In this document: positions 1 to 64,000 of the stretch, in pieces | Layout of the letters: every line of letters begins with the position of its first letter | Numbering within the stretch: the first letter of the stretch is position 1 | From: Klenkia brasiliensis | GTDB taxonomy: Bacteria; Actinomycetota; Actinomycetes; Mycobacteriales; Geodermatophilaceae | Length of the DNA: 64,000 bases | Assembly: GCF_900100695.1 (NCBI RefSeq) | Contig: NZ_FNCF01000001.1 | Span: 124,001-188,000, forward strand | Direction of reading: 5' to 3' | Program-made: the position numbers and the translations under genes | Notes under the pieces: model-generated | Told to the model about the DNA's origin: nothing | What the model saw: the letters and a program-made list of their open reading frames with translations, nothing else | Database searches by the model: none

Positions 1-348
1 GCGATGGCTGCGCTGCCCGACCGCCTCGGCGAGGTGGTCGAGCGCAGTTTCTTCGGTGATGAATCCCTGACCGACATCGCGGTCGACCTCGGGGTCACCC
101 TCTCCCGGGTCTCGCAGATGCGTGCGCGGGCCCTGGTGCTGCTGCACGCCGCGATGAGCGAGGCGTGGGAGGAGCGGCCGGTGGTCGCCGCGGGCGGCGT
201 CCGGGCGCGGACCCAGCAGGCCGGCTACGTCGCCCAGGTGCTGCAGCGCACCGGCGAGCGAGCGCGCCCGGTCGCCTCCCGGGCGCTGTACCCGCCGCCC
301 CCGCGCACCCCCGCGGCGGTCCGCCGGGCCTTCGGCCAGCCGGCCTGA
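1..348 (+). CDS. fliA: FliA/WhiG-type sigma factor, C-terminal end (partial)
   Basis: The reading frame is open from the first base, so the gene begins outside the window; 115 residues remain. They hold sigma-70 region 4: a helix-turn-helix near residues 20-42 with the run LTDIAVDLGVTLSRVSQM, the pattern of sigma-28 family factors (FliA in flagellated bacteria, WhiG in sporulating actinomycetes). A basic, Pro/Ala-rich tail of about 55 residues follows, longer than in E. coli FliA. The gene sits directly upstream of flagellin, and the flagellar units downstream carry promoter elements of the class this family reads, so FliA is the natural assignment. Regions 1-3 are not visible, so a WhiG-like developmental factor cannot be excluded. 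Confidence 0.8.
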   Translation, partial: AMAALPDRLGEVVERSFFGDESLTDIAVDLGVTLSRVSQMRARALVLLHAAMSEAWEERPVVAAGGVRARTQQAGYVAQVLQRTGERARPVASRALYPPPPRTPAAVRRAFGQPA

Positions 349-378
349 CCCCTTCGGCGAATTCCTCGCCGGTTCGGC

Positions 379-406
379 TCAAGTCCGACCCCCGAGCAGC
401 CGTAGA
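379..406 (+). promoter_or_regulatory. Sigma-28-type promoter of flagellin
   Basis: A TCAA box at 379-382 is followed after 16 bases by GCCGTAGA at 399-406. The FliA/WhiG consensus is TAAA or TCAA, N15-16, GCCGATAA. The -10 departs from the GCCGATGA/T form used elsewhere in this locus by lacking the AT after GCCG. Transcription would start near 413, leaving a leader of about 65 bases to the flagellin start. Confidence 0.6.
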
Positions 407-477
407 CACCCCCGTACCACCCGCAGCACGGATGCAGCGGGGAACCCCAGCACCGCCCCACATCCAGGAGGATCACC

Positions 478-1617
478 ATGGGCATGCGCATCAACACCAA
501 CACCGCGGCGATGAACGCCTACCGCAACCTGTCGGTCAACGACTCGGCGATGAGCAAGTCGCTCGAGAAGCTGTCCTCCGGTTTCCGCATCAACCGCGCT
601 GCGGACGACGCTGCGGGTCTGGCCATCTCCGAGGGCATGAAGTCCCAGATCGGTGGCCTCAAGGTCGCCGTCCGCAACACCCAGGACGGCGTCAGCGTCG
701 TGCAGACCGCTGAAGGCGCGCTGGCCACCACGACCAGCATCCTGCAGCGCATGCGCGACCTGTCCGTGCAGGCCGCCAACACCGGTGGTCTGTCGAGCGA
801 CGCCAAGGGCAACATCCAGTCCGAGGTGACCCAGCTGAAGGCCGAGCTGGACCGCATCGCCAACACCACGAAGTTCAACGGCAAGGCCCTGCTGGACGGC
901 AGCTACAGCGGCCAGTTCCAGGTCGGCGCCAACGCCACCGCCTCGGACAAGATCACCGTCACCATCGGCACCGCGATGAGCGCTGCCGGCCTGGGCGTGA
1001 ACGGCGTCGACGTCACCACCGGTGGCGCCAGCTACTCCGACGGCCCGGGCACGGTGGACCTCGCCGCGTCCGCCGCCACGGCGTCGACGATCACCTACGG
1101 CGGCAACACCTACACCCTGGACCTGACCGGCTGGTCCACCGGCGGCAAGTCGACCGACGCCGCCAAGAACCAGTCGCTCATCCAGAGCCAGCTGGACAAG
1201 CAGCTGAACGGCTCGCCGATCAGCGGCAAGATCGACTCCTTCGGTGGCGTCACCATCGCGGGGCCGACCGGCATGACCACCGTCGGCGGCACCGGCTACT
1301 TCGGCGGTCTCACCGCCGACGCCACCCCCGGCAGCGACGGCGGCACCGCTGCGCTGGCCACGATCGACGCGGCCATCAAGACGGTGTCCACCACGCGGGC
1401 CAACCTGGGTGCCATCCAGAACCGGCTCGAGCAGACCACGGCCAACCTGAACATCGCCGTGGAGAACCTGACCGCCTCGAACTCGCGCATCGTCGACGTC
1501 GACATGGCCTCGGAGATGACCGAGTTCAGCAAGAACCAGATCCTGGTCCAGGCCGGCACCTCCATGCTGGCCCAGGCCAACCAGTCCGCCCAGTCGGTCC
1601 TCAAGCTCCTCCAGTGA
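478..1617 (+). CDS. fliC: Flagellin
   Basis: Filament subunit exported through the flagellar type III channel. The 379-residue product starts MGMRINTNTAAMNAYRNLSV and has the conserved N-terminal D0/D1 helices (about residues 1-140, with SSGFRINRAADDAAGLAISE), a variable Gly/Thr/Ser-rich middle (about 150-290) and the C-terminal coiled coil ending QSAQSVLKLLQ. The ATG is preceded by a strong AGGAGG site. Length is intermediate for flagellins, so the exposed D2 region is modest. Only one flagellin gene is seen here. It stands as a single-gene unit with its own sigma-28-type promoter and a strong hairpin downstream, as expected for a highly expressed late gene. Confidence 0.97.
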   Translation: MGMRINTNTAAMNAYRNLSVNDSAMSKSLEKLSSGFRINRAADDAAGLAISEGMKSQIGGLKVAVRNTQDGVSVVQTAEGALATTTSILQRMRDLSVQAANTGGLSSDAKGNIQSEVTQLKAELDRIANTTKFNGKALLDGSYSGQFQVGANATASDKITVTIGTAMSAAGLGVNGVDVTTGGASYSDGPGTVDLAASAATASTITYGGNTYTLDLTGWSTGGKSTDAAKNQSLIQSQLDKQLNGSPISGKIDSFGGVTIAGPTGMTTVGGTGYFGGLTADATPGSDGGTAALATIDAAIKTVSTTRANLGAIQNRLEQTTANLNIAVENLTASNSRIVDVDMASEMTEFSKNQILVQAGTSMLAQANQSAQSVLKLLQ

Positions 1618-1653
1618 GCTGAGGCGGGGTAGACCCGCACCACTGCACTCCCG

Positions 1654-1687
1654 GTGAGGGGGGTGGCCACCCGGCCACCCCCCTCAC
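1654..1687 (+). terminator. Terminator hairpin after flagellin
   Basis: A perfect 15-bp inverted repeat (GTGAGGGGGGTGGCC with its complement) encloses a 4-base loop at 1669-1672 and can be extended by a G-U and a C-G pair. It lies 37 bases after the flagellin stop. There is no T-tract, as is common for actinobacterial terminators. Confidence 0.75.
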
Positions 1688-1731
1688 TGCTGTTCCCGGG
1701 TCACCCGCACGGGTGGGAACCGGCCGTCGGC

Positions 1732-1758
1732 TCAACACGGCGCCGCGGCAGCCGATGT
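1732..1758 (+). promoter_or_regulatory. Sigma-28-type promoter of the fliD unit
   Basis: TCAA at 1732-1735, a 15-base spacer, then GCCGATGT at 1751-1758. This is a near-perfect FliA/WhiG element, lying between the flagellin terminator and fliD, with a leader of about 45 bases to the start codon. Confidence 0.75.
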
Positions 1759-1807
1759 AGAGGGAGCAGCACCCGACCACGACCCGTTCAAGAGGAGGAC
1801 CGGCGCG

Positions 1808-3217
1808 ATGGTGACCATGGGGATCGACGGGCTGGCCTCCGGCCTGGACACGACATCGATCATCAGCAACCTGATGAAGATCGAGGCCAAGCCGCAGGAC
1901 CTGCTGAAGACGCAGCTGTCCGCGGCGCAGGCCAAGGGCACCGCCTACCGGGCGGTCAACACCCGCTTCGACGCGATCCGCAGCGCGGCCGAGGCCCTGA
2001 CGGGCACCGGCCTCGCCGCCGCCCGCACCGCCTCCAGCACGAACACCGCGGTGACCGCCACCGCGACCTCGGCCGCCCTCGACGGGGCCTCGCTGAGCTT
2101 CCGGGTCGAGCAGACCGCCGCCAGCAAGCAGGTGCTCAGCTCCAGCAGCTGGACGTCGGCCTCCGACCCGGTCACCAGCCAGCCCAAGCCGGCGTGGCCG
2201 ATCAAGGTGCTCGACAGCTCCGGCGCCACCGTCGGCCAGATCGCGCTGCCGGCCGACGCCACCCTCTCCGACGCGGTCGCCGCCATCAACGGTGCCGGCT
2301 ACGGCGTGCACGCCACGATCGTCCAGCTCGGCCCCACCGAGTTCCGGCTCCAGGTCACCAGCGACGGGACCGGCACCGCCGGTGCGCGCACGCTCCAGGG
2401 CGCCGACGAGGACGCCTCCACGGCGGAGAGCGGCTTCGAGCTCAGCCGCGCCGGGCGCAACGCGGTCATCAGCCTCGAGGGCACCGGGCGCCAGGTGTCG
2501 TCCTCGACCAACACCTTCAAGGACGTCCTCCCGGGCGTCTCGTGGACCGTGTCGAAGGCCGACCCCAGCGCCTTCGAGCCGACCACCATCACCGTGGGCG
2601 CCGACGCCGCAGCCACCACTGCCAAGGTCAAGACCCTGGTGGAGGCCGTCAACGGCGCCCTGGGCCTGATCAAGGGCTACACCACGTCGGCCGCCGGCGC
2701 GACCGTCGCGACGCTGCAGGGCGACCAGGCCCTGACCCAGCTGTCCTCCCAGGTGCTCACCGCGGTGTCCTCGGCCATCGGCGGCAAGAGCGCCGCGACC
2801 ATCGGCCTGCAGCTGAACAAGGACGGCACGATCGCCTTCGACGCGTCGGTGTTCGCGGCCAAGCTGGCCAGCGACCCGGCCACGGTCACCGCGATCCTGT
2901 CCGGCACGACCGCCTCGACCACCAACGGCGTCACCACCCCGGCGGTGGACGGCATCGCCGGCAAGCTCGCCGCGGTGGCGAAGGCGGCCAGCGACTCCTC
3001 CACCGGGACGCTGGTCCAGCTCGCCCAGGGCCGGGACAGCCTCGCCGACTCCCTGCAGGACCGCATCGACGCCTTCGACATCCGGCTCGCCGCGCGGCAG
3101 GCGACCCTCACCAAGCAGTTCGCCACGCTCGAGACGTCCCTCAACACGATCAAGAACCAGTCGTCCTGGCTGAGCTCGCAGATCGGCCAGCTGTACAACC
3201 CGAACAAGTCGTCCTGA
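1808..3217 (+). CDS. fliD: Flagellar filament cap protein FliD
   Basis: Hook-associated protein 2, which caps the growing filament and folds incoming flagellin. The 469 residues begin with the family signature MGIDGLASGLDTTSII (from residue 4), and FliD N- and C-terminal domains flank a Thr/Ser/Ala-rich middle. The C-terminus is coiled coil and ends SWLSSQIGQLYN. Two ATGs lie three codons apart; the first (1808) is chosen because GAGGAG sits about 9 bases upstream of it, whereas the second would be 18 bases away. It leads a three-gene unit with fliS and a small downstream gene. Confidence 0.95.
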   Translation: MVTMGIDGLASGLDTTSIISNLMKIEAKPQDLLKTQLSAAQAKGTAYRAVNTRFDAIRSAAEALTGTGLAAARTASSTNTAVTATATSAALDGASLSFRVEQTAASKQVLSSSSWTSASDPVTSQPKPAWPIKVLDSSGATVGQIALPADATLSDAVAAINGAGYGVHATIVQLGPTEFRLQVTSDGTGTAGARTLQGADEDASTAESGFELSRAGRNAVISLEGTGRQVSSSTNTFKDVLPGVSWTVSKADPSAFEPTTITVGADAAATTAKVKTLVEAVNGALGLIKGYTTSAAGATVATLQGDQALTQLSSQVLTAVSSAIGGKSAATIGLQLNKDGTIAFDASVFAAKLASDPATVTAILSGTTASTTNGVTTPAVDGIAGKLAAVAKAASDSSTGTLVQLAQGRDSLADSLQDRIDAFDIRLAARQATLTKQFATLETSLNTIKNQSSWLSSQIGQLYNPNKSS

Positions 3218-3251
3218 CGCCCCCGCTCCCCCGTCGCCCAGGAGAACCCGA

Positions 3252-3638
3252 ATGACCGCCGCGCTGCGCTCCCGCTACCAGTCCTCCGCCGTCGAGACCG
3301 CCTCCCCCCAGCGGCTGCTCGTCATGCTCTACGACCGGCTCGCACTCGACCTGGTGCGCGCCGAGGCGGCCCTGGGCGAGGGCGACCGCATCGAGGCCAG
3401 CGCGCAGCTGATGCACGCCCAGGACATCGTGCTCGAGCTGCACAGCACGCTGAACCCCGAGGTGTGGGAGGGCGCGGGCGCGCTGAGCTCGCTCTACACC
3501 TGGCTGTACAGCGAGATGGTGCTGGCCAACGTCAAGGGCGACGCCCGCCGGGTGGCCGACTGCCGCACCGTCGTCGAGCCGCTGCGGGACGCCTGGGCCG
3601 AGGCCGCGGCGATCCTCGGCGGCCAGAGCGCGGGATGA
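3252..3638 (+). CDS. fliS: Flagellin export chaperone FliS
   Basis: FliS binds the C-terminal helix of flagellin in the cytoplasm, prevents premature polymerisation and delivers it to FlhA. The 128 residues carry the family opening (RYQSSAVETASPQRLLVMLYD) and a four-helix all-alpha pattern, including LSSLYTWLYSEMVLANVKGD in the third/fourth helices. It follows fliD by 34 bases with an AGGAG site upstream, the usual fliD-fliS order. Confidence 0.95.
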   Translation: MTAALRSRYQSSAVETASPQRLLVMLYDRLALDLVRAEAALGEGDRIEASAQLMHAQDIVLELHSTLNPEVWEGAGALSSLYTWLYSEMVLANVKGDARRVADCRTVVEPLRDAWAEAAAILGGQSAG

Positions 3639-3645
3639 CCCCGCC

Positions 3646-4071
3646 GTGACGCTGCCCGGCCTGCGGGCCATCCGCGCGAGCGACCCCTGGCCCGCGACCC
3701 CGGCCAACCGGGCCGACGACCAGCCCGGCGACCGCCGGCGCCGGTCCGACGTCCCGCCGCGCACGTGGGCCGAGGCCCTCGACGACCTCGAGGACGACGC
3801 CCGGTCCGCCGAGCGCACCCTGGCGGGTGCCTCGCCCGACGAGATCGCCGCCTGGGGACGCCGCTCCACCGACTGGGTGCCCCCGAGCGGTCTGGGCCCG
3901 CTGCCCGACGACCTGCGCGAGCGGGCGGCGCGGCTGCTGCAGCACCAGCTGGCGGTCGCCGAGGCGCTCGTCGAGGGCATCACCCAGTCCCGCCGCCAGC
4001 GCGACCTGGCGGCCCGCATGTCGCAGTCCCCGAGCCGCCCGGTCTCCTCGTTCATCGACCGACCGGTCTGA
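3646..4071 (+). CDS. Hypothetical protein in fliT position
   Basis: A 141-residue, largely helical, charged protein starting with GTG 7 bases after fliS. No family can be assigned from sequence alone. Residues about 38-110 contain two or three amphipathic helices (EALDDLEDDARSAERTL; LRERAARLLQHQLAVAEALV), flanked by a basic Pro-rich N-terminus and a short tail. fliT or a flagellin-modification helper commonly occupies this place after fliD-fliS, and FliT-type chaperones are small and helical, so a FliD chaperone is plausible but is inference from position. No membrane segment or signal peptide. A strong hairpin follows. Confidence 0.65.
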   Translation: MTLPGLRAIRASDPWPATPANRADDQPGDRRRRSDVPPRTWAEALDDLEDDARSAERTLAGASPDEIAAWGRRSTDWVPPSGLGPLPDDLRERAARLLQHQLAVAEALVEGITQSRRQRDLAARMSQSPSRPVSSFIDRPV

Positions 4072-4096
4072 GGACCGCACAGCAGATCTGCACAGG

Positions 4097-4131
4097 AGCC
4101 CCCAGCTCGGCACCCGCCGGACTGGGGGTTC
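4097..4131 (+). terminator. Terminator after fliD-fliS unit
   Basis: CCCCCAG (4099-4105) pairs with CTGGGGG (4122-4128), followed by TTCTT. This is the most classical-looking intrinsic terminator in the flagellar locus and closes the fliD-fliS unit. Confidence 0.7.
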
Positions 4132-4264
4132 TTGCGTTCACCAGGCCGATGAGCTGGCACGACTCAACATCGACCCGCAGGTGTCGATACTCCTGGCACC
4201 ACCCCACCTCCCCCCTCCGCACGAGCCGCCCCGTTCGTCACACACGTCGCCACGGCCACGATGG
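4132..4264 (+). other. Non-coding leader region before flgB
   Basis: No credible ORF. It is less GC-rich than its surroundings. It holds a dyad ATCGAC-N8-GTCGAT at 4169-4188 that could be an operator, two copies of CTGGCAC (4154 and 4193 areas), and a GCCGATGA at 4145 with no matching -35. The functional promoter for flgB is placed at 4265-4292. Confidence 0.35.
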
Positions 4265-4292
4265 TCACGACGGGCCCGCGGACTGCCGATGA
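4265..4292 (+). promoter_or_regulatory. Sigma-28-type promoter of the flgB unit
   Basis: TCAC at 4265-4268, 16 bases, GCCGATGA at 4285-4292. It precedes flgB by about 80 bases and would drive the long flgB-to-flgE unit of basal body, export ATPase and hook genes. In enterobacteria such early genes are FlhDC-dependent, so FliA-type control here would be a flatter hierarchy. Confidence 0.7.
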
Positions 4293-4373
4293 CCGTTGCA
4301 CGCGACGGACCTGCCTTCCCGAGGGTCCGCGCGAGCACCGCGGAGGTAGTGACATGGAGCGGACGGGCATCCG

Positions 4374-4727
4374 GTGATCGGCATCTCCGACACCACGATG
4401 ACGGCGTTGCACGCGGCCCTCACCGGCCTCGCGCAGCGGCAGCGGGTCAGCAACGACAACATCGCGAACGTCAACACCCCCGGCTTCCTCGCCGGCCGGA
4501 CCGACTTCGAGTCCTCGCTGCGCTCCGAGCTCGCCGACGGGTCCACCCCCGCCATCAGCGGCGGCTCGGTGCACCGCTCCCTGGCCGCCACCCGGACCGA
4601 CGGCAACAACGTCGACCTGGACTCCGAGACCGTCATCGCCACCGAGACCGGCCTGCGCTACCAGCTGGCGCTGCAGGCCCTCAACGGCAAGTACGACCTC
4701 CTCAGCGCCGCGATGCGGACGCAGTGA
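4374..4727 (+). CDS. flgB: Flagellar proximal rod protein FlgB
   Basis: FlgB is one of the proximal rod subunits joining the MS ring to the distal rod. The 117 residues have the rod/hook N-terminal motif (ALTGLAQRQRVSNDNIANVNTP) and a C-terminal helix (GLRYQLALQALNGKYDLLSAAMR). GTG start; an ATG 20 bases upstream is out of frame. Its TGA overlaps the ATG of flgC by one base. First gene of a run of thirteen tightly packed genes. Confidence 0.93.
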   Translation: MIGISDTTMTALHAALTGLAQRQRVSNDNIANVNTPGFLAGRTDFESSLRSELADGSTPAISGGSVHRSLAATRTDGNNVDLDSETVIATETGLRYQLALQALNGKYDLLSAAMRTQ

Positions 4728-5134
4728 TGAGCACCTTCGACGCCCTGCGGATCTCGGGCTCCGGCATGACGCTGCACCGCAAGTACCTGGACGCGGTCTC
4801 GGACAACATCGCCAACATCAACACCGCAGCCGCCCCGGGCCAGGAGGCCTTCAAGGAGCGGTTCATCGTCGCCCAGGCCGTCGACTACGGCTCGGGCACC
4901 GGCGGCGTCCGGGTCGCCGGCGCGGCCTTCGGCAGCGGCGAGGGCAAGCTCGTCTACTCCCCCGACAACCCGCTGGCCGACGACGAGGGCTACGTGCGGA
5001 TGCCCGACATCGACCTGGGCACGCAGATGACCAACCTGCTCATCGCCCAGCGCGGCTACCAGGCCAACATCAGCGCGATCTCGCGCGCCACCGACGCCTA
5101 CCAGGCGGCCCTCTCGCTCGGGAAGAACCTGTGA
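4727..5134 (+). CDS. flgC: Flagellar proximal rod protein FlgC
   Basis: A 135-residue rod subunit. The N-terminal rod signature reads LRISGSGMTLHRKYLDAVSD then NIANINT, and the C-terminus has the conserved LIAQRGYQANISAISRATD. The ATG overlaps the flgB stop (TGATG), so translation is probably coupled. Length is normal for FlgC. Its own TGA overlaps the GTG of fliE. Confidence 0.95.
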   Translation: MSTFDALRISGSGMTLHRKYLDAVSDNIANINTAAAPGQEAFKERFIVAQAVDYGSGTGGVRVAGAAFGSGEGKLVYSPDNPLADDEGYVRMPDIDLGTQMTNLLIAQRGYQANISAISRATDAYQAALSLGKNL

Positions 5135-5544
5135 CCGTCAACCCGCTCGCGCTCACCACCGGCACCGGCGTCGGTGTCAGCTCCGGCTACTACAACAACG
5201 GCGTCAGCAACAGCGTGGCGTCGGGCGACATCGCCGGGATGCTGACCAACGGCGTGTACACCGCCGGCAGCGCCGGGGTGGCCGGGTCGACCGGCACCAC
5301 CGCCGTGCCGCGGACCGCCGACGGCAGCTCCTTCGCCGACCTGCTGTCCTCCTCCATCGGGCAGCTGCAGGGCCTGCAGAGCACTGCCGATACCTACGCG
5401 CAGCAGGCCGCCACCGGCGACCTGCAGGACGTCCACGACTACATGATCGCGGCGAACGAGGCCAAGCTCGCCACGACCGCCGTCGTCACCATCAAGAACA
5501 AGGCCGTCGAGGCCTTCAACGAGATCATGAGGATGCCGGTCTGA
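5131..5544 (+). CDS. fliE: Flagellar hook-basal body protein FliE
   Basis: FliE forms the junction between the MS ring and the proximal rod and is the first export substrate. The 137-residue product has a low-complexity Gly/Ser/Val N-terminal half (about 1-65) and the family C-terminal part: FADLLSSSIGQLQGLQSTAD, then GDLQDVHDYMIAANEAKLATT and a terminal KAVEAFNEIMRMPV. The N-terminus is 25-30 residues longer than E. coli FliE. GTG start in a GTGA overlap with flgC. Confidence 0.93.
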   Translation: MTVNPLALTTGTGVGVSSGYYNNGVSNSVASGDIAGMLTNGVYTAGSAGVAGSTGTTAVPRTADGSSFADLLSSSIGQLQGLQSTADTYAQQAATGDLQDVHDYMIAANEAKLATTAVVTIKNKAVEAFNEIMRMPV

Positions 5545-7115
5545 TGCCCGCCGTTCTTGCCGGCCCGCTGGACCGGGTGCGCACGACGCTGGCCACGATG
5601 ACCTTCCAGCAGAAGGCCATCGCCGCCGTCCTGGTGCTGGGCCTCGCGCTCGGCTCGTTCTTCTTCGTGCGCTGGGTGACCACGCCGACCTACGAGCCGC
5701 TGTTCTCCAACCTGTCGGCCAGCGACGCCTCCGCCATCCGCGACGAGCTGGACACCGAGGGCGTCTCCTACCAGCTGCAGGGCACCGACACGATCCTGGT
5801 GCCCAAGGACCAGGTGTACAGCCTGCGCCTGTCGATGGCCGGCAAGGGCCTGACCCCGCAGGCCGGCAGCGACTCGGGCTACGCGCTGCTGGACCAGCAG
5901 GGCATCACCACCAGCGAGTTCGAGCAGCAGACCACCTACCAGCGGGCGCTCGAGGGCGAGCTGAACAACACCCTCGAGTCGATGAACGGCGTGAAGACCG
6001 CCGCCGTGCACATCGCGATGCCCAAGGAGGAGGTGTTCGTGACCGACACGAGCAACCCGACCGCCTCGGTGCTGCTGGACCTCACCCCGGGCACCGACCT
6101 GTCCGGCGAGCAGGTGCAGTCCATCATCAACCTGGTCGCCGGCTCCGTCTCCGGCATGAAGCCCGCCGACGTCACCGTCACCGACACCGACGGCCAGCTG
6201 CTGTCCGCGGCCGGCGGCGTGGGCGGTTCGAGCAGCCAGTCCGACGCCACGTCGACCTTCCAGAACACGCTGCAGGCCAACGCGCAGAACCTGCTCGACC
6301 GCGTGCTGGGCCCGGGCAACTCCATCGTCACGGTCGCCGCGACGATGAACTTCGACCAGAGCCAGAGCACCGCGACCACCTACAGCTACCCCACGCAGAT
6401 CCCGGCGACGTCGGAGGCGACGACGTCGGAGACCTACACCGGCAGCGGCTCGGGCGTCAGCGGCGTGCTCGGCACCGACGGCACCACCGGCGGCACGACC
6501 GGCGGCGACGGGAACTACGACAAGAACTCCACGACGGTCAACAACCCGATCAACACCACCGTCACCAACACCGTCTCCACCCCCGGCCAGGTCGAGCGGC
6601 TCACCGTCGCGGTGGCCCTGAACACCGCCGGCGGCAGCACCGTCCCCAACGGCACGATCCAGGACCTGGTCAGCCAGGCCGTCTCGCTGGACCCCGCCCG
6701 CGGCGACGCCATCACGGTGTCCTCGATGGCCTTCAGCACCGCCGCCGCCGACGCCGCGCAGGCCGGCATCGCCGCGGCCGACGCCGCCGCCGCCAGCGAG
6801 CAGATGTGGTCGATGGTCAAGACCGGCGCCATCGTCGGCGGTCTGCTCCTGGTCCTGCTGCTCGTGTGGCTGAAGAACCGGAAGAAGAAGGGCGACCTCG
6901 ACGAGGACTACGAGGAGCTGGACGGCGACTACGACGACCTCGACGCGCTGCAGGTGGCCAGCACCCGCGACGCCGGCCTGCACTCGCGCACCGCGGCGGC
7001 CGTGGAGGCCATGGAGCGCCAGCGCCTGCGCGGTGAGATCACCAACATGATCGAGTCGCAGCCCGACGCCGTCGCGTCGACCCTGCGCGGCTGGTTGGCC
7101 GAGAGCCGGACATGA
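5544..7115 (+). CDS. fliF: Flagellar MS-ring protein FliF
   Basis: FliF builds the membrane-embedded MS ring that houses the export gate and carries the C ring. The 523 residues show an N-terminal membrane segment (about 20-42), periplasmic ring-building motifs with the YscJ/FliF domain (about 45-200, including LRLSMAGKGLTPQAGSDSGY and YQRALEGELNNTLESM), a Gly/Thr/Ser-rich linker (about 285-350), a second membrane segment (about 428-445, GGLLLVLLLVWL) and an acidic cytoplasmic tail with a final helix that binds FliG. Start overlaps the fliE stop by one base. Confidence 0.97.
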   Translation: MPAVLAGPLDRVRTTLATMTFQQKAIAAVLVLGLALGSFFFVRWVTTPTYEPLFSNLSASDASAIRDELDTEGVSYQLQGTDTILVPKDQVYSLRLSMAGKGLTPQAGSDSGYALLDQQGITTSEFEQQTTYQRALEGELNNTLESMNGVKTAAVHIAMPKEEVFVTDTSNPTASVLLDLTPGTDLSGEQVQSIINLVAGSVSGMKPADVTVTDTDGQLLSAAGGVGGSSSQSDATSTFQNTLQANAQNLLDRVLGPGNSIVTVAATMNFDQSQSTATTYSYPTQIPATSEATTSETYTGSGSGVSGVLGTDGTTGGTTGGDGNYDKNSTTVNNPINTTVTNTVSTPGQVERLTVAVALNTAGGSTVPNGTIQDLVSQAVSLDPARGDAITVSSMAFSTAAADAAQAGIAAADAAAASEQMWSMVKTGAIVGGLLLVLLLVWLKNRKKKGDLDEDYEELDGDYDDLDALQVASTRDAGLHSRTAAAVEAMERQRLRGEITNMIESQPDAVASTLRGWLAESRT

Positions 7116-8194
7116 CCCTGGCGTCCGTCGAGCAGATGGTGGGCCTGGAGCCCGGGGGCGACCCCGACCGGGCTCCCGTCCGCCTGCCCCGACGCGACCT
7201 CTCCGGCCTCCGCAAGGCTGCCCTGTTCCTTGCGCAGATGACCCGGGAGGAAGCGGGGGCCGTCATGGCCCAGCTGACCCCCGAGGAGATCGACGCCCTC
7301 ACCGGTGAGCTGATGCGGCTCAAGAGCGTGGACCCGGGCGACATCGACGACGTCCTGTTCGAGTTCCACGACCGGATGCTGCACGCGCCGTCGGTCGGCG
7401 CCGGCGGTCTCGAGTTCGCCCGCCAGGCCCTGACCGCCGGCCTGGGCGACGCCGAGGCCGAGGCCGTCCTCGGCCGGCTGCAGAGCGTCTACGAGGAGCC
7501 GCCGTTCACCTCGCTGCGCAACGCCGACACCCGGCAGCTGCTGTCCTTCGTGCGCGAGGAGCACCCGCAGATCATCGCGCTGGTGCTGGCCCACCTGCCC
7601 GCCCCGCAGTCGGCGGAGCTGATGAGCCGGCTGGACCCCGCGCGGCAGGCCGACGTCGCGCTGCGGATCGCGATGATGGACCGCACCACCCCCGAGGTCG
7701 TGCGGCTCGTCGAGGACGAGATCGGGCGCCGCATGGGCTCGCTGCTGTCCTCGCCGGAGCTGCCCGCCGCCGGTGGCGTGGAGACCCTGGTCGAGATCAT
7801 CAACCGGGCGTCGCGGCCGACCGAGAAGTCGATCCTGGAGGCCCTGGCCACCAACGACCCGGAGCTGGCCGAGCGGGTGCGCTCGCAGATGTTCGTCTTC
7901 GAGGACATCGTCATCGTCGACGACCGGTCCATGCAGCTGGTGCTCCGCGAGGTCTCCCCCGCCGACCTGGCCGCCGCGCTCAAGGGCGTGCGGGACGACG
8001 TCCGCGACAAGGTCATGCGGAACCTCTCCGAGCGCGCCGCGCTCGACCTCACCGACGAGATCGAGCTGCTCGGCCCGGTCCGCGCGGCCACGGTCGGCGA
8101 GGCCCAGGCCCGGGTGGTCGCGGTCCTGCGGACCATGGAGGAGTCCGGCCAGATCACCATCGACCGGGGAGGCGACGATGACCTCATCGCCTGA
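7112..8194 (+). CDS. fliG: Flagellar motor switch protein FliG
   Basis: FliG is the rotor component that contacts MotA and generates torque. All three domains are present in 360 residues: N-terminal FliF-binding (about 25-125, LRKAALFLAQMTREEAGAVM), middle with the EHPQ motif (EEHPQIIALVLAHLP, about 148-162) and the C-terminal torque domain (about 215-350) with the charged helix near VLREVSPADLAAALKGVRDD. ATGA overlap with fliF. The N-terminus is about 25 residues longer than usual. It ends inside the start region of fliH. Confidence 0.97.
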   Translation: MTLASVEQMVGLEPGGDPDRAPVRLPRRDLSGLRKAALFLAQMTREEAGAVMAQLTPEEIDALTGELMRLKSVDPGDIDDVLFEFHDRMLHAPSVGAGGLEFARQALTAGLGDAEAEAVLGRLQSVYEEPPFTSLRNADTRQLLSFVREEHPQIIALVLAHLPAPQSAELMSRLDPARQADVALRIAMMDRTTPEVVRLVEDEIGRRMGSLLSSPELPAAGGVETLVEIINRASRPTEKSILEALATNDPELAERVRSQMFVFEDIVIVDDRSMQLVLREVSPADLAAALKGVRDDVRDKVMRNLSERAALDLTDEIELLGPVRAATVGEAQARVVAVLRTMEESGQITIDRGGDDDLIA

Positions 8195-9017
8195 GGGAGC
8201 CGTGCTGCGCGGGGACTCCGCGGCCCGCGCGGTCGCCTGGGACCGCTCGGCCGGCGCCGGCCGGGTGGTCCGGGAGGCCCCGACCCGGGTGCAGCGCCCC
8301 GTGCTCGCCCGCGTCGGCGCCGAGCCCGACGTCCCGACGTCGGTGCTGCGCGCCGACGCCGCGACCGCCGCCGTCCCCTACGTCGCCGACCGCCGGTCGG
8401 CCGACCGGGCCGGCCGGCGGGTCGGCGACGTCCCGGCCCCGCGGCTGGAGGACGTCTACGCCGCCGAGCTGCACCGGCTGCGCGAGCAGGCCCGGACCGA
8501 GGGGTGGGCCGCCGGGCACGCCGAGGGCATGGCGCAGGCCGAGGCCGCGGTCGCCCGCGTCGAGGCCGAGGCGGAGGCCCGGCTGCTGGCCGTCCAGCAG
8601 CGGTGGGAGTCCCGGATCGCCTCCACCGTCGCCGCGCTCACCGCCGCCTGCGCCCAGGTCGACGCGACCCCGCCGGTGGGCGGGGAGACCTTCGACCAGC
8701 TGGTGCTCGGCGCGACGCTCGCCCTGGTCGAGGACGTCTTCGACCGCGAGCTGGCCGTCGCCGCGCAGCCCGGCGTCGACGCGCTGCGCCGCGCGCTGGC
8801 GCTCTCGCCCGAGGACGGCCCGACCGTCGTCCGGCTCAACCCCGACGACCTCGAGCGGATCGACCCCGTGGTCCTCGCCGGCCTGCCGGCGTCGGTCCGG
8901 CTGGTCGGCGACCCGATGATCGAGCACGCCGGCGCCGTCGCCGAGACCGGCGTGCAGCGGGTCGACGCGCAGCTGGGCCCGGCGCTGCAGCGGGTCCGGG
9001 ACGTGCTGGGCGCATGA
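8178..9017 (+). CDS. fliH: Flagellar export ATPase regulator FliH
   Basis: FliH is the peripheral stalk of the export ATPase, binding FliI and the C ring. The 279 residues have a disordered basic N-terminus, a long helix with the heptad region RLREQARTEGWAAGHAEGMA followed by AEAAVARVEAEAEARLLAVQ (about 95-135), and a C-terminal FliH/HrpE-type domain including GATLALVEDVFDREL and VRLNPDDLERI. The ATG at 8178 is preceded by GGGGAGG; it overlaps the end of fliG by 17 bases. Identity rests on position and the coiled-coil plus C-terminal pattern. Confidence 0.88.
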   Translation: MTSSPEGAVLRGDSAARAVAWDRSAGAGRVVREAPTRVQRPVLARVGAEPDVPTSVLRADAATAAVPYVADRRSADRAGRRVGDVPAPRLEDVYAAELHRLREQARTEGWAAGHAEGMAQAEAAVARVEAEAEARLLAVQQRWESRIASTVAALTAACAQVDATPPVGGETFDQLVLGATLALVEDVFDRELAVAAQPGVDALRRALALSPEDGPTVVRLNPDDLERIDPVVLAGLPASVRLVGDPMIEHAGAVAETGVQRVDAQLGPALQRVRDVLGA

Positions 9018-10330
9018 GCGTCGCCGACGTCGTGGCGCGGGCGCGCACCGCCGCCCGCCCGCTGTGCACCGGCACCGTCACCGGGGCGATGGGCCTGACC
9101 ATCTCGGTCGAGGGCGTCACCGCCGCGGTCGGCGACGTCGTCGAGATCGCCGGCGCCACCGGTCTGGGTCAGCCGCTGCGCGCCGAGGTGGTCGCGCTGC
9201 ACCGCGACCGGCTGACCTGCATGCCCCTCGGCGAGGTCGCCGGGGTGCACGTCGGCTCGCGGGTGCGCGCGACCGGCCGGCCGCTGCAGGTCCCGGTGGG
9301 GACGGCGCTGCTCGGCCGGGTGCTCGACGGCCTGGGCCGCCCGGTGGACGGCGGCCCGCCGCTGGCCGGGCGGGCCCGCTTCGTCGACCTCGCCACGCAG
9401 ACCCCGCACGCGCTCTCCCGCGCCCGCGTCGCGCAGCCGCTGTCCTTCGGCGTCCGCGCGCTGGACACCCTCGTGCCGGCCGGCCGTGGGCAGCGGCTGG
9501 GCATCTTCGCCGGCTCGGGCGTCGGCAAGTCCACCCTGCTCGCCCAGATCACCCGCGGCACCGACGCCGACGTCCGGGTCATCGGGCTGATCGGCGAGCG
9601 TGGCCGCGAGGTCCGGGAGTTCCTCGAGGAGAACCTCGGGGCCGAGGGCATGGCCAACACGGTGGTGGTGGTCGCGACCTCCGACGAGCCGCCGCTGGTC
9701 CGGCTGCGCGCGGCGTTCGTGGCCACCCGGATCGCCGAGGACTTCCGCGACCAGGGCCGCGACGTGCTGCTGCTCATGGACTCCATCACCCGCACCGCGA
9801 TGGCCCAGCGCGAGGTCGGCCTCTCGGCCGGGGAGCCCCCCGCCACCCGCGGCTACCCGCCGAGCGTGTTCGCGATGATGCCGCGGCTGCTGGAGAAGGC
9901 CGGCACCGGCACGGTCGGCTCGATCACCGGCCTCTACACCGTGCTGGTCGAGGGCGACGACCACAACGAGCCGATCGCGGACACCGCGCGGTCGATCCTC
10001 GACGGGCACGTCGTGCTCACCCGGCAGATGGCCACCGCCGGCCACTTCCCCGCCATCGACGTGCTGGAGTCGATCTCCCGCGTCGCGTCGGCGGTCACCG
10101 CACCGCACCGCATGGCCGACGCCCGCGAGGCCCGCCGGCTGCTCGGGGCGCTGCGCGACGCCCGGGAGCTCATCGAGATCGGCGCCTACACCGAGGGCAG
10201 CGACCCGCTGGTCGACCGGGCCCGGCTGCTCGAGCCGCAGCTCACCGGCTTCCTGCGCCAGTCGGTCGAGGACACCACCTCGCCCGACGCGGCCTGGGAC
10301 GAGCTGCACCGCATCGTGACGGGTTCGTGA
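9014..10330 (+). CDS. fliI: Flagellum-specific export ATPase FliI
   Basis: FliI energises loading of export substrates at the flagellar type III gate. The 438 residues match the F1-beta-like family: Walker A AGSGVGKSTLL near residue 168, GLIGERGREVREF near 195, Walker B as DVLLLMDSITRTAMAQREV near 252, and the catalytic-loop segment GEPPATRGYPPSVFAMMPRL. ATGA overlap with fliH indicates coupled translation. Length is normal. Confidence 0.97.
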   Translation: MSVADVVARARTAARPLCTGTVTGAMGLTISVEGVTAAVGDVVEIAGATGLGQPLRAEVVALHRDRLTCMPLGEVAGVHVGSRVRATGRPLQVPVGTALLGRVLDGLGRPVDGGPPLAGRARFVDLATQTPHALSRARVAQPLSFGVRALDTLVPAGRGQRLGIFAGSGVGKSTLLAQITRGTDADVRVIGLIGERGREVREFLEENLGAEGMANTVVVVATSDEPPLVRLRAAFVATRIAEDFRDQGRDVLLLMDSITRTAMAQREVGLSAGEPPATRGYPPSVFAMMPRLLEKAGTGTVGSITGLYTVLVEGDDHNEPIADTARSILDGHVVLTRQMATAGHFPAIDVLESISRVASAVTAPHRMADAREARRLLGALRDARELIEIGAYTEGSDPLVDRARLLEPQLTGFLRQSVEDTTSPDAAWDELHRIVTGS

Positions 10331-10779
10331 AGCGCACCGCCTTCCGGCTGCAGCCGGTCCTGGAGCTGCGCCGCGCGCAGGAGCGGGCCGCCGGCGCGGC
10401 CGCCGCCGAGGCCGCGCGCGCCGCGGCCCGCAGCGAGGCCCAGGCCGCCGACGTGGCCCGCTCGCTGGCCGCCGCCGAGCTGCCCGCGCGGATGGACGGC
10501 GCGACCTTCGTGGCCACCATGGTCGGGTTGCGCGCCCTGGCCGCCGATGAGGTGGATGCCCGGGCGAGCGCCCGGGCCACCGCCGAGCAGGCCGAGGCGG
10601 TGCGGGCGAGCTGGACCGCCGCCGCGCAGGCCACCAAGGCCCTCGAGCGGCTGGCCGAGCGGCACCGGCTCGCCGCCGTGCGGGCCGAGCTCGCCGCCGA
10701 GGAGCGCGCCGCCGACGACGTCGTCACCGGGCGGCACGGCCGCAACCGGACCCGGGAGGAGGACACGTGGAAGGCCTGA
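10327..10779 (+). CDS. fliJ: Flagellar export protein FliJ
   Basis: FliJ is the central coiled-coil stalk of the FliI hexamer. The 150 residues begin FRLQPVLELRRAQERAAG, the usual FliJ opening, and are almost entirely Ala/Glu/Arg coiled coil, broken around residue 55-65 by a Met/Thr stretch. GTG start overlapping the fliI TGA (GTGA). The last 13 bases overlap the next gene. Confidence 0.9.
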   Translation: MKRTAFRLQPVLELRRAQERAAGAAAAEAARAAARSEAQAADVARSLAAAELPARMDGATFVATMVGLRALAADEVDARASARATAEQAEAVRASWTAAAQATKALERLAERHRLAAVRAELAAEERAADDVVTGRHGRNRTREEDTWKA

Positions 10780-11729
10780 CCGCCGTCCAGAGCAGGATCG
10801 CCGAGATCCAGAGCCGCATGGCGACCTTCGCCGGCGGCGGACCGAACGCCGCGTGGCTCTCGGCCGCCTCCGCCGCCGGGCTGACGGGCACCGGCGCGAC
10901 CACCGCCGCGACCGGCACCACCGCCACCGCCGCGGCCGGGGGCTCGGCCGAGGCCGCCGTCGTGCAGGCGGCCACCAGCTACCTGGGGGTGCCCTACCTC
11001 TGGGGCGGCACCGACCCGGCCAAGGGCCTGGACTGCTCCGGCTTCACCCAGCGGGTGTTCGCCGACGTCGGCATCACCATCCCCCGCACCTCCAGCCAGC
11101 AGGCCACCGCGGGCACCGCCGTCGCGAGCCTCGCCGACGCCCGCCCCGGTGACCTCGTGTTCTTCGACAACAGCTCCGCACGCGCCGGCATCGACCACGT
11201 CGGCATCTACCTCGGGAACGGGAAGATGATCGCCTCACCGCAGGAGGGCGACGTCGTCAAGGTGCAGGACGTCGGCACCCCGACCGTCATCCGCCGGGTG
11301 CTCCCGGCCGCGGCGCCGACGGCCACGCCGTCGGGCGGCTCGCTGGCCGGGGTGCCCTACGCCGACCTGTTCACCTCCGCGGCCTCCCGCTACGGGGTCA
11401 GCGCCGCGGTGCTGGCCGGCATGGCCAAGGTGGAGTCCGGCTTCGACCCCGGCGCGGTGAGCCCGGCCGGGGCGCAGGGCCTCATGCAGTTCATGCCCGC
11501 GACCGCCGCCGGCCTCGGCGTCCGGCCGATGGACCCCGCCTCGGCCGTCGACGGCGCCGCGCGCTACCTCGCCCAGCTGACCGCCCGCTTCGGGTCCACC
11601 GACCTGGCGCTGGCCGCCTACAACGCCGGCCCGACCGCGGTCGCGGACGCCGGCGGCATCCCGGCGTTCGCCGAGACCCAGGCCTACGTGCGCAAGGTCA
11701 ACGCGGCCGCGGCGGGGTACGCGTCGTGA
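10767..11729 (+). CDS. NlpC/P60 endopeptidase-lytic transglycosylase fusion (FlgJ-like role)
   Basis: A 320-residue two-enzyme wall hydrolase. Residues about 58-178 are an NlpC/P60 cysteine peptidase: YLGVPYLWGGTDPAKGLDCSGF with catalytic Cys90 and GIDHVGIYLGNG with His144. Residues about 197-320 are a lysozyme-like SLT transglycosylase with catalytic Glu223 in KVESGFDPGAVSPAGAQGLM and a later ALAAYNAGP. No signal peptide or membrane segment is seen; the N-terminus is a short amphipathic helix (LTAVQSRIAEIQSRM). Its place among export and hook genes suggests it clears peptidoglycan for the rod, the task of FlgJ, and may be exported through the flagellar gate. Role and route are inference. Confidence 0.88.
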   Translation: MEGLTAVQSRIAEIQSRMATFAGGGPNAAWLSAASAAGLTGTGATTAATGTTATAAAGGSAEAAVVQAATSYLGVPYLWGGTDPAKGLDCSGFTQRVFADVGITIPRTSSQQATAGTAVASLADARPGDLVFFDNSSARAGIDHVGIYLGNGKMIASPQEGDVVKVQDVGTPTVIRRVLPAAAPTATPSGGSLAGVPYADLFTSAASRYGVSAAVLAGMAKVESGFDPGAVSPAGAQGLMQFMPATAAGLGVRPMDPASAVDGAARYLAQLTARFGSTDLALAAYNAGPTAVADAGGIPAFAETQAYVRKVNAAAAGYAS

Positions 11730-13516
11730 CCGCCGCCCTGGGCGCCCAGGTCGCCGTCGCCGCACCTGCCACCCCCGCCGCCCCCTCCGCCGGCGACCCG
11801 GACGGCGCGGCCGCCTTCGCCGGTGCGCTGCAGACCGCCGTCCGCGCCCAGCGTGACCCGGCCGACCGGCCCGACGACCGCCCCGGCACCCCGGACGACG
11901 ACACGGCCGACCCCACCGTCGTCGCGGCCGGCACCCCGGCGGCGTCCCCGCTCGGGGCGCCCGCGTGGTTCCTGCTCGCCGTGCAGCCGGCCGCCGCGGT
12001 GGTCCAGCCGGTCGACGGTCCCCCCGCCGGCGCGGTCGGCGCCGTCGCCCCGGGCACCCCCGTGACCGCTGCGCCGCCCGCACCCGGCAGCCCGCTGACC
12101 GCTGCCGCACCGGTCCTCGACACCGCCGCCGCGGCGTCGCCGCCCGGCTCCGCTGCCCCCGCCGTCGGCACCCACGCCGAAGCCTTCGTCGGCGGCGCCC
12201 TCCGGCCGGCGGCAGCACCCGGGTCCGTGCCCGTCGGGACCGGACCCGCCGGCCTGACCAGCACGCCCGCCGTCCCGCCCGCCGACCTGGCCGGGACCGC
12301 GCCGACCGGCGGCGCCCCTGCCGGGGCGGCCGTGCCCGGCCAGGTGACCGTGCCCGCCGGCGGCCCGCTGCCGCCCACCGCCACCCCGGTCCCGGCGGCC
12401 GCGACCCCGCAGGCCACCTCCGTCACCGGTGCGCAGGCCGTGCCCGGCCCGCCGGCGGCGCTCACCGGCGCCGCAGCCCCCGCCCCGGCCGGTGCGGACC
12501 CCACCCCCCTGCCGACCGGGCCCGCCGCGGTCGGCAGGGCCCCGTCCACCGCCACGACGACCGCGACCGCCACGGCCGGCACCCCGTCCGGGGCGACCGT
12601 GCCCGCCGGGGCAGCGACCGTTCCGCAGCCGGCCGTCGCCCCGGGTGCGCGCCCCGCCGACCTGCCCCCGGCCGTCGCCGCGGGCCCCGGCCCGGCCGCC
12701 ACCGCGAGCACGCCTGCCCAGGCCCCCACCGCACCGGCGACACCGGCCGCACCGGACGACGCCGGGGCCCCCGCCGCGGCCCCGGCTGCGGTGCCGGTCG
12801 GCACGCCGGCACCCCCGGCCACCGTCGCGGCCGCCCGCCCGGCGACGCCGCCGGCCCCCTCCCCCGCCGCCCCGGTCGCCCCCGGCGGTGCGCCGACCAC
12901 CGCGACCGCGTCCGACCCGACGGGCGCCACCGGGCCGGCTCCCGCGCCGACCGGTGCCGAGGTCGTCGACGTCCCGCGGACCGACGTCCTGCTCCCGGGC
13001 GCCGCCCCGGCACCGGCGGCCGCCCCGGCCCCGGCCGCGGCCGTCCCGGCCACGCCGGCACCGGCCGCACCGGCCGACCCCCCGGTCGCCGCGCAGCTGG
13101 CACCTCAGCTCACCGCGTTGGCCTCCGTCCAGGGCAGCCACTCGGTGACCGTCGTGCTCGCCCCCGAGTCCCTGGGCCGGGTCGAGGTCCACCTGACCGT
13201 CACCGGCGACCAGGTCTCCCTGGCCATGAGCGCGGGCCAGGACGGCAGCCGCGCGGTGCTCGCCGACGCCGTGCCCGAGCTCCGCCGCGAGCTGGCCGCC
13301 GCCGGCCTGCAGCTGACCGACGCGCAGGTGTCCACCGGCGACGGGCAGCAGTCCGGGTCGGGCTGGACCGCCGGTCAGGACCCCCGGTCCGGCGGCACCC
13401 GCTGGGACGCGGTACCGACCGGCCGCGCGACTGCCGATGAGGACATCAGCACCAGCAGCACCACCCGCCACACCCGTGGCGGACCGGCGCCCTCCGGCGT
13501 CGACGTCCGCGTCTGA
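11726..13516 (+). CDS. fliK: Flagellar hook-length control protein FliK
   Basis: FliK is the molecular ruler and specificity switch for hook length. The 596-residue product has a very long Ala/Pro/Thr/Val-rich, low-complexity middle (about 10-460) and a conserved C-terminal hook-control domain (about 465-560): VTVVLAPESLGRVEVHLTVT, then GDQVSLAMSAGQDGSRAVLAD and PELRRELAAAGLQLTDAQVS. The C-terminal domain and position before flgD support the call. The ruler part is longer than E. coli FliK (405 aa overall) and nearly repeat-like in composition. GTGA overlap with the preceding hydrolase gene. Confidence 0.9.
   Translation: MTAALGAQVAVAAPATPAAPSAGDPDGAAAFAGALQTAVRAQRDPADRPDDRPGTPDDDTADPTVVAAGTPAASPLGAPAWFLLAVQPAAAVVQPVDGPPAGAVGAVAPGTPVTAAPPAPGSPLTAAAPVLDTAAAASPPGSAAPAVGTHAEAFVGGALRPAAAPGSVPVGTGPAGLTSTPAVPPADLAGTAPTGGAPAGAAVPGQVTVPAGGPLPPTATPVPAAATPQATSVTGAQAVPGPPAALTGAAAPAPAGADPTPLPTGPAAVGRAPSTATTTATATAGTPSGATVPAGAATVPQPAVAPGARPADLPPAVAAGPGPAATASTPAQAPTAPATPAAPDDAGAPAAAPAAVPVGTPAPPATVAAARPATPPAPSPAAPVAPGGAPTTATASDPTGATGPAPAPTGAEVVDVPRTDVLLPGAAPAPAAAPAPAAAVPATPAPAAPADPPVAAQLAPQLTALASVQGSHSVTVVLAPESLGRVEVHLTVTGDQVSLAMSAGQDGSRAVLADAVPELRRELAAAGLQLTDAQVSTGDGQQSGSGWTAGQDPRSGGTRWDAVPTGRATADEDISTSSTTRHTRGGPAPSGVDVRV
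13413..13440 (+). promoter_or_regulatory. Possible internal sigma-28-type promoter before flgD
   Basis: GCCGATGA at 13433-13440 lies 86 bases before flgD, inside the end of fliK. The -35 at the expected distance is TACC, a poor match, so this may be chance in coding sequence. Confidence 0.25.
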
Positions 13517-13525
13517 GGAGGACCC

Positions 13526-13948
13526 ATGACCGTCACCGCGACCTCCGGTGCCACGTCGATCGCGTCGATGGCCGGCAGCGCCACCACCTCGGTGGGCGAC
13601 AGCGGGATGGACAAGGACACCTTCCTCAAGCTGCTGGTCGCGCAGATGAAGTACCAGGACCCGGAGAAGCCGACCGACTCCAGCGCCCTGGTCACCCAGT
13701 CCGCGACCTACTCGCAGGTCGAGGCGCTGCAGAAGCTCGGCGAGCAGAACGCCTCGCTGATCGCGATGCAGCGGGCCTCCAGCGCCGGCGCCCTGGTGGG
13801 CAAGACCGCCACCTACGTCGGCGAGGACGGCGTCGCCGCCACCGGGCACGTGAGCTCGGTGATCCTCGCGACCGACACCACCGAGGCCCACGCCGTCATC
13901 GACGGCAAGACCGTGGCCGTCGGCCGCATCACCGCCTTCACCGCCTGA
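13526..13948 (+). CDS. flgD: Flagellar hook capping protein FlgD
   Basis: FlgD caps the hook during assembly. The 140 residues contain the conserved N-terminal block (MDKDTFLKLLVAQMKYQDPE, then PTDSSALVTQSATYSQVEAL) and a shortened C-terminal region (GKTATYVGEDG...). The large tudor/Fn3-like C-terminal domains of enterobacterial FlgD (about 230 aa) are missing, giving the short form common in Gram-positives. GAGGAC precedes the ATG. Confidence 0.93.
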   Translation: MTVTATSGATSIASMAGSATTSVGDSGMDKDTFLKLLVAQMKYQDPEKPTDSSALVTQSATYSQVEALQKLGEQNASLIAMQRASSAGALVGKTATYVGEDGVAATGHVSSVILATDTTEAHAVIDGKTVAVGRITAFTA

Positions 13949-13986
13949 CCGGCGCTCCCCCGCCCACCCCCACCCCAGGAGTCCCC

Positions 13987-15276
13987 GTGCTGCGTTCCAT
14001 GTTCTCGGCCATCTCCGGCCTGCGCGCCCACCAGACCAAGATGGACACCGTCGCGAACAACATCGCGAACGTGAACACCGTCGGGTTCAAGACCCAGAAC
14101 ACGGTCTTCGAGACCACGCTCACCCAGGTGCTGCGCAGCGGCAAGGGCCCCGACGCCACCGAGGGCGGCACCAACCCCGCGCAGGTCGGCCTCGGCGTCA
14201 AGCTCGCCGCGATCACCACGGACTTCGGCCAGGGCAAGACCCAGAACACCGGCCGCGCGCTGGACTTCATGATCCAGGGCGACGGGTTCTTCGTGACCAA
14301 GTCCGGCGGGCAGCAGCTGTTCACCCGCGCCGGCTCGTTCACCTTCGACGGCGCGGGCAAGCTGATCACCGCCGACGGCAACCGGGTCCAGGGCTGGATG
14401 TCCGACGCCGACGGCACGATCGACACCGGCGGGACGCTGGAGGACCTGCAGGTCCAGTACGGCGCCGCGCTGCCGCCCAAGGCCACCACCGCGGTGACCA
14501 TGAGCCGCAACGTGCTCATCGACGCCGCGGCCACCACCGCGGGCACCAACGTCAAGGTCGCCAAGGCCACCGTCTACAACCAGGCCGGTGTCGAGCAGCG
14601 GCTCAACCTGACCTGGACCCAGCAGTCGGTCGACAACTCCACCGGCGACAGCTACTGGCTGCTCAACGTGGCCAACGAGGACGGCTCCACCACCCCGGCC
14701 CCGGTCACCTACGGCGCCAAGTTCTCCGCCGGCAAGGACCCGGTGTTCACCGGCCCCGGTGCCACCACGGCCACCCCGACCGACACCTACGGCACCGCGC
14801 ACACCATCGCCGTCCCCGGCTGGGGCGCCCCCACCGGCGCGACCTTCGACTTCACCCAGGTCACCGCCCAGGCCGCCGGCACCGCGATCGCCGCCGTGGA
14901 CCAGAACGGCTACACCGCCGGCTCGCTGTCCAGCTTCTCGCTGTCCGAGGACGGCACGATGACCGGCGTCTACACCAACAACGAGCGCCGGGCGATCGGC
15001 AAGCTGGCCATGGCCACCTTCGACAACCCCTCCGGCCTGATCAACATGGGCAACACCAGCTACGCGGTGGGCGACAACTCCGGCGTCGCGCTGATCGGCG
15101 CCGCCGGCACCGGCTCCCTGGGCACGCTGTCCTCGGGTGCGCTGGAGATGAGCAACGTGGACCTCTCCGAGGAGTTCACCGGCCTGATCATCGCCCAGCG
15201 CGGGTTCCAGGCGAACAGCCGCGTGATCAGCGCCTCCGACGAGCTGCTGCAGGACCTGGTCAACCTCAAGCGCTGA
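13987..15276 (+). CDS. flgE: Flagellar hook protein FlgE
   Basis: FlgE forms the universal joint between rod and filament. The 429 residues have the N-terminal rod/hook motif (LRSMFSAISGLRAHQTKMD then NIANVNTVGFKTQNTVF), the FlgE/F/G core (FMIQGDGFFVTKSGGQQLFT), variable D1/D2 domains, and the C-terminal motif MSNVDLSEEFTGLIIAQRGF with QANSRVI. GTG start with CAGGAG upstream. Last gene of the flgB unit; a strong hairpin follows. Confidence 0.97.
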   Translation: MLRSMFSAISGLRAHQTKMDTVANNIANVNTVGFKTQNTVFETTLTQVLRSGKGPDATEGGTNPAQVGLGVKLAAITTDFGQGKTQNTGRALDFMIQGDGFFVTKSGGQQLFTRAGSFTFDGAGKLITADGNRVQGWMSDADGTIDTGGTLEDLQVQYGAALPPKATTAVTMSRNVLIDAAATTAGTNVKVAKATVYNQAGVEQRLNLTWTQQSVDNSTGDSYWLLNVANEDGSTTPAPVTYGAKFSAGKDPVFTGPGATTATPTDTYGTAHTIAVPGWGAPTGATFDFTQVTAQAAGTAIAAVDQNGYTAGSLSSFSLSEDGTMTGVYTNNERRAIGKLAMATFDNPSGLINMGNTSYAVGDNSGVALIGAAGTGSLGTLSSGALEMSNVDLSEEFTGLIIAQRGFQANSRVISASDELLQDLVNLKR

Positions 15277-15294
15277 CCCCGGGTCACCCGGTAG

Positions 15295-15329
15295 GCGGCC
15301 CGGTCACCCCGACGGGGTGACCGGGCCGC
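15295..15329 (+). terminator. Terminator hairpin after flgE
   Basis: A perfect 16-bp stem (core GGCCCGGTCACCCC at 15297-15310 with its complement at 15314-15327, extended by C-G and G-C pairs) closes on a 3-base loop. No T-tract. It separates flgE from the flbD promoter. Confidence 0.75.
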
Positions 15330-15335
15330 GCCGCT

Positions 15336-15362
15336 TCAGAGATCCACCCGGCGCGCCGATGA
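15336..15362 (+). promoter_or_regulatory. Sigma-28-type promoter of the flbD-motAB unit
   Basis: TCAG at 15336-15339, 15-base spacer, GCCGATGA at 15355-15362. It begins 6 bases after the hairpin that ends the flgE unit and gives a leader of about 32 bases to flbD. Confidence 0.7.
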
Positions 15363-15401
15363 GAGCAGTGCGCCACCCCCGACGACGACCTGGAGCCACC
15401 G

Positions 15402-15716
15402 GTGATCTGCCTGACCCGCCTGAACGGGGAGCCCTTCGCGCTCAACCCCGATCTCATCGAGCGGGTCGAGGCACACCCCGACACGGTCATCTCCCTCAAC
15501 GACAACGTCCGCTTCCTGGTCCGCGAGAGCCTGCAGGAGGTGCTGGTCGCCATCCGCGACTACCGCGCCGACGTGCTGGCCACCGCCTACGCCATGGACC
15601 GCGGGACCCACCCCCGCCCCCTGATGTCCGTCAGCGCCGACGACGAGCACGACTGCGACCCCACCGGGGACGGCGAGCACGCCGTCCTGCCCTTCCCCCA
15701 CCGCGAGGAGCGCTGA
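15402..15716 (+). CDS. flbD: FlbD-family flagellar protein
   Basis: A small FlbD-family protein (104 aa) of the kind found in Gram-positive and actinobacterial flagellar loci just before motA; this family is unrelated to the Caulobacter FlbD activator. The N-terminal 60 residues hold the family pattern (MICLTRLNGEPFALNPDLIE then RVEAHPDTVISL and VRFLVRESLQEV); the rest is an acidic, His-containing tail. The molecular role is not established. GTG start; 1 base separates its stop from motA. Confidence 0.88.
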   Translation: MICLTRLNGEPFALNPDLIERVEAHPDTVISLNDNVRFLVRESLQEVLVAIRDYRADVLATAYAMDRGTHPRPLMSVSADDEHDCDPTGDGEHAVLPFPHREER

Positions 15717-15717
15717 C

Positions 15718-16497
15718 ATGGACCCGGCAACCCTGATCGGCGTCGGCGTCGCCCTGGTCGCCATCCTGGTCTCGATGATCATGGAGGGCTCGTCCCCCAT
15801 GGCCATCATCCTGATCCCGCCGATCATCCTGGTCTTCGTCGGCACCTTCGGCGCGGCCGTCGCCGGCTCCACCATGGCCGACGTCAAGAAGATCGGCGGC
15901 TGGATGAAGCAGGGCTTCATGCCCGCCGCCGTCCCGCCCGCCGCGGACAAGATCGCCGACCTCGTCACCCTCGCCGAGAAGGCCCGCAAGGAGGGCCTGC
16001 TGGCCCTCGAGGGCCCGATCAAGGACATCCAGGACCCGTTCCTGCAGCGCGGTCTGCAGATGGCCGTCGACGGCACCGACCCCGAGGACCTGCGCGCCGT
16101 GCTCGAGGCCGAGATCTCGGCCAAGAAGGCCGAGGACAAGACCGCGGCCAAGTTCTTCACCGCCATGGGCGGCTACGCCCCGACCATCGGCATCATCGGC
16201 ACCGTCATCGGGCTGATCCACGTGCTGGAGAACCTCAACCAGCCCGACAAGCTCGGCCACCTGATCGCCGGCGCCTTCGTCGCGACCCTGTGGGGTGTGC
16301 TCTCGGCCAACATCTTCTGGCTGCCCGCCGGCGCCAAGATCACCCGCACCAGTGACCTGCAGGCGGCCCAGATGAAGCTGCTCGTCGAGGGCATCTCCGA
16401 GATCCAGGCCGGCACCAGCCCGCGCACCGTCCGGCAGAAGCTCACCTCCCTGGTGCCGCCCAGCGAGGCGGCCGCCATGGCCAAGGCCGCGGCGTGA
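15718..16497 (+). CDS. motA: Flagellar motor stator protein MotA
   Basis: MotA forms the ion-conducting stator ring with MotB and presses on FliG. The 259 residues have four predicted membrane helices (about 5-22, 28-50, 150-170, 183-205), a large cytoplasmic loop with ADLVTLAEKARKEGLLALE, and the MotA/ExbB signature GYAPTIGIIGTVIGLIHVLE in helix 3. Length and pattern fit the MotA family. The GTG of motB overlaps its stop. A proton is the likely coupling ion, but that is not decided by this sequence. Confidence 0.96.
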   Translation: MDPATLIGVGVALVAILVSMIMEGSSPMAIILIPPIILVFVGTFGAAVAGSTMADVKKIGGWMKQGFMPAAVPPAADKIADLVTLAEKARKEGLLALEGPIKDIQDPFLQRGLQMAVDGTDPEDLRAVLEAEISAKKAEDKTAAKFFTAMGGYAPTIGIIGTVIGLIHVLENLNQPDKLGHLIAGAFVATLWGVLSANIFWLPAGAKITRTSDLQAAQMKLLVEGISEIQAGTSPRTVRQKLTSLVPPSEAAAMAKAAA

Positions 16498-17441
16498 GCA
16501 AGCACGACAGCGGGGGCAAGGGCCGCCGGCGGCACGAGGAGCACGAGGAGGAGGAGCACGAGAACCACGAGCGGTGGCTGGTGTCCTTCGCCGACATGAT
16601 GACGCTGCTGACCGCGGTGTTCATCGTCCTGTACTCGATCAGCCAGGTCGACCAGCTGAAGTTCGCCGCGTTCGCCGAGGGCCTGTCCGAGAGCTTCGGC
16701 GCCCCCACCTCGATCATCGACGACGGCTCGGTCACCACCCAGACGAGCGTGCTCGACCAGCTCAACTCGCCGATGCAGATCGACAACCAGACCGACCCGA
16801 CGCAGAAGCCGGACCAGGCCGCCCAGGACGCCGCCCGCGCCGACGCGCTGGCCGAGCAGTCGGCGCAGAACCAGGCCGAGGCACAGGCCCAGTTCGACCA
16901 GCTCGCCGCGGCCCAGGCCGCCATCACCGCCGCGCTCACCGCCGCCGGCGACGCCGACGCGGCCACCTACCAGATCACCGAGGAGGGCCTGGTCGTGCAC
17001 GTCGTCGCCGACCAGGTGCTCTTCGGCCCCGAGCAGGCCGACCTGCGCGGTGAGGGCAAGACCGTCCTGGACGCGATCGCCCCCACGCTGGCCGGGCTGC
17101 CCAACGCGCTCAAGGTCGAGGGGCACACCAACTCGCTCCCGGTCACCCCCGGCGGGCCCTACGCCTCCAACTGGGACCTGTCGGCGGCCCGCGCGGTGAA
17201 CGTGCTGCGCTACCTCGTCGAGACCGACGGGCTCGCCGCCGACCGCATGCAGGCCGCCGGCTTCGCCGACACCCGCCCCCTGCTCCCCGCCACCGACCCC
17301 GCGTCGGTGTCGGTCAACCGCCGTGTGGACATCGTCGTCCTCTCGACCGCCTCGGCCGAGGCCAGCGCCCTGCTGCCCGGTCTCGCCTCCCAGGCGGCCA
17401 CCCAGGCCGTCACCGCCCAGAACCAGGAGAGCACCCCGTGA
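16494..17441 (+). CDS. motB: Flagellar motor stator protein MotB
   Basis: MotB anchors the stator to peptidoglycan and carries the ion-binding aspartate. The 315 residues open with a strongly charged cytoplasmic tail (His/Glu/Lys/Arg-rich, 1-25), then the plug/TM segment RWLVSFADMMTLLTAVFIVL, where the Asp in SFAD is the essential ion-binding residue. A Gln/Ala-rich coiled linker (about 95-145) is followed by an OmpA-like peptidoglycan-binding domain (about 160-285) with VEGHTNSLPV and the NRRVDIVVL segment. GTGA overlap with motA. Confidence 0.96.
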   Translation: MSKHDSGGKGRRRHEEHEEEEHENHERWLVSFADMMTLLTAVFIVLYSISQVDQLKFAAFAEGLSESFGAPTSIIDDGSVTTQTSVLDQLNSPMQIDNQTDPTQKPDQAAQDAARADALAEQSAQNQAEAQAQFDQLAAAQAAITAALTAAGDADAATYQITEEGLVVHVVADQVLFGPEQADLRGEGKTVLDAIAPTLAGLPNALKVEGHTNSLPVTPGGPYASNWDLSAARAVNVLRYLVETDGLAADRMQAAGFADTRPLLPATDPASVSVNRRVDIVVLSTASAEASALLPGLASQAATQAVTAQNQESTP

Positions 17442-17941
17442 CCGCACCCACCAAGGAGCGGCCGGTCGCGGCCGCCGACAGCAAGGGCAAGAAGGGCAAG
17501 GACGCCCCCGCCGAGGACGGCGAGGAGAAGAAGGGCGGCAAGCTCAAGCTGATCATCATCGCCGTCGTCGCGCTCCTCGGCATCGGCGCCGGCCTGTACT
17601 TCTTCGTCTTCTCCGGCTCCGGCGACGAGGCCGAGCCCGCCCCGGTCGCCGGCATCGAGGTGCCCATCGACCCGATCACGATCAACCTGGCCGGCGGCGG
17701 CTACCTCAAGGTCGGCGTCACCCTGCAGCTGACCGAGGACGCCGGCGAGGAGGCCCCGGGCACCGCCAAGGCCAGCGACGTGATCATCGACATGTTCTCC
17801 GAGGCGCAGCCGACCGACGTCACCGGCAACCGCGACGCGATGAAGGCCGAGCTCGAGCAGCGCATCGAGGACGCCTACAACACCGAGGAGGCCGGCGACG
17901 TGGTGATGGGGATCTACTACACGCAGTACGTCACGCAGTGA
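17438..17941 (+). CDS. fliL: Flagellar basal body-associated protein FliL
   Basis: FliL surrounds the stator and supports torque under load. The 167-residue protein has a Lys/Glu-rich cytoplasmic N-terminus (1-40), one membrane helix (about 41-62, LIIIAVVALLGIGAGLYFFV) and an extracytoplasmic FliL domain ending EEAGDVVMGIYYTQYVTQ. GTGA overlap with motB. It ends the flbD unit: a perfect 13-bp hairpin starts 6 bases after its stop. Confidence 0.92.
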   Translation: MTAPTKERPVAAADSKGKKGKDAPAEDGEEKKGGKLKLIIIAVVALLGIGAGLYFFVFSGSGDEAEPAPVAGIEVPIDPITINLAGGGYLKVGVTLQLTEDAGEEAPGTAKASDVIIDMFSEAQPTDVTGNRDAMKAELEQRIEDAYNTEEAGDVVMGIYYTQYVTQ

Positions 17942-17947
17942 CGGGAC

Positions 17948-17978
17948 GGTCCGGGTGGTCAGACCGACCACCCGGACC
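17948..17978 (+). terminator. Hairpin between fliL and fliM
   Basis: GGTCCGGGTGGTC at 17948-17960 pairs perfectly with its complement at 17966-17978 around a 5-base loop. It likely terminates the flbD-motA-motB-fliL transcript. It also overlaps the -35 and spacer of the fliM promoter, so upstream transcription and fliM initiation may interfere. Confidence 0.6.
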
Positions 17979-17986
17979 GCCGATGA
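17959..17986 (+). promoter_or_regulatory. Sigma-28-type promoter of the fliM unit
   Basis: TCAG at 17959-17962, 16 bases, GCCGATGA at 17979-17986. Only 7 bases separate the end of the -10 from the fliM GTG at 17994, so a transcript from here would be leaderless or nearly so. A GAGGAA that could serve as a ribosome site for read-through mRNA overlaps the -10. Confidence 0.6.
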
Positions 17987-17993
17987 GGAACCC

Positions 17994-18962
17994 GTGACCC
18001 TCGCCGACGCCGCTCCCGCCCCCCGCGGGGCGGCGTTGATGGCGTCCAGGCGCCGACGCGGGGAGGCCCGCAGCTACGACTTCCGGCGCCCCACCAAGCT
18101 CTCCCGCGACCACGTGCGGGTGCTGCAGAACCTGCTCGAGTCCTTCGCCCGGCAGACCGCCACCAACCTCACCCAGGTGCTGCGGACCGAGGTCAAGGTC
18201 GAGCTCGGCGGCATCGACCAGTTCGCCTACGACGACTACATCGCGCACCTGGACAACCCGGTGTTCATGTCGGTCATCTCCTTCGAGCCGCTGCGCGGGC
18301 GCGGCCTGCTGACCTGGTCGATGGACGTCGCGATGGCGATGATCGACCTGCTGCTCGGCGGCTCCGGCTCGGCCGACCAGCCCCAGCGGCCGATGACCGG
18401 CATGGAGACCCGGCTGGCCAAGTACCCGGTCGAGCGCGTCCTCTACGAGCTCGGCGTCGCGCTGCGCCCCGTCGTCCGGCTGGACTTCGGCCTGGAGGGC
18501 TTCGAGTACCAGCCGCAGCTCGCCCAGCTCGCGGTCAGCAGCGAGACCGTCGTGGTCAGCTCCTTCTCCCTCACCCTCGGCGACCGCGAGACCGAGGCGA
18601 CGCTGATGCTGCCCTTCGCGCCGTTCGCCCCGGCCCTGCACGGCGCCACCTCCCCGCAGCTGTCGGCCCAGGCGCTGCGCGAGCGGCAGCAGGCCACCGA
18701 CGCGCTGTCCGAGCGGCTGGGCGCGGTCCCGGTCGAGGTCAACGCGCGGTTCCGACCCATCACGGTGCCCAGCGCCGACCTGCTCGGGCTCGCCGTCGGC
18801 GACGTCCTCCTGCTGCGCCACCCCCGGGACAGCCCCCTCGAGGTGACCACCAACGACGTGGTCTTCGCGCACGCGGTGGCCAGCAACCACCGCCGTCGGC
18901 TCGCCGCCGAGATCGTCGCCACCCCGCCCAGTTCCGCCAGCACCGCGAGGGATCACCAGTGA
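17994..18962 (+). CDS. fliM: Flagellar motor switch protein FliM
   Basis: FliM is the middle C-ring protein that receives CheY-P and links FliG to FliN. The 322-residue product carries YDFRRPTKLSRDHVRVLQNL near residues 22-45, the CheC-like middle domain with GGSGSADQPQRPMTGMETRL, and a C-terminal SpoA domain (PVEVNARFRPITVPSADLLG onward). The start is placed at GTG 17994: it has GAGGA 5 bases upstream and lies just after the promoter, whereas an upstream GTG at 17955 would begin inside the hairpin and lacks a ribosome site. The far N-terminal CheY-binding peptide of E. coli FliM (LSQxEIDALL) is not evident. Confidence 0.94.
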   Translation: MTLADAAPAPRGAALMASRRRRGEARSYDFRRPTKLSRDHVRVLQNLLESFARQTATNLTQVLRTEVKVELGGIDQFAYDDYIAHLDNPVFMSVISFEPLRGRGLLTWSMDVAMAMIDLLLGGSGSADQPQRPMTGMETRLAKYPVERVLYELGVALRPVVRLDFGLEGFEYQPQLAQLAVSSETVVVSSFSLTLGDRETEATLMLPFAPFAPALHGATSPQLSAQALRERQQATDALSERLGAVPVEVNARFRPITVPSADLLGLAVGDVLLLRHPRDSPLEVTTNDVVFAHAVASNHRRRLAAEIVATPPSSASTARDHQ

Positions 18963-19714
18963 GCACCGGAACCGCCGCCCGCACCGACGACGCCGCTACC
19001 ATCTCGGCCGCCGTGGTCTCGGCCGCCCAGGCGGCCGGGGCCCTGCTGCCGGCGACCTCGGCGCTGACCTGCGGCTCCCCCGTCGACGACCCCGACATCG
19101 CGCCGCTGCCCGGCGACTCCCCCGCGGCCATCACCGCCCGGCTGTCCGGGGAGGTCAGCGGCGACGTCGTCCTCGTGGTCGCGGGCTCGGTCGTCGAGGC
19201 GCTGGCCAACTCCCCGGTCGGCAAGCTCGACGTCGCCGCCGCCATGCGCCCGGCGCTGGAGGCCGCGGCCGGCGTGCTGGGCCGGGTCACGGTGACCAGC
19301 GAGCGGATGGAGGAGCCCGAGGCCGCGCTGGACGGGCTGCGGGACAAGGGCGTCTTCCTCGCCGTCCCCCTGCTGGCCGCCGGTGAGCACCAGGCCACCC
19401 TGGCCCTGCAGGTCACCCTGCCCCGCCCGCAGGGCCAGACCCAGCGCGGCAGCCTGGAGCTGCTGCGCAACGTGGCCATGGAGGTCACGGTCGAGATCGG
19501 CCGCACCCGGATGACCGTGCAGGAGCTGCTGTCCCTCTACCCGGGCGAGATCGTCGAGCTCGACCGCGCCGCCAGCGCACCGGCCGACCTGCTGGTCAAC
19601 GGCACGCTGATCGCCCGCGGCGAGGTGGTCGTGGTCGACGAGGAGTTCGGCCTGCGGATCACCGAGGTGGTCACCGACGCCGCGGCCGCCGAGCTCGGGC
19701 AGGCCTCGGCATGA
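18959..19714 (+). CDS. fliN: Flagellar motor switch protein FliN (long form)
   Basis: FliN forms the base of the C ring. Its SpoA domain is at the C-terminus (about 160-245): LLRNVAMEVTVEIGRTRMTV, then QELLSLYPGEIVELDR, LLVNGTLIARGEVVVVDEEF and GLRITEV. The N-terminal 150 residues resemble the CheC/FliM-middle type (VSGDVVLVVAGSVVEALANS), so the layout is closer to FliY of Gram-positives than to the 137-residue E. coli FliN. I do not see a clear CheC phosphatase motif, so CheY-P phosphatase activity is open. GTGA overlap with fliM. Confidence 0.92.
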   Translation: MSTGTAARTDDAATISAAVVSAAQAAGALLPATSALTCGSPVDDPDIAPLPGDSPAAITARLSGEVSGDVVLVVAGSVVEALANSPVGKLDVAAAMRPALEAAAGVLGRVTVTSERMEEPEAALDGLRDKGVFLAVPLLAAGEHQATLALQVTLPRPQGQTQRGSLELLRNVAMEVTVEIGRTRMTVQELLSLYPGEIVELDRAASAPADLLVNGTLIARGEVVVVDEEFGLRITEVVTDAAAAELGQASA

Positions 19715-20235
19715 CCTGGATGATCATCCGGCTGATCCTCTCGCTGGCCTTCGTCGCCGGCGTGCTGTGGTTCGCCGCGCGGGTGGCCAAGAAGCGCGGC
19801 CTGGGCATGGGCAACGGCCTCATCGAGGTGGTCGCCCGGCAGCGGATGGGCCGCAGCAGCACCGTCAGCGTGCTGCGGGTGGCCGACCGGGTGCTCGTGG
19901 TCGGCAGCACCGAGGAGCACGTCACGCTGCTGGCCGAGATGGACGCCGAGATCGTCGACGAGGTGCTCGCCGAGGCCGAGGACGAGCGGGTCGCCGCGCA
20001 GGAGGCCCGCCGCGCCGCCGTCGCCGCCCGGCGTCCGGTGCCGGCGCTGGAGGCCGCCGACGACGCCCCCACCAGCCAGATCCCGCTCCCCGCGCTGCCC
20101 GGTGTCCCCGGCGCCCGCCGTGCCCGCCGCCCGGTCCCCGCCGCCGGGAACGGCCTGGTCGCCGGCTCGGTGTTCGACCGGGCGGCGTGGACGCAGGTCG
20201 TCGAGGGCCTGCGGGAGCGGACGGTGCGCCGCTGA
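19711..20235 (+). CDS. fliO: Flagellar biosynthetic protein FliO
   Basis: FliO is a small membrane chaperone for assembly of the FliP ring. The 174 residues have one N-terminal membrane helix (about 2-20, MIIRLILSLAFVAGVLWFAA) and a cytoplasmic FliO domain with GLGMGNGLIEVVARQRMGRS, then STVSVLRVADRVLVVGSTEE. The C-terminal half is a basic Ala/Arg/Pro-rich tail not needed by the family pattern. ATGA overlap with fliN and position before fliP make the identification firm. Confidence 0.9.
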   Translation: MTWMIIRLILSLAFVAGVLWFAARVAKKRGLGMGNGLIEVVARQRMGRSSTVSVLRVADRVLVVGSTEEHVTLLAEMDAEIVDEVLAEAEDERVAAQEARRAAVAARRPVPALEAADDAPTSQIPLPALPGVPGARRARRPVPAAGNGLVAGSVFDRAAWTQVVEGLRERTVRR

Positions 20236-21050
20236 TGACCGCGCTCCTGCGGGAGCGCGCCGGCCGCTGGGCCACCCGGGTGGGGGTGGTCACCGCCGCG
20301 GGCGCGACCCTCCTCGCCGTCACCGCCACCGCCGCCCTCGCGGTCGACGACCCCACCGCCCCGGTGGCCCCCACCGCCCCCACGGGCGGGCTGGACATCA
20401 ACATCGGCGGCAACAGCCCCTCCAGCGCCATCACCCTGATCCTGGCGATCACGGTGCTGTCGATCGCGCCGGCGCTGCTGCTGCTGGTCACCTCGTTCAC
20501 CAAGATCATCGTGGTGCTCTCGCTGACCCGCAACGCGCTGGGCCTGCAGAACTCCCCGCCCAACCAGGTGCTCACCGGCCTGGCGTTCTTCCTGACCCTG
20601 TTCGTGATGGGCCCGGTCATCTCCGACATCAACCACCTGGCCATCCAGCCCTACCTGGACGGCTCGATGTCGATCGGGCAGGCCTACGACGCCGGGGTCG
20701 AGCCGCTCAAGCACTTCCTGCTGGCCAACACCCGCGGCGACGAGCTCAAGCTGATGGTGGGGCTGTCCGGTGAGCAGATGCCGGCCAACCAGGACGCGGT
20801 CAGCATGCTGACCCTGGTCCCGGCGTTCGTGCTCAGCGAGCTCAAGAGCGCCTTCATCATCGGGCTCGTCGTCTTCATCCCGTTCCTGGTGCTGGACATG
20901 CTGGTCAGCGCCGCGCTGATGGCGATGGGCATGATGATGGTCCCGCCGGTGATCGTGTCGCTGCCGTTCAAGCTGCTGCTGTTCGTCGTCGTCGACGGCT
21001 GGGCGCTGATCACCACGGCCCTGGTGGGCTCGTACTCGGGTGGCGGTTGA
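20235..21050 (+). CDS. fliP: Flagellar export gate protein FliP
   Basis: FliP is the main ring subunit of the FliPQR export gate. The 271 residues begin with a cleavable signal peptide (hydrophobic about 17-33, ending ATAALA), as in E. coli FliP. After a short Pro-rich stretch come four membrane helices with SFTKIIVVLSLTRNALGLQN, PPNQVLTGLAFFLTLFVMGP and FVLSELKSAFIIGLVVFIPF, then MGMMMVPPVIVSLPFKLLLF. Start ATG overlaps the fliO stop by one base; its own stop overlaps fliQ. Confidence 0.97.
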   Translation: MTALLRERAGRWATRVGVVTAAGATLLAVTATAALAVDDPTAPVAPTAPTGGLDINIGGNSPSSAITLILAITVLSIAPALLLLVTSFTKIIVVLSLTRNALGLQNSPPNQVLTGLAFFLTLFVMGPVISDINHLAIQPYLDGSMSIGQAYDAGVEPLKHFLLANTRGDELKLMVGLSGEQMPANQDAVSMLTLVPAFVLSELKSAFIIGLVVFIPFLVLDMLVSAALMAMGMMMVPPVIVSLPFKLLLFVVVDGWALITTALVGSYSGGG

Positions 21051-21325
21051 TGTCCGACGCCCAGATCACCGACCTCGCGGTGCAGACGATGATCGTGGCC
21101 GCGAAGGTGGCCGCCCCGATCCTGCTGACCGCGCTGATCGTGGGGTTCGCGATCTCGCTGTTCCAGGCGGCGACGCAGATCCAGGAGCAGACGCTGTCGT
21201 TCGTGCCCAAGCTGATCGCGGTCGCCATCGCGCTGGTCGTCACCGGCAACTGGGTGCTCTCGGAACTGGTCACCTTCACCCACCAGCTCTTCGACGCACT
21301 GCCGGCGCTGCTCGGCCGGAGCTGA
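21050..21325 (+). CDS. fliQ: Flagellar export gate protein FliQ
   Basis: FliQ wraps the FliP-FliR core of the export gate. The 91-residue protein has two membrane helices and the signature FQAATQIQEQTLSFVPKLIA. A TTG immediately before the ATG is also in frame; the ATG at 21050 overlaps the fliP stop as TGATG and is preferred. Length is normal (about 89-91 aa). Confidence 0.95.
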   Translation: MSDAQITDLAVQTMIVAAKVAAPILLTALIVGFAISLFQAATQIQEQTLSFVPKLIAVAIALVVTGNWVLSELVTFTHQLFDALPALLGRS

Positions 21326-21330
21326 GCGGA

Positions 21331-22095
21331 GTGGACCTCGACGTCTCCGAGGCCACGCTCGCGGCACTGCTGCTGGCCACCGCGCGCACCGCGGGGTTCG
21401 TGCTGCTGGCCCCGCCGTTCAACTCCAAGGCCATCCCCGCCACGGTCAAGGGCGCGCTGTCGGTCTGCCTGGCACTGGTGGTGTTCCACCAGGTCCAGGC
21501 GCAGCTGGGCCAGCTGTCCACCGGCTACCTGGTGCTGACCGCGCTCACCGAGGTGGTGATCGGTGCCGCGCTGGGCTTCGTCGTCCAGCTGTTCTTCGCC
21601 GCGATCCAGCTGGCCGGCGACATCCTCGACGTCACCGGCGGGTTCTCCCTGCAGCCGGCCTACGACCCGCTGTCGATGAGCACCGCCTCGACGATCGGCC
21701 GGCTGCAGAACCTGCTGGCCATCGGGCTGCTGTTCACCAGCGGCGGGCACCTCATGCTGGTCCGCGGGCTCTACACCTCCTACCAGGGGCTGCCGCTGGG
21801 CGCGGTGCTGCCGGCCGAGCAGATCGGCCCGACCGTGGTGCACGCGATGAGCACGATGTTCCTGGCCGCGCTGCAGATCGCCGGGCCGCTGGTGGCCGTG
21901 CTGCTGCTGTCCGACGTGGCGCTCGGGCTGCTGTCGCGGGCCTCGCCGCAGATGAACATCTTCTCCCTCGGCTTCCCGGTGAAGATCATGCTGACCCTGC
22001 TCATGCTCGGGCTGACCTTCCCGCTGCTGCCCACCGCGCTGGACACCCTCATGGAGACCGCCACCCGCGCGTTCCTCGCGCTGAGGGCGGGCTGA
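21331..22095 (+). CDS. fliR: Flagellar export gate protein FliR
   Basis: FliR completes the FliPQR gate and binds FlhB. The 254 residues contain about six hydrophobic segments and family motifs VVIGAALGFVVQLFFAAIQL, DILDVTGGFSLQPAYDP and SRASPQMNIFSLGFPVKIML. The GTG at 21331, 5 bases after the fliQ stop with GAGCGGA before it, gives the usual length. Confidence 0.95.
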   Translation: MDLDVSEATLAALLLATARTAGFVLLAPPFNSKAIPATVKGALSVCLALVVFHQVQAQLGQLSTGYLVLTALTEVVIGAALGFVVQLFFAAIQLAGDILDVTGGFSLQPAYDPLSMSTASTIGRLQNLLAIGLLFTSGGHLMLVRGLYTSYQGLPLGAVLPAEQIGPTVVHAMSTMFLAALQIAGPLVAVLLLSDVALGLLSRASPQMNIFSLGFPVKIMLTLLMLGLTFPLLPTALDTLMETATRAFLALRAG

Positions 22096-22096
22096 C

Positions 22097-23284
22097 GTGG
22101 CGCAGAGCGGACCGGGTGGTGAGAAGACCGAGAAGCCGACACCCCAGCGCCTCAAGAAGGCGCGCAAGGAAGGGCAGATCCCCCGCACCCAGGAACTGGG
22201 GACGTGGGTGGGGGCGGTGGCGGCGAGCTTCCTGCTGCCGATGATGGTGGGCAAGTCCTTCGACGGGGCCCGGCAGCTGTTCCTGCAGATCGGCCAGGTC
22301 GCGCGGCAGCCCGACCTCGAGGCCATCAACCGGCTGCTCGGGCAGGCGCTGAGCACCTTCCTCGTGGCGGTGCTGCCGATGGCCGCCGGAATCATGGTGG
22401 TGGGCGTGCTGTCCTCGGCCGCCCAGGGCGGCATCGTGTTCGCCAGCAAGCCGATCAAGCCCAGCTTCTCCAAGCTCAACCCGTTCCCCGGGCTCAAGCG
22501 GATGTTCGGCGGGCACAGCGCGTGGGAGACGGCCAAGGCGCTGATCAAGACCGTCGCCATCGGCGTCGCGATCCTGATGACCGTGGACGACGCGAAGAAC
22601 CTGGTCGCGTCGTCGGGGTCGATGCCCCTGGGCACGGTGGCCTCGGTCTTCACCGGCTCGGCGCTGACGATGATCCGGGTGGCGGCGCTGACCGGCCTGG
22701 TGCTGGCCGTCGCGGACTACCTGGTGGTGCGGATGCAGACGATGAAGAAGCTCAAGATGAGCCTCTACGAGATCAAGCAGGAGCACAAGCAGCAGGAAGG
22801 TGACCCGCACGTGAAGGGCCACCGGCGCGCGGTGATGATGGCCCAGGCCCGCAACCGGATGATGACCGACGTGACCACGGCCGACGTGCTGCTCACCAAC
22901 CCGACCCACGTCGCCGTCGCGCTGAAGTACTCCCCCGCCTTCGGTGCGCCGCGCGTGGTGGCGAAGGGGTCCGGCGAGGTGGCCCGTCGACTGCGCGAGC
23001 TCGCCGCCGAGCACGGCGTCCCCCAGGTCCGGGACATCCCGCTGGCCCGCGCGCTGCACGGCAGCTGCGACCTGGGCCAGGAGGTGCCGCCGCAGCTGTT
23101 CACCGCCGTCGCGCGGGTGCTGGCCTTCGTCATGCAGCTGGGCACCCGGGGCATCCGCGGGGGCGTGCACCAGCCCGGGTTCAGCCCCCCGGACACCACG
23201 GGCCTGCCGGTCGCCGGCCGCCGCCGGGCCACCCCGGTCGCCGGTGGCGGCACCGGCGCGGTGGACGGCGTCTCGGCCGCCTGA
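22097..23284 (+). CDS. flhB: Flagellar export switch protein FlhB
   Basis: FlhB sets export substrate specificity and cleaves itself when the hook is complete. The 395-residue protein has the N-terminal EKTEKPTPQRLKKARKEGQI motif, four membrane helices, and the autocleavage site NPTH in LLTNPTHVAVALKY near residue 269, followed by the C-terminal domain (VPQVRDIPLARALHGSCDLG). The tail after about residue 345 is extra and Gly/Thr/Ala-rich. GTG start one base after the fliR stop. Confidence 0.97.
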   Translation: MAQSGPGGEKTEKPTPQRLKKARKEGQIPRTQELGTWVGAVAASFLLPMMVGKSFDGARQLFLQIGQVARQPDLEAINRLLGQALSTFLVAVLPMAAGIMVVGVLSSAAQGGIVFASKPIKPSFSKLNPFPGLKRMFGGHSAWETAKALIKTVAIGVAILMTVDDAKNLVASSGSMPLGTVASVFTGSALTMIRVAALTGLVLAVADYLVVRMQTMKKLKMSLYEIKQEHKQQEGDPHVKGHRRAVMMAQARNRMMTDVTTADVLLTNPTHVAVALKYSPAFGAPRVVAKGSGEVARRLRELAAEHGVPQVRDIPLARALHGSCDLGQEVPPQLFTAVARVLAFVMQLGTRGIRGGVHQPGFSPPDTTGLPVAGRRRATPVAGGGTGAVDGVSAA

Positions 23285-23303
23285 CCCGGGCGTGACGGGG
23301 CGG

Positions 23304-23331
23304 TCACGGCCCCCCGCCCGCCTGCCGATGT
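23304..23331 (+). promoter_or_regulatory. Sigma-28-type promoter of flhA
   Basis: TCAC at 23304-23307, 16 bases, GCCGATGT at 23324-23331. The flhA GTG is at 23340, 8 bases past the -10, so a transcript from here would be leaderless. A CGTGAC/GTCACG hairpin (23291-23308) overlaps the -35. Confidence 0.65.
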
Positions 23332-23339
23332 AGACCTGC

Positions 23340-25373
23340 GTGAAGTGGACGACGGCAGCCGTGCCCATCGGCGTGGTGGCGATCGTCCTCATGCTCGTGG
23401 TGCCGATGCCCGCGATGCTGCTGGACCTGCTCATCGGGCTGAACATCGCCGGGTCGCTGCTCATCCTGCTGGTCGCCATGTCGATCAAGCGCCCGCTGGA
23501 CTTCGCCGTCTTCCCCTCCGCGATCCTGATCTTCACCCTGCTGCGGCTCGCGCTGAACGTCTCCTCGACCCGGCTGGTGCTCTCCGACGGCTACGCGGGC
23601 GCGGTCATCGAGGCCTTCGGCCACTTCGTGATCGGCGGCTCGCTGGTCATCGGCCTGGTGGTCTTCCTGATCCTGGTCGTCATCCAGTTCGTGGTGATCA
23701 CCAAGGGCGCCGAGCGCGTGGCCGAGGTGGGCGCCCGCTTCACCCTGGACGCGATGCCCGGCAAGCAGATGGCCATCGACGCCGACCTCAACGCCGGTCT
23801 GATCACCGAGGCGCAGGCCCGCAGGCGCCGCGCCGAGGTCACCGCCGAGGCCGACTTCTACGGCTCGATGGACGGTGCCAGCAAGTTCGTCAAGGGCGAC
23901 GCCATCGCCGCGATCATCATCGTGCTGGTCAACCTCATCGGTGGGCTGACCATCGGCATGGTGCAGAACGGCATGAGCGCCGGCGACGCGGTCAGCACCT
24001 ACTCGCTGCTGGCCGTCGGCGACGGCCTGGTGTCGATGGTCCCCGCGCTGCTGCTGTCCACCGCCACCGGCATCGTGGTCACCCGCTCGGCCGCCGACGG
24101 CGAGCTCGGTCAGGACATGATCGCCCAGCTCGGCCGCACCAAGCAGCCGCTGCGGATCGCCGGCGGCGCGATGCTGGCGCTGGCCCTCATGCCCGGACTG
24201 CCCAAGATCCCCTTCCTGGTCACCGGCGGCGTCATCCTGTTCCTGGCCTCCCGGGTGAAGGACGCCGTGCCGGAGGACGAGGACGCCGCCGCACCGGTCG
24301 CCGACGAGCCCTCCCCGGACTCCCCCGAGGCCATCGCCGAGAAGATGCGCGTGGACCCGCTGGAGCTCGAGGTCGCCTTCGACCTCGTCGAGCTGGTCGA
24401 CACCGCCCGCGGCGGCGACCTGCTGGACCGGGTCAAGGCCCTGCGCCGCAAGGTCGCCATGGACACCGGCCTGGTCATCCCGCTGGTGCGCACCCGCGAC
24501 AACCTCGACCTCCCGGCCTCCCAGTACGTGGTGTGGCTCAACGGCGTCCCCGTCGCAAAGGGGACGTCGCCGGCGGGCACCGTGCTGGCCATCGGCGACT
24601 CGCTGGAGGGCCTGCCCGGCAAGCCCACCCGCGAGCCGGTCTTCGGTCTGGCCGCCAAGTGGGTGCCCGCCGAGCTGCAGCGGCAGGCCGAGATGGCCGG
24701 GGCGACCGTGGTCGACCGGTCCTCGGTCATCACCACCCACCTGGCCGAGGTCGTGCGGCAGAACGCCGCGCAGCTGCTGGGCCGCGAGGACGTCAAGCTG
24801 CTGCTGGAGATGGTCCGCCGCTCGCACCCCGTGGTGGTCGAGGAGCTGACCGGCGGCGGGCTGTCGCTGGGCCAGGTGCAGCAGGTGCTGCAGGCGCTGC
24901 TGGAGGAGGGCGTCTCGATCCGCGACCTGGTCCGGATCTTCGAGGCGCTGTCGCTGCGCGCGAAGTCGGCCACCGACATCGACAGCCTGGTCGAGGCGGC
25001 CCGGGCGGCGCTGGGGCCGGCGATCAGCCACCCCTACGTGACCGCCGACGAGAAGCTGTACGTGATGACCCTCGACCCGGGCCTGGAGCAGCGCCTGCTG
25101 TCCGCGGTCCGGCAGGGCGAGCAGGGTGCCGTGCTGGCCCTGGACGCCGGCATGGTGGACGCGCTGGCCCGCGGGGCCAGCGACCTGCTCGACGACGCCG
25201 AGAAGCTCGGGATCACCGCGCTGCTGGTCTGCTCCCCGCAGATCCGTCCGGCGCTGTCCCGGCTGATGCGTCAGGTGGTGGCCCGCTGCACGGTCATCTC
25301 CTACGCCGAGGTCTCCCGCACGGCCCAGATCGAGACGATCGGAGTGGTGAACGGTGCCGTCGCACTTGCCTGA
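23340..25373 (+). CDS. flhA: Flagellar export gate protein FlhA
   Basis: FlhA forms the nonameric ring of the export gate, uses proton motive force and receives chaperone-substrate pairs. The 677 residues have the expected eight membrane helices in the first 310 residues, the FHIPEP-type loop ([20 protein letters not shown] then [20 protein letters not shown] with [14 protein letters not shown]) and a soluble C-terminal domain (about 340-677). The GTG at 23340 aligns with the family N-terminus (short basic start then [13 protein letters not shown]) and no Shine-Dalgarno is visible. It lies just after a sigma-28-type -10. Confidence 0.97.
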
Positions 25374-28300
25374 GCCGCCGTCCGGGGCGACCCGTGACGA
25401 GGCCATCGCCGCCGCACGCGAGGAGTACGGCTCCGACGTGCGGATCCGCGGCGTGCGCCGCATCCGCACCGGAGGTGTGGCCGGCTTCTTCAGCCAGGAG
25501 CGCTACGTCGCCGACGTCGTGCTGCCCGCCGGTGCCGAGGGCGCCGCCACGGCCACGGCGAAGCCCGCCACGAAGCCCGCCGCGAAGCCCGCCGCGAAGC
25601 CTGCGGCCAAGCCCGCGGCGAAGGCCACCCCGGCCCGGCCGGCCGGCGGCAAGCCCGCGGCCGCGAAGGCCGGCAAGGCCACCACGGCGGCCACGGCAGC
25701 CGGGCCGCAGGTCGCCCCGGCCCGCGCCGCGACCCCCGTCGTGGTCGCCGAGGTGCCCGCCGCCGGCCTGTCCCAGGCCGACGTCATGGCCCGCTGGCCC
25801 GCCGCGGGTCTGTCCGTCGACGACCTGCTGGAGGTCGCCCTGCAGGTCCGCGACGCCCAGCGCAGCGCCGACGACACCCCCACCGGTGCCCTCCCCGTCG
25901 TCGACCCGGTCGACGAGCTGGCCGACCTCCTGGGCTCCCCCGCGGACGCCGCGGTCGACGTCTACAGCCCCGCCTCGCTGGCCCGGTCCGCCGCGCCCGC
26001 ACCGCGCCGTACCGCCGCCGCGGACGCGCCGCGCACCACGGAGGGTGACCGCCCGGCCCGGCCGGCCGACCGCCCGGCCGAGGCCGCCGGTGCACCGGCC
26101 CGGAGCGCTCGCCGCCCGATCGCGACCCGCCGCGAGGAGGAGCCGGCCGCACCGGCCGCACCCGCGTGGGAGCGCACCTCCCGCACCGCGCCCGCGGTCG
26201 AGGAGCCGGTGGTCGAGGCCGCCGACGAGCAGGCGGCCCCCTCCCCCTTCGCCGCCGCCCTCATGCGCGTGGTGACCCAGGACGACGAGGTGCAGGCCGC
26301 GGTGGCCGACGCCGAGCAGCAGCACGACGAGGAGCAGCAGGTGGCCGCCGAGCAGGACCTGGAGCCGGTCGCGGCCGTCGCCCCCGACCGCGCCGCCGCC
26401 GTGCGCGCCGCCGCGCTGCGCGCCGAGGCCCAGGCCGTGGCCGCCGCCCGTGCCGACGCCGCCCGCCGAGAGGTGCTGGCCGCCGAGCTGGCCGACGCCC
26501 CCGCGCTGACCGCCGGGCCAGCCCCCGTCGAGCCGGCGCTGGTCGAGACCGCAGTGGTCGAGCCGGTGCTGGTCGAGACCGCAGTGGCCGAGACCGCAGT
26601 GGTCCAGCCGTCCGCGCCCGCCGCCGACGTCGTGGCGACCCCCGCCACCGGCACCGCGTCGCGCACCCCCGAGGAGCGCCGCGCCGCCGCCCGGGCCCGC
26701 GCCGAGGCCCGCCGCGCCGCGCGCGAGGCCCGTGCCGCCGAGGCGGCCGCGGCCGCCGAGGCCGTCGCCGCGCCCGAGCCGACCCCGGCGCCCGCCGCGG
26801 AGCCGGTGTGGGACGCGACCACCGTCATCGAGCTGGCGCCCCGGCCCGGTCGCCCCGCGGCCGCCCAGCGCCCCCCGGCCCCCGCTGCCACCCGCCCGGT
26901 CGCCCCTGCCCCCGCGCCGGTTGCCGAGGCACCCGCGGCGGCCGCACCCACCCGGGTGACGTCGGCCCGGGCGGCCGCCGCGCAGCTGCGGGAGGCCGCG
27001 ATCCGCGCCGCCGGCGAGCTCGCCGAGCGCCAGGTCGCCCCGGCCGGGCCCGCACCCGACCTGCTGGACGAGTTCGTCGACCCGGAGCTGGCCGCTGCCC
27101 CGGCGACGCCCACCGCGCCGCCCGCCCCCGTCGCCCCCGCCGCGTCCGCGGAGCCGTCGCTGCAGGAGCGCGCCGCGCGCCTGCGGTCCGTGCTGGCCGC
27201 CGCGACGCCGTCCGCCCCCGTCCCGCCGGCCGCCCCGGTGGGCGGTCCGGCCGAGGTCGCCGAGGAGCAGGTCCCGGCCCGCCGCAGCCTGCCGGCGGTC
27301 CCCCCGGCCGCGTCGGCGTCCCGCCAGGCCGCCGAGGCCGCCGAGGCCGCCCGCGTCCAGGCCGAGCGTGCCGCCGCCGAGGCCGCCCGGGTCGAGGCCG
27401 AGCGGCTGGCCGCCGAGCAGGCCGAGGCCGCCCGGGTCGAGGCCGAGCGTCTCGCCGCCGAGCAGGCCGAGGCCGCCCGCATCGAGGCCGAGCGTCTCGC
27501 CGCCGAGCAGGCCGAGGCCGCCCGCATCGAGGCCGAGCGTCTTGCCGCCGAGCAGGCCGAGGCTGCCCGCGTCGAGGCCGCCCGGGTCGAGGCCGAGCGT
27601 GCTGCCGCCGAGGCCGCCCGCCGTGGGGCCGAGCGTGCTGCCGCCGAGGCCGCCCGCGTCGAGGCCGAGCGCATCGCCGCCGAGCAGGCCGAGGCTGCCC
27701 GGGTCGAGGCCGAGCGTGCTGCCGCCGAGGCTGCCCGCCGTGAGGCCGAGCGCGTCGCCGCCGAGCACGCCGAGGCTGCCCGGGTCGAGGCTGCCCGGGC
27801 CGAGGCCGAGCGCGTCGCCGCCGAGGCCGCCCGGGTGCGCGCCGAGCAGGCCGCCCGCCGCGAGGCTGCCCGCGTCGAGGCCGAGCGGCTGGCCGCCGAG
27901 CAGGCCGAGGCCGAGCGGCTCGAGGCCGAGCGGCTCGAGGCCGAGCGCCTGGAGGCCGTCCGCGCCGCCACCGAGCGGGACGAGGCCGCGCGGGTGGCCG
28001 CCGAGCAGCGGGCCGCCGCCGAGCAGGCCGCCCGCGCCGCCGAGCAGGCGCGGGCCCGTCAGGCGACCGCCGACCGCACCGCGCAGGAGGTCGAGGACGC
28101 GGCCGCCGGTCGTCGGCGCACCCGCGCCGAGCGCCGCGCCGCCGCCGAGCTGGCCCGGGCCGGGGTCATCGTCCCCGCCGCCGTCCCCGTGGCGGTCGAG
28201 GTGCCCGAGGTCGACCCGCTGTGGGGCACCCCCGTGCGCCGCCCCGCCGAGGTCGTCGCGACCGTGGACGTCGTCGAGGACGGCGGCCGGCACCGAGGTT

Positions 28301-29694
28301 CGGCCCCCGTCGAGCAGGACGCGCCCGCCGCGGAGGCCGTCGTCGAGCCGGTCGTCGAGCCGGTCGAGGGTGTCCTCGTCGACGTGCCGCCGCCCGGCTT
28401 CCCCGCCGGTTCGCGGTACGACGAGGTGCTCTTCGGTAGCACCCGGTCCACCCCGCGTGCCGCGCAGACCGACCCGCTGGAGGCGCTGCGCGCCGCCGCC
28501 CTGGCCGGGGGCGCGGTCTCCCCGCGTCGCCGCCGCGCCGACAGCGCCGGCCGCCACCGCACGGCGCCGACCCAGGTGGACATGCCCGCCGTGGGCGCGG
28601 CCCGGCTGACCGCGCTGGAGGACCCGTCCGAGGCCACCTCCGGCTTCCTCGACGTGCTGCAGGCCGTGGCCGACAGCGACTTCGCCGCCCCCGCGCCCGC
28701 CGAGGCCCCGGAGGTCCCCGAGCTGCTGGTGCAGGAGATGGCGCACGAGATGGCCGCCGGCATGGCCGAGGAGCTCGCCCGCACCGCCACCGACCTGCCG
28801 ATGACCGCCGACGCCACCACGGTGCTGCCGGGCCTGGCCGCGGTCGTGCCGTCGTCGGTGCCGCGGGTGCGTGGCCACCGCCCGCCCGTCCCGGCGCCGT
28901 CGGGCCGGTCCCGCTCGCTGCCGCCGCACCCCTCCACCCGGATGCGCGGCACCCGTGGCGACGACGGCGACCGCTGGGCGACCATCACCCACCTGGTCCC
29001 GGTCACCGACGACGCCTCCCCCGCCGACAGCGGCGTGGCCGGACTGGCCGCGCTCGGTGTCCCGGCCGCGGTGCTGGGCGCCGACTTCGCCGCCGACGCC
29101 TCCCGCCGCGGCACGTTCGCCGCGCTGGCCTCCGCGCTGGGCCGGGCCCTGCCCGCCGCCCCGGCGATGCCGTCGGAGCCGGGTGACGTCCTCGTCGTCG
29201 TCGGCCCCGGTGCCGAGGCGCTGACCGCGGCGCGGGCGCTGGCCGTGGCGCTGCGGCTGGACCCGGCGCGGGTGCAGTGGTGCACCCGCGGCGCGCTCGC
29301 CGGGCTCGTGCCCGCCGACGTGCAGGTCGCCGGTGCTGCCGCGGCCGCCGACCGCCGGGCGCAGGCCGCCGAGGCCGACGTCCCGACCGTCGTGGCCGTC
29401 GACGTGCCCCTCGGGGACGCCGGTGGCGCCTGGGCCGCGCAGATGCTGCAGGCCTGGTCGGCCACGGCGGTGTGGGGCGTGCTCGACGCCACCCGCAAGC
29501 CCGGTGCGCTGCGCAACTGGCTGGCCGGGCTGCCCCGCGTGGACGCCGTCGTCGTCACCGACACCGACACCGCGCCCGACCCGGCCACCCTGCTGGACGG
29601 CCTGCCGGTGCCGGTCGCCGTCGTCGACGGTGCCCGGGCCACCCCGCACCGGTGGGCGGCCCTGCTCTGCGAGCGGCTGGCCGGTCGGCAATGA
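25354..29694 (+). CDS. Giant FlhF-like protein with degenerate SRP-GTPase domain
   Basis: A 1,446-residue protein directly after flhA, the usual place of flhF (SRP-type GTPase that sets flagellar position; 370-460 aa normally). Residues about 10-50 match the FlhF N-terminus ([20 protein letters not shown] then [17 protein letters not shown]). Next come Lys/Ala/Pro repeats (70-110), a long disordered Ala/Pro/Glu region, and an Ala/Glu/Arg coiled coil (about 655-910). The last 240 residues resemble SRP N plus G domains, but key motifs are lost: the P-loop reads GPGAEALTA (1284-1292), Leu1290 replacing the catalytic Lys; DTAGR becomes DVPLG; TKLD becomes TDTD. So GTP binding is unlikely. A structural polar or C-ring scaffold is inferred. 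GTG start; overlaps flhA by 20 bases. Confidence 0.8.
27358..27960 (+). repeat. Coding repeats of about 45 bases in the FlhF-like gene
   Basis: Imperfect tandem units of about 45 bases encode variations of [15 protein letters not shown], with shorter [12 protein letters not shown] variants. They form the long coiled coil. The repeats stay in frame, so this is protein repetition and not a CRISPR or satellite; unit number may vary between strains. Confidence 0.85.
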
Positions 29695-29930
29695 GCCCGC
29701 TGCGCTGGGACGTCCTCGGCGCAGCGGCGCTGTTCGCCGTCCCGGTCCTGCTGCTGGGCGCGGTGGGCACGCTGGACACCGACGTCGTGGTGGCGCGGCT
29801 GCCCTGGTGCCTGCTCGCCGGCTGGGTCGCCAGCTCGCTGCTGCGCGCCGTCTTCCCGGCGCCCAAGCCCGAGCCGCGTCCCCGCCGGCGCCCGCACCCG
29901 CCCGCCGAGGCCGAACCCGCCGACGCCTGA
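29691..29930 (+). CDS. Small two-helix membrane protein, hypothetical
   Basis: A 79-residue protein of unknown family. Two hydrophobic segments (about 9-27, [15 protein letters not shown], and 38-55, [17 protein letters not shown]) are followed by a Pro/Arg-rich then acidic tail. ATGA overlap with the FlhF-like gene makes it the last gene of the flhA unit and probably co-translated. A motility link is inferred from position only. DUF3054-type small actinobacterial membrane proteins look broadly similar, but I cannot confirm membership. Confidence 0.7.
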
Positions 29931-29940
29931 CGCGGCGGCG

Positions 29941-29954
29941 GGTCCGGCCGGACC
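29941..29954. terminator. Palindrome between convergent genes
   Basis: GGTCCGGCCGGACC, a perfect 14-base palindrome, sits exactly between the stop of the small membrane protein gene and the stop of the opposing PhoH gene. It could act as a short bidirectional terminator; the stem would be only about 5 bp. Confidence 0.35.
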
Positions 29955-31250
29955 TCAGAGCGGGATGTCCTCCAGCATCTCGGTGACCAGCGCGGCGATC
30001 GGCGAGCGCTCCGAGCGGGTCAGCGTGATGTGGGCGAACAGCGGGTGGCCCTTGAGCGCCTCGATGACGGCGGTGACGCCGTCGTGCCGGCCGACCCGCA
30101 GGTTGTCCCGCTGCGCGACGTCGTGGGTGAGCACGACCCGGGAGTTGGTGCCCAGCCGGGAGAGCACGGTCAGCAGCACGCCGCGCTCCAGCGACTGCGC
30201 CTCGTCCACGACGACGAACGAGTCGTGCAGGGAACGGCCGCGGATGTGGGTGAGCGGAAGCACCTCGATCAGCCCGCGGGCGAGCACCTCGGTGACCACC
30301 TCGCTGCTGACCAGGGCGCCGAGGGTGTCGAACACCGCCTGCGCCCAGGGCGCCATCTTCTCGCCCTCGGACCCGGGCAGGTAGCCCAGCTCCTGGCCGC
30401 CGACGGCGTACAGCGGCCGGAAGATGACCACCTTCTTGTGCGCCCGGCGCTCCATCACCGACTCCAGGCCCGCGCACAGCGCCAGCGCCGACTTGCCCGT
30501 GCCGGCCCGCCCGCCCATCGAGACGATGCCGACCTCGGGGTCCAGCAGCAGGTCCAGCGCGATCCGCTGCTCGGCCGACCGGCCGTGCAGGCCGAACGCC
30601 TCGCGGTCCCCCCGCACCAGCTTGACGTGCTTGTCGGCCGTCACCCGCCCCAGCGCCGAGCCGCGGGAGGACAGCAGCACCAGCCCGGTGTGCGTGGGCA
30701 GCTCGGCCGCGGCCGGCAGGAACGCCGTCCCGGTGTCGTAGAGCCCGGAGATCTCCTCGTCGGACAGCGACAGCTCGGCCATCCCCGTCCAGCCCTGGTC
30801 GACCGCGCCCAGACCGCGGTACTCGTCGGTCTCCAGACCCACCGCCGCGGCCTTGACCCGCAGCGGCACGTCCTTGGTGACCAGGCAGACGTCGCGGCCC
30901 TCGGCCCGCAGGTTCAGCGCGACGACCATGATCCGGCTGTCGTTGCTGTCGTTGCGGAACCCGGCCGGCAGCACCGAGGAGTCGGAGTGGTTCAGCTCGA
31001 CGTGCAGCGTGCCGCCGTCCTCGCCCACCGGGACCGGGGCGTCGAGCCGGCCGTGCTGCACCCGCAGGTCGTCGAGCATGCGGAGGGTCTGGCGGGCGAA
31101 CCACCCGAGCTCGGGGTGGTGCCGCTTCTCCTCCAGCTCCCCGATGACGACGAGCGGGACGACGACGTCGTGGTCCCCGAAACGGGCCAGGGCGCCCGGG
31201 TCGGAGAGCAGGACGGAGGTGTCGAGGACGAACGTGCGGCGGGTGCTCAT
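29955..31250 (-). CDS. phoH2: PIN-PhoH family ATPase/ribonuclease
   Basis: PhoH2-type protein with an N-terminal PIN nuclease fused to a PhoH helicase-like ATPase; mycobacterial PhoH2 unwinds and cleaves RNA. The 431 residues start [20 protein letters not shown], with PIN acidic residues in VLDTSVL and in [10 protein letters not shown] / LVTKDVPLR. The PhoH part (about 190-431) has Walker [13 protein letters not shown], Walker [12 protein letters not shown] and a [13 protein letters not shown] motif. The start is chosen at the ATG where PIN homology begins. Expressed leftwards, converging on the flagellar locus. Confidence 0.93.
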
Positions 31251-31309
31251 GGGTCGACTCCCAGGAGGCGCAGGGCGCGCCACGCATCGAAGGTGACCGG
31301 GTCCCGGCT

Positions 31310-31333
31310 CAGGGGCCGGGAACCGGCCCCCTG
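31310..31333 (-). terminator. Hairpin between ABC exporter and phoH2
   Basis: CAGGGGCCGG (31310-31319) pairs with CCGGCCCC-CTG (31323-31333), a 10-bp stem with a one-base bulge and 3-base loop. It lies downstream of the leftward ABC permease gene and upstream of phoH2, so it could end the first transcript or sit in the phoH2 leader. Confidence 0.4.
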
Positions 31334-31466
31334 GTTCGACTGCGAGCAGCGGACCAACCGGGCCTCCCGTGTCCGGGGAGGCGGGCTCCCCTGACACCGA
31401 CGACGTTAAGCGCAGAAGGTGTCCAGTGCGTGACTTCCGGCCCTCGTCTCACCCGGGCGTGTCGGG

Positions 31467-32225
31467 TCAGCCGGACTCCTTGCGGAACTGCGAGGTCCCG
31501 TACCAGGCCCCCAGCGCCGCCAGGACGACGGTGAACAGCACGCCCCAGCCGACGTCCGACGACCCGAAGTCACCGGCGAACAGCGCCCGGGCACCGTCCA
31601 CGATGTGCTTGAACGGGACGACGTCGGACACCGTCTGCAGCCACCCCGGCGCCAGCGTCATCGGCAGCAGGATCCCCGACAGCAGCAGGACGGGGAACAG
31701 CACCACGTTGAGCAGCGGGGCGAAGGCGTCCTCGCTCTTGAGCGTCAGCGCCAGCGCGTAGGACACCGCCGCCAGCGACCCGCCGAGGACGGCGACCAGC
31801 GCGATGGTCAACGCCACCCCGCCGACGGAGGCGTCCAGGCCGAAGGGGACGGCGACCAGCACCAGCACCACGCCCTGGACGGCGAGCACCAGCACGTCGC
31901 GCAGCACCCGGCCCAGCAGCAGCGCCGCCCGGGGCGCCGGCGAGACCCGCTGGCTCTCGATCACCCCCGCGCGGTACTCGGCGATGAGGCTGAACCCCAC
32001 GAAGGCGGTGCCGAAGAGCCCGAGCTGCACGAGGATGCCCGGCACGAAGACCTGGTAGGCGTTGGCGCCGCCCAGCTGACCGGCGATCGGCTCCAGCAGC
32101 GGGCCGAACAGCACGATGTAGAGCACCGGCTGCATGAGGCTGATGACCAGCCAGGCCGGGTTGCGCAGCGAGGTGCGCATCGCCCGGACGAAGACGGTCC
32201 CGGTGTCGCGGACCAGCGTGCTCAC
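31467..32225 (-). CDS. ABC-2 type exporter permease (DrrB-like)
   Basis: Membrane subunit of a drug- or lipid-exporting ABC transporter. The 252 residues have about six hydrophobic segments, including a re-entrant start RNPAWLVISLMQPVLYIVLF, the ABC-2 signature region LLLSGILLPMTLAPGWLQTV, and SDVVPFKHIVDGARALFAGD near the C-terminus, the pattern of daunorubicin-resistance DrrB proteins. The GTG overlaps the stop of the partner ATPase (GTGA), so the two are translated together. Substrate cannot be told. Confidence 0.9.
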   Translation of the reverse strand: MSTLVRDTGTVFVRAMRTSLRNPAWLVISLMQPVLYIVLFGPLLEPIAGQLGGANAYQVFVPGILVQLGLFGTAFVGFSLIAEYRAGVIESQRVSPAPRAALLLGRVLRDVLVLAVQGVVLVLVAVPFGLDASVGGVALTIALVAVLGGSLAAVSYALALTLKSEDAFAPLLNVVLFPVLLLSGILLPMTLAPGWLQTVSDVVPFKHIVDGARALFAGDFGSSDVGWGVLFTVVLAALGAWYGTSQFRKESG

Positions 32226-33214
32226 GCCGACGCCCCCTCGGTCTCGGTGTCCGGCTGGTGCTCGCCGTCGCGCAGGGAGCGGCCGGTGACGGTCAGGAAG
32301 ACGTCGTCCAGGCTGGGCCGGCGGCTCTCCACGCCGTCGACCTCGATCCCGGCGGCGTCCAGGTCGCGCAGCAGGGTGACCAGCGCGGCCCCGCCGGCCG
32401 GGACCCGGCAGGTGACCCGGTCGCCGTCCACGGTGGGCGCCTCCGCGCCGGGCAGCCCGGCCACCCGGCCGGCGACCTCGGCCGCCCGCGGCGAGGTGAG
32501 GGTGAGCAGGTCGCCCCCGACGGAGCTCTTCAGCTCGTCCGGCGTCCCGGAGGCGACGATCGTGCCCTTGTCGATGACCAGCACCCGGTCGCAGAGGGCG
32601 TCGGCCTCGTCGAGGTAGTGCGTGGTCAGGAAGACCGTCGTGCCGCGCTCGCTGCGCAGGCCCTCGATGTGCTGCCAGAGGTTGGCCCGGGCCTGCGGGT
32701 CCAGCCCCGTGGTGGGCTCGTCGAGGAAGACCAGGCCGGGGACGTGCACCAGGCCCATCGCGATGTCCAGCCGGCGGCGCTGGCCACCGGACATGGCCTT
32801 GGGCTGGCGCTCCCACAGGCCGTCGAGGTCCAGCTCGGCGAACAGCTGCTTGCCGCGCTCGGTGGCCTCGGCGGTGCCCACGCCGTAGAGCCGGGCGTGG
32901 CTGACCAGCTCCTCCCCCGCCCGGTTCTCCGGTGCGGTCGACCCGGCCTGGGACACGTAGCCGATCCGGCGCCGCACGCCGACCGGGTCGGTGAGCAGGT
33001 CGCAACCGGCCACGGTCGCCGTCCCCGCGGTGGGGGCCAGCAGCGTGGTGAGCATGCGCATGGTGGTGGTCTTGCCGGCCCCGTTCGGGCCGAGGAAGCC
33101 GACGATCTCGCCGGCCTCGACGTCGAGGTCGACCCCGGCGACGGCGAGGACCTCGGTGGTCTGCCGGCCTCGCTTCTTGCGGAACGTGCGGGACAACCCG
33201 CGGGCGTGGATCAC
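32222..33214 (-). CDS. ABC exporter ATPase (DrrA-like)
   Basis: ATP-binding subunit paired with the following permease. The 330 residues show Walker A GPNGAGKTTTMRML near residue 40-52, Q-loop, signature MSGGQRRRLDIAMGL, Walker B LVFLDEPTTGLDPQ and the H-loop TTHYLDEAD. A C-terminal extension of about 90 residues is typical of the DrrA family. GTG at 33214 (VIHARGLSRTF) is taken as start because it begins the ABC domain; upstream in-frame codons have no ribosome site. Confidence 0.92.
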   Translation of the reverse strand: MIHARGLSRTFRKKRGRQTTEVLAVAGVDLDVEAGEIVGFLGPNGAGKTTTMRMLTTLLAPTAGTATVAGCDLLTDPVGVRRRIGYVSQAGSTAPENRAGEELVSHARLYGVGTAEATERGKQLFAELDLDGLWERQPKAMSGGQRRRLDIAMGLVHVPGLVFLDEPTTGLDPQARANLWQHIEGLRSERGTTVFLTTHYLDEADALCDRVLVIDKGTIVASGTPDELKSSVGGDLLTLTSPRAAEVAGRVAGLPGAEAPTVDGDRVTCRVPAGGAALVTLLRDLDAAGIEVDGVESRRPSLDDVFLTVTGRSLRDGEHQPDTETEGASA

Positions 33215-33224
33215 GCCGGGCAGC

Positions 33225-33401
33225 CTAGGACGATCCGCCCCGACGCCGTAGCGCAATTGCAGCCCACAGGACGGGCACCAGCAGGACCGGCCACTGCAGC
33301 GCCAGGTCGCCCACCCACAGCAGCAGCACGACGAGGAAGACCAGCAGGCACACCGCGCTCCACAGGCCCAGCGCCCGCTTCTCCGCGGGCGTGCGCCTCA
33401 C
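33225..33401 (-). CDS. Small two-helix membrane protein, hypothetical
   Basis: A 58-residue protein (GTG start) with two hydrophobic helices: LWSAVCLLVFLVVLLLWVGD and LQWPVLLVPVLWAAIAL, then a basic end. Its start overlaps the TGA of the DUF885 gene (GTGA), indicating translational coupling. No family recognised. It is near the minimum length for a confident gene call, but the coupling and clear membrane pattern support it. Confidence 0.6.
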   Translation of the reverse strand: MRRTPAEKRALGLWSAVCLLVFLVVLLLWVGDLALQWPVLLVPVLWAAIALRRRGGSS

Positions 33402-34612
33402 GCCCGGGTCTCCTCGGCGACCCGGGCCGGCGTCAGCGGCTCGTCGAGCAGCCGGAGGAAGCGGTCGGCCACCGGCTGGTCGGCCGGCCGGGCCGCCAGC
33501 CAGCCGGCCAGCAGGTCGTAGCCCTCGACGTAGGTGGTGATGTAGGCCCGCCAGAGCGGGTGGGTGAGGAAGCGCAGCTGCTGCACCGCGCGGTCGTGGC
33601 TGACCAGGGACCAGCGCTGCAGGTGGGCCGCGACGTCGTCGGCGGAGGCGCCCTGGTCGTGCAGCATGATCGCGGCGTCCTGCCGGACCCGGTTCAGCGG
33701 GGCCGCCGCGGCCGCCACCCGCTCGGCCAGCTCGCCGTCCAGCCGCAGGCCGAGGTCGGCGAGCACCTCGGCCGCCCACGGGCCCCAGCCGTCGCCGACC
33801 GCGGCCTCCAGGCCGAGGTCGGCCAGGCCCTCGGCCATCAGGCACTCGGGGGTGTTGACCAGGAAGACGGTGTGCTCGAGGTGGTGGTCGCGCTCGACCA
33901 GGCCCATCTCCTTGCGGCAGTGCTCGGTGTGGTGGCCGGGGTAGGACTCGTGCGCGACCAGGTGCGGCAGTTGGCTGGTGCGGTGCGGCAGGTCGGCGTT
34001 GATCGCCACCCGGGAGCGGTAGTCGCCGGCGTAGTAGTTGAAGCCCGACCACGGCTTGTCCGTGACCACCTCGTAGGCGACGGTCTCGACGTCGGGCAGG
34101 CCGTACGCGCTGCGGACCCGGTCGCGCAGCGCACTGGACAGGGCGTGCACCGCCTCCTCCAGCTTCGCCGGCGGGCACTCCTCGCGGCGGCGGTGCTGGG
34201 CGTACCGCTCGGCCAGCGTGCCCGACCCGGGCAGCAGCTCCTCCAGCGCGGCGTGCGCCGCGGCGTAGGTCGCCTCGTCGCCGAGGGACACGTCGACCTG
34301 GAAGTAGGCCCGCACCTCGTCGCGGAAACCGACCGGCTCACCGGCCATCTTCCGGGCCGTGCACTCCAGGGCGGTCAGCTGGCCGCGCAGGTGGGCCACC
34401 CGCGGGTGCGGCAGGTCGGTGGAGTCCAGCTCGCGCAGCAGCCCGCGGGCCTGGTCGCGCAGCTTCTCGGGCGTGGGGGCGGGCTCGTCGGCCACCGCGG
34501 CCCGGATGCGCCGGTCGCCGGTGTAGGCGTCGACGAAGCCCTCCTCGAGCCGGTCGAACCGCAGCCCCAGCCGCACGTACTCCAGGGGGACGTCGACCGC
34601 GCCGTTGACCAT
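33398..34612 (-). CDS. DUF885 family protein, putative metallo-hydrolase
   Basis: A 404-residue soluble protein of the DUF885 family. The hallmark HESYPGHHTEH is at about residues 218-228, a zinc-site variant (HExxPGH) also seen near M32-type carboxypeptidases, with MAEGLADLGLE downstream as a possible third ligand region. Other family segments: GFNYYAGDYRSRVAINADLP and NRVRQDAAIMLHDQGA. Characterised members are few; peptidase activity is inferred from the motif. No signal peptide, so likely cytoplasmic. It is followed by a coupled small membrane protein gene. Confidence 0.85.
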   Translation of the reverse strand: MVNGAVDVPLEYVRLGLRFDRLEEGFVDAYTGDRRIRAAVADEPAPTPEKLRDQARGLLRELDSTDLPHPRVAHLRGQLTALECTARKMAGEPVGFRDEVRAYFQVDVSLGDEATYAAAHAALEELLPGSGTLAERYAQHRRREECPPAKLEEAVHALSSALRDRVRSAYGLPDVETVAYEVVTDKPWSGFNYYAGDYRSRVAINADLPHRTSQLPHLVAHESYPGHHTEHCRKEMGLVERDHHLEHTVFLVNTPECLMAEGLADLGLEAAVGDGWGPWAAEVLADLGLRLDGELAERVAAAAAPLNRVRQDAAIMLHDQGASADDVAAHLQRWSLVSHDRAVQQLRFLTHPLWRAYITTYVEGYDLLAGWLAARPADQPVADRFLRLLDEPLTPARVAEETRA

Positions 34613-34649
34613 GGCGGCCAGTCTCCCAGCCGCCGTCCGGCCCGCGCGG

Positions 34650-35429
34650 TCAGCCGCCGAAGCGGCGCTGGCGGGCGGCGTAGTCGCGCAGCGCCCGCAG
34701 GAAGTCCACCCGGCGGAACTCCGGCCAGTAGACGTCGGTGAAGTAGAACTCCGAGTGCGCGGTCTGCCAGAGCAGGAACCCCGACAACCGCTGCTCGCCG
34801 CTGGTGCGGATCACCAGGTCGGGGTCGGGCTGGCCGCGGGTGTAGAGGTGCTCGGCGATGTGCTCGACGTCGAGGACCTCGACCAGCTCGGGCAGCGACG
34901 TGCCGCGCTCGGCGTGGTGGGCCAGCAGCGAGCGGACGGCGTCGGCGATCTCCCGGCGCCCGCCGTAGCCGACGGCCAGGTTGACCGTGGCCCCTGCGCG
35001 ACCGCGGGTGTCCTCTTCGGCCTGCTTGAGCACCGCGGCGGTCTCGGCCGGCAGCAGCCCCAGCGCGCCGACGGCGTTGAGCTGCCACCGGCGCTCGGGA
35101 CCGGCCAGGTCGGCCGCCACGCCCTCGATGATGCGCAGCAGCGGGGTCAGCTCCGGCTCGGGCCGCGCGAGGTTGTCGGTGGACAGCAGGAACAGCGTGA
35201 CGACCTCGACGCCGGAGTCGTCGCACCAGCCCAGGAAGTCGGCGATCTTGTCGGCGCCGCGGCGGTGGCCGTCGTTGACGTCGTCCAGGCCGGTGGCCCG
35301 CGCCCAGCGCCGGTTGCCGTCGACGATCACCCCGACGTGCCGGGGTACGGCGGCGCGGTCGAGTCGGGCGACCAGACGGCGCTCGTACAGCGACGTCAGC
35401 ACCTCGCGCAGCTGCTCGCGTGCCCCCAC
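34650..35429 (-). CDS. uppS: Cis-prenyl diphosphate synthase (short Z-FPP type likely)
   Basis: Makes Z-prenyl diphosphates from isopentenyl diphosphate for carrier lipids. The 259 residues contain the catalytic HVGVIVDGNRRWARATG, the FLLSTDNLARP motif and the C-terminal RTSGEQRLSGFLLWQTAHSE with FYFTDVYWPEFR. Neighbourhood with hemolysin III, mca and greA matches the mycobacterial Rv1086 region, whose enzyme makes short omega,E,Z-farnesyl diphosphate; product length here is inferred from synteny. The ATG/GTG choice: the first Met-equivalent GTG gives the normal length. Confidence 0.92.
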   Translation of the reverse strand: MGAREQLREVLTSLYERRLVARLDRAAVPRHVGVIVDGNRRWARATGLDDVNDGHRRGADKIADFLGWCDDSGVEVVTLFLLSTDNLARPEPELTPLLRIIEGVAADLAGPERRWQLNAVGALGLLPAETAAVLKQAEEDTRGRAGATVNLAVGYGGRREIADAVRSLLAHHAERGTSLPELVEVLDVEHIAEHLYTRGQPDPDLVIRTSGEQRLSGFLLWQTAHSEFYFTDVYWPEFRRVDFLRALRDYAARQRRFGG

Positions 35430-35557
35430 GTCCGGTCACCCTAGGTGCCGCATGTGCATCCGCGGCAGACCGGACGGCGAGCGACCTCACACCGTCCCCA
35501 GGAGCCTCACAGCCGCACCGGGTGTCGGCGGCCCCGGGCCGGTCGTAGCCTCGGCCC

Positions 35558-36385
35558 ATGAGCGTCCCGAGCCGCCCGTCGGAGACCGTCCAGGTGTCCT
35601 CGGACGGGACCGTCCTGCAGGCCCCGGTCGGCGAGGCACAGGCCGCCGTCCGCGCGGAGGGCGAGCAGGTCGGTGCCGTCCGGACCGACGACTGGACCGT
35701 GGCCGACTACCACGACCCCGACTTCGACCACCCCGACACCCGCCCGCGGCTGCGCGGCTGGCTGCACCTGTTCGCCAGCTTCGGCGCGGTGGTCGCCGGT
35801 GCGGTGCTCATCCCGCTGGCCTGGGTCGAGGGCGGGCTGCGCGCCGGGCTGCCGGTGTCGGTCTACTGCCTGACCATCCTCGGCCTGTTCGGCATCTCCG
35901 CCGCCTACCACCGGCGCCGGTGGTCACCGCGCGGCTGGAAGCTGATGAAGCGGCTCGACCACTCGATGATCTTCCTGTTCATCGCGGGCACCTACACGCC
36001 CTTCGCGGCGCTGTCGGTGCCCTACCCGACCAACTGGTGGATCTTCGGCATCGTGTGGGCCGGGGCGCTGGCCGGGGTCGCGCTGAAGATGGCCTGGCCC
36101 ACCGCACCCCGCTGGCTGGGTGTGCCCATCTACCTGGCGCTGGGCTGGGTCGCGGTGTTCGTGCTGGTCGACATCCTCCAGCTGGCCGGGGTGACCGCGA
36201 TGGTGCTGCTGGCCGCCGGCGGACTGCTCTACTCCGTCGGCGCGGTCGCCTACGCGACCAAGCGGCCCAACCCCGTGCCCGGCGTGTTCGGCTACCACGA
36301 GGTGTTCCACGCGATGACCATCGTGGCCGCCGCCTGCCACTACACCGCGGTGTACTTCGCGATCTACAACTCGCCCTTCGTCTAG
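35558..36385 (+). CDS. Hemolysin III family membrane protein (PAQR-like)
   Basis: A 275-residue seven-helix membrane protein of the YqfA/hemolysin III family, related to the PAQR receptors. It has a 65-residue hydrophilic N-terminus, then helices with SAAYHRRRWSPRG, KRLDHSMIFLFIAGTYTPF and the C-terminal GYHEVFHAMTIVAAACHY; the conserved His/Asp residues in these motifs form the family metal site. Function in bacteria is uncertain. Divergent from uppS, as in mycobacteria. Its TAG shares bases with the stop of the opposing gene. Confidence 0.92.
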   Translation: MSVPSRPSETVQVSSDGTVLQAPVGEAQAAVRAEGEQVGAVRTDDWTVADYHDPDFDHPDTRPRLRGWLHLFASFGAVVAGAVLIPLAWVEGGLRAGLPVSVYCLTILGLFGISAAYHRRRWSPRGWKLMKRLDHSMIFLFIAGTYTPFAALSVPYPTNWWIFGIVWAGALAGVALKMAWPTAPRWLGVPIYLALGWVAVFVLVDILQLAGVTAMVLLAAGGLLYSVGAVAYATKRPNPVPGVFGYHEVFHAMTIVAAACHYTAVYFAIYNSPFV

Positions 36386-37311
36386 GGCGTCGGCGCGGCG
36401 GTGGCCGGCGCCGGGAACACCTCGTCGACCTCGTTGCCGTACTCGTCGTAGCCGGTGACCACCTGCGCCTGCGGGTAGGCGTTGGCCGGCTGCGCGGGCA
36501 CCGAGACCTGCGGCTCGACGACCGTGCCGTCGCCGGTCCAGTCCGACAGGTTGTCGATCGGGCGGCCGTCCTGGTCGTAGAGCAGCACACCGGTCAGCGG
36601 GGTGCCGTCGGGGCCGTACGGGACGATGTTGGTGATCGGGGTGCCGTCCTCGTGGGTCAGCGTGGTCGGCCCGGAGTCGTAGGACACCTCCGCCGGGTAG
36701 TACTCCGTGCTCGTGCGCTGGCTCGCCACACCGATGACCGCCACCACCGCGCACAACGCCAGCCCGACGTTGAGGAAACCGCTCGCGTGGGTCAGCGGCG
36801 CCCCGGCCGCCCGGGCCCGCAGGCCCGTCCGCACCGACCAGGCGATCGCCGCCCCGGTGACGACCCAGCCGACCGGGCCCAGGCCGAGGGTGGGCAGCGG
36901 GACACCGACCTGCCCCAGGAAGACGGCCTCGACCGCGGCCACGGCGGCCCAGCCGCGGATCACCCACCAGGCGGGCCGCAGCTCGGGCAGGAAGTCCCGG
37001 ACGGCGACGACGGCCGCGTGGTCGCCCCACCGCTCCTGCACCCGCTCCCGGACGCCGCGCCGGCCCTGCCCGGCCACCGCCGCGGGCTCGGGGAGCCCCG
37101 CGGCCCGGCGCAGCTCCGCGGCGTAGTCCGCGGGCGAGCCCAGCCGCTCGTGCAGCGGCCCGGGTGTCTCCGAGGCCACCTCGACCAGGTGCTCCTCGAG
37201 GTCCTCCAGCAGCTCCTCCAGCCGGGCAGCGGGCACGTCGGCGAGGGCCTCGCGGACCTGCCGGGCGTAGGCCGCGACCTCCGGGTCGGTCGACGTCGTC
37301 GGAGCGCTCAT
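36382..37311 (-). CDS. HAAS-type membrane protein, PadR partner
   Basis: A 309-residue membrane protein. The N-terminal 75 residues ([20 protein letters not shown] then LEDLEEHL and [17 protein letters not shown]) form the HAAS helical domain that commonly accompanies PadR regulators. Three or four hydrophobic segments lie between about 120 and 200, and a Tyr/Asp/Pro-rich soluble C-terminus (about 210-309) with [24 protein letters not shown] overlap with padR. Probably a membrane partner whose expression or activity is tied to PadR; exact role unknown. Confidence 0.8.
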
Positions 37312-37640
37312 GCCGCCACCTGCTCCCCGGCGAGCAGCGCCGCCATCGTGTCCGCGAACCCCGTCCAGGTCTTGGTCGAGGTGGTGAGCTCGGCCCGCCC
37401 GGAGGCGTTGAGGCCGTAGTACTTGCGGTGCGGGCCCTCGACCGAGGGCACCACGTAGGAGGTCAGGTGCCCGGCGGCGTACAGCCGGCGCAGGGTGCCG
37501 TAGACCGAGGCGTCGCCGACGTCCTCCAGACCCGCGGCCCGCAACCGGCGGACGACGTCGTAGCCGTAGCCGTCCTCGCCGTCCAGCACGGCCAGCACCG
37601 CGAGGTCCAGCACGCCCTTGAGCAGTTGCGTGGTGTCCAT
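37308..37640 (-). CDS. PadR family transcriptional regulator
   Basis: A 110-residue winged-helix regulator. Features: [20 protein letters not shown] then [36 protein letters not shown] as recognition helix and wing, and [14 protein letters not shown] in the dimerisation part. The ATG at 37640 has a perfect AGGAGG upstream. First gene of a two-gene unit with a HAAS membrane protein; autoregulation is usual for PadR, and an inverted repeat lies upstream. Confidence 0.93.
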
Positions 37641-37656
37641 CCGCCCTCCTCCTGTG

Positions 37657-37679
37657 TGTGCGCTGCACGGTACTGCACA
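37657..37679 (-). promoter_or_regulatory. Possible PadR operator
   Basis: TGTGC-N13-GCACA lies 17-39 bases upstream of the padR start codon, overlapping where a ribosome site and promoter would be. PadR sites are often spaced inverted repeats (ATGT-N8-ACAT type). The match is loose. Confidence 0.35.
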
Positions 37680-37808
37680 TCGCGGAGTAGCCCGCACGCA
37701 GCACTACCGGCGTGTCGAGACGGGTCCGTCCCGTCGCGGGACCCCGGCACAACCCCGACGATCGAGACGGACCGCGGGACTCCGCGGCGCTCGAGGAGAG
37801 GGCAACCC

Positions 37809-40052
37809 ATGACGCAGTACAAGGACTACGACGACGTCCTGGCCGGGAAGTGCCCGTTCGGCGGCGACACCCTGGGCGGGGCGCAGGGCTCCTCGCCCAC
37901 CCTGTCGGACTGGTACCCGCACCGGTTGCGGGTGGAGCAGCTGCACCGCGACGGCCAGGCCGCGAACCCGCTGTCCGACGAGGACTACGCGCAGGCGTTC
38001 GCGACGATCGACCTGCCGGCGCTGAAGGACGAGATCAAGCAGTTCCTCACCACCTCGGTGTCCTGGTGGCCGTCGGACTACGGCAACTACGGCCCGCAGA
38101 TGATCCGGATGGCCTGGCACTCGGCCGGCACCTACCGCATCGCCGACGGCCGCGGCGGCGCCGGGCAGGCCATGCAGCGCTTCGCCCCGATCAGCAGCTG
38201 GTGGGACAACGGCAACACCGACAAGTCGCGCCGCCTGCTGTGGCCGATCAAGCAGAAGTACGGCTCGGCGATCTCCTGGGCCGACCTCATGGTGCTCACC
38301 GGCAACTGCGCGCTGGAGATCATGGGCTTCCCGACCTACGGCTTCGCCGGCGGGCGCCGCGACGCCTGGGAGGCCGACGACGCCACCTACTGGGGCCCCG
38401 AGCACATCGACATGACCGCGCCGAGCTCCTACGACGACATGGTCAGCCGCGACCAGCGCTGGACCGGCAAGCCCGGGGACGCCGACTACCAGCTGCAGCA
38501 GCCGCTGGCCGCCTCCCACCAGGCGCTGATCTACGTCAACCCGGAGGGCCCGGAGGCCAACGGCGACCCGGCCGCCTCCGCGGTCGACATCCGCATCACC
38601 TTCGGCCGGATGGCGATGGATGACGAGGAGACCGTCGCCCTCATCGCCGGCGGGCACGCCTTCGGCAAGAGCCACGGCGCGGTGGCGGCCGACCGGATCG
38701 GCCCCCCGCCGGAGAACGCCCCGATGGAGGCCATGGGCCTGGGCTGGCACAACCCCGAGGGCGCCGGCCACGGCGCCGACACGATGACCAACGGCATCGA
38801 GGGGTCCTGGACGCCGAACCCCACCACCTGGGACAACGACTACCTGGAGAACCTCTTCCGGTTCGAGTGGGAGCAGACCCGCTCCCCCGCCGGCGCCCTG
38901 CAGTGGACGCCGGTCGACCCCGCGGCCCCGCGCACGCCCGACGCGCACCGCGAGGGCGTCGAGCACCCGCTGATGATGATGACCAGCGACATCGCGCTGA
39001 AGGTCGACCCGGTCTACCGGGAGATCTGCGAGCGGTTCCTCGGCGACTTCGACGCGTTCACCCTCGCCTTCTCCAAGGCCTGGTACAAGCTCACCCACCG
39101 CGACATGGGCCCCAAGGCGCGCTACCTCGGGTCGGAGGTGCCGGCCGAGGACCTGCCCTGGCAGGACCCGCTGCCCGAGCCCACCCACCAGCCGCTGGAC
39201 GCCGCCGGCACCGCGCGGCTGAAGGAGGCGATCCGGGGCACCGGGCTGTCCGCGTCGGACCTGGCCTACACCGCGTTCTCCTCGGCCGTCACCTACCGCG
39301 ACAGCGACAAGCGCGGCGGGGCCAACGGGGCGCGCCTGGCGTTGGCCCCGCAGAAGGACTGGCTGGTCAACCGCCGCACCGTGCCCGTGGTCCAGGCGCT
39401 GCGCGGGGTGGCCGAGCAGGGCGGGGCGAGCCTGGCCGACACGATCGTGCTGGCCGGCTGCGTGGCCGTCGAGGACGCCGCGCGCGCGGCCGGCCACGAG
39501 GTCGACGTGCCGTTCACCGGCGGGCGCGTCGACGCCACGCAGGAGCAGACCGACGTCCCCACGTTCGAGTGGTTGGCGCCGCTGTCCGACGGGTTCCGCA
39601 ACTACACCCAGGCCGACCTGACCGAGGTCACCCCGGTCTCGCCCGAGCAGCTGTTCCTGGACAAGGCCGACCTGCTCGGGCTGACCGCGCCGGAGTGGGT
39701 GGCGCTGACCGGCGGGCTGCGTGCGCTGGGCTGCAACCACGACGGCACGGGCACGTTCACCGACCGGGTCGGGACGCTGTCGACCGACTTCTTCACCACG
39801 GTGCTCGACCCCGGCCTGCAGTGGCGCAAGCTCGACGAGGCCGGCACCCGGTTCTGCCTGGAGGACCGGGAGTCCGGCGAGCAGCGCCACGAGGCCACCC
39901 GCGACGACCTGGTGTTCGGCGCGAACGCGCAGCTGCGCGCGGTCGCCGAGGTCTACGGGTCCGCCGACGGCGGGGCCCGCTTCGTGCGGGACTTCGTGGC
40001 GGTCTGGGACAAGGTGATGATGGCCGACCGCTACGACGTCAAGGCCGGCTGA
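37809..40052 (+). CDS. katG: Catalase-peroxidase KatG
   Basis: Bifunctional heme catalase-peroxidase detoxifying hydrogen peroxide. The 747 residues have both peroxidase-like halves. Active site: Arg100, Trp103 and His104 in [12 protein letters not shown]; proximal heme ligand His283 in [11 protein letters not shown]. The Trp103-Tyr242-Met268 cross-link needed for catalase activity is complete (Tyr in LIYVNPEGP, Met in [10 protein letters not shown]). An AGGAGAG site precedes the ATG. No furA is adjacent, unlike the mycobacterial katG operon. A direct repeat TCGAGACGG occurs at 37715 and 37762 upstream and could be regulatory. Confidence 0.97.
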
Positions 40053-40056
40053 GACC

Positions 40057-40092
40057 CGACCTGCGCGCCGGGGTCACCCGGCGCGCAGGTCG
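40057..40092. terminator. Bidirectional terminator between katG and reductase gene
   Basis: A perfect 16-bp stem (CGACCTGCGCGCCGGG with its complement) with a 4-base GTCA loop. The loop holds the stop codon of the leftward reductase gene, and the right arm encodes its last residues. The hairpin can serve both converging genes. Confidence 0.75.
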
Positions 40093-41318
40093 GCCGCCGC
40101 GAACGGCGGCCGGCCGTCCAGGCGCACGCTGAGCCGCCCGGCGGCCCGCCACGCCCGGGCGACGACGTCCCGGTCCTCGTCGGTGACCAGGTTGCCCATG
40201 ACCCGCAGCGCGACGGTCATCAGCGCACGCGAGCGCATGCCGACCGGCCCGGCCGCGGGCAGCAGCCGGGGCACGGTGAGCAGCCCGGCCAGCCGGCGGG
40301 CGATGGAGAACGCCTCGCCGTAGTGCCGGCGCAGGGTGGCCGGCCACGCCAGCGTCCAGTCGGGCTCGTCGAGCAGCCCGGCCAGGGTGCGGCCGGTCTC
40401 CATGCCGTAGTCGATGCCCTCGCCGTTGAGCGGGTTGACGCAGCCGGCCGCGTCGCCGACCAGCGCCCAGTTCCGCCCGGCGACGCCGGACACCGCCCCG
40501 CCCATGGGCAGCAGCGCCGACGCCGGGGCCCGCACCTGCCCGGTCAGCTGCCACTCCTCCCGCCGGCTGTCGGCGTAGTACTGCAGCAGCGGCTTGAGCT
40601 GCACCCCGGCGGGACGCTTGGCGGTGGCCAGGGTGCCGACGCCGATGTTGACCTCGCCGTCGGACAGCGGGAAGACCCAGCCGTAGCCGGACAGCAGCTC
40701 GCCCTCGGTGCCGCGCAGCTCGAGGTGGCTGGAGATCCACGGGTCGTCGCTGCGGCCGCTGGCCACGTAGCCGCGCGCGGCCACGCCGTAGGCGGTCTCG
40801 CGGTGCCACTCCCGGCCCAGCACCCGGCCCAGCGGCGAGCGGACGCCGTCGGCGACCACCAACCGGCGGCAGGAGACCGTGCGGCCGTCGGCGAACCGGA
40901 CCGCGGACACCCGGTCGCCGTCGCGCTCGACGTCGACCGCGCGGGCGTCCTCCATGCCGACGGCGCCGTCGTCGAGGGCGACCTGCCGGATGCGGGCGTC
41001 CAGCTCGGTCCGCGGGACGGCGCTGCCCCGGTCGGGCAACGACCCGCCGGGCCAGGGCAGCAGCAGCTCCTGGCCGAAGCCGGCGGCGCGCAGGCCCCGG
41101 TTGGTGCCGTGCGAGCGCACCCACTCCCCCAGTCCGAGCTGGTCGAGCTCGGCGACCGCGCGCGGGGTGAGGCCGTCGCCGCAGGTCTTGTCGCGGGGGA
41201 ACGTGGCGGCGTCGGCGAGGACGACGTCGTGCCCGGCCCGGGCGGCCCAGGCGGCCGCGGCGGAACCGGCGGGACCCGCGCCCACGACCAGGACGTCGGT
41301 GCTGTCGGTGCTGCTCAC
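40074..41318 (-). CDS. Geranylgeranyl reductase family flavoprotein
   Basis: FAD-dependent oxidoreductase of the geranylgeranyl reductase family. The 414 residues show the Rossmann motif DVLVVGAGPAGSAAAAWAAR near residue 8-27, the family motif LSGYGWVFPLSDGEVNIGVG (PxxYxWxFP-like) and the FAD-binding NWALVGDAAGCVNPLNGEGI. In actinobacteria the closest characterised relative is MenJ, which saturates one isoprene unit of menaquinone; that assignment is likely but not proven. Start GTG 41318 begins right before the Rossmann fold. Confidence 0.88.
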   Translation of the reverse strand: MSSTDSTDVLVVGAGPAGSAAAAWAARAGHDVVLADAATFPRDKTCGDGLTPRAVAELDQLGLGEWVRSHGTNRGLRAAGFGQELLLPWPGGSLPDRGSAVPRTELDARIRQVALDDGAVGMEDARAVDVERDGDRVSAVRFADGRTVSCRRLVVADGVRSPLGRVLGREWHRETAYGVAARGYVASGRSDDPWISSHLELRGTEGELLSGYGWVFPLSDGEVNIGVGTLATAKRPAGVQLKPLLQYYADSRREEWQLTGQVRAPASALLPMGGAVSGVAGRNWALVGDAAGCVNPLNGEGIDYGMETGRTLAGLLDEPDWTLAWPATLRRHYGEAFSIARRLAGLLTVPRLLPAAGPVGMRSRALMTVALRVMGNLVTDEDRDVVARAWRAAGRLSVRLDGRPPFAAADLRAG

Positions 41319-41387
41319 CCACCCAGTGTCCCTGGTGGGCGCCGAAGCGCGGGCCGCGGCGAGGGACCACCCCGGCCCGCGCACCGC

Positions 41388-42041
41388 TCAGCCCAGCTGC
41401 GGACCCTGGGCGCGGACCTCCTCGACCGAGGCCATGGCCGCCCGCAGCTGGGTCAACCACTCGTCGGCGTGCTGGCCGACCAGCCGCACCGACCAGACCA
41501 GCGCGTCGCTGCGGGACCGGGCCACGCCGGCGTCGACGAGGGTGTCGAGCACCAGCCGCTCGCTCTGCCGCAGCCGGGTCATCACCGGCGCCGACACCGT
41601 GGTGAACAGCTCGGTGACGTCGCCGCAGGTGGCACCCCAGGAGACGGTCCGGCCGAAGCGGTCCTGCGCCGCCGCGGCGATCTCGACCCGCTGGGCGCGG
41701 GTGTCCTCGCGGAAGCGGGCGATGCGACCCGCGGCCGCCGCGGCGGCGTCCTCGGTGCCGTCCGGCGCGGGGACGGTGACCACGACGGTGATCTCGTCGC
41801 GGTCGACGGTCAGGTCGGGGGCGACCGCCGTCCAGGCGTCGGGCAGGCGGCCGGCGAACCAGCCGGCGACCTCGGCGCGGTCGACCGGCGGCGGGGCGTC
41901 GGCGCCGCGCCCGCGGCCGGGACCGCCGGGACCGCGGCCACGTCCGCCGCCGCGGCCGGGGAAGCCCCGGCCGCCGCCGGCGAAGGCGTCGGCGAAGGGA
42001 CCGCCGCGGTGGTGGGGATGGGGGGTGAAGGGGGGACGCAT
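41388..42041 (-). CDS. Ribbon-helix-helix-like protein with Gly/Arg-rich N-terminus
   Basis: A 217-residue protein of no named family. Residues 1-50 are His, Gly, Arg and Pro-rich. The middle (about 52-150) is a mixed soluble domain with WTAVAPDLTVDRDEITVVVT. The C-terminus (about 158-205) reads RLRQSERLVLDTLVDAGVAR then SRSDALVWSVRLVGQHADEW, very like the strand-helix-helix of CopG/Arc proteins (a leucine-rich helix, a LVxAGxxxSRS turn, then a second helix). This suggests DNA binding. The upstream region has a tandem octamer repeat that could be its own operator. Function is inference. Confidence 0.65.
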   Translation of the reverse strand: MRPPFTPHPHHRGGPFADAFAGGGRGFPGRGGGRGRGPGGPGRGRGADAPPPVDRAEVAGWFAGRLPDAWTAVAPDLTVDRDEITVVVTVPAPDGTEDAAAAAAGRIARFREDTRAQRVEIAAAAQDRFGRTVSWGATCGDVTELFTTVSAPVMTRLRQSERLVLDTLVDAGVARSRSDALVWSVRLVGQHADEWLTQLRAAMASVEEVRAQGPQLG

Positions 42042-42095
42042 GGCGCTCTCCTGTCCTACGGAGGGCCCGCGGATCGGGTCCTGCTGTGCATCACT

Positions 42096-42111
42096 GTAAT
42101 CACGTAATCAA
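42096..42111 (-). promoter_or_regulatory. Tandem octamer operator candidate
   Basis: GTAATCAC at 42096-42103 is followed directly by GTAATCAA at 42104-42111, flanked by CACT and AGTG. It is an AT-rich island in GC-rich DNA, 55 bases upstream of the ribbon-helix-helix-like gene. Arc/MetJ-type repressors bind such tandem repeats. Confidence 0.5.
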
Positions 42112-42124
42112 GTGAGAACCACAA

Positions 42125-42655
42125 TCATCGCGCAATCGTCTCCGGGTCGGCCGGCTGGTTCTCGCCCTCGTCGGGCTCGCGCTCCTTGCGCCGCAGCAGC
42201 AGGGAGGTGATGCCGAGCAGCAGGACCAGCACGCCGAGCACGCCGATCTCCACGATGCGGTCGGTGAAGCCGCCGGTGCCCACGGCGCTGGCGGCCTCGA
42301 CGCTGAGCACCACGATCTCCTTGATCGAGGCGATGATCCCGACCAGCAGGAACGGCTCGGCGATCAGCTCGCGCTTCTCCACCGTGGTGCGGACGGCGAA
42401 CAGCAGCTCGACCACGATGAACACCAGCAGCAGGACGTCGAGCAGCTCCAGCACCGGGGTCTCGGTGAAGTCGGTGAGCAGCGCCCAGGTGCTCTTGCCG
42501 GCGAGCGCGAGCAGCACCAGCGCGGTGACCACGAGGAACAGCGCGATCCCCGCGTAGACGACGTTCTCGGCCAGCTCGAGCACCCGGGTGCCCACCCGGC
42601 CGAAGCCGGGCGGGTGCTGGTCGTCGGCTGGTCGGTCGCTGCGTCGGTCGGCCAC
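42125..42655 (-). CDS. PsiE-like membrane protein
   Basis: A 176-residue membrane protein resembling the phosphate-starvation-inducible PsiE family. Four hydrophobic helices are seen at about 31-52 (YAGIALFLVVTALVLLALAG), 68-88 (LLDVLLLVFIVVELLFAVRT), 97-118 (LIAEPFLLVGIIASIKEIVV) and 132-152, with charged ends. The combination of ELLFAVRT and LIAEPFLLVGIIASIKEIVV is the family pattern. No known enzymatic role. GTG start. Confidence 0.8.
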   Translation of the reverse strand: MADRRSDRPADDQHPPGFGRVGTRVLELAENVVYAGIALFLVVTALVLLALAGKSTWALLTDFTETPVLELLDVLLLVFIVVELLFAVRTTVEKRELIAEPFLLVGIIASIKEIVVLSVEAASAVGTGGFTDRIVEIGVLGVLVLLLGITSLLLRRKEREPDEGENQPADPETIAR

Positions 42656-42689
42656 GGCGTGATCATGCGGTCTCGCCGTGACCTGCGCC

Positions 42690-43010
42690 TCAGGACGCGG
42701 GGGTGGACCCCTCGTCCGGGTCGGTGCGGCGGGGCGGCTCGATGGCCAGCGGCTGCCGTCGCAGGGTGTCCAGCAGCTCCTCGCCCGGCCGCGGCTCGAA
42801 CAGCTCCGACGCGTCGTCGGGGACGACGACCGAGGGCTGCTCGGGCTCGAAGCTGCGCGGCAGCCGCTTGAGGTGCTTGCCCATCGACCGGCCCAGCAGC
42901 AGCACGGCCACCAGCAGGACGACGGTCAGCAGCAGGCCGAGCGGACCGGACTTGCCGACGTCCTCGGGCAGCTGCTGGTCGGCGGCCAGGATCAGCAGAC
43001 CGGTGTTCAA
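42690..43010 (-). CDS. Small membrane protein coupled to mca
   Basis: A 106-residue protein with a single membrane helix (about 24-43, [20 protein letters not shown]) and an acidic cytoplasmic tail with [20 protein letters not shown]. The start is a TTG overlapping the mca stop (TTGA), which supports coupled translation. A small protein in this position downstream of mca is also found in mycobacteria (Rv1083). Function unknown. Confidence 0.72.
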
Positions 43011-43915
43011 CGGACCCCCACCTCGTGGTCGGCGCGGCTGCGGATCCCGGCGAACAGGTCGTCCTCGGGCGTCGGGCTGTCGACCGTCGAGCGGGCCAGC
43101 TCGAAGTCCTCGGTCGGCCAGACCCGCTGCTGCATGTCCATCGGGGTGGAGAACCACCGGCCGGTCGGGTCGATCTGCGTGGCGTGGGCGATCAGGGCCC
43201 GGTCGCGGATGCCGAAGTACTCCCCGCACGGCACCCGGGTGGTCACCCGGTGGGAGATGTCCTTGGCCGGGTCCCACGTCTCGAGCATCTCGGCGTAGGG
43301 CGAGTCGAGGCCGGCGGCCAGCATCGCCTCGTGGATCGCCTTGGTGCGGGGCAGCGTGAAGCTCATGTTGTAGTACAGCTTGCTGACCTGCCACGGCTCC
43401 CCGAGGTCGGGGTAGCGGTCGGGGTCGGCGGCGGCCTCGAAGGCGTGCACCGAGATCTCGTGGGTCTTGATGTGGTCGGGGTGCGGGTAGCCGCCGCGCT
43501 CGTCGTAGGTGGTCATCACCTGCGGGCGGAACCGGCGGATCAGCGCGACCAGCGGCGCCGCGGCCTCCTCGGTGGGCACCAGCGCGAAGCAACCCCCGGG
43601 CAGCGGCGGCAGCGGGTCGCCCTCCGGCAGACCCGAGTCGACGAAGCCCAGCCACTCCTGGCCGACACCGAGGATCTCCCGGGCCGCGGCCATCTCCTGC
43701 GCGCGGATCTCCGGCAGCCGCTCGAGGACGTCGGGGCGGTCCATCGCGGGGTTGAGCACCGACCCGCGCTCGCCCCCGGTGCAGGTGGCCACCAGGACGT
43801 CGACGCCCTCGTGCACGTACTTGGCCATGGTGGCCGCACCCTTGCTGGACTCGTCGTCGGGGTGGGCGTGCACCGCGAGCAGGCGCAGCTGGTCGGCGTG
43901 GGTCACGCGGTCCAT
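43007..43915 (-). CDS. mca: Mycothiol S-conjugate amidase
   Basis: Mca cleaves mycothiol S-conjugates, releasing mercapturic acids for export, and defines a mycothiol-using actinobacterium. The 302-residue LmbE/PIG-L fold protein has the zinc motif [12 protein letters not shown] near residue 15, catalytic-loop region [18 protein letters not shown] (third ligand His) and [20 protein letters not shown] near the C-terminus. The length and the C-terminal block favour Mca over MshB. The ATG at 43915 gives the usual N-terminus. Confidence 0.93.
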
Positions 43916-43988
43916 GGTCCCACCCGCGCGGGGGGCGCGGCGCCGCCCCCGGGTCCCGCTGCAGGTGCGCTGGGCCACAGCGGGGTGT

Positions 43989-44034
43989 TAGCTTGTCCGT
44001 TCGACCGCAGCCGCTCCCCGTCAGGGGGGCGGCT
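43989..44034 (+). promoter_or_regulatory. greA promoter -10 and leader hairpin
   Basis: TAGCTT at 43989-43994 is a candidate -10. An 11-bp hairpin follows (AGCCGCTCCCC at 44009-44019 with 44024-44034, one T-G pair, loop GTCA), then CTTGAGTTG and the AGGAG of greA. A hairpin this early in the leader could attenuate greA, as reported for E. coli greA. Confidence 0.45.
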
Positions 44035-44057
44035 CTTGAGTTGTAGGAGCCGTGATC

Positions 44058-44561
44058 GTGTCCACGACCGACGAGCAGGACCAGGGCGTCTGGCTGACCC
44101 AGGAGGCCCACGACCGGTTGAAGGCCGAGCTCGACGAGCTGGTCGCCGGGCGGCCCGCCATGGCCGCGGAGATCAACGCCCGCCGCGAGGAGGGCGACCT
44201 CAAGGAGAACGGCGGCTACCACGCGGCCAAGGACGAGCAGGGCAAGCAGGAGGGCCGCATCCGCCAGCTCACCGACCTGCTGCGCAAGGCCCGGGTCGGC
44301 GAGCCGCCCAAGACCGCCACCGACGCCGCCCTCGGCACCGTCATCACGATCGCCTTCGACGGCGACGAGGACGACACCGAGAAGTTCCTGCTGGGCTCGC
44401 GCGAGATCGCCGGCACCACCGAGCTGTCGGTGTACTCCCCCGAGTCCGCGCTGGGCTCGGCCATCATGGGCGCCAAGCCCGGCAGCTCGGTCACCTACAC
44501 CGCACCCAACGGCAAGGACATCACCGTCAAGGTGCTGGCCGTCGAGCCCTTCGTGCCCTGA
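44058..44561 (+). CDS. greA: Transcription elongation factor GreA
   Basis: GreA rescues backtracked RNA polymerase by stimulating transcript cleavage. The 167 residues have the N-terminal coiled-coil with the acidic tip REEGDLKENGGYHAAKDEQG (the DxxE of Gre factors) and the C-terminal FKBP-like domain ending AIMGAKPGSSVTYTAPNGKD. Two GTGs are in frame; the second (44058) is preferred since AGGAG lies 8 bases upstream of it but only 2 from the first. Divergent from mca, as in mycobacteria. Confidence 0.95.
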   Translation: MSTTDEQDQGVWLTQEAHDRLKAELDELVAGRPAMAAEINARREEGDLKENGGYHAAKDEQGKQEGRIRQLTDLLRKARVGEPPKTATDAALGTVITIAFDGDEDDTEKFLLGSREIAGTTELSVYSPESALGSAIMGAKPGSSVTYTAPNGKDITVKVLAVEPFVP

Positions 44562-44569
44562 AGCAGACG

Positions 44570-44932
44570 CTGAGCGAGCACGACACCGGCGGGCCCGGGG
44601 GCTTCGGCTCCCGGGCCCGTTCGCGTGCCCGGGAGAACACGACCTTCGCCTGCGTGCACTGCGCGCGCACCGTGCCCGCCAACACCGACGGGCACTACCG
44701 CAACCACTGCCCGTACTGCCTCTGGTCGCTGCACGTGGACGTCAAGCCCGGCGACCGCGCCTCGACCTGCCGGCAGGCCATGGAGCCGATCGGCCTGGTC
44801 GAGAAGTCGGGGAAGGGCTGGCAGGTGGTGCACCGCTGCACCGCCTGCGGCCACCGCCAGCCCAACCGCCTCGTCCGCGACGGCGAGTCCCCCGACGACC
44901 TGGACCTGGTGCTGTCGCTGCCCTGGCTCTAG
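44570..44932 (+). CDS. RNHCP domain protein, start codon uncertain
   Basis: A zinc-binding RNHCP-type protein. The core is unmistakable: FACVHCARTVPANTDGHYRN, then HCPYCLWSLHVDVKPGDRAS, MEPIGLV and VVHRCTACGHRQPNRLVRDG, with CxxC pairs. Between the greA stop and the core there is no in-frame ATG, GTG or TTG. The possible starts are CTG at 44558 (overlapping the greA stop as CTGA) or CTG at 44570; I list the latter. A 13-bp UUCG hairpin lies within the first codons. Either rare CTG initiation coupled to greA or a sequence error is possible. Function of the family is unknown. Confidence 0.7.
   Translation: MSEHDTGGPGGFGSRARSRARENTTFACVHCARTVPANTDGHYRNHCPYCLWSLHVDVKPGDRASTCRQAMEPIGLVEKSGKGWQVVHRCTACGHRQPNRLVRDGESPDDLDLVLSLPWL
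44590..44619 (+). terminator. UUCG-capped hairpin after greA
   Basis: GGGCCCGGGGGC (44591-44602) and GCTCCCGGGCCC (44607-44618) pair around a TTCG loop closed by C-G, an extra-stable tetraloop; a further C-G pair extends it. It starts 29 bases after the greA stop, inside the open frame of the RNHCP gene. Confidence 0.6.
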
Positions 44933-44933
44933 G

Positions 44934-47006
44934 TCAGCCCAGACCGCGACGGGCCAGCAGCGGGGCCGGGTCGGGGTCGTGGCCGACGACGTCGCGGAAG
45001 GCGCCGATGGGGTCGACCGAGCCGCCGCGGGAGAGCAGCTTGTCGCGGAAGGCGTCGCCGTTGGCCCGGGTGAGCCCGCCGTTGGCCTTGAACCACTCCA
45101 CCGTGTCGGCGTCGAGCACCTCGGACCAGATGTAGGAGTAGTAGCCCGCGGCGTACCCGCCGGAGAAGACGTGCTGGAAGTACGTCGTCCGGTACCGCGG
45201 CGGGACCAGCTCGGAGGCCACCCCGGCCGCCTCCAGCGCCGCCGCCTCGAACGCCTGCGGGTCCTCGACCACGGTGTCGGGGCCGATCCGGTGCCAGGCC
45301 TGGTCCAGCAGCGTCGCGGCCAGGTACTCCAGGGTGCCGTGCCCCTCGCCCCACAGCGCCGCGGCCTCGATGGCGGCCACCACCTCACGGGCCAGCGGCT
45401 CACCGCTGTCGGTGTGCCGGGCGTAGTGGTCGAGCACCTCGGGCCACAGCGCCCACATCTCGTTGACCTGGCTGGGGAACTCCACGAAGTCGCGCGGCAC
45501 GCTGGTGCCGGAGAAGCGCGGGTAGGTCACCGACGAGGACAGCCCGTGCAGGGTGTGGCCGAACTCGTGGAAGAGCGTGGTGACCTCGTCCAGGGTCAGC
45601 AGGGTGGGCTGCCCGGCCGCCGCCCGGGTCACGTTCATGACGTTGAAGACCACCGGCGTGGTGCCCAGCAGCCGCGACTGGGAGACGAAGGAGCTCATCC
45701 ACGCCCCGCCGCGCTTGCCGTCGCGGGCGAAGAAGTCGCCGAGGTAGAGGCCGACCGGGGCACCGGCGGCGTCGGACACCTCCCACACCCGGACGTCGGG
45801 GTGGTAGCCGGGCAGGTCCGGCCGCGGGGTGAAGGTGTAGCCGTAGAGCAGCCGGGCGGCGTGGAAGACGCCGTCGACCAGCACCCGGTCCAGCTCGAAG
45901 AAGGGCCGCAGCGCGGTGGTGTCGACGGCGTACCGGTCCCGCCGGACCTGCTCGCTGTAGTAGGCCCAGTCCCAGGCGGCCAGCTCGACCCCGTCGGCCG
46001 CGGCCAGCTCGGCGAGCACCTCGCCCTCCGCGCGGGCGTTGCGCACGGCGGGGGCGACCAGGGTGCCCAGCAGCTCGTCCACCGCCGCCGACGTGCGGGC
46101 GGTCTGGTCCGCGGCGACCAGGTCGGCGTGGGTGTCGAAGCCGAGCAGCCGGGCGCGGACGGCCCGCACGTGGGCGATCTCCGCGGCGACCGGGCCGTTG
46201 TCGTGCTCGCCGGCCGACGCGCGCGTCACCGACGCCTCGTGCAGCCGGCGCCGCAGCTCGCGGTCGTGCAGCTTGGCCAGGGCCGGCTGGCCGGAGGGCA
46301 GCACCAGGGTGAGCAGGTAGCCCTCGCGGCCGCGCTCGGTGGCCGCGACGCCGGCGGCCTCGACCTCGGCGGCGGAGAGGCCGGCCAGCTGCGCACGGTC
46401 GGTGACCAGGACCGCCGCGGCCTCGGTGGCGACCACCAGGTTCTGCCCGAACGTGGTCGACAACCGGGACAGCTGCTGGTTGAGCTCCTTGAGCTGGTCA
46501 CGGCCGGCCTCGTCCAGGCGGGCACCGGAGAGCACGAAGTCCAGGTGGTAGCGCTCGACCAGCCGCACCGCCTCGGGGTCCAGGCCGTGGCCACCGGCCT
46601 GCACCTGGTCGTGCACCGCGTCGATGCGGGCGAACAGCTGCGGGTCCAGGCGCAGCGCGTCGGCGTGGGCCGCGGACAGCGGGGCTACCTCACGCTCGAT
46701 CTCGCGCAGCCGGTCGGAGGAGTTCGACGAGGACAGTGCGTAGAACACCGCCTGGGCCCGGCGCAGCAGCGCCCCCGAACGCTCCAGGGCCACGACCGTG
46801 TTGTCGAAGGTCGCGGGCTCCGCGCTGCCGGCGATCGCCGCCACCTCGGCCCGCTGCTGCGCCATGCCGACCAGCAGCGCCTCGCGGCAGTGCTCCAGGG
46901 TGAGGTCGGTGAACGGCGGGAGCCGGTGCGGCAGCGCGGAGACCTCGGCCAGCGGGTTGTCGGCGGACAGGGCGGTGGGGGCGGGCTCGGCCGCGGGCGT
47001 GCTCAT
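44934..47006 (-). CDS. M3 family oligopeptidase
   Basis: Zinc metallopeptidase of the thimet/oligopeptidase A/Dcp family that degrades short peptides in the cytoplasm. The 690 residues carry the HEFGH zinc motif (His480, Glu481, His484) in TTLFHEFGHTLHGLSSSVTY, the downstream Glu ligand region DFVEFPSQVNEMWALWPEVL, and the substrate-loop YFQHVFSGGYAAGYYSYIWS typical of Dcp/OpdA. Length fits the family (about 680 aa). No signal peptide. Converges on the RNHCP gene with one base between stops. Confidence 0.94.
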   Translation of the reverse strand: MSTPAAEPAPTALSADNPLAEVSALPHRLPPFTDLTLEHCREALLVGMAQQRAEVAAIAGSAEPATFDNTVVALERSGALLRRAQAVFYALSSSNSSDRLREIEREVAPLSAAHADALRLDPQLFARIDAVHDQVQAGGHGLDPEAVRLVERYHLDFVLSGARLDEAGRDQLKELNQQLSRLSTTFGQNLVVATEAAAVLVTDRAQLAGLSAAEVEAAGVAATERGREGYLLTLVLPSGQPALAKLHDRELRRRLHEASVTRASAGEHDNGPVAAEIAHVRAVRARLLGFDTHADLVAADQTARTSAAVDELLGTLVAPAVRNARAEGEVLAELAAADGVELAAWDWAYYSEQVRRDRYAVDTTALRPFFELDRVLVDGVFHAARLLYGYTFTPRPDLPGYHPDVRVWEVSDAAGAPVGLYLGDFFARDGKRGGAWMSSFVSQSRLLGTTPVVFNVMNVTRAAAGQPTLLTLDEVTTLFHEFGHTLHGLSSSVTYPRFSGTSVPRDFVEFPSQVNEMWALWPEVLDHYARHTDSGEPLAREVVAAIEAAALWGEGHGTLEYLAATLLDQAWHRIGPDTVVEDPQAFEAAALEAAGVASELVPPRYRTTYFQHVFSGGYAAGYYSYIWSEVLDADTVEWFKANGGLTRANGDAFRDKLLSRGGSVDPIGAFRDVVGHDPDPAPLLARRGLG

Positions 47007-47064
47007 CGCCGTCCAGTCTCCGCCTGCCGCCCCGGGCCCCGCCCGGCGGGCGGGGCCCGGTCGC

Positions 47065-47874
47065 TCAGCGGGTGGCGGTGCGCAGGTAGGCCCGCACGGC
47101 CAGCGGCACGAAGACCGCGAGGATGACCGCGGCCCAGATGAGGGTGTAGAGCGCGGGGTGCTGCAGGGACCACGCGTCGGGCACCGGGGCGCTGGCCGGC
47201 TGGTTGCCGAAAAGCTCACGGGCAGCCTGCACGACCGACGACACCGGGTTCCACTCGGCGAAGGTGCGCAGCACCGACGGGAAGGTCTCCAGCGGCACGA
47301 ACGTGTTGGCCACGAACGTCAACGGGAAGATCACGATGAAGCTGGCGTTGTTGACCACCTCTGGCGTGCGCACCAGCAGCCCCACCAGCGCCATCATCCA
47401 GCTGACGGCGAAGGCGAAGACCAGCAGGACGAGGAACCCGGCGGCCGCCTCGAGCGGGGAGCTGGTGATGCGCCAGCCCACGACCAGCCCGGTCAGCGCC
47501 ATCACGAGGATGGAGATGGCGTTGAGGCCGAGGTCGGCCACCGTGCGGCCGATGAGCACCGCCGACCGCGACATCGGCAGCGACCGGAACCTGTCGACCA
47601 GCCCCTTCTGCAGGTCCTCGGCGATGCTCGCGCCCGTGGTGGTGGACCCGAACACCACCGTCTGCGCGAAGATCCCCGGCAGCAGGAACTCCGCGTAGCT
47701 GACGCCGTCGGGCAGGCCCGCGATCGCCCCGCCGAACACGTAGCGGAACAGCAGCACGAACATGATCGGCGACAGGGTCGCGAACACGATGAGGTCGGGC
47801 ACCCGCTTGACCTTGATCAGGTTGCGGCGGGTGATGACCACGCTGTCGGACAGCGTGTGGGACAGCGCGCTCAT
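47065..47874 (-). CDS. ABC-2 type exporter permease (DrrB-like)
   Basis: Permease of a second drug-type exporter. The 269 residues have six membrane helices with the DrrB-like regions SPIMFVLLFRYVFGGAIAGL, YAEFLLPGIFAQTVVFGSTT, EDLQKGLVDRFRSLPMSRSA (the conserved cytoplasmic loop) and TFVANTFVPLETFPSVLRTF. ATGA overlap with its ATPase gene. More typical of the DrrB/ABC-2 family than the copy at 31.5 kb. Substrate not predictable. Confidence 0.93.
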   Translation of the reverse strand: MSALSHTLSDSVVITRRNLIKVKRVPDLIVFATLSPIMFVLLFRYVFGGAIAGLPDGVSYAEFLLPGIFAQTVVFGSTTTGASIAEDLQKGLVDRFRSLPMSRSAVLIGRTVADLGLNAISILVMALTGLVVGWRITSSPLEAAAGFLVLLVFAFAVSWMMALVGLLVRTPEVVNNASFIVIFPLTFVANTFVPLETFPSVLRTFAEWNPVSSVVQAARELFGNQPASAPVPDAWSLQHPALYTLIWAAVILAVFVPLAVRAYLRTATR

Positions 47875-48845
47875 CGGGCCTGCTCCTCGGTGGCGGGGTC
47901 GGCGTCGTCGGCCGAGTGGCCGGTGAGGGTGAGGAAGACGTCGTCGAGGTCGGGGCGGCGCAGGCCGACGTCGAGCAGCTCGACACCGCTGCCCTCGAGC
48001 AGCCGCAGCGCCTCGGCCAGGGTGGCCGCGCCACCCTTGACCGGGAGGGTGAGCCGGCGGGTCTGCTCGTCGCGCTGCGGGTCGTCCACGGCCAGCGGCC
48101 GCAGCAGCTCGACCGCCCGGCCCAGGCCCTCCACCGAGCCGACGGTGAGCTCGAGCCGCTCGCCGCCGACCTGGGCCTTCAGCTCGTCGGCGGTGCCGCG
48201 GGCGATGACGCTGCCGCGGTCGATGACGACCATCCGGTCGGCCAGCCGGTCGGCCTCCTCCAGGTACTGCGTGGTCAGCAGGATGGTGGTGCCGTCGCTG
48301 ACCAGGTCGGCGATGAACTCCCACATGCCCAGCCGGCTGCGGGGGTCCAGGCCGGTGGTGGGCTCGTCGAGGAAGAGCACCTGCGGGCGCGCGATCAGCG
48401 AGGCGGCGATGTCCAGCCGCCGGCGCATGCCACCGGAGTAGGTCTTGGCCGGCCGCCGGGCGGCGTCGGTGAGGTCGAACCGCTCGAGGAGCTGGCCGGC
48501 GCGGGCGCGGGACTCCTTCTTCCCGAGCCGGTACAGGCGCCCCACCATCTCGAGGTTCTCCTCGCCGGTGAGGTACTCGTCGACCGCGGCGTACTGCCCG
48601 GTCAGCCCGATGACCGAGCGCACCTGGTCGGCCTGGGTGACGACGTCGAGGCCGGTGATCTCGGCCCGGCCGCCGTCGGGCCGCAGCAGCGTGGACAGGA
48701 TGCGGACCACCGTGGTCTTCCCCGCGCCGTTGGGGCCCAGCAGCCCGAGCACCGTGCCGCGGGCGACGGTGAGGTCCACACCGCGCAGAGCGGTGAAGTC
48801 ACCGAACTTCTTGACCAGCCCCTCGACCACCACGGCGTCGCTCAT
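47871..48845 (-). CDS. ABC exporter ATPase (DrrA-like)
   Basis: ATPase partner of the following permease. The 324 residues have Walker A GPNGAGKTTVVRIL near residues 38-51, the Q-loop region IGLTGQYAAVDEYLTGEENL characteristic of DrrA proteins, signature TYSGGMRRRLDIAASL, Walker B VLFLDEPTTGLDPRSR and the H-loop TTQYLEEAD, where Gln replaces the usual His as in most DrrA members. The first exporter (32.2 kb) has TTHYLDEAD instead. The start is the Met eight residues into the longest frame (MSDAVVVEG). Confidence 0.93.
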   Translation of the reverse strand: MSDAVVVEGLVKKFGDFTALRGVDLTVARGTVLGLLGPNGAGKTTVVRILSTLLRPDGGRAEITGLDVVTQADQVRSVIGLTGQYAAVDEYLTGEENLEMVGRLYRLGKKESRARAGQLLERFDLTDAARRPAKTYSGGMRRRLDIAASLIARPQVLFLDEPTTGLDPRSRLGMWEFIADLVSDGTTILLTTQYLEEADRLADRMVVIDRGSVIARGTADELKAQVGGERLELTVGSVEGLGRAVELLRPLAVDDPQRDEQTRRLTLPVKGGAATLAEALRLLEGSGVELLDVGLRRPDLDDVFLTLTGHSADDADPATEEQAR

Positions 48846-48972
48846 GGCCGGCACCGTAGGGCCACCCACCGACAGAACTGCTGCACGTCCGCTCCCACCT
48901 GTCCGGTCCCCGCTCGTCGGGGTCGGGGTGAGGACCGCCGGCGGCCGCAGAACTCATCGCGGGGTCGGGGGC

Positions 48973-49950
48973 TCAGCGGAGCAGCTGCTCGCTGAGCTCC
49001 CAGAGCCGGCGGGCGTCGTCGGGGTCGAGCATCGCCGAGCTCGCGTCCGACGGGATGCTGTCGGCGGTCAGCGGCACGTCGCGGTCGTCCACGACGGCGA
49101 CGTCGCAGTCCTTCAGGTAGACCCCGCCCACACCCTCGAGCAACGGGCTGACCGCACCGAACACCGGCGTGGCGGCCCCCTGCGGCACCGTCTTCTTGCC
49201 GGCGGCCGGGTCGACCACGGTGACCCCGTCGGCGTCGACGAGGCCCTGCGCGCGGTAGTCGGCCAGCCGGCCGGGCGGGAAGGGACCGGGGCCGATGACC
49301 ACACCCGGGTGGGCGGCGAGGGCGCGGATCCCGCGGTCGGCGCAGCGCCGGTCGAGCTCGACGGTGAACAGCACGTTCGCCCGCTTGGACTGGGCGTAGG
49401 CCGCCAGCGGGTCGTACCCGGTCGAGAAGTCCAGGTCGTCCCAGCGGATGCCGCCCAGCCGGGCGGCGCCCGAGGTCACCGTCACCACCCGGGCACCGCC
49501 GGCCGCGGTCAGCGCGGGCAGCAGCGCCCGGGTGAGCTGGAAGTGACCCAGGTGGGTGGTGGCGAACTGGACCTCGTGGCCCCGCGCGTCCCGCTGCAGC
49601 TGCCCGGACGCGAGGACCGCGGCGCAGTTCACGAGGGCGTGCAGCGGACGGCCCGAGGCGGTCCGCCGCTCGGCGAACCCGTCGACCGACACGGGGTCGA
49701 CGAGGTCCAGCTGCTCCACGGCCACGCGCGGCAGGCCCCCCACCACCGCCGTCGCCCGCGCGGGGTCGCGCGCCGCCACCACCACGTCCGCGCCGGCGGC
49801 GGCCAGACCACGGGTGATCTCGCGCCCGAGCCGGCTGTGCCCGCCGGTGACCACCACCTGCCGGCCGGCGAGGTCCACGCCGCGCAGCACGTCCTCGACG
49901 GTGGAGGCAGCGGTGAACGGGGTCCCGATGGGCGCCTGCCGACTCGTCAC
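48973..49950 (-). CDS. Short-chain dehydrogenase/reductase
   Basis: NAD(P)-dependent oxidoreductase of the SDR superfamily, 325 residues. The nucleotide motif is VVVTGGHSRLGREITRGLAA (TGxxxxxG form), followed by NCAAV, the catalytic Ser in VTSGAARL and YAQSK (Tyr and Lys). An N-terminal extension of about 30 residues and the C-terminal segment resemble the retinol dehydrogenase/WW-oxidoreductase-like group. Substrate unknown. GTG start. Confidence 0.88.
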   Translation of the reverse strand: MTSRQAPIGTPFTAASTVEDVLRGVDLAGRQVVVTGGHSRLGREITRGLAAAGADVVVAARDPARATAVVGGLPRVAVEQLDLVDPVSVDGFAERRTASGRPLHALVNCAAVLASGQLQRDARGHEVQFATTHLGHFQLTRALLPALTAAGGARVVTVTSGAARLGGIRWDDLDFSTGYDPLAAYAQSKRANVLFTVELDRRCADRGIRALAAHPGVVIGPGPFPPGRLADYRAQGLVDADGVTVVDPAAGKKTVPQGAATPVFGAVSPLLEGVGGVYLKDCDVAVVDDRDVPLTADSIPSDASSAMLDPDDARRLWELSEQLLR

Positions 49951-49974
49951 GGGACCAGTGTCCGCCCGCCGTCG

Positions 49975-51198
49975 TCAGCTCGCGGTGACCGCGTACCCGA
50001 CCCGCACCAGCGCCGCCTGCACCTCCTGGGCGTGGTCGGGACCCCGGGTCTCCAGCACCACGGCGATCTCCACCTCGCCCAGGTCCAGCTGCGCCGTCGT
50101 CCGCTCGTGCTCGACGGACAGCACGTTGGCCGACACCGCGGCCAGCTCCCGCAGCAACCCGGCCAGCGACCCCGGCCGGTCGGGCACCCGGACCCGCAGC
50201 GACAGGTAGCGGCCGGCGGCGGACATGCCGTGCTGGACCACCTTGAGCATCAGCACCGGGTCGATGTTGCCGCCGGACACCACGGCCACCACCGGGGCGG
50301 GGAAGGCCCCGGGGTCGGCGAGCACGGCGGCGACCGCGGCGACCCCGGCCGGCTCGACGACGAGCTTGGCGCGCTCCAGGCAGAACAGCAGCGCCCGGGA
50401 CAGCTCGTCCTCGGAGACGGTGCGGACCTCGTCGACCAGCCCGGCCACGTGCGCCAGCGTCAGGTCACCGGGTGCCGCGACGGCGATGCCGTCGGCCATG
50501 GTCGCCATCATCGCCAGCGGCACCGGGACGCCGGCGGCCAGCGAGGCGGGGAACGCCGCCGCCATCTCCGCCTGCACGGCGACCACGCGGACGTCGGGCC
50601 GGCGCGCCTTGACCGCCGCGGCGATGCCGGCGACCAGCCCCCCGCCGCCGGTGCACACCACGACGGTGGCCACATCGGGGCACTGGTCGAGCACCTCGAG
50701 GCCGACCGTGCCCTGCCCGGCGATCACGTCCGGGTGGTCGAAGGGGTGGATGAAGACCGACCCGGTGCGGTCGGCGAACTCCCGGGCGGCCACCAGCGGC
50801 TCGGTGAGGGAGTCGCCGAGCTGGTGCACCGTCGCGCCGTAGCCGCGGGTGGCGGCGAGCTTGGGCAGCGGCGCGGTCTCGGGCATGAAGACGGTGGCCG
50901 CCGCGCCCAGCTCGCGGGCGGCCAGCGCGACGCCCTGCGCGTGGTTGCCCGCGCTGGCGGCCACGACCCCGCCGGCCCGCTCCCCGTCGGTCAGCCGGGC
51001 GATCCGGGTGTAGGCGCCGCGGATCTTGAACGACCCGGTGCGCTGCAGGTTCTCGCACTTGAGCCACACCGGGCCGCCCACCCGCTCGGCCAGCGCGCGG
51101 GAGTGCTCCAGCGGCGTGCGCCGCACGACCCCGGACAGCAGGGCGGCGGCGGCCTCGACCTCGGCGCCGGTGACGAGGGGGACGGCGGGTTCGCTCAC
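49975..51198 (-). CDS. ilvA: Threonine ammonia-lyase with ACT domain
   Basis: PLP enzyme converting threonine to 2-oxobutanoate for isoleucine synthesis. The 407 residues place the PLP lysine in LQRTGSFKIRGAYTRI (about residue 57), SAGNHAQGVALAA and the Gly loop CTGGGGLVAGIAAAVKARRP. The C-terminal 85 residues are one ACT domain (LSLRVRVPDRPGSLAGLLRE). The short single-ACT form resembles TdcB-plus-ACT enzymes found in actinobacteria as the anabolic IlvA. GTG start with a GGGGGG stretch upstream. Confidence 0.93.
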   Translation of the reverse strand: MSEPAVPLVTGAEVEAAAALLSGVVRRTPLEHSRALAERVGGPVWLKCENLQRTGSFKIRGAYTRIARLTDGERAGGVVAASAGNHAQGVALAARELGAAATVFMPETAPLPKLAATRGYGATVHQLGDSLTEPLVAAREFADRTGSVFIHPFDHPDVIAGQGTVGLEVLDQCPDVATVVVCTGGGGLVAGIAAAVKARRPDVRVVAVQAEMAAAFPASLAAGVPVPLAMMATMADGIAVAAPGDLTLAHVAGLVDEVRTVSEDELSRALLFCLERAKLVVEPAGVAAVAAVLADPGAFPAPVVAVVSGGNIDPVLMLKVVQHGMSAAGRYLSLRVRVPDRPGSLAGLLRELAAVSANVLSVEHERTTAQLDLGEVEIAVVLETRGPDHAQEVQAALVRVGYAVTAS

Positions 51199-51289
51199 CC
51201 CCCGATCCTGGCAGCCCGTCCCGTCGTCACCGTGCCCCCGGTCACGACGGCGGCCCCGGATGTCGCACCGCCGTCGTACCGTGAGTGGG

Positions 51290-52723
51290 GTGACGGAGAC
51301 CCCCGCACCCACGACCCTCGGCGAGCTGCGCGACAGCGGCGCCACCCACGTCGGCGTCAAGGCCGAACTACGCAAGAACCTGCTGGCCCGCCTCGCGGCC
51401 GGCGAGACCACCCTGCCCGGCATCGTCGGCTTCGACGACACCGTGCTCCCCGAGGTGGAGCGGGCGCTGATCGCCGGCCACGACCTGGTCCTGCTCGGCG
51501 AGCGCGGCCAGGGCAAGACCCGCCTGATCCGCACCCTGGTCGGCCTGCTCGACGAGTGGACGCCGGTGCTGGTCGGCAGCGAGCTCAACGAGCACCCGCT
51601 GGCCCCGGTCAGCGTCTGGGCCCACCGGCAGATCGCCGAGCACGGCGACGCCACGCCGGTCGGCTGGCTGCACCGCAGCGACCGGTTCGGCGAGAAGCTG
51701 GCCACCCCCGACACCAGCGTCGGCGACCTGATCGGCGACGTCGACCCCATCAAGGTGGCCGAGGGCCGCACGCTGGGCGACCCCGAGACCGTGCACTACG
51801 GCCTGGTCCCCCGCACCAACCGCGGCATCTTCAGCATCAACGAGCTGCCCGACCTGGCCGAGCGCATCCAGGTCGCGCTGCTGAACGTGCTCGAGGAGCG
51901 CGACATCCAGATCCGCGGCTACCGGGTGCGGCTGCCGCTGGACCTGCTGCTGGTGGCCAGCGCCAACCCCGAGGACTACACCAACCGCGGCCGGATCATC
52001 ACCCCGCTCAAGGACCGCTTCGGCACCGAGGTCCGCACGCACTACCCGATCGAGCTGGCCGACGAGATCCGGCTGCTGCACCAGGAGGCGCAGACCAGCT
52101 GGCTGGGCGGGGACGCCCTGGACACCCCGCTCGTCCCGGCCCACCTGGTCGAGATCATGGCCCGGTTCACCCGGCTGGTCCGCGAGTCCAGCCAGGTCGA
52201 CCAGCGGTCGGGCGTCAGCGCCCGCTTCGCGATCGCCGGGCTGGAGACCATCGCCGCCTCCGCCGTCCGCCGGGCCGCCGTCGCCGGCGAGGAGCGCCCG
52301 GTCGCCCGGGTGGTCGACCTCCCGGCCGTCGTCCCCGCCAGCCGCGGCAAGGTGGAGTTCGCCGACGCCGGTTCCGACCCCGAGGACGAGCGCGAGCTCG
52401 AGGTGCTCGAGCACCTGCTGCGGCAGGCCACCGCGCAGACCTTCCGGGCCCGCTGCGGCGGGCTGGACCTGACCGGCCTGCAGGAGCACTTCGCCGGTGG
52501 TGAGGTCGTGGAGTCCGGCGACCTGGTCAGCGCGCCCGAGCTGATGGGCCAGGTCGGCACCGTCCCCAACCTGGCCCAGCTGCTGGGCCGGCTGGGTGTT
52601 CCGGAGGGCGAGGAGTCCGCCGAGCAGGCCGCGGCCGCCGTCGAGTTCGCCCTCGAGGGCCTGTGGCTGACCCGGCGGTTGGCCAAGGACACCGACGGCA
52701 ACCGCACGGTCTACGGGAGCTGA
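51290..52723 (+). CDS. MoxR-type AAA+ ATPase
   Basis: AAA+ ATPase of the magnesium-chelatase/MoxR group, 477 residues. Walker A GERGQGKTRLIRTL near residues 68-81, Walker B/sensor region FSINELPDLAERIQVALLNV, then LEERDIQIRGYRVRLPLDLL with ASANPEDYTNRGRIITPLKD (sensor 1 and Arg finger area). The C-terminus is a helical lid plus a 150-residue extension. Such ATPases act with VWA-domain partners as metal- or cofactor-insertion chaperones; the VWA gene is immediately downstream, 2 bases after the stop. Target unknown. Confidence 0.9.
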   Translation: MTETPAPTTLGELRDSGATHVGVKAELRKNLLARLAAGETTLPGIVGFDDTVLPEVERALIAGHDLVLLGERGQGKTRLIRTLVGLLDEWTPVLVGSELNEHPLAPVSVWAHRQIAEHGDATPVGWLHRSDRFGEKLATPDTSVGDLIGDVDPIKVAEGRTLGDPETVHYGLVPRTNRGIFSINELPDLAERIQVALLNVLEERDIQIRGYRVRLPLDLLLVASANPEDYTNRGRIITPLKDRFGTEVRTHYPIELADEIRLLHQEAQTSWLGGDALDTPLVPAHLVEIMARFTRLVRESSQVDQRSGVSARFAIAGLETIAASAVRRAAVAGEERPVARVVDLPAVVPASRGKVEFADAGSDPEDERELEVLEHLLRQATAQTFRARCGGLDLTGLQEHFAGGEVVESGDLVSAPELMGQVGTVPNLAQLLGRLGVPEGEESAEQAAAAVEFALEGLWLTRRLAKDTDGNRTVYGS

Positions 52724-52725
52724 CC

Positions 52726-54717
52726 GTGCCCCGGGGACGACGCGGGTACCGCTACGGGCGCTGGCGGGGTGGGGCCGACCCGCTCGCGCCGCCCTACGAC
52801 CTGGGCGACGCCGTCGACGCGATCGGTGACCAGGTGCTGGCCGGCAGCAGCGTCCGCGAGGCGCTGCGCGACCTGCTGCGCCGCGGCCTCGACGGCCGGC
52901 GCGGTCTGGACGACCTGCGCCGGTCGGTGCGCGACCGGCTGCGCGAGGCCCGCCGGGCCGGCGCGATGGACGGCACCCTGCAGGAGGTGCGCGAGCTGCT
53001 CGACAAGGCCCTCGAGGCCGAGCGGCGCGAGCTGTTCCCCGACCCCGACGACGCCGCCCGCCTCGCCGAGGCCGAGCTGGACGCACTGCCGCAGGACACC
53101 GCGGGTGCGGTGCGGGCACTGAAGGACAAGCAGTGGCGCTCGCCCGAGGCGGCCGAGGCCTACCGGCAGATCCAGGACCTGCTGCAGAAGGAGGTGCTGG
53201 ACAGCCAGTTCCAGCACATGAAGCAGGCCCTGCAGCAGATGAACGCCGACGGCGAGGACGGCAACCAGGCGGTCAAGGACATGGTCGCCGACCTGTCCGC
53301 GCTGCTGGACGCGCACAACCGCGGCGAGGACACCGACCAGCAGTTCGCCGACTTCATGGACGAGCACGGGCAGTTCTTCCCGGACGACCCGCAGACCGTG
53401 GACGAGCTGGTCGACTCCCTCGCCCGCCGGGCCGCCGCCCAGGAACGCATGATGGCCGGGCTGTCGCCCGAGCAACGGGCCGAGCTCGGGCAGCTGATGG
53501 GACAGGCCATGCAGGACATGGGCCTGGCCAGCGAGATGGCGCACCTGAACGACGCACTGCGGCAGGCGCGTCCCGACCTGCCGTGGGGCCGGCCGGGCCC
53601 GGTGCCCGACGGCGCCGAGGGCCTCGGGCTGGGCGACGCGACGACCGCGGTGGCCGAGCTGGCCGACCTCGAGGCGCTGTCCAACCAGCTCTCCCAGGGC
53701 TACGCCGGGGCCAGCCTGGCCGACGTCGACGAGGAGCTGGTCGAGCGCGCGCTGGGCCGGTCCGGGCTCGACGACCTGGCCGCGCTGCGGCAGATGGAGC
53801 GCGAGCTCGAGCGGCAGGGCCACCTGACCCGCACCGAGGGCAAGCTCGAGCTCTCCCCCAAGGCGGTGCGCCGGCTGGGCGCCACCGCACTGCGCCGGGT
53901 GTTCGCCCAGCTCGACGCCACCGGTCGCGGCGAGCACGACGTCGCCGACGCCGGCGCGACGGGCGAGCTGACCGGGGCCAGCCGCGAGTGGCGGTTCGGC
54001 GACGAGCAGCCGCTGGACGTCGTCCGCACGGTGCGCAACGCCGTGCTGCGCACGGCCGGCGACCCGGGCACGGACGGCGACCGACGGGTGCGGATCGCGG
54101 TCGAGGACTTCGAGGTGGTGGAGACCGAGCGCCGCACGGGCGCCGCGGTCGCGCTGCTGGTCGACCTGTCGTACTCGATGGCGCTGCGCGGCACGTGGGG
54201 AGCGGCGAAGTCGACGGCGATGGCGCTGCACTCGCTGGTGACCACCCGGTTCCCGCAGGACGCCATCGAGATCATCGGCTTCGCCTCGACCGCGCAGGTG
54301 CTGCGGCCGGAGACCCTCGCCGAGCTCAGCGTCGACACCCTGCAGGGCACCAACCTGCAGCACGGCCTGATGCTGGCCCGGCGGTTCCTGGCCCGGCACC
54401 ACGACGCCGAGCCGGTCGTGCTGGTGGTCACCGACGGCGAGCCGACCGCGCACCTGGAGGACGACGGCTCGCCGTACTTCTGCTGGCCGCCGATGCCGCA
54501 GACCATCGCCAAGACCGTCGCCGAGGTCGAGCGGGTGGCCCGGTCGGGGGCGACGATGAACGTCTTCGCGCTGGACCCCGAACCCGCACTGGTGCGGTTC
54601 GTGCACGACATCACCGCCCGTGCGGGCGGCCGGGTGTTCCTGCCCGACGGCGACCGCCTCGGCGAGTACGTGGTGGCCGACTACCTCCGGGCCCGCAGGG
54701 GGCGCCGGGCGCGCTGA
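52726..54717 (+). CDS. VWA domain protein, MoxR partner
   Basis: A 663-residue protein with a long, highly charged helical N-terminal part (about 20-420) and a von Willebrand A domain at the C-terminus (about 455-645). The MIDAS motif is complete: DLSYSMALRG (DxSxS), the Thr in GTNLQHGL and the Asp in LVVTDGEPTAHL. The helical part resembles the linker of CoxE/YehP-type partners. GTG start with GGGAG upstream, 2 bases after the MoxR gene stop. No signal peptide or membrane anchor, so both proteins are probably cytoplasmic. Confidence 0.9.
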   Translation: MPRGRRGYRYGRWRGGADPLAPPYDLGDAVDAIGDQVLAGSSVREALRDLLRRGLDGRRGLDDLRRSVRDRLREARRAGAMDGTLQEVRELLDKALEAERRELFPDPDDAARLAEAELDALPQDTAGAVRALKDKQWRSPEAAEAYRQIQDLLQKEVLDSQFQHMKQALQQMNADGEDGNQAVKDMVADLSALLDAHNRGEDTDQQFADFMDEHGQFFPDDPQTVDELVDSLARRAAAQERMMAGLSPEQRAELGQLMGQAMQDMGLASEMAHLNDALRQARPDLPWGRPGPVPDGAEGLGLGDATTAVAELADLEALSNQLSQGYAGASLADVDEELVERALGRSGLDDLAALRQMERELERQGHLTRTEGKLELSPKAVRRLGATALRRVFAQLDATGRGEHDVADAGATGELTGASREWRFGDEQPLDVVRTVRNAVLRTAGDPGTDGDRRVRIAVEDFEVVETERRTGAAVALLVDLSYSMALRGTWGAAKSTAMALHSLVTTRFPQDAIEIIGFASTAQVLRPETLAELSVDTLQGTNLQHGLMLARRFLARHHDAEPVVLVVTDGEPTAHLEDDGSPYFCWPPMPQTIAKTVAEVERVARSGATMNVFALDPEPALVRFVHDITARAGGRVFLPDGDRLGEYVVADYLRARRGRRAR

Positions 54718-54731
54718 GGGAGACTGCCCGG

Positions 54732-55178
54732 GTGAGCACGGTCAGGATCGAGCGAGTCGAGCCGGAGGCGACCTACGAGCTGCGATCCCGGGTGCTCCGC
54801 CAGGGCCGCGCCGTGCAGATCACCGGGGACCACGCGCCCTCGACCGTGCACCTGGCCGCGGTCACCGACGAGGGCCGGGTGGTCGGCGTCGTCCGGTTCC
54901 ACCCGCAGGTCTGCCCGTGGCGGGACACCGAGTACGCCTGGCAGCTGCGCGGGATGGCGACCGACCCCGAGGTCCGCGGCCTCGGGGCCGGCCGCGCCCT
55001 GGTGGCCGAGGGCCTGGTGCAGATCTCCCGCGCGGGCGCCGACCTGGTGTGGTGCGACGCCCGCGAGGCGGCGGTGGGGTTCTACGAGCGGATCGGGTTC
55101 ACCGTGGTCAGCCCGCCCTACGACATGCCGCCGGTGGGCATCCACCTGGGCATGGTGCTGGACCTGCCGATCAGGTGA
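54732..55178 (+). CDS. GNAT family N-acetyltransferase
   Basis: A 148-residue GNAT acetyltransferase. The acetyl-CoA motif A is LRGMATDPEVRGLGAGRALV, followed by FYERIGFTVVSPPYDMPPVG. The N-terminal part (YELRSRVLRQGRAVQITGDH) resembles the ElaA/YitI-type subgroup acting on small metabolites. Substrate not predictable. GTG start 14 bases after the VWA gene, so it may be co-transcribed. Its end overlaps the opposing DUF2252 gene by 8 bases. Confidence 0.88.
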   Translation: MSTVRIERVEPEATYELRSRVLRQGRAVQITGDHAPSTVHLAAVTDEGRVVGVVRFHPQVCPWRDTEYAWQLRGMATDPEVRGLGAGRALVAEGLVQISRAGADLVWCDAREAAVGFYERIGFTVVSPPYDMPPVGIHLGMVLDLPIR

Positions 55179-56538
55179 CCGGGTGCTCCCCCGAGGAGCT
55201 GATGCCCGGGATCTCCCCTGCCCGGAAGGCGTCCACGAACAGCCGGTGGTCGGTGCGCACCCGGGCGGCGTAGGTGTGCGCGAAGTCGACCATGTCGCTG
55301 ATCAGCTCCTCGCGGCGGTCGCCGACCATCGCGGTGACCGCCTCCTCGACCTGGACGTCGACGGCCTCGTGCTCGGCGTCGGCGTCCCCGATGCAGTGGA
55401 TCTTCGCCGTCGCCCGGCCGAGCTGGCCGACCACCTCGGTGATCTCCTCGGGCTCGATCAGCTCCTCCCAGTCCAGGTCGTTCTCGTAGGGCGAGAGCTC
55501 CGACACCAGGAAGCCCACGCCCCGGATGACGGTGTGGCCGAGGAACGGCGAGGCGTGGGCCTGCATGGCCCGCTGCGCGGAGACCGTGCGCTCGCCCTCG
55601 TGCCGGAACAGCGCCCGCACCTCGGGGTCGGTGACGACCCGCGAGGGCGCCGCCGTCCCGGCCTGCTTGAGCGACAGGACGACGTCGTTCTCCAGCGCCT
55701 GGTCGTACCCCTCCAGCAGCACCGTGTAGGCGGGGAGCCCGGCGCTGCCGATGCCGAACCCACCGGTGCCGACGACGTCCTTCACGTCGTAGGCGACCTC
55801 GCGGCGGCGGATGCCCTTCGGCACGGACTCCCGGTAGGCCTCGACCGCGGCCAGCACCTCGGCGTGCTCGGCGTCGTCCAGCCGCCGGTGACGGGGCACG
55901 TCGGCGAAGCGGCGCTCGTGCTCCTCGACGACGGTCAACCGCTCCAGCAGCGACACCCGGGTCTGCTCGGCGGTGGCCATCACCAGCTCCCGCACCGCAC
56001 CGCTGGTCGAGTTCCGGTCCAGGGCGAAGGTGCGGTCGGCGTCGGTGCGGGTGAACTGCTCGACCTGGTCGAGGTAGGCCTCCAGGTAGACCCGCAGCAC
56101 CGACGCGATGACGTCGTCGGACAGCGCCTTGCGCCAGGCCAGCAGCGCGAAGCTCGCGCAGAACCGGCGCAGGTCCCAGGACAGGTGCCCGAGGTAGGAC
56201 TCGTCGAAGTCGTTGACGTCGAACACGATCCGGCCGGTGGCGTCCATGTAGGTGCCGAAGTTGGCGGCGTGCAGGTCACCGTGGATCCACGTCCGCGACG
56301 TCCGCTCGTCGGCCCAGCGGTCCTCGGCGTCCACCAGGTCGGCGTAGAACAGGCAGGCCGAGCCGCGGTAGAACGCGAACGGGTCGGCGGCCATCTTCCG
56401 GAACTTCACCCGGAAGGCATCGGCGTCGGCGGTCATCAGGTCGGAGAAGGCGTCGACCAGGACCTCGACGATGCGGGTCCGGCGGGCGTCCTCGTCCTCG
56501 GGCCCGGACGGGGCGGGGTGCTCGGTCACGGGGGTCAC
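55171..56538 (-). CDS. DUF2252 family protein, kinase-like fold
   Basis: A 455-residue DUF2252 protein. TWIHGDLHAANFGTYMDATG (about residues 95-115) and FDVNDFDESYLGHLSWDLRR match the Brenner catalytic loop and metal-binding Asp of aminoglycoside-phosphotransferase-like kinases. Also FYRGSACLFYADL near residue 75 and GTGGFGIGSAGLPAYTVLLE, as in other DUF2252 members. No member has a well-established substrate. The first of two GTGs three codons apart is listed; a TAACCC that may be a -10 lies 7 bases before it, so the mRNA may be leaderless. Confidence 0.85.
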   Translation of the reverse strand: MTPVTEHPAPSGPEDEDARRTRIVEVLVDAFSDLMTADADAFRVKFRKMAADPFAFYRGSACLFYADLVDAEDRWADERTSRTWIHGDLHAANFGTYMDATGRIVFDVNDFDESYLGHLSWDLRRFCASFALLAWRKALSDDVIASVLRVYLEAYLDQVEQFTRTDADRTFALDRNSTSGAVRELVMATAEQTRVSLLERLTVVEEHERRFADVPRHRRLDDAEHAEVLAAVEAYRESVPKGIRRREVAYDVKDVVGTGGFGIGSAGLPAYTVLLEGYDQALENDVVLSLKQAGTAAPSRVVTDPEVRALFRHEGERTVSAQRAMQAHASPFLGHTVIRGVGFLVSELSPYENDLDWEELIEPEEITEVVGQLGRATAKIHCIGDADAEHEAVDVQVEEAVTAMVGDRREELISDMVDFAHTYAARVRTDHRLFVDAFRAGEIPGISSSGEHPVT

Positions 56539-56610
56539 CGTAGGGGGGTTAGCCTCGCCGAGCAGGGCGTACGAGAACAGCAGGACGACGACACGACGAG
56601 GCGGTGGACG

Positions 56611-57627
56611 GTGACCCGGGCGAGCAGGGCACGACGACTCGCCACGGCTGCCGCCTACGGCGGGGGCGGTCTCGGCGTCGTCGGCGCCGGGCTGGCCACG
56701 CTGCTGCGCGAGGAGGCCCGCCGGGCCCGCAAGCGCGTGGCGTCCCGCACCGCCAAGGCCGACCCGCCCACCGGCGAGGGCCGCTACGGGCACTACCGCG
56801 GCAAGCCCGTCGTGCTGGCCGTGCTCGGCGACTCCAGCGCGGTCGGTCTCGGCGTCGACCGCGCGGAGCAGACCCCCGGGGTGCTGGTCGCCTCGGCGCT
56901 TGCCGAGCTCGCCGAGCGGCCGGTGCGGCTGGTCAAGGTGGCCGTCTCCGGCGCGCGTTCGGAGCACCTGGCCGAGCAGGTGGAGCGGGTGCTCCCGGCC
57001 GCGCCCGACGTCGCCATGGTCATGATCGGCGCGAACGACGTCACGGCCCGCGCCAAGCCCGCGCTCGCCGTCCGCGACCTGGCCGCGGCCGTGCGCCGGC
57101 TGCGCGAGGCCGGCTGCGAGGTCGTCGTCGGCACCTGCCCGGACCTGGGCACCATCCGTCCGGTCGCCCAGCCCCTGCGCACCCTCGGCCGGCGCTGGAG
57201 CCGCCAGCTGGCCGCGGCGCAGACCATCGCCGTGGTCGCCGAGGGCGGCCGCACCGTCTCCCTCGGCTCGCTGCTGGGGCCGCAGTTCGCCAGCGACCGG
57301 TCGATGTTCTCCAACGACGAGTTCCACCCCTCCGCCGCCGGTTACGCCGCGGCGGCGGCCTGCCTGGTGCCGTCGGTGGCCGACGCGCTGGGCGTGTGGC
57401 CGGCGACCGCGGACCGCGGGATCCGCGGTCTGCGCCGCGACAGCGTCCGCCCCATCGCCCGTGCGGCAGCCAGCGCGGCGGGCCGGCCCGGCACCGAGGT
57501 CCAGCCCGCCTCGGTCGACGGGGCGGACTCCGGGCCGCGCGGGCCGTGGGCCCTGCTGCGCCGGCGCCGCCCCGGGGACCTGCCCGAGGTGGCCGAGGGC
57601 GCGGCCACCCCGCCTACCGACCGGTAA
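56611..57627 (+). CDS. SGNH/GDSL hydrolase, membrane-anchored or secreted
   Basis: A 338-residue esterase-like protein. The SGNH blocks are clear: block I VLGDSSAVGLG (catalytic Ser in GDS), block III MIGANDVTARAKPA (Asn) and block V NDEFHPSAAGYAA (Asp and His). The N-terminus (RRLATAAAYGGGGLGVVGAG) is a weak hydrophobic signal or anchor. The C-terminus is Arg/Pro-rich. Mycobacteria have a similar exported GDSL protein (Rv1075c) beside a thiolase gene (fadA3), the same order as here, hinting at a lipid-related job; substrate unknown. Confidence 0.88.
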   Translation: MTRASRARRLATAAAYGGGGLGVVGAGLATLLREEARRARKRVASRTAKADPPTGEGRYGHYRGKPVVLAVLGDSSAVGLGVDRAEQTPGVLVASALAELAERPVRLVKVAVSGARSEHLAEQVERVLPAAPDVAMVMIGANDVTARAKPALAVRDLAAAVRRLREAGCEVVVGTCPDLGTIRPVAQPLRTLGRRWSRQLAAAQTIAVVAEGGRTVSLGSLLGPQFASDRSMFSNDEFHPSAAGYAAAAACLVPSVADALGVWPATADRGIRGLRRDSVRPIARAAASAAGRPGTEVQPASVDGADSGPRGPWALLRRRRPGDLPEVAEGAATPPTDR

Positions 57628-57695
57628 CCCCGGGGTACGTTCGGGGGCGGTCCCGACGCCACCACGCGGGTGGCGCCCTCACCGTGGAGGTCCCC

Positions 57696-58916
57696 GTGCC
57701 CGAAGCCGTCATCGTCGCCGCTGCCCGTTCCCCCATCGGCCGCGCCTTCAAGGGGTCGCTGAAGGACCTGCGGCCCGACGACCTGACCGCGACCATCGTC
57801 CGCGCCGCCCTGGACCAGGTGCCCTCGCTGGACCCGCGCGACATTTCCGACCTGATGCTGGGCTGCGGCCTGCCCGGTGGTGAGCAGGGCTTCAACATGG
57901 GCCGGGTCGTCTCGGTGCTCCTGGGCATGGACCACCTGCCCGGCACCACCATCACCCGCTACTGCTCGTCGTCGCTGCAGACCACCCGGATGGCCCTGCA
58001 CGCCATCAAGGCCGGCGAGGGCGACGTGTTCATCTCCGCCGGTGTCGAGATGGTGTCCCGGTTCGCCAAGGGCAACTCCGACGGCCTGCCCGACACCGAG
58101 AACCCGGTGTTCGCCGACCGCAAGGCCGAGGTCGCGAAGGTCGCCGAGAGCGGCGCCGACTCCTGGACCGACCCGCGGGAGGACGGCGGCATCCCCGACG
58201 TCTACATCGCGATGGGCCAGACCGCGGAGAACCTGGCGCTGCTCAAGGACGTGAGCCGCCAGGAGATGGACGAGTTCGCCGTCCGGTCGCAGAACCTGGC
58301 CGAGAAGGCCATCGCCGACGGCTTCTGGGAGCGGGAGATCACCCCGGTCACCACCCCGGACGGCACGGTCGTGAGCCAGGACGACGGCCCGCGCGCCGGG
58401 ACCACCCTGGAGGGCATCTCCGGGCTCAAGCCGGTCTTCCGGCCCGACGGCCGGGTCACCGCGGGCAACGCCTGCCCGCTCAACGACGGCGCCGCGGCGC
58501 TGGTCGTCATGAGCGACACCAAGGCCGCCGAGCTGGGCATCACCCCGCTGGCCCGGATCGTCTCCACCGGCGTCACCGGCCTGTCGCCGGAGATCATGGG
58601 CTACGGCCCGGTCGAGGCCTCGAAGCAGGCGTTGGCCCGCGCGGGGATGACCATCGACGACATGGACCTCGTGGAGATCAACGAGGCCTTCGCCGCGCAG
58701 GTCATCCCGAGCTACCGCGACCTGGGCATCGACATCGACAAGCTCAACGTGCACGGCGGGGCGATCGCCGTCGGCCACCCGTTCGGCATGACCGGTGCCC
58801 GGATCACCGGCACGCTGCTCAACGGCCTGCGTTCCACCGACGGCACCTTCGGTCTGGAGACCATGTGCGTGGGTGGCGGCATGGGCATGGCGATGGTGCT
58901 CGAGCGCCTGAGCTGA
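57696..58916 (+). CDS. fadA: Acetyl-CoA C-acyltransferase (thiolase)
   Basis: Thiolase family enzyme, 406 residues, for beta-oxidation or acetoacetyl-CoA formation. Catalytic Cys in ITRYCSSSLQTTRMAL (about residue 91), His in AVGHPFGMTGARI and the second Cys in ETMCVGGGMGMAMVLE; NEAFAAQ also present. Two GTGs are in frame; the second (57696) is preferred since GGAGG lies 5 bases upstream. Neighbour is the SGNH hydrolase, as in mycobacteria. Degradative rather than biosynthetic use is likely from the sequence class but not certain. Confidence 0.93.
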   Translation: MPEAVIVAAARSPIGRAFKGSLKDLRPDDLTATIVRAALDQVPSLDPRDISDLMLGCGLPGGEQGFNMGRVVSVLLGMDHLPGTTITRYCSSSLQTTRMALHAIKAGEGDVFISAGVEMVSRFAKGNSDGLPDTENPVFADRKAEVAKVAESGADSWTDPREDGGIPDVYIAMGQTAENLALLKDVSRQEMDEFAVRSQNLAEKAIADGFWEREITPVTTPDGTVVSQDDGPRAGTTLEGISGLKPVFRPDGRVTAGNACPLNDGAAALVVMSDTKAAELGITPLARIVSTGVTGLSPEIMGYGPVEASKQALARAGMTIDDMDLVEINEAFAAQVIPSYRDLGIDIDKLNVHGGAIAVGHPFGMTGARITGTLLNGLRSTDGTFGLETMCVGGGMGMAMVLERLS

Positions 58917-58932
58917 CCTCCCCGCCGAACGG

Positions 58933-58970
58933 ACCGAGGCCCGGCCCCCTGACGGGGACCGGGCCTCGGT
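58933..58970. terminator. Terminator between thiolase and BAX-inhibitor-like genes
   Basis: CCGAGGCCCGG plus CCCC pairs with GGGG and CCGGGCCTCGG, with one bulged A at 58958. The stem is about 15 bp plus an A-T pair. It lies between two convergent genes and can act in both directions. Confidence 0.7.
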
Positions 58971-58990
58971 GCGTGGTGCAGGTGCTGCGC

Positions 58991-59836
58991 TTACTCGCGG
59001 AAGTAGCTGAGCAGACGCAGGATCTCCAGGTACAGCCAGATGACGGTGACCAGCAGGCCGAAGGCGATGTACCAGGCGACCTTGGGGGCCACGCCGCGGC
59101 GGATGGCCTCGTCGGCCATGTCGAAGTCCAGCAGCAGCGAGAACGCCGCGACGCCGATGACGACCAGGCTGAAGATGATCGCGATCGGGCCACCGGAGCG
59201 CAGGCCCAGGCCGTCGCCGCCGCCGATGAGGGCCGCGACCAGGTTGACCAGCATCAGGGCCAGCACACCGAACATCGCGCCGACGATCCAGCGGGTCAGC
59301 TTCGGGGTGACGCGGATGGCGCCGGTCTTGTAGACCACCAGCATGCCGAAGAAGACACCGAAGGTGCCGATCACGGCCTGCATGACGATGCCGGGGTAGA
59401 CGGAGTTGAACGCCTCGCTGATGGCGCCGACGCCGACACCCATGAGGGCGGCGTAGGCCAGCGTGGCGGCCGGGTTGGCGATCTGCTTGAACGAGATCAC
59501 CAGGCCGACCACGAACGCGATCAGGACGGCCGGCAGGGCCAGCCCCATCGCGGCCTGGCCGGGGACGGCCCAGACGGCGGCGGCGGCCAGTACGGTGACC
59601 AGGAACGAGATCCCGGTCTTGCTGACGACGTCGTCCATCGTCATGTACTGCTGGCCGGTGGCCGCGTACGGGTTCTGCTGGTACGGCGACTGCTGGGGGG
59701 CCTGCTGGCCCCACTGCTGCGGGGCGCCGTACTGCTGCGGGCCCGGCTGGGCGTAGCCCTGGTTGCCGTACTGGGCACCCGGGCCGTTGGGGGCGCCGGG
59801 GAAGCCCCGGCTGAAGGCCGGGTTACTGCTGGGCAT
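58991..59836 (-). CDS. BAX-inhibitor-1/YccA-like membrane protein
   Basis: A 281-residue membrane protein with a Gln/Pro/Gly/Tyr-rich cytoplasmic N-terminus (1-60) and seven predicted helices. The family regions include FVVGLVISFKQIANPAATLA, GVGVGAISEAFNSVYPGIVM and SLLLDFDMADEAIRRG, the acidic LDFD motif near the C-terminus. Members may conduct or regulate calcium, but bacterial roles are uncertain. Two ATGs are close; the second (59836) has GAGGAG 6 bases upstream and is chosen. A strong hairpin lies beyond its stop. Confidence 0.9.
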   Translation of the reverse strand: MPSSNPAFSRGFPGAPNGPGAQYGNQGYAQPGPQQYGAPQQWGQQAPQQSPYQQNPYAATGQQYMTMDDVVSKTGISFLVTVLAAAAVWAVPGQAAMGLALPAVLIAFVVGLVISFKQIANPAATLAYAALMGVGVGAISEAFNSVYPGIVMQAVIGTFGVFFGMLVVYKTGAIRVTPKLTRWIVGAMFGVLALMLVNLVAALIGGGDGLGLRSGGPIAIIFSLVVIGVAAFSLLLDFDMADEAIRRGVAPKVAWYIAFGLLVTVIWLYLEILRLLSYFRE

Positions 59837-59971
59837 CGTCATCTCCTCGAGGTGACTCGGTCGGGTGCGTGGGCGGGCACGGAGCCTTCCCACTCACCTG
59901 TCCCAACGCCGGTGGTCGCGGATGAGTTCCTAGGAATTCCCTGGGCGTGACCCGACCGTGACAGGGACCGC
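59837..59971 (-). other. Upstream region of the BAX-inhibitor-like gene
   Basis: No gene is seen. The stretch holds the ribosome site GAGGAG and a TTCCTAGGAA palindrome (59927-59936) of unknown meaning. A promoter is expected here but no convincing -35/-10 pair could be chosen. Confidence 0.3.
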
Positions 59972-60009
59972 CACGGGGCCCCGCGGACCGTGGTCCGCGG
60001 GGCCCCGTG
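59972..60009. terminator. 17-bp hairpin after M28 peptidase gene
   Basis: CACGGGGCCCCGCGGAC (59972-59988) and its exact complement (59993-60009) enclose CGTG. It follows the leftward M28 gene by 17 bases and is the longest perfect stem in the window. Confidence 0.75.
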
Positions 60010-60026
60010 CCGGGTGCCGCTGCAGG

Positions 60027-61652
60027 TCAGGCCGAGGTCGCCCCGTGCCCGTGCCCGTGCCCCGGGCCGCCGTGGCCGGGGCCGCCGTGACCCGGGCCGC
60101 CATGACCCGGGCCGCCGTGGCCGGGGCCGCCGTGACCCGGACCGCCGGGACCACCCGGGCCCTGGCCGGGACCGCCGCCGGCCTGCGCGGTGACCAGCAC
60201 CGCGTAAGCGACCGCGTCGGAGTTCTGGTCCAGGGCGACGGTGCTGACGTTGGTGAGGTCGTCGCAGGCCTGGTGGTAGCAGGCGTCGTAGGGCTGGCCG
60301 GCCGTGCCGCCGTAGCGCGCCGCCTGGTCGGCGGTCTTGGTGCCCTCGGCGCCGGAGAACAGACCCCCGGAGGGGATGCCCGCGTCGGCGAAGGCCTGGT
60401 AGTCGCTGCGGCCGTCGAACTCGGTGTCCTCGTAGGCGATCCCGCGGGAGTCGTAGAACTCCCGGAAGGTGGCCTCGATCGCCGCCGACTCCGGCGTCAC
60501 GTAGCCCTCGGGCGCGGGGAAGGTCGAGCCGTCGCTGTCGTAGACGAAGTTCGCGAAGTTCGGCGAGCCCAGCATGTCGAAGTTCAGGTAGGCACCGATG
60601 CCGCCGAGCTCGGCCTCGGTCAGGGAGTCGACGTAGGCCTGCGAGCCGAGCAGGCCCAGCTCCTCCGCGCCCCAGAACGCGAACCGGACCGGGTGCGCCA
60701 GCCGGGTGCTCGCCAGGTTCTGCGCGACCTCCAGGATCGTCGCCGAGCCCGAGCCGTTGTCGTTGATGCCCGGACCCTCCGGCACGGAGTCCAGGTGCCC
60801 GCCGACGACCACCACGCCGTCGTCGGACCGGCCGGGGAGCTCGGCGGTGACGTTCTGCGAGGTCCGGGTCTCGGTGATGACCTCGACGGCGAGGGTGGCG
60901 GTGGCGCCGTCGACGGCGAGGGCGGCGCCCACCTCCGGCGTGGCGAAGACGACCGGCACGGTGCTCGGCCCGCCCAGCGTCGGGTTCAGCAGGCCGGGGG
61001 CGTTGTTGGCGATCACCACGCCGGAGGCACCCGCGGCCACCGCGTTGGCCGCCTTGGCGCCGAAGGTGCACGTGCCGCGCTTGACCACCGCGATGCTGCC
61101 GGCCGAGAACCCGGCGAAGTCGGCGGCCTCGCAGCCGCTGGTCGTCGACGCGTAGTCGACGGCCACCACCGCGGCGGTGGTGGTGCCCGACGCCGTCCCG
61201 TCGACCGGCACGTAGTCGGTGTCCGGCGCGTAGGTCGCCGCGGTCGGGGTCAGCTGCGTCAGCTCGGACCCGTAGCTCACCTCGTCGTAGGTGAAGTCGC
61301 TGACCTCGACCTGGTAGCCCGAGGCCTCCAGGGTGTCGCGCACGTAGTCGACCGACGCCGCGTAGCCCGGCGTGGTCGATGCGCGGTTGCCCCCGTTGGC
61401 CTCGGCGATGCCCTGGAGGGCCTCGAGGTGCTCCACGACCCCCTCGACCGTGACGCAGCGCAGCAGCTTCTCCACGTCGGCGTTCACCCGCCGCTCGCAC
61501 CCGGCCGGGGCCCCGCCCGGTCCGCCCGGCCCGCCCGGTGCGGCCGCCGCCGGGGTCGCAGCCAGCAGGCCCGCCCCGCCCAGCAGGACCGCCGTCCCGG
61601 CCGCCGTCCACCGTCCCCGGCGTGACCGCCGGGGGTGCTCGAGTGCGTCCAC
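60027..61652 (-). CDS. Secreted M28 family aminopeptidase with PA domain
   Basis: A 541-residue exported zinc aminopeptidase. Signal peptide: basic start (RRSRRGR) then hydrophobic AGTAVLLGGAGLLAATPAAA, cleavage near AAAA-PGG. A protease-associated domain spans about 160-265 (VVIANNAPG). The M28 catalytic region holds GGHLDSVPEGPGINDNGSGS (His and Asp ligands), FWGAEELGLLGS (catalytic Glu and Glu ligand) and a C-terminal YHQACDDLTN (His ligand). The last 45 residues are GPGHG repeats, a His-rich tail. GTG start with GGCGAG upstream. Likely a heat-stable leucine-type aminopeptidase of the Streptomyces kind; specificity is inference. Confidence 0.93.
   Translation of the reverse strand: MDALEHPRRSRRGRWTAAGTAVLLGGAGLLAATPAAAAPGGPGGPGGAPAGCERRVNADVEKLLRCVTVEGVVEHLEALQGIAEANGGNRASTTPGYAASVDYVRDTLEASGYQVEVSDFTYDEVSYGSELTQLTPTAATYAPDTDYVPVDGTASGTTTAAVVAVDYASTTSGCEAADFAGFSAGSIAVVKRGTCTFGAKAANAVAAGASGVVIANNAPGLLNPTLGGPSTVPVVFATPEVGAALAVDGATATLAVEVITETRTSQNVTAELPGRSDDGVVVVGGHLDSVPEGPGINDNGSGSATILEVAQNLASTRLAHPVRFAFWGAEELGLLGSQAYVDSLTEAELGGIGAYLNFDMLGSPNFANFVYDSDGSTFPAPEGYVTPESAAIEATFREFYDSRGIAYEDTEFDGRSDYQAFADAGIPSGGLFSGAEGTKTADQAARYGGTAGQPYDACYHQACDDLTNVSTVALDQNSDAVAYAVLVTAQAGGGPGQGPGGPGGPGHGGPGHGGPGHGGPGHGGPGHGGPGHGHGHGATSA
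60066..60140 (-). repeat. 15-base tandem repeat encoding GGPGH units
   Basis: Five contiguous 15-base units, almost identical (GCCGCCGTGGCCGGG or GCCGCCGTGACCCGG on the + strand), encode the GGPGH tail repeats of the M28 peptidase. Diverged units flank them. Such short repeats can change number by slippage. Confidence 0.85.
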
Positions 61653-61776
61653 GTGCTCGCCCTTCCGCCGCGGCCCACCGAACCTGTGGGCCTCCTGTGC
61701 ACGACCGTGGTCGACGACGGGGAGGAGAACAAGCCTTGTGTTCTCGGCGCACAACGGTTAGTGAGCGGAAGGAACG

Positions 61777-61853
61777 TGGTGCCCTCGGTGGGTCTCGAAC
61801 CCACACTGGGACCCTTTTAAGGGGCCTGCCTCTGCCGATTGGGCTACGAGGGC
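61777..61853 (-). tRNA. tRNA with anticodon UAA (Leu predicted), short variable loop
   Basis: A 77-base cloverleaf with encoded CCA. Acceptor GCCCTCG pairs with CGAGGGC; discriminator A73. T arm GTGGG-TTCGAGA-CCCAC. Anticodon arm GGCCC-CTTAAAA-GGGTC gives anticodon TAA, reading UUA. The D arm has a 3-bp stem (GCC/GGC) and an 11-base loop with GG. The variable region is only 5 bases (CCAGT), whereas tRNA-Leu normally has a long variable arm. Leu is therefore a prediction from the anticodon. The gene starts 5 bases after the stop of the uracil-DNA glycosylase gene on the same strand. Confidence 0.8.
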
Positions 61854-61858
61854 CGACC

Positions 61859-62620
61859 TCATCCTGCCGCCAGCGCGACCGCCCGCTGCAGCACGGCGTC
61901 CAGCATCGGTTCGGTGAGCCGTCCGGTGAAGGTGTTCTGCTGGCTGACGTGGTAGCTGCCCAGCAGGGTCAGCGGCCCGCCCGGCCCGTGCAGCGTCACC
62001 TCCACGCCGTGCCCGAACCGGGGCCGCGGGCGCGGCAGCGGGTACCCGGCGGCGGCGAGCACCGGCAGCAGCGCCGACCAGCCGAACCCGCCCAGCACGA
62101 CCGCCACCCGCAGCGCCGGCAGCAGCGCGAGCTCCCGGGCCAGCCACGGCGAGCAGGTGTCCCGCTCGGCCGGGGTGGGCGCGTTGTCCGGCGGGGCGCA
62201 GCGCACCGCGGACACCACCCGGCACCCGGTGAGCTCCAGGCCGTCGTCGGCGGCCACCGAGGTCGGCTGGTTGGCCAGCCCCGCCCGCCACAGCGCCGCG
62301 AAGATCCAGTCACCGGACCGGTCACCGGTGAAGATGCGGCCGGTCCGGTTCCCGCCGTGCGCGGCCGGCGCCAGCCCGACGACGGCGATCCGGGCGTCCG
62401 CCGGGCCCAGCCCGGGGATCGGCCGGCCCCAGTAGACCTGGTCGCGGAAGGCGGCCCGCTTGGTGACGGCGACCTCCTCGCGCCAGCGCACCAGCCGGGG
62501 GCACGCCCGGCAGCCGCAGACCCGCTCGTCGACCGCGGCGAGGTCGGGCGCCGACCGCGCCGACCGGAGGACGCCGGCAGGGGTGCGGGTGACGGGGTAG
62601 CCGTCGGCGTCGCGTGCCAC
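61859..62620 (-). CDS. Uracil-DNA glycosylase, family 5 (UdgB-like)
   Basis: Removes uracil and related bases from DNA. The 253 residues have an N-terminal CxxC pair (VCGCRACPRLVRWRE) suggesting an iron-sulfur cluster, motif A VVGLAPAAHGGNRTGRIFTG (family 4/5 type; the Ala-rich PAAHG form marks family 5), and motif B LGSYHVSQQNTFTGRLTEPM. GTG at 62620 gives the usual N-terminus; no clear ribosome site. The tRNA gene follows by 5 bases. Confidence 0.9.
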   Translation of the reverse strand: MARDADGYPVTRTPAGVLRSARSAPDLAAVDERVCGCRACPRLVRWREEVAVTKRAAFRDQVYWGRPIPGLGPADARIAVVGLAPAAHGGNRTGRIFTGDRSGDWIFAALWRAGLANQPTSVAADDGLELTGCRVVSAVRCAPPDNAPTPAERDTCSPWLARELALLPALRVAVVLGGFGWSALLPVLAAAGYPLPRPRPRFGHGVEVTLHGPGGPLTLLGSYHVSQQNTFTGRLTEPMLDAVLQRAVALAAG

Positions 62621-62660
62621 CCACCCAGCAGAGCACAGGCGGCCGGGTGATGATCCCCCG

Positions 62661-62966
62661 GTGGCGAAGAAGCAGAAGGTGAAGACCCCGGCGCTGTACA
62701 AGCTGCTGGGCCCGGCGATGGCCATCCCGACCGGCATCGTGGTCAAGAAGGTCGCCGACCAGGCCTGGATCGCCGTCAAGGGGACCCCGCCCCCCAAGAA
62801 CCCGGACGTCCCCGGGGTCAGCTGGGGCGACGCGATCGCCTGGGCCGCGGTCTCCGGCGTGCTCGTCGCGGTCGGCCGGCTGCTCGCCGCCCAGGGTGCG
62901 GCGAAGACCTACACCGCGCTGACCGGCAAGTTCCCCACGAACGCGAACGCCGACAGCGCGGCCTGA
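62661..62966 (+). CDS. DUF4235 small membrane protein
   Basis: A 101-residue actinobacterial membrane protein of the DUF4235 family: two hydrophobic segments (about 13-30, YKLLGPAMAIPTGIVVKKVA, and 57-78, WAAVSGVLVAVGRLLAAQGA) with the PPPKNPDVPGVSWGDAIAWA loop between. Function unknown. GTG start with no ribosome site and a TGATGA 7 bases upstream, so the mRNA may be leaderless. Confidence 0.88.
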   Translation: MAKKQKVKTPALYKLLGPAMAIPTGIVVKKVADQAWIAVKGTPPPKNPDVPGVSWGDAIAWAAVSGVLVAVGRLLAAQGAAKTYTALTGKFPTNANADSAA

Positions 62967-62967
62967 C

Positions 62968-63912
62968 TCACCGCAGCGAGAGCGCGATCCCGTCCAGGAT
63001 GTCGTGCTCGCTGACGACCACCTCGTCGATGGCCAGGGCGTCCATCACCACCCGCAGCACCAGCGACCCCCCGCCGATGACGTCGACCCGACCGGGGTGC
63101 ATGACCGGGAGCGCGGCGCGGCGCGCCCGCGTGGCGGTCAGCAGACCGGCGGTGACCGACCGGACGGCGCCGACCGGGATGCGGGAGCCGTGGATGGCCG
63201 CGGCGTCGTAGGCGGGCAGGTCCATCGCCAGGGCGGCGACGGTGGTGACCGAGCCGGCGAGCCCGACCAGGGTGGCGGCCTCGTGCACCGGCACCTCGGC
63301 GACCACCTCGGCGAGCGCGGCGCGGATGTCGGACTCCGCGCGCTGGATCTCGTCGGCGGTCGGCGGGTCGCCGTGCAGGTGGCGCTCGGTCAGCCGGACG
63401 CAGCCGATGTCCACCGACCGGGCCGCGCGCACGCCGTCGGCGTCCCCGAGCACGAACTCGGTCGACCCACCGCCGATGTCGACGACCAGGTAGGGGGCCG
63501 CGGGCACGGGGATGCCGTGCGCGGCGGCGGCCGCGGCGAGCGAGCCGGTGGCCCCGGCGAAGGACAGCGCGGCCTCCTCCAGGCCGGGCACGACGTCGGG
63601 GAGCTGACCCAGCACCGCCTGGACCATGCCCTCGAAGTCGGCCCGGTTCGAGGCATCGCGGCTGGCGCTGGTGGCCACCATCCGGGTCCGCTCGACCCCG
63701 AGCTCGCGGGCCTGCGCGGCGTACTCGCCGAGCACGACCCGGGCCCGCTCGACCGCCTCGGGGGCCAGCCGGCCGGTGGCGTCCACGCCCTGCCCGAGGC
63801 GCACGACCTCCATCCGGCGCAGCACCTCGACCGGTCCGCCGGTCTCGCCGACGTCGGCGACGAGCAGGCGCAGCGAGTTGGTGCCGCAGTCGATGGCCGC
63901 CACCCGGGTCAC
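62968..63912 (-). CDS. ppx: Exopolyphosphatase / pppGpp phosphatase (Ppx/GppA)
   Basis: Hydrolyses polyphosphate or pppGpp; ASKHA fold, 314 residues. Phosphate-1 loop VAAIDCGTNSLRLLVADVGE, the catalytic-Glu strand (LEEAALSFAGATGSLA) and phosphate-2 loop YLVVDIGGGSTEFVLGDADG are intact, with the C-terminal GGGSLVLRVVMDALAIDEVV. It is a short single-domain form as in mycobacterial Ppx1/Ppx2. GTG start overlapping the stop of the upstream DUF501 gene (GTGA), the conserved actinobacterial pair. Confidence 0.93.
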   Translation of the reverse strand: MTRVAAIDCGTNSLRLLVADVGETGGPVEVLRRMEVVRLGQGVDATGRLAPEAVERARVVLGEYAAQARELGVERTRMVATSASRDASNRADFEGMVQAVLGQLPDVVPGLEEAALSFAGATGSLAAAAAAHGIPVPAAPYLVVDIGGGSTEFVLGDADGVRAARSVDIGCVRLTERHLHGDPPTADEIQRAESDIRAALAEVVAEVPVHEAATLVGLAGSVTTVAALAMDLPAYDAAAIHGSRIPVGAVRSVTAGLLTATRARRAALPVMHPGRVDVIGGGSLVLRVVMDALAIDEVVVSEHDILDGIALSLR

Positions 63913-64000
63913 GGGGTGCCCTCCTGCTCGGTCGGCAGGGCGCAGGGGCCGCGGTCCCACCACTCCCCCATGCCGTCGAGCGCGCGGTCCCCGACGGGGT
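63909..64000 (-). CDS. DUF501 protein, C-terminal end (partial)
   Basis: The last 30 residues of a leftward gene cut by the window edge: PVGDRALDGMGEWWDRGPCA followed by a short Glu-rich end and TGA overlapping the ppx start. The GDRALD...WW.RGPC ending matches DUF501 proteins (mycobacterial Rv1025), which sit between ftsB/divIC and ppx. Function unknown. Confidence 0.75.
   Translation of the reverse strand, partial: PVGDRALDGMGEWWDRGPCALPTEQEGTP

Follow-up and report, generated by a model that had tools for sequence, protein, structure and literature searches.

A P-loop-less FlhF-like protein in the flagellar gene cluster of Klenkia brasiliensis and its relatives among the Actinomycetota

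The NG domains of FtsY and Ffh have intact G motifs and are not known to carry a FliG-interaction domain (FID), and HubP/FimV and TipN are large proteins with long helical or disordered regions. FlhF itself is described as the third SRP GTPase, with a role whose GTP dependence varies by species (PMC12826062) and a GTPase activity stimulated by FlhG (PMC11236974; PMC12826062). In S. putrefaciens, FlhF needs its first 60 residues to bind FliG, and these alone suffice; the NG domain binds HubP with or without GTP or GDP, so that FliG is linked to the pole (PMC11236974). A stable FlhF–FliG complex in P. aeruginosa is reported to depend to an important degree on GTP binding (PMC12713375), which counts against a nucleotide-free tether. 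For actinobacteria, PMC10746217 states that the classes without FlgF/FlgG also lack FlhF. As to motility in the Geodermatophilaceae, a survey that included Blastococcus strains observed none in them (PMC9686282). Within the open-licence literature on FlhF we found no pseudo-GTPase or non-catalytic (Walker A) FlhF, and combining FlhF with Actinoplanes gave only PMC10746217.

An FlhF-like gene behind flhA

The window analysed here, a 64,000-nucleotide stretch of the Klenkia brasiliensis genome (4.45 Mb, 14 contigs), carries a flagellar cluster in which Pfam recognised flagellin, fliF, fliG, flgD, flgE-type, fliN-type, flhB, and flhA genes around an FlhF-like reading frame (Table 1), whose coordinates, strand, and length are as originally predicted. 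This frame opens with a GTG codon inside the end of flhA (stop codon at 25371–25373), giving the flhA–flhF gene order that is one of the features of FlhF membership. A PF00448 search of the host genome returned two SRP GTPases, separated by about 6 kb on a different contig, which we read as Ffh and FtsY; it missed the FlhF-like protein and revealed no second intact FlhF, which would have spoken against the original reading. The opposite strand has an open frame of 1997 codons over the FlhF-like gene (25294–31287, minus strand), which we read as an artefact of high GC. Elsewhere in the cluster, positions 10767–11729 of the window (plus strand) encode a double cell-wall hydrolase with NlpC/P60 and SLT domains, possibly a stand-in for the rod-cap hydrolase FlgJ, which is reported missing in these classes.

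Table 1. Features of the FlhF-like gene and its neighbours, in window positions
Feature	Position	Strand	Details
fliG, expected partner of the FlhF-like N-terminal domain	7112..8194	+	Pfam FliG_N/M/C
flhA, directly 5' of the FlhF-like gene	23340..25373	+	Pfam FHIPEP, E 5.5e-252
FlhF-like gene, P-loop-less (putative pseudo-GTPase)	25354..29694	+	1446 aa
FID-like N-terminal domain	25354..25533	+	residues 1-60; motif GGVAGFF at 25471-25491
Low-complexity linker, fast evolving, length-variable	25534..29031	+	about 1160 residues
Tandem repeats encoding E/R/A-rich helix in the linker	27328..28052	+	
NG-like domain, SRP-GTPase fold without G motifs	29032..29691	+	residues 1227-1446; AF2, Foldseek, VIA
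Degenerate G1 (P-loop) GPGAEALTA	29203..29229	+	residues 1284-1292
Degenerate G3 DVPLG	29401..29415	+	residues 1350-1354
Degenerate G4 TDTD	29557..29568	+	residues 1402-1405
Small membrane ORF, candidate membrane partner	29691..29930	+	79 aa; one hydrophobic stretch over threshold

A FID, another feature of FlhF membership, was found at the N-terminus. Searched alone against the PDB, the N-terminal profile of the P-loop-less family gave nothing significant, with the FID chain 9en1 second (E 0.26) behind 4evz (E 0.05), and Foldseek with the N-terminal model found no match at E ≤ 0.001; a second look at this model with VIA ranked the FID first by a margin of one Z unit. A weak resemblance of the FID-type N-termini (25354–25533 and alignment A2) to the N-terminal domain of Jag was also seen, in 4 of 59 members (best E 0.026).

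The AF2 model of the C-terminal domain (pLDDT 93.5, pTM 0.89) displayed the SRP-type NG fold when compared using Foldseek and VIA, bearing out the proposed likeness to SRP GTPases rather than the lack of similarity that would have spoken against it. By sequence, the NG profile matched no PDB chain significantly (best E 0.1, an SRP54), and a Pfam scan of the full-length protein detected no family at E ≤ 10, LysM and FimV C-terminal domains included, although a missing match does not prove a domain absent. The TIGR03499 (FlhF) score was 18.8 bits, over residues 11–112 only, against a curated cut-off of 174.15. Direct hhalign comparison of P-loop-less with intact NG domains was weak (probability 16.5, E 0.0015), and the profile alignment was improved using P-loop-bearing relatives as a bridge: intact NG aligned with divergent P-loop-bearing NG (probability 99.7), which in turn aligned with the P-loop-less family (probability 82.8, E 9.4e-6). 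Through these intermediates, GPGAEALTA, DVPLG, and TDTD were placed opposite GQSGVGKTT (G1), DTAGR (G3), and TKLD (G4), as an earlier reading by eye had placed them, and neither profile alignment nor pattern showed G1, G3, or G4 in the FlhF-like protein. Across this protein and 24 relatives (25 full-length sequences in all), a GxxGxGK[ST] P-loop was present in none and no DTAG or TKxD was seen by eye; in their NG-like domains, G51, G58, K156, and P184 were invariant and T154, R155, and A185 nearly so. We infer that nucleotide binding has probably been lost in the FlhF-like protein. The original idea of a non-catalytic FlhF thus finds support in sequence and model, namely an NG fold with no recognisable nucleotide-binding motif, and its scaffold component is plausible; a landmark role in the style of HubP or TipN found no support.

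Since the named loci (the best 80 of 112 candidates, titled as Geodermatophilaceae genera or the family except for L217, an unverified Bacillus) were gathered with a peptide pattern of the P-loop-less family, they report constancy within that family and not frequency: the estimated FlhF-like start overlapped the flhA end by 20–29 nt in all 64 testable loci, which also hold flhA, the FID motif and a single unbroken frame from FID to NG were each present in 65/65 loci holding the whole ORF, and a P-loop was found in none of the 79 with a scorable C-terminus.

The region between the two ends is rich in Ala, Pro, Glu, and Arg, and includes repeats with a period of 45 bp (15 aa) across 27328–27825 and related repeats onward to 28052, whose E/R/A-rich helix may be a coiled coil or a single charged helix. 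The predicted Ala/Pro/Glu-rich and coiled-coil middle was partly upheld: E/R/A-rich helical repeats are present in this protein, but neither giant length nor a coiled coil is conserved, since the same 25 proteins span 391 to 1660 aa with linkers of 105 to 1379 residues, and 13 of them lack a P/G-free run of at least 40 residues. Both ends were more conserved than the linker. A simple dN/dS count, with codon bias at this GC left uncorrected, gave 0.00–0.17 for the FID, 0.03–0.18 for the NG domain, and 0.24–0.52 for the linker against four Klenkia, and values that rise with distance (0.11–0.47, 0.33–0.64, and 0.66–0.93, respectively) against four farther genomes. The FID and the NG-like domain are therefore under purifying selection in Klenkia. 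Because linker length varies, repeats are present, and linker dN/dS is higher, the giant size would seem to reflect a lineage-specific expansion of a spacer and not to be the core of the function. The nearest named counterpart of the NG-like domain, that of K. taihuensis, is 99% identical.

P-loop and FlhG across the Actinomycetota

Of 60 genomes (the host and 59 relatives), 35 have flhA; the C-terminal domain was found in 34 of these and in no others, and the remaining one (G044) carries, in the flhA-adjacent slot, a P-loop-less, FlhF-like ORF of 295 aa. In a phylum sample of 396 genomes including the host, 63 had flhA, 7 matched the NG-like profile, and 15 passed the FlhF cut-off, one of these (G173) without an flhA match. 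We then read the gene after flhA in each flhA-bearing genome and placed the results on an FlhA tree of 85 rows, built by a quick search without bootstraps and with long branches flagged. The gene had a P-loop and DTAG[RH] in 16 rows, a P-loop only in 12, and neither in 43; 7 rows had no adjacent FlhF-like gene, and 7 were excluded for cut-off contigs, one of which (G407) has a P-loop. The P-loop-less label was given by hand to order-level rows and to G044, G097, G276, G137, and G186, and then pattern-checked. It includes one genome (G335, locus L133) whose FlhF-like frame seems to be interrupted behind the FID, the remainder of the domain lying in other frames, through either real decay or assembly error.

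Parsimony over the 71 scored rows required one change of P-loop state, a result also compatible with several losses at later points inside the clade. On one side of the tree, the P-loop is missing from all 43 scored rows, so the P-loop-less form is not confined to the host. This side comprises 49 rows: these 43, three whose FID is cut by a contig end (G165, G208, G229), G400, whose contig ends within 350 nt and in which the FID profile finds nothing elsewhere, and two (G142, G372) that have flagellar genes and lie inside the clade. In the last two the gene is absent, the FID profile finding none genome-wide; hence the FlhF-like protein is not required everywhere in the P-loop-less clade. The other side has 36 rows, of which five from family f26 (G105, G288, G299, G351, G439) had no FlhF beside flhA or, by FID profile, anywhere in the genome, four of the five being on short contigs (0.8–2.2 kb) and some gene-less genomes being incomplete. 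In the phylum sample taken alone, the P-loop-less side accounts for 26 of the 63 genomes with flhA.

Another type of C-terminal domain without a P-loop, shorter than the first and counted as P-loop-less in the tree, was observed at 11 loci (L095, L100, L101, L103, L108, L111, L122, L123, L129, L131, L144) from families f30, f43, f49, f53, f55, and f61, most with RLGLP ... RWLHLVVGG. Its alignment with the main P-loop-less family was confined to the N-domain and the first strand (probability 41.5), and its homology to NG domains is accordingly less sure.

The P-loop split agrees with the FlgF/FlgG split of the Actinomycetota: TIGR03506 (FlgE/F/G) matched 3–5 stretches in 30/30 genomes of the P-loop-less side and 7–11 in 24 of 26 on the other, with none in G413 and G205. 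As a FID-bearing ORF follows flhA in 46 of the 49 P-loop-less rows, FlhF on the non-FlgFG side appears to be still present but too altered for the searches in PMC10746217 to have accepted it.

A ParA-type ATPase with the DQA motif followed flhF in 13 of 63 downstream stretches, in all 13 behind a GPTGxGKTT FlhF; a 14th such locus was cut off inside the FlhG start, and 12 of the other 49 stretches were too short for this test (2.2 kb or less). Among 26 whole genomes searched, only the two that have canonical FlhF gave FlhG-grade matches (E 2.8e-250 and 5.4e-67), the best in the remaining 24 being superfamily-level (E 9.2e-14 or weaker). DQAxxLR likewise occurred only in those two genomes among 30 match loci inspected, two of which (L245, L250) showed no Walker-type frame. 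The host genome gave eight FlhG matches, all superfamily-level (best E 1.6e-11), DQAxxLR being absent from the two inspected (L240, L256), and no Walker-type ATPase was found in the window; no partner FlhG with DQAxxLR was thus found for the FlhF-like protein. Because G135 and G385 keep the P-loop and DTAGR without an adjacent flhG or FlhG-grade matches, these data suggest that FlhG was lost before the P-loop. At loci of families f36 and f42 (L105, L120, L121, L125, L134, L140, L142, L146), a P-loop FlhF has DTPPL or DTPPM for DTAGR and no flhG was seen alongside (L142 being too short); such proteins could be a nucleotide-binding, non-hydrolysing intermediate.

Downstream, the small membrane ORF overlaps the FlhF-like stop by 4 nt (ATGA at 29691), an arrangement by which it is predicted to be translationally coupled to the FlhF-like gene. 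It has no match in Pfam or NCBIfam, and many homologues have a second hydrophobic stretch. Of the 80 named loci, 79 have a downstream short ORF that includes a hydrophobic stretch, as counted by a script favouring start sites that give membrane segments; the 20 rows inspected were visibly related. In the host, the small membrane ORF comes directly behind the FlhF-like gene, as the latter does behind flhA, and neither flhG nor a gene of about 200–240 aa intervenes. At 10 further loci, a similar ORF comes after such a gene, which Pfam identified as PilZ in both loci tested (L118 and L055). The six canonical loci examined all have flhF followed by flhG, then by one or two genes, and then by a two-TM ORF. 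The idea that the small membrane ORF replaces FlhG was dropped on account of these six loci, and gene order indicates that it is an old neighbour, reaching back to genomes with canonical FlhF.

Possible functions of the FlhF-like protein

Together, sequence and model support the notion of an ancient, widespread pseudo-GTPase FlhF; FlhF itself is known, and this variant would be new. Our preferred reading, to which we assign a probability of roughly 0.6, is that the gene is an flhF orthologue whose GTPase domain has become a pseudo-GTPase, with the GTP switch dismantled, the NG domain serving as a constitutive dock, and the linker as a tether. The simplest course would be a single change, in the common ancestor of those Actinomycetota that lack FlgF/FlgG. 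Weighing against this reading are the weak direct profile match between P-loop-less and intact NG domains, the N-terminal searches without a significant match, the two clade genomes that lack the gene, the rise of dN/dS with distance, and the importance reported for GTP binding in P. aeruginosa. With both ends kept and the nucleotide motifs and FlhG lost, a constitutive tether would follow: the FlhF/FlhG GTP switch may have been dismantled, the N-terminal domain would still bind FliG and either unite FliG with FliF or take them to a site, the NG domain would dock on a protein or membrane without cycling between on and off states, the two would be joined by the long linker, and the coupled small membrane protein is a candidate dock. 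More tentatively, and with somewhat less than even confidence, we extend this to the whole branch of 26 among 63 genomes, which would run, or have run, flagellar assembly with a pseudo-GTPase FlhF: after the loss of FlhG the cycle would have had no further use, the P-loop would have disappeared in a single event, the NG domain would have become a dock (perhaps onto the small membrane protein), and FliG would be tethered, with a linker of about 100–1400 residues setting the reach.

Other functions can be envisaged for the same parts. The protein may be an assembly factor without a positioning role, which brings FliG to FliF while the MS/C-ring is being built, wherever this takes place, or regulates the expression of flagellar genes; the FID-type N-terminus and the adjoining flhA fit such a role, which needs no landmark, and we hold it possible, though rather doubtful. 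A landmark or scaffold, as first proposed, in which the giant protein would itself mark a pole or arrange a tuft and the coiled coil would be the functional part, would suit the long helical repeats and the great size seen in Klenkia as well as an NG fold without G motifs, but it is unlikely given that about half of the members (13/25) have no long P/G-free run, the linker shrinks to 105 residues and is less conserved than the ends, and no Pfam domain was found. Still less probable is an NG domain that binds nucleotide or another ligand via new residues and goes on switching: near-pocket positions are conserved in a new form, as in the invariant and nearly invariant residues listed above, whereas the P-loop pattern is missing from all 25 proteins, DTAG and TKxD from all by eye, and no FlhG was found. 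Decay into a functionless relic would account for the vanished catalytic motifs, the absence of the gene from two clade genomes, and the apparent frame break in a third, but we rejected it as extremely improbable because both ends are under selection in Klenkia and frames are unbroken in the 65 whole-ORF loci, with a FID-bearing ORF in nearly all clade rows.

If the preferred reading of a constitutive tether holds, one large branch of the flagellated actinobacteria may use FlhF as a passive tether and not as a switch. A deep clade that appears to drop nucleotide and activator and to keep both end domains would offer a naturally occurring case of a tether without its switch. The result also bears on the FlhF presence/absence map of PMC10746217.

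Comparison with known systems

Known FlhF (TIGR03499; 8r9r, 2px3, FID 9en1) resembles the FlhF-like protein in its slot after flhA, FID-type N-terminus, linker, and NG fold; the latter differs in having no G1, G3, or G4, a sub-cut-off score, no FlhG found, and a linker of up to 1379 residues. The FlhF of families f39, f27, and f25 shares the operon slot and N-terminal domain but has GPTGxGKTT, DTAGR or DTAGH, and an adjoining flhG. The P-loop FlhF of families f35, f36, f42, f56, f60, and f73, which like the FlhF-like gene has no flhG alongside and in most cases a diverged G3, forms the best profile bridge to it and differs by keeping GK[ST] of G1. The two SRP GTPases of the host, which we read as FtsY and Ffh, are genes separate from the FlhF-like gene. 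HubP/FimV and TipN share its size and long helical regions, whereas the FlhF-like protein has an SRP-GTPase fold, with no Pfam domain found.
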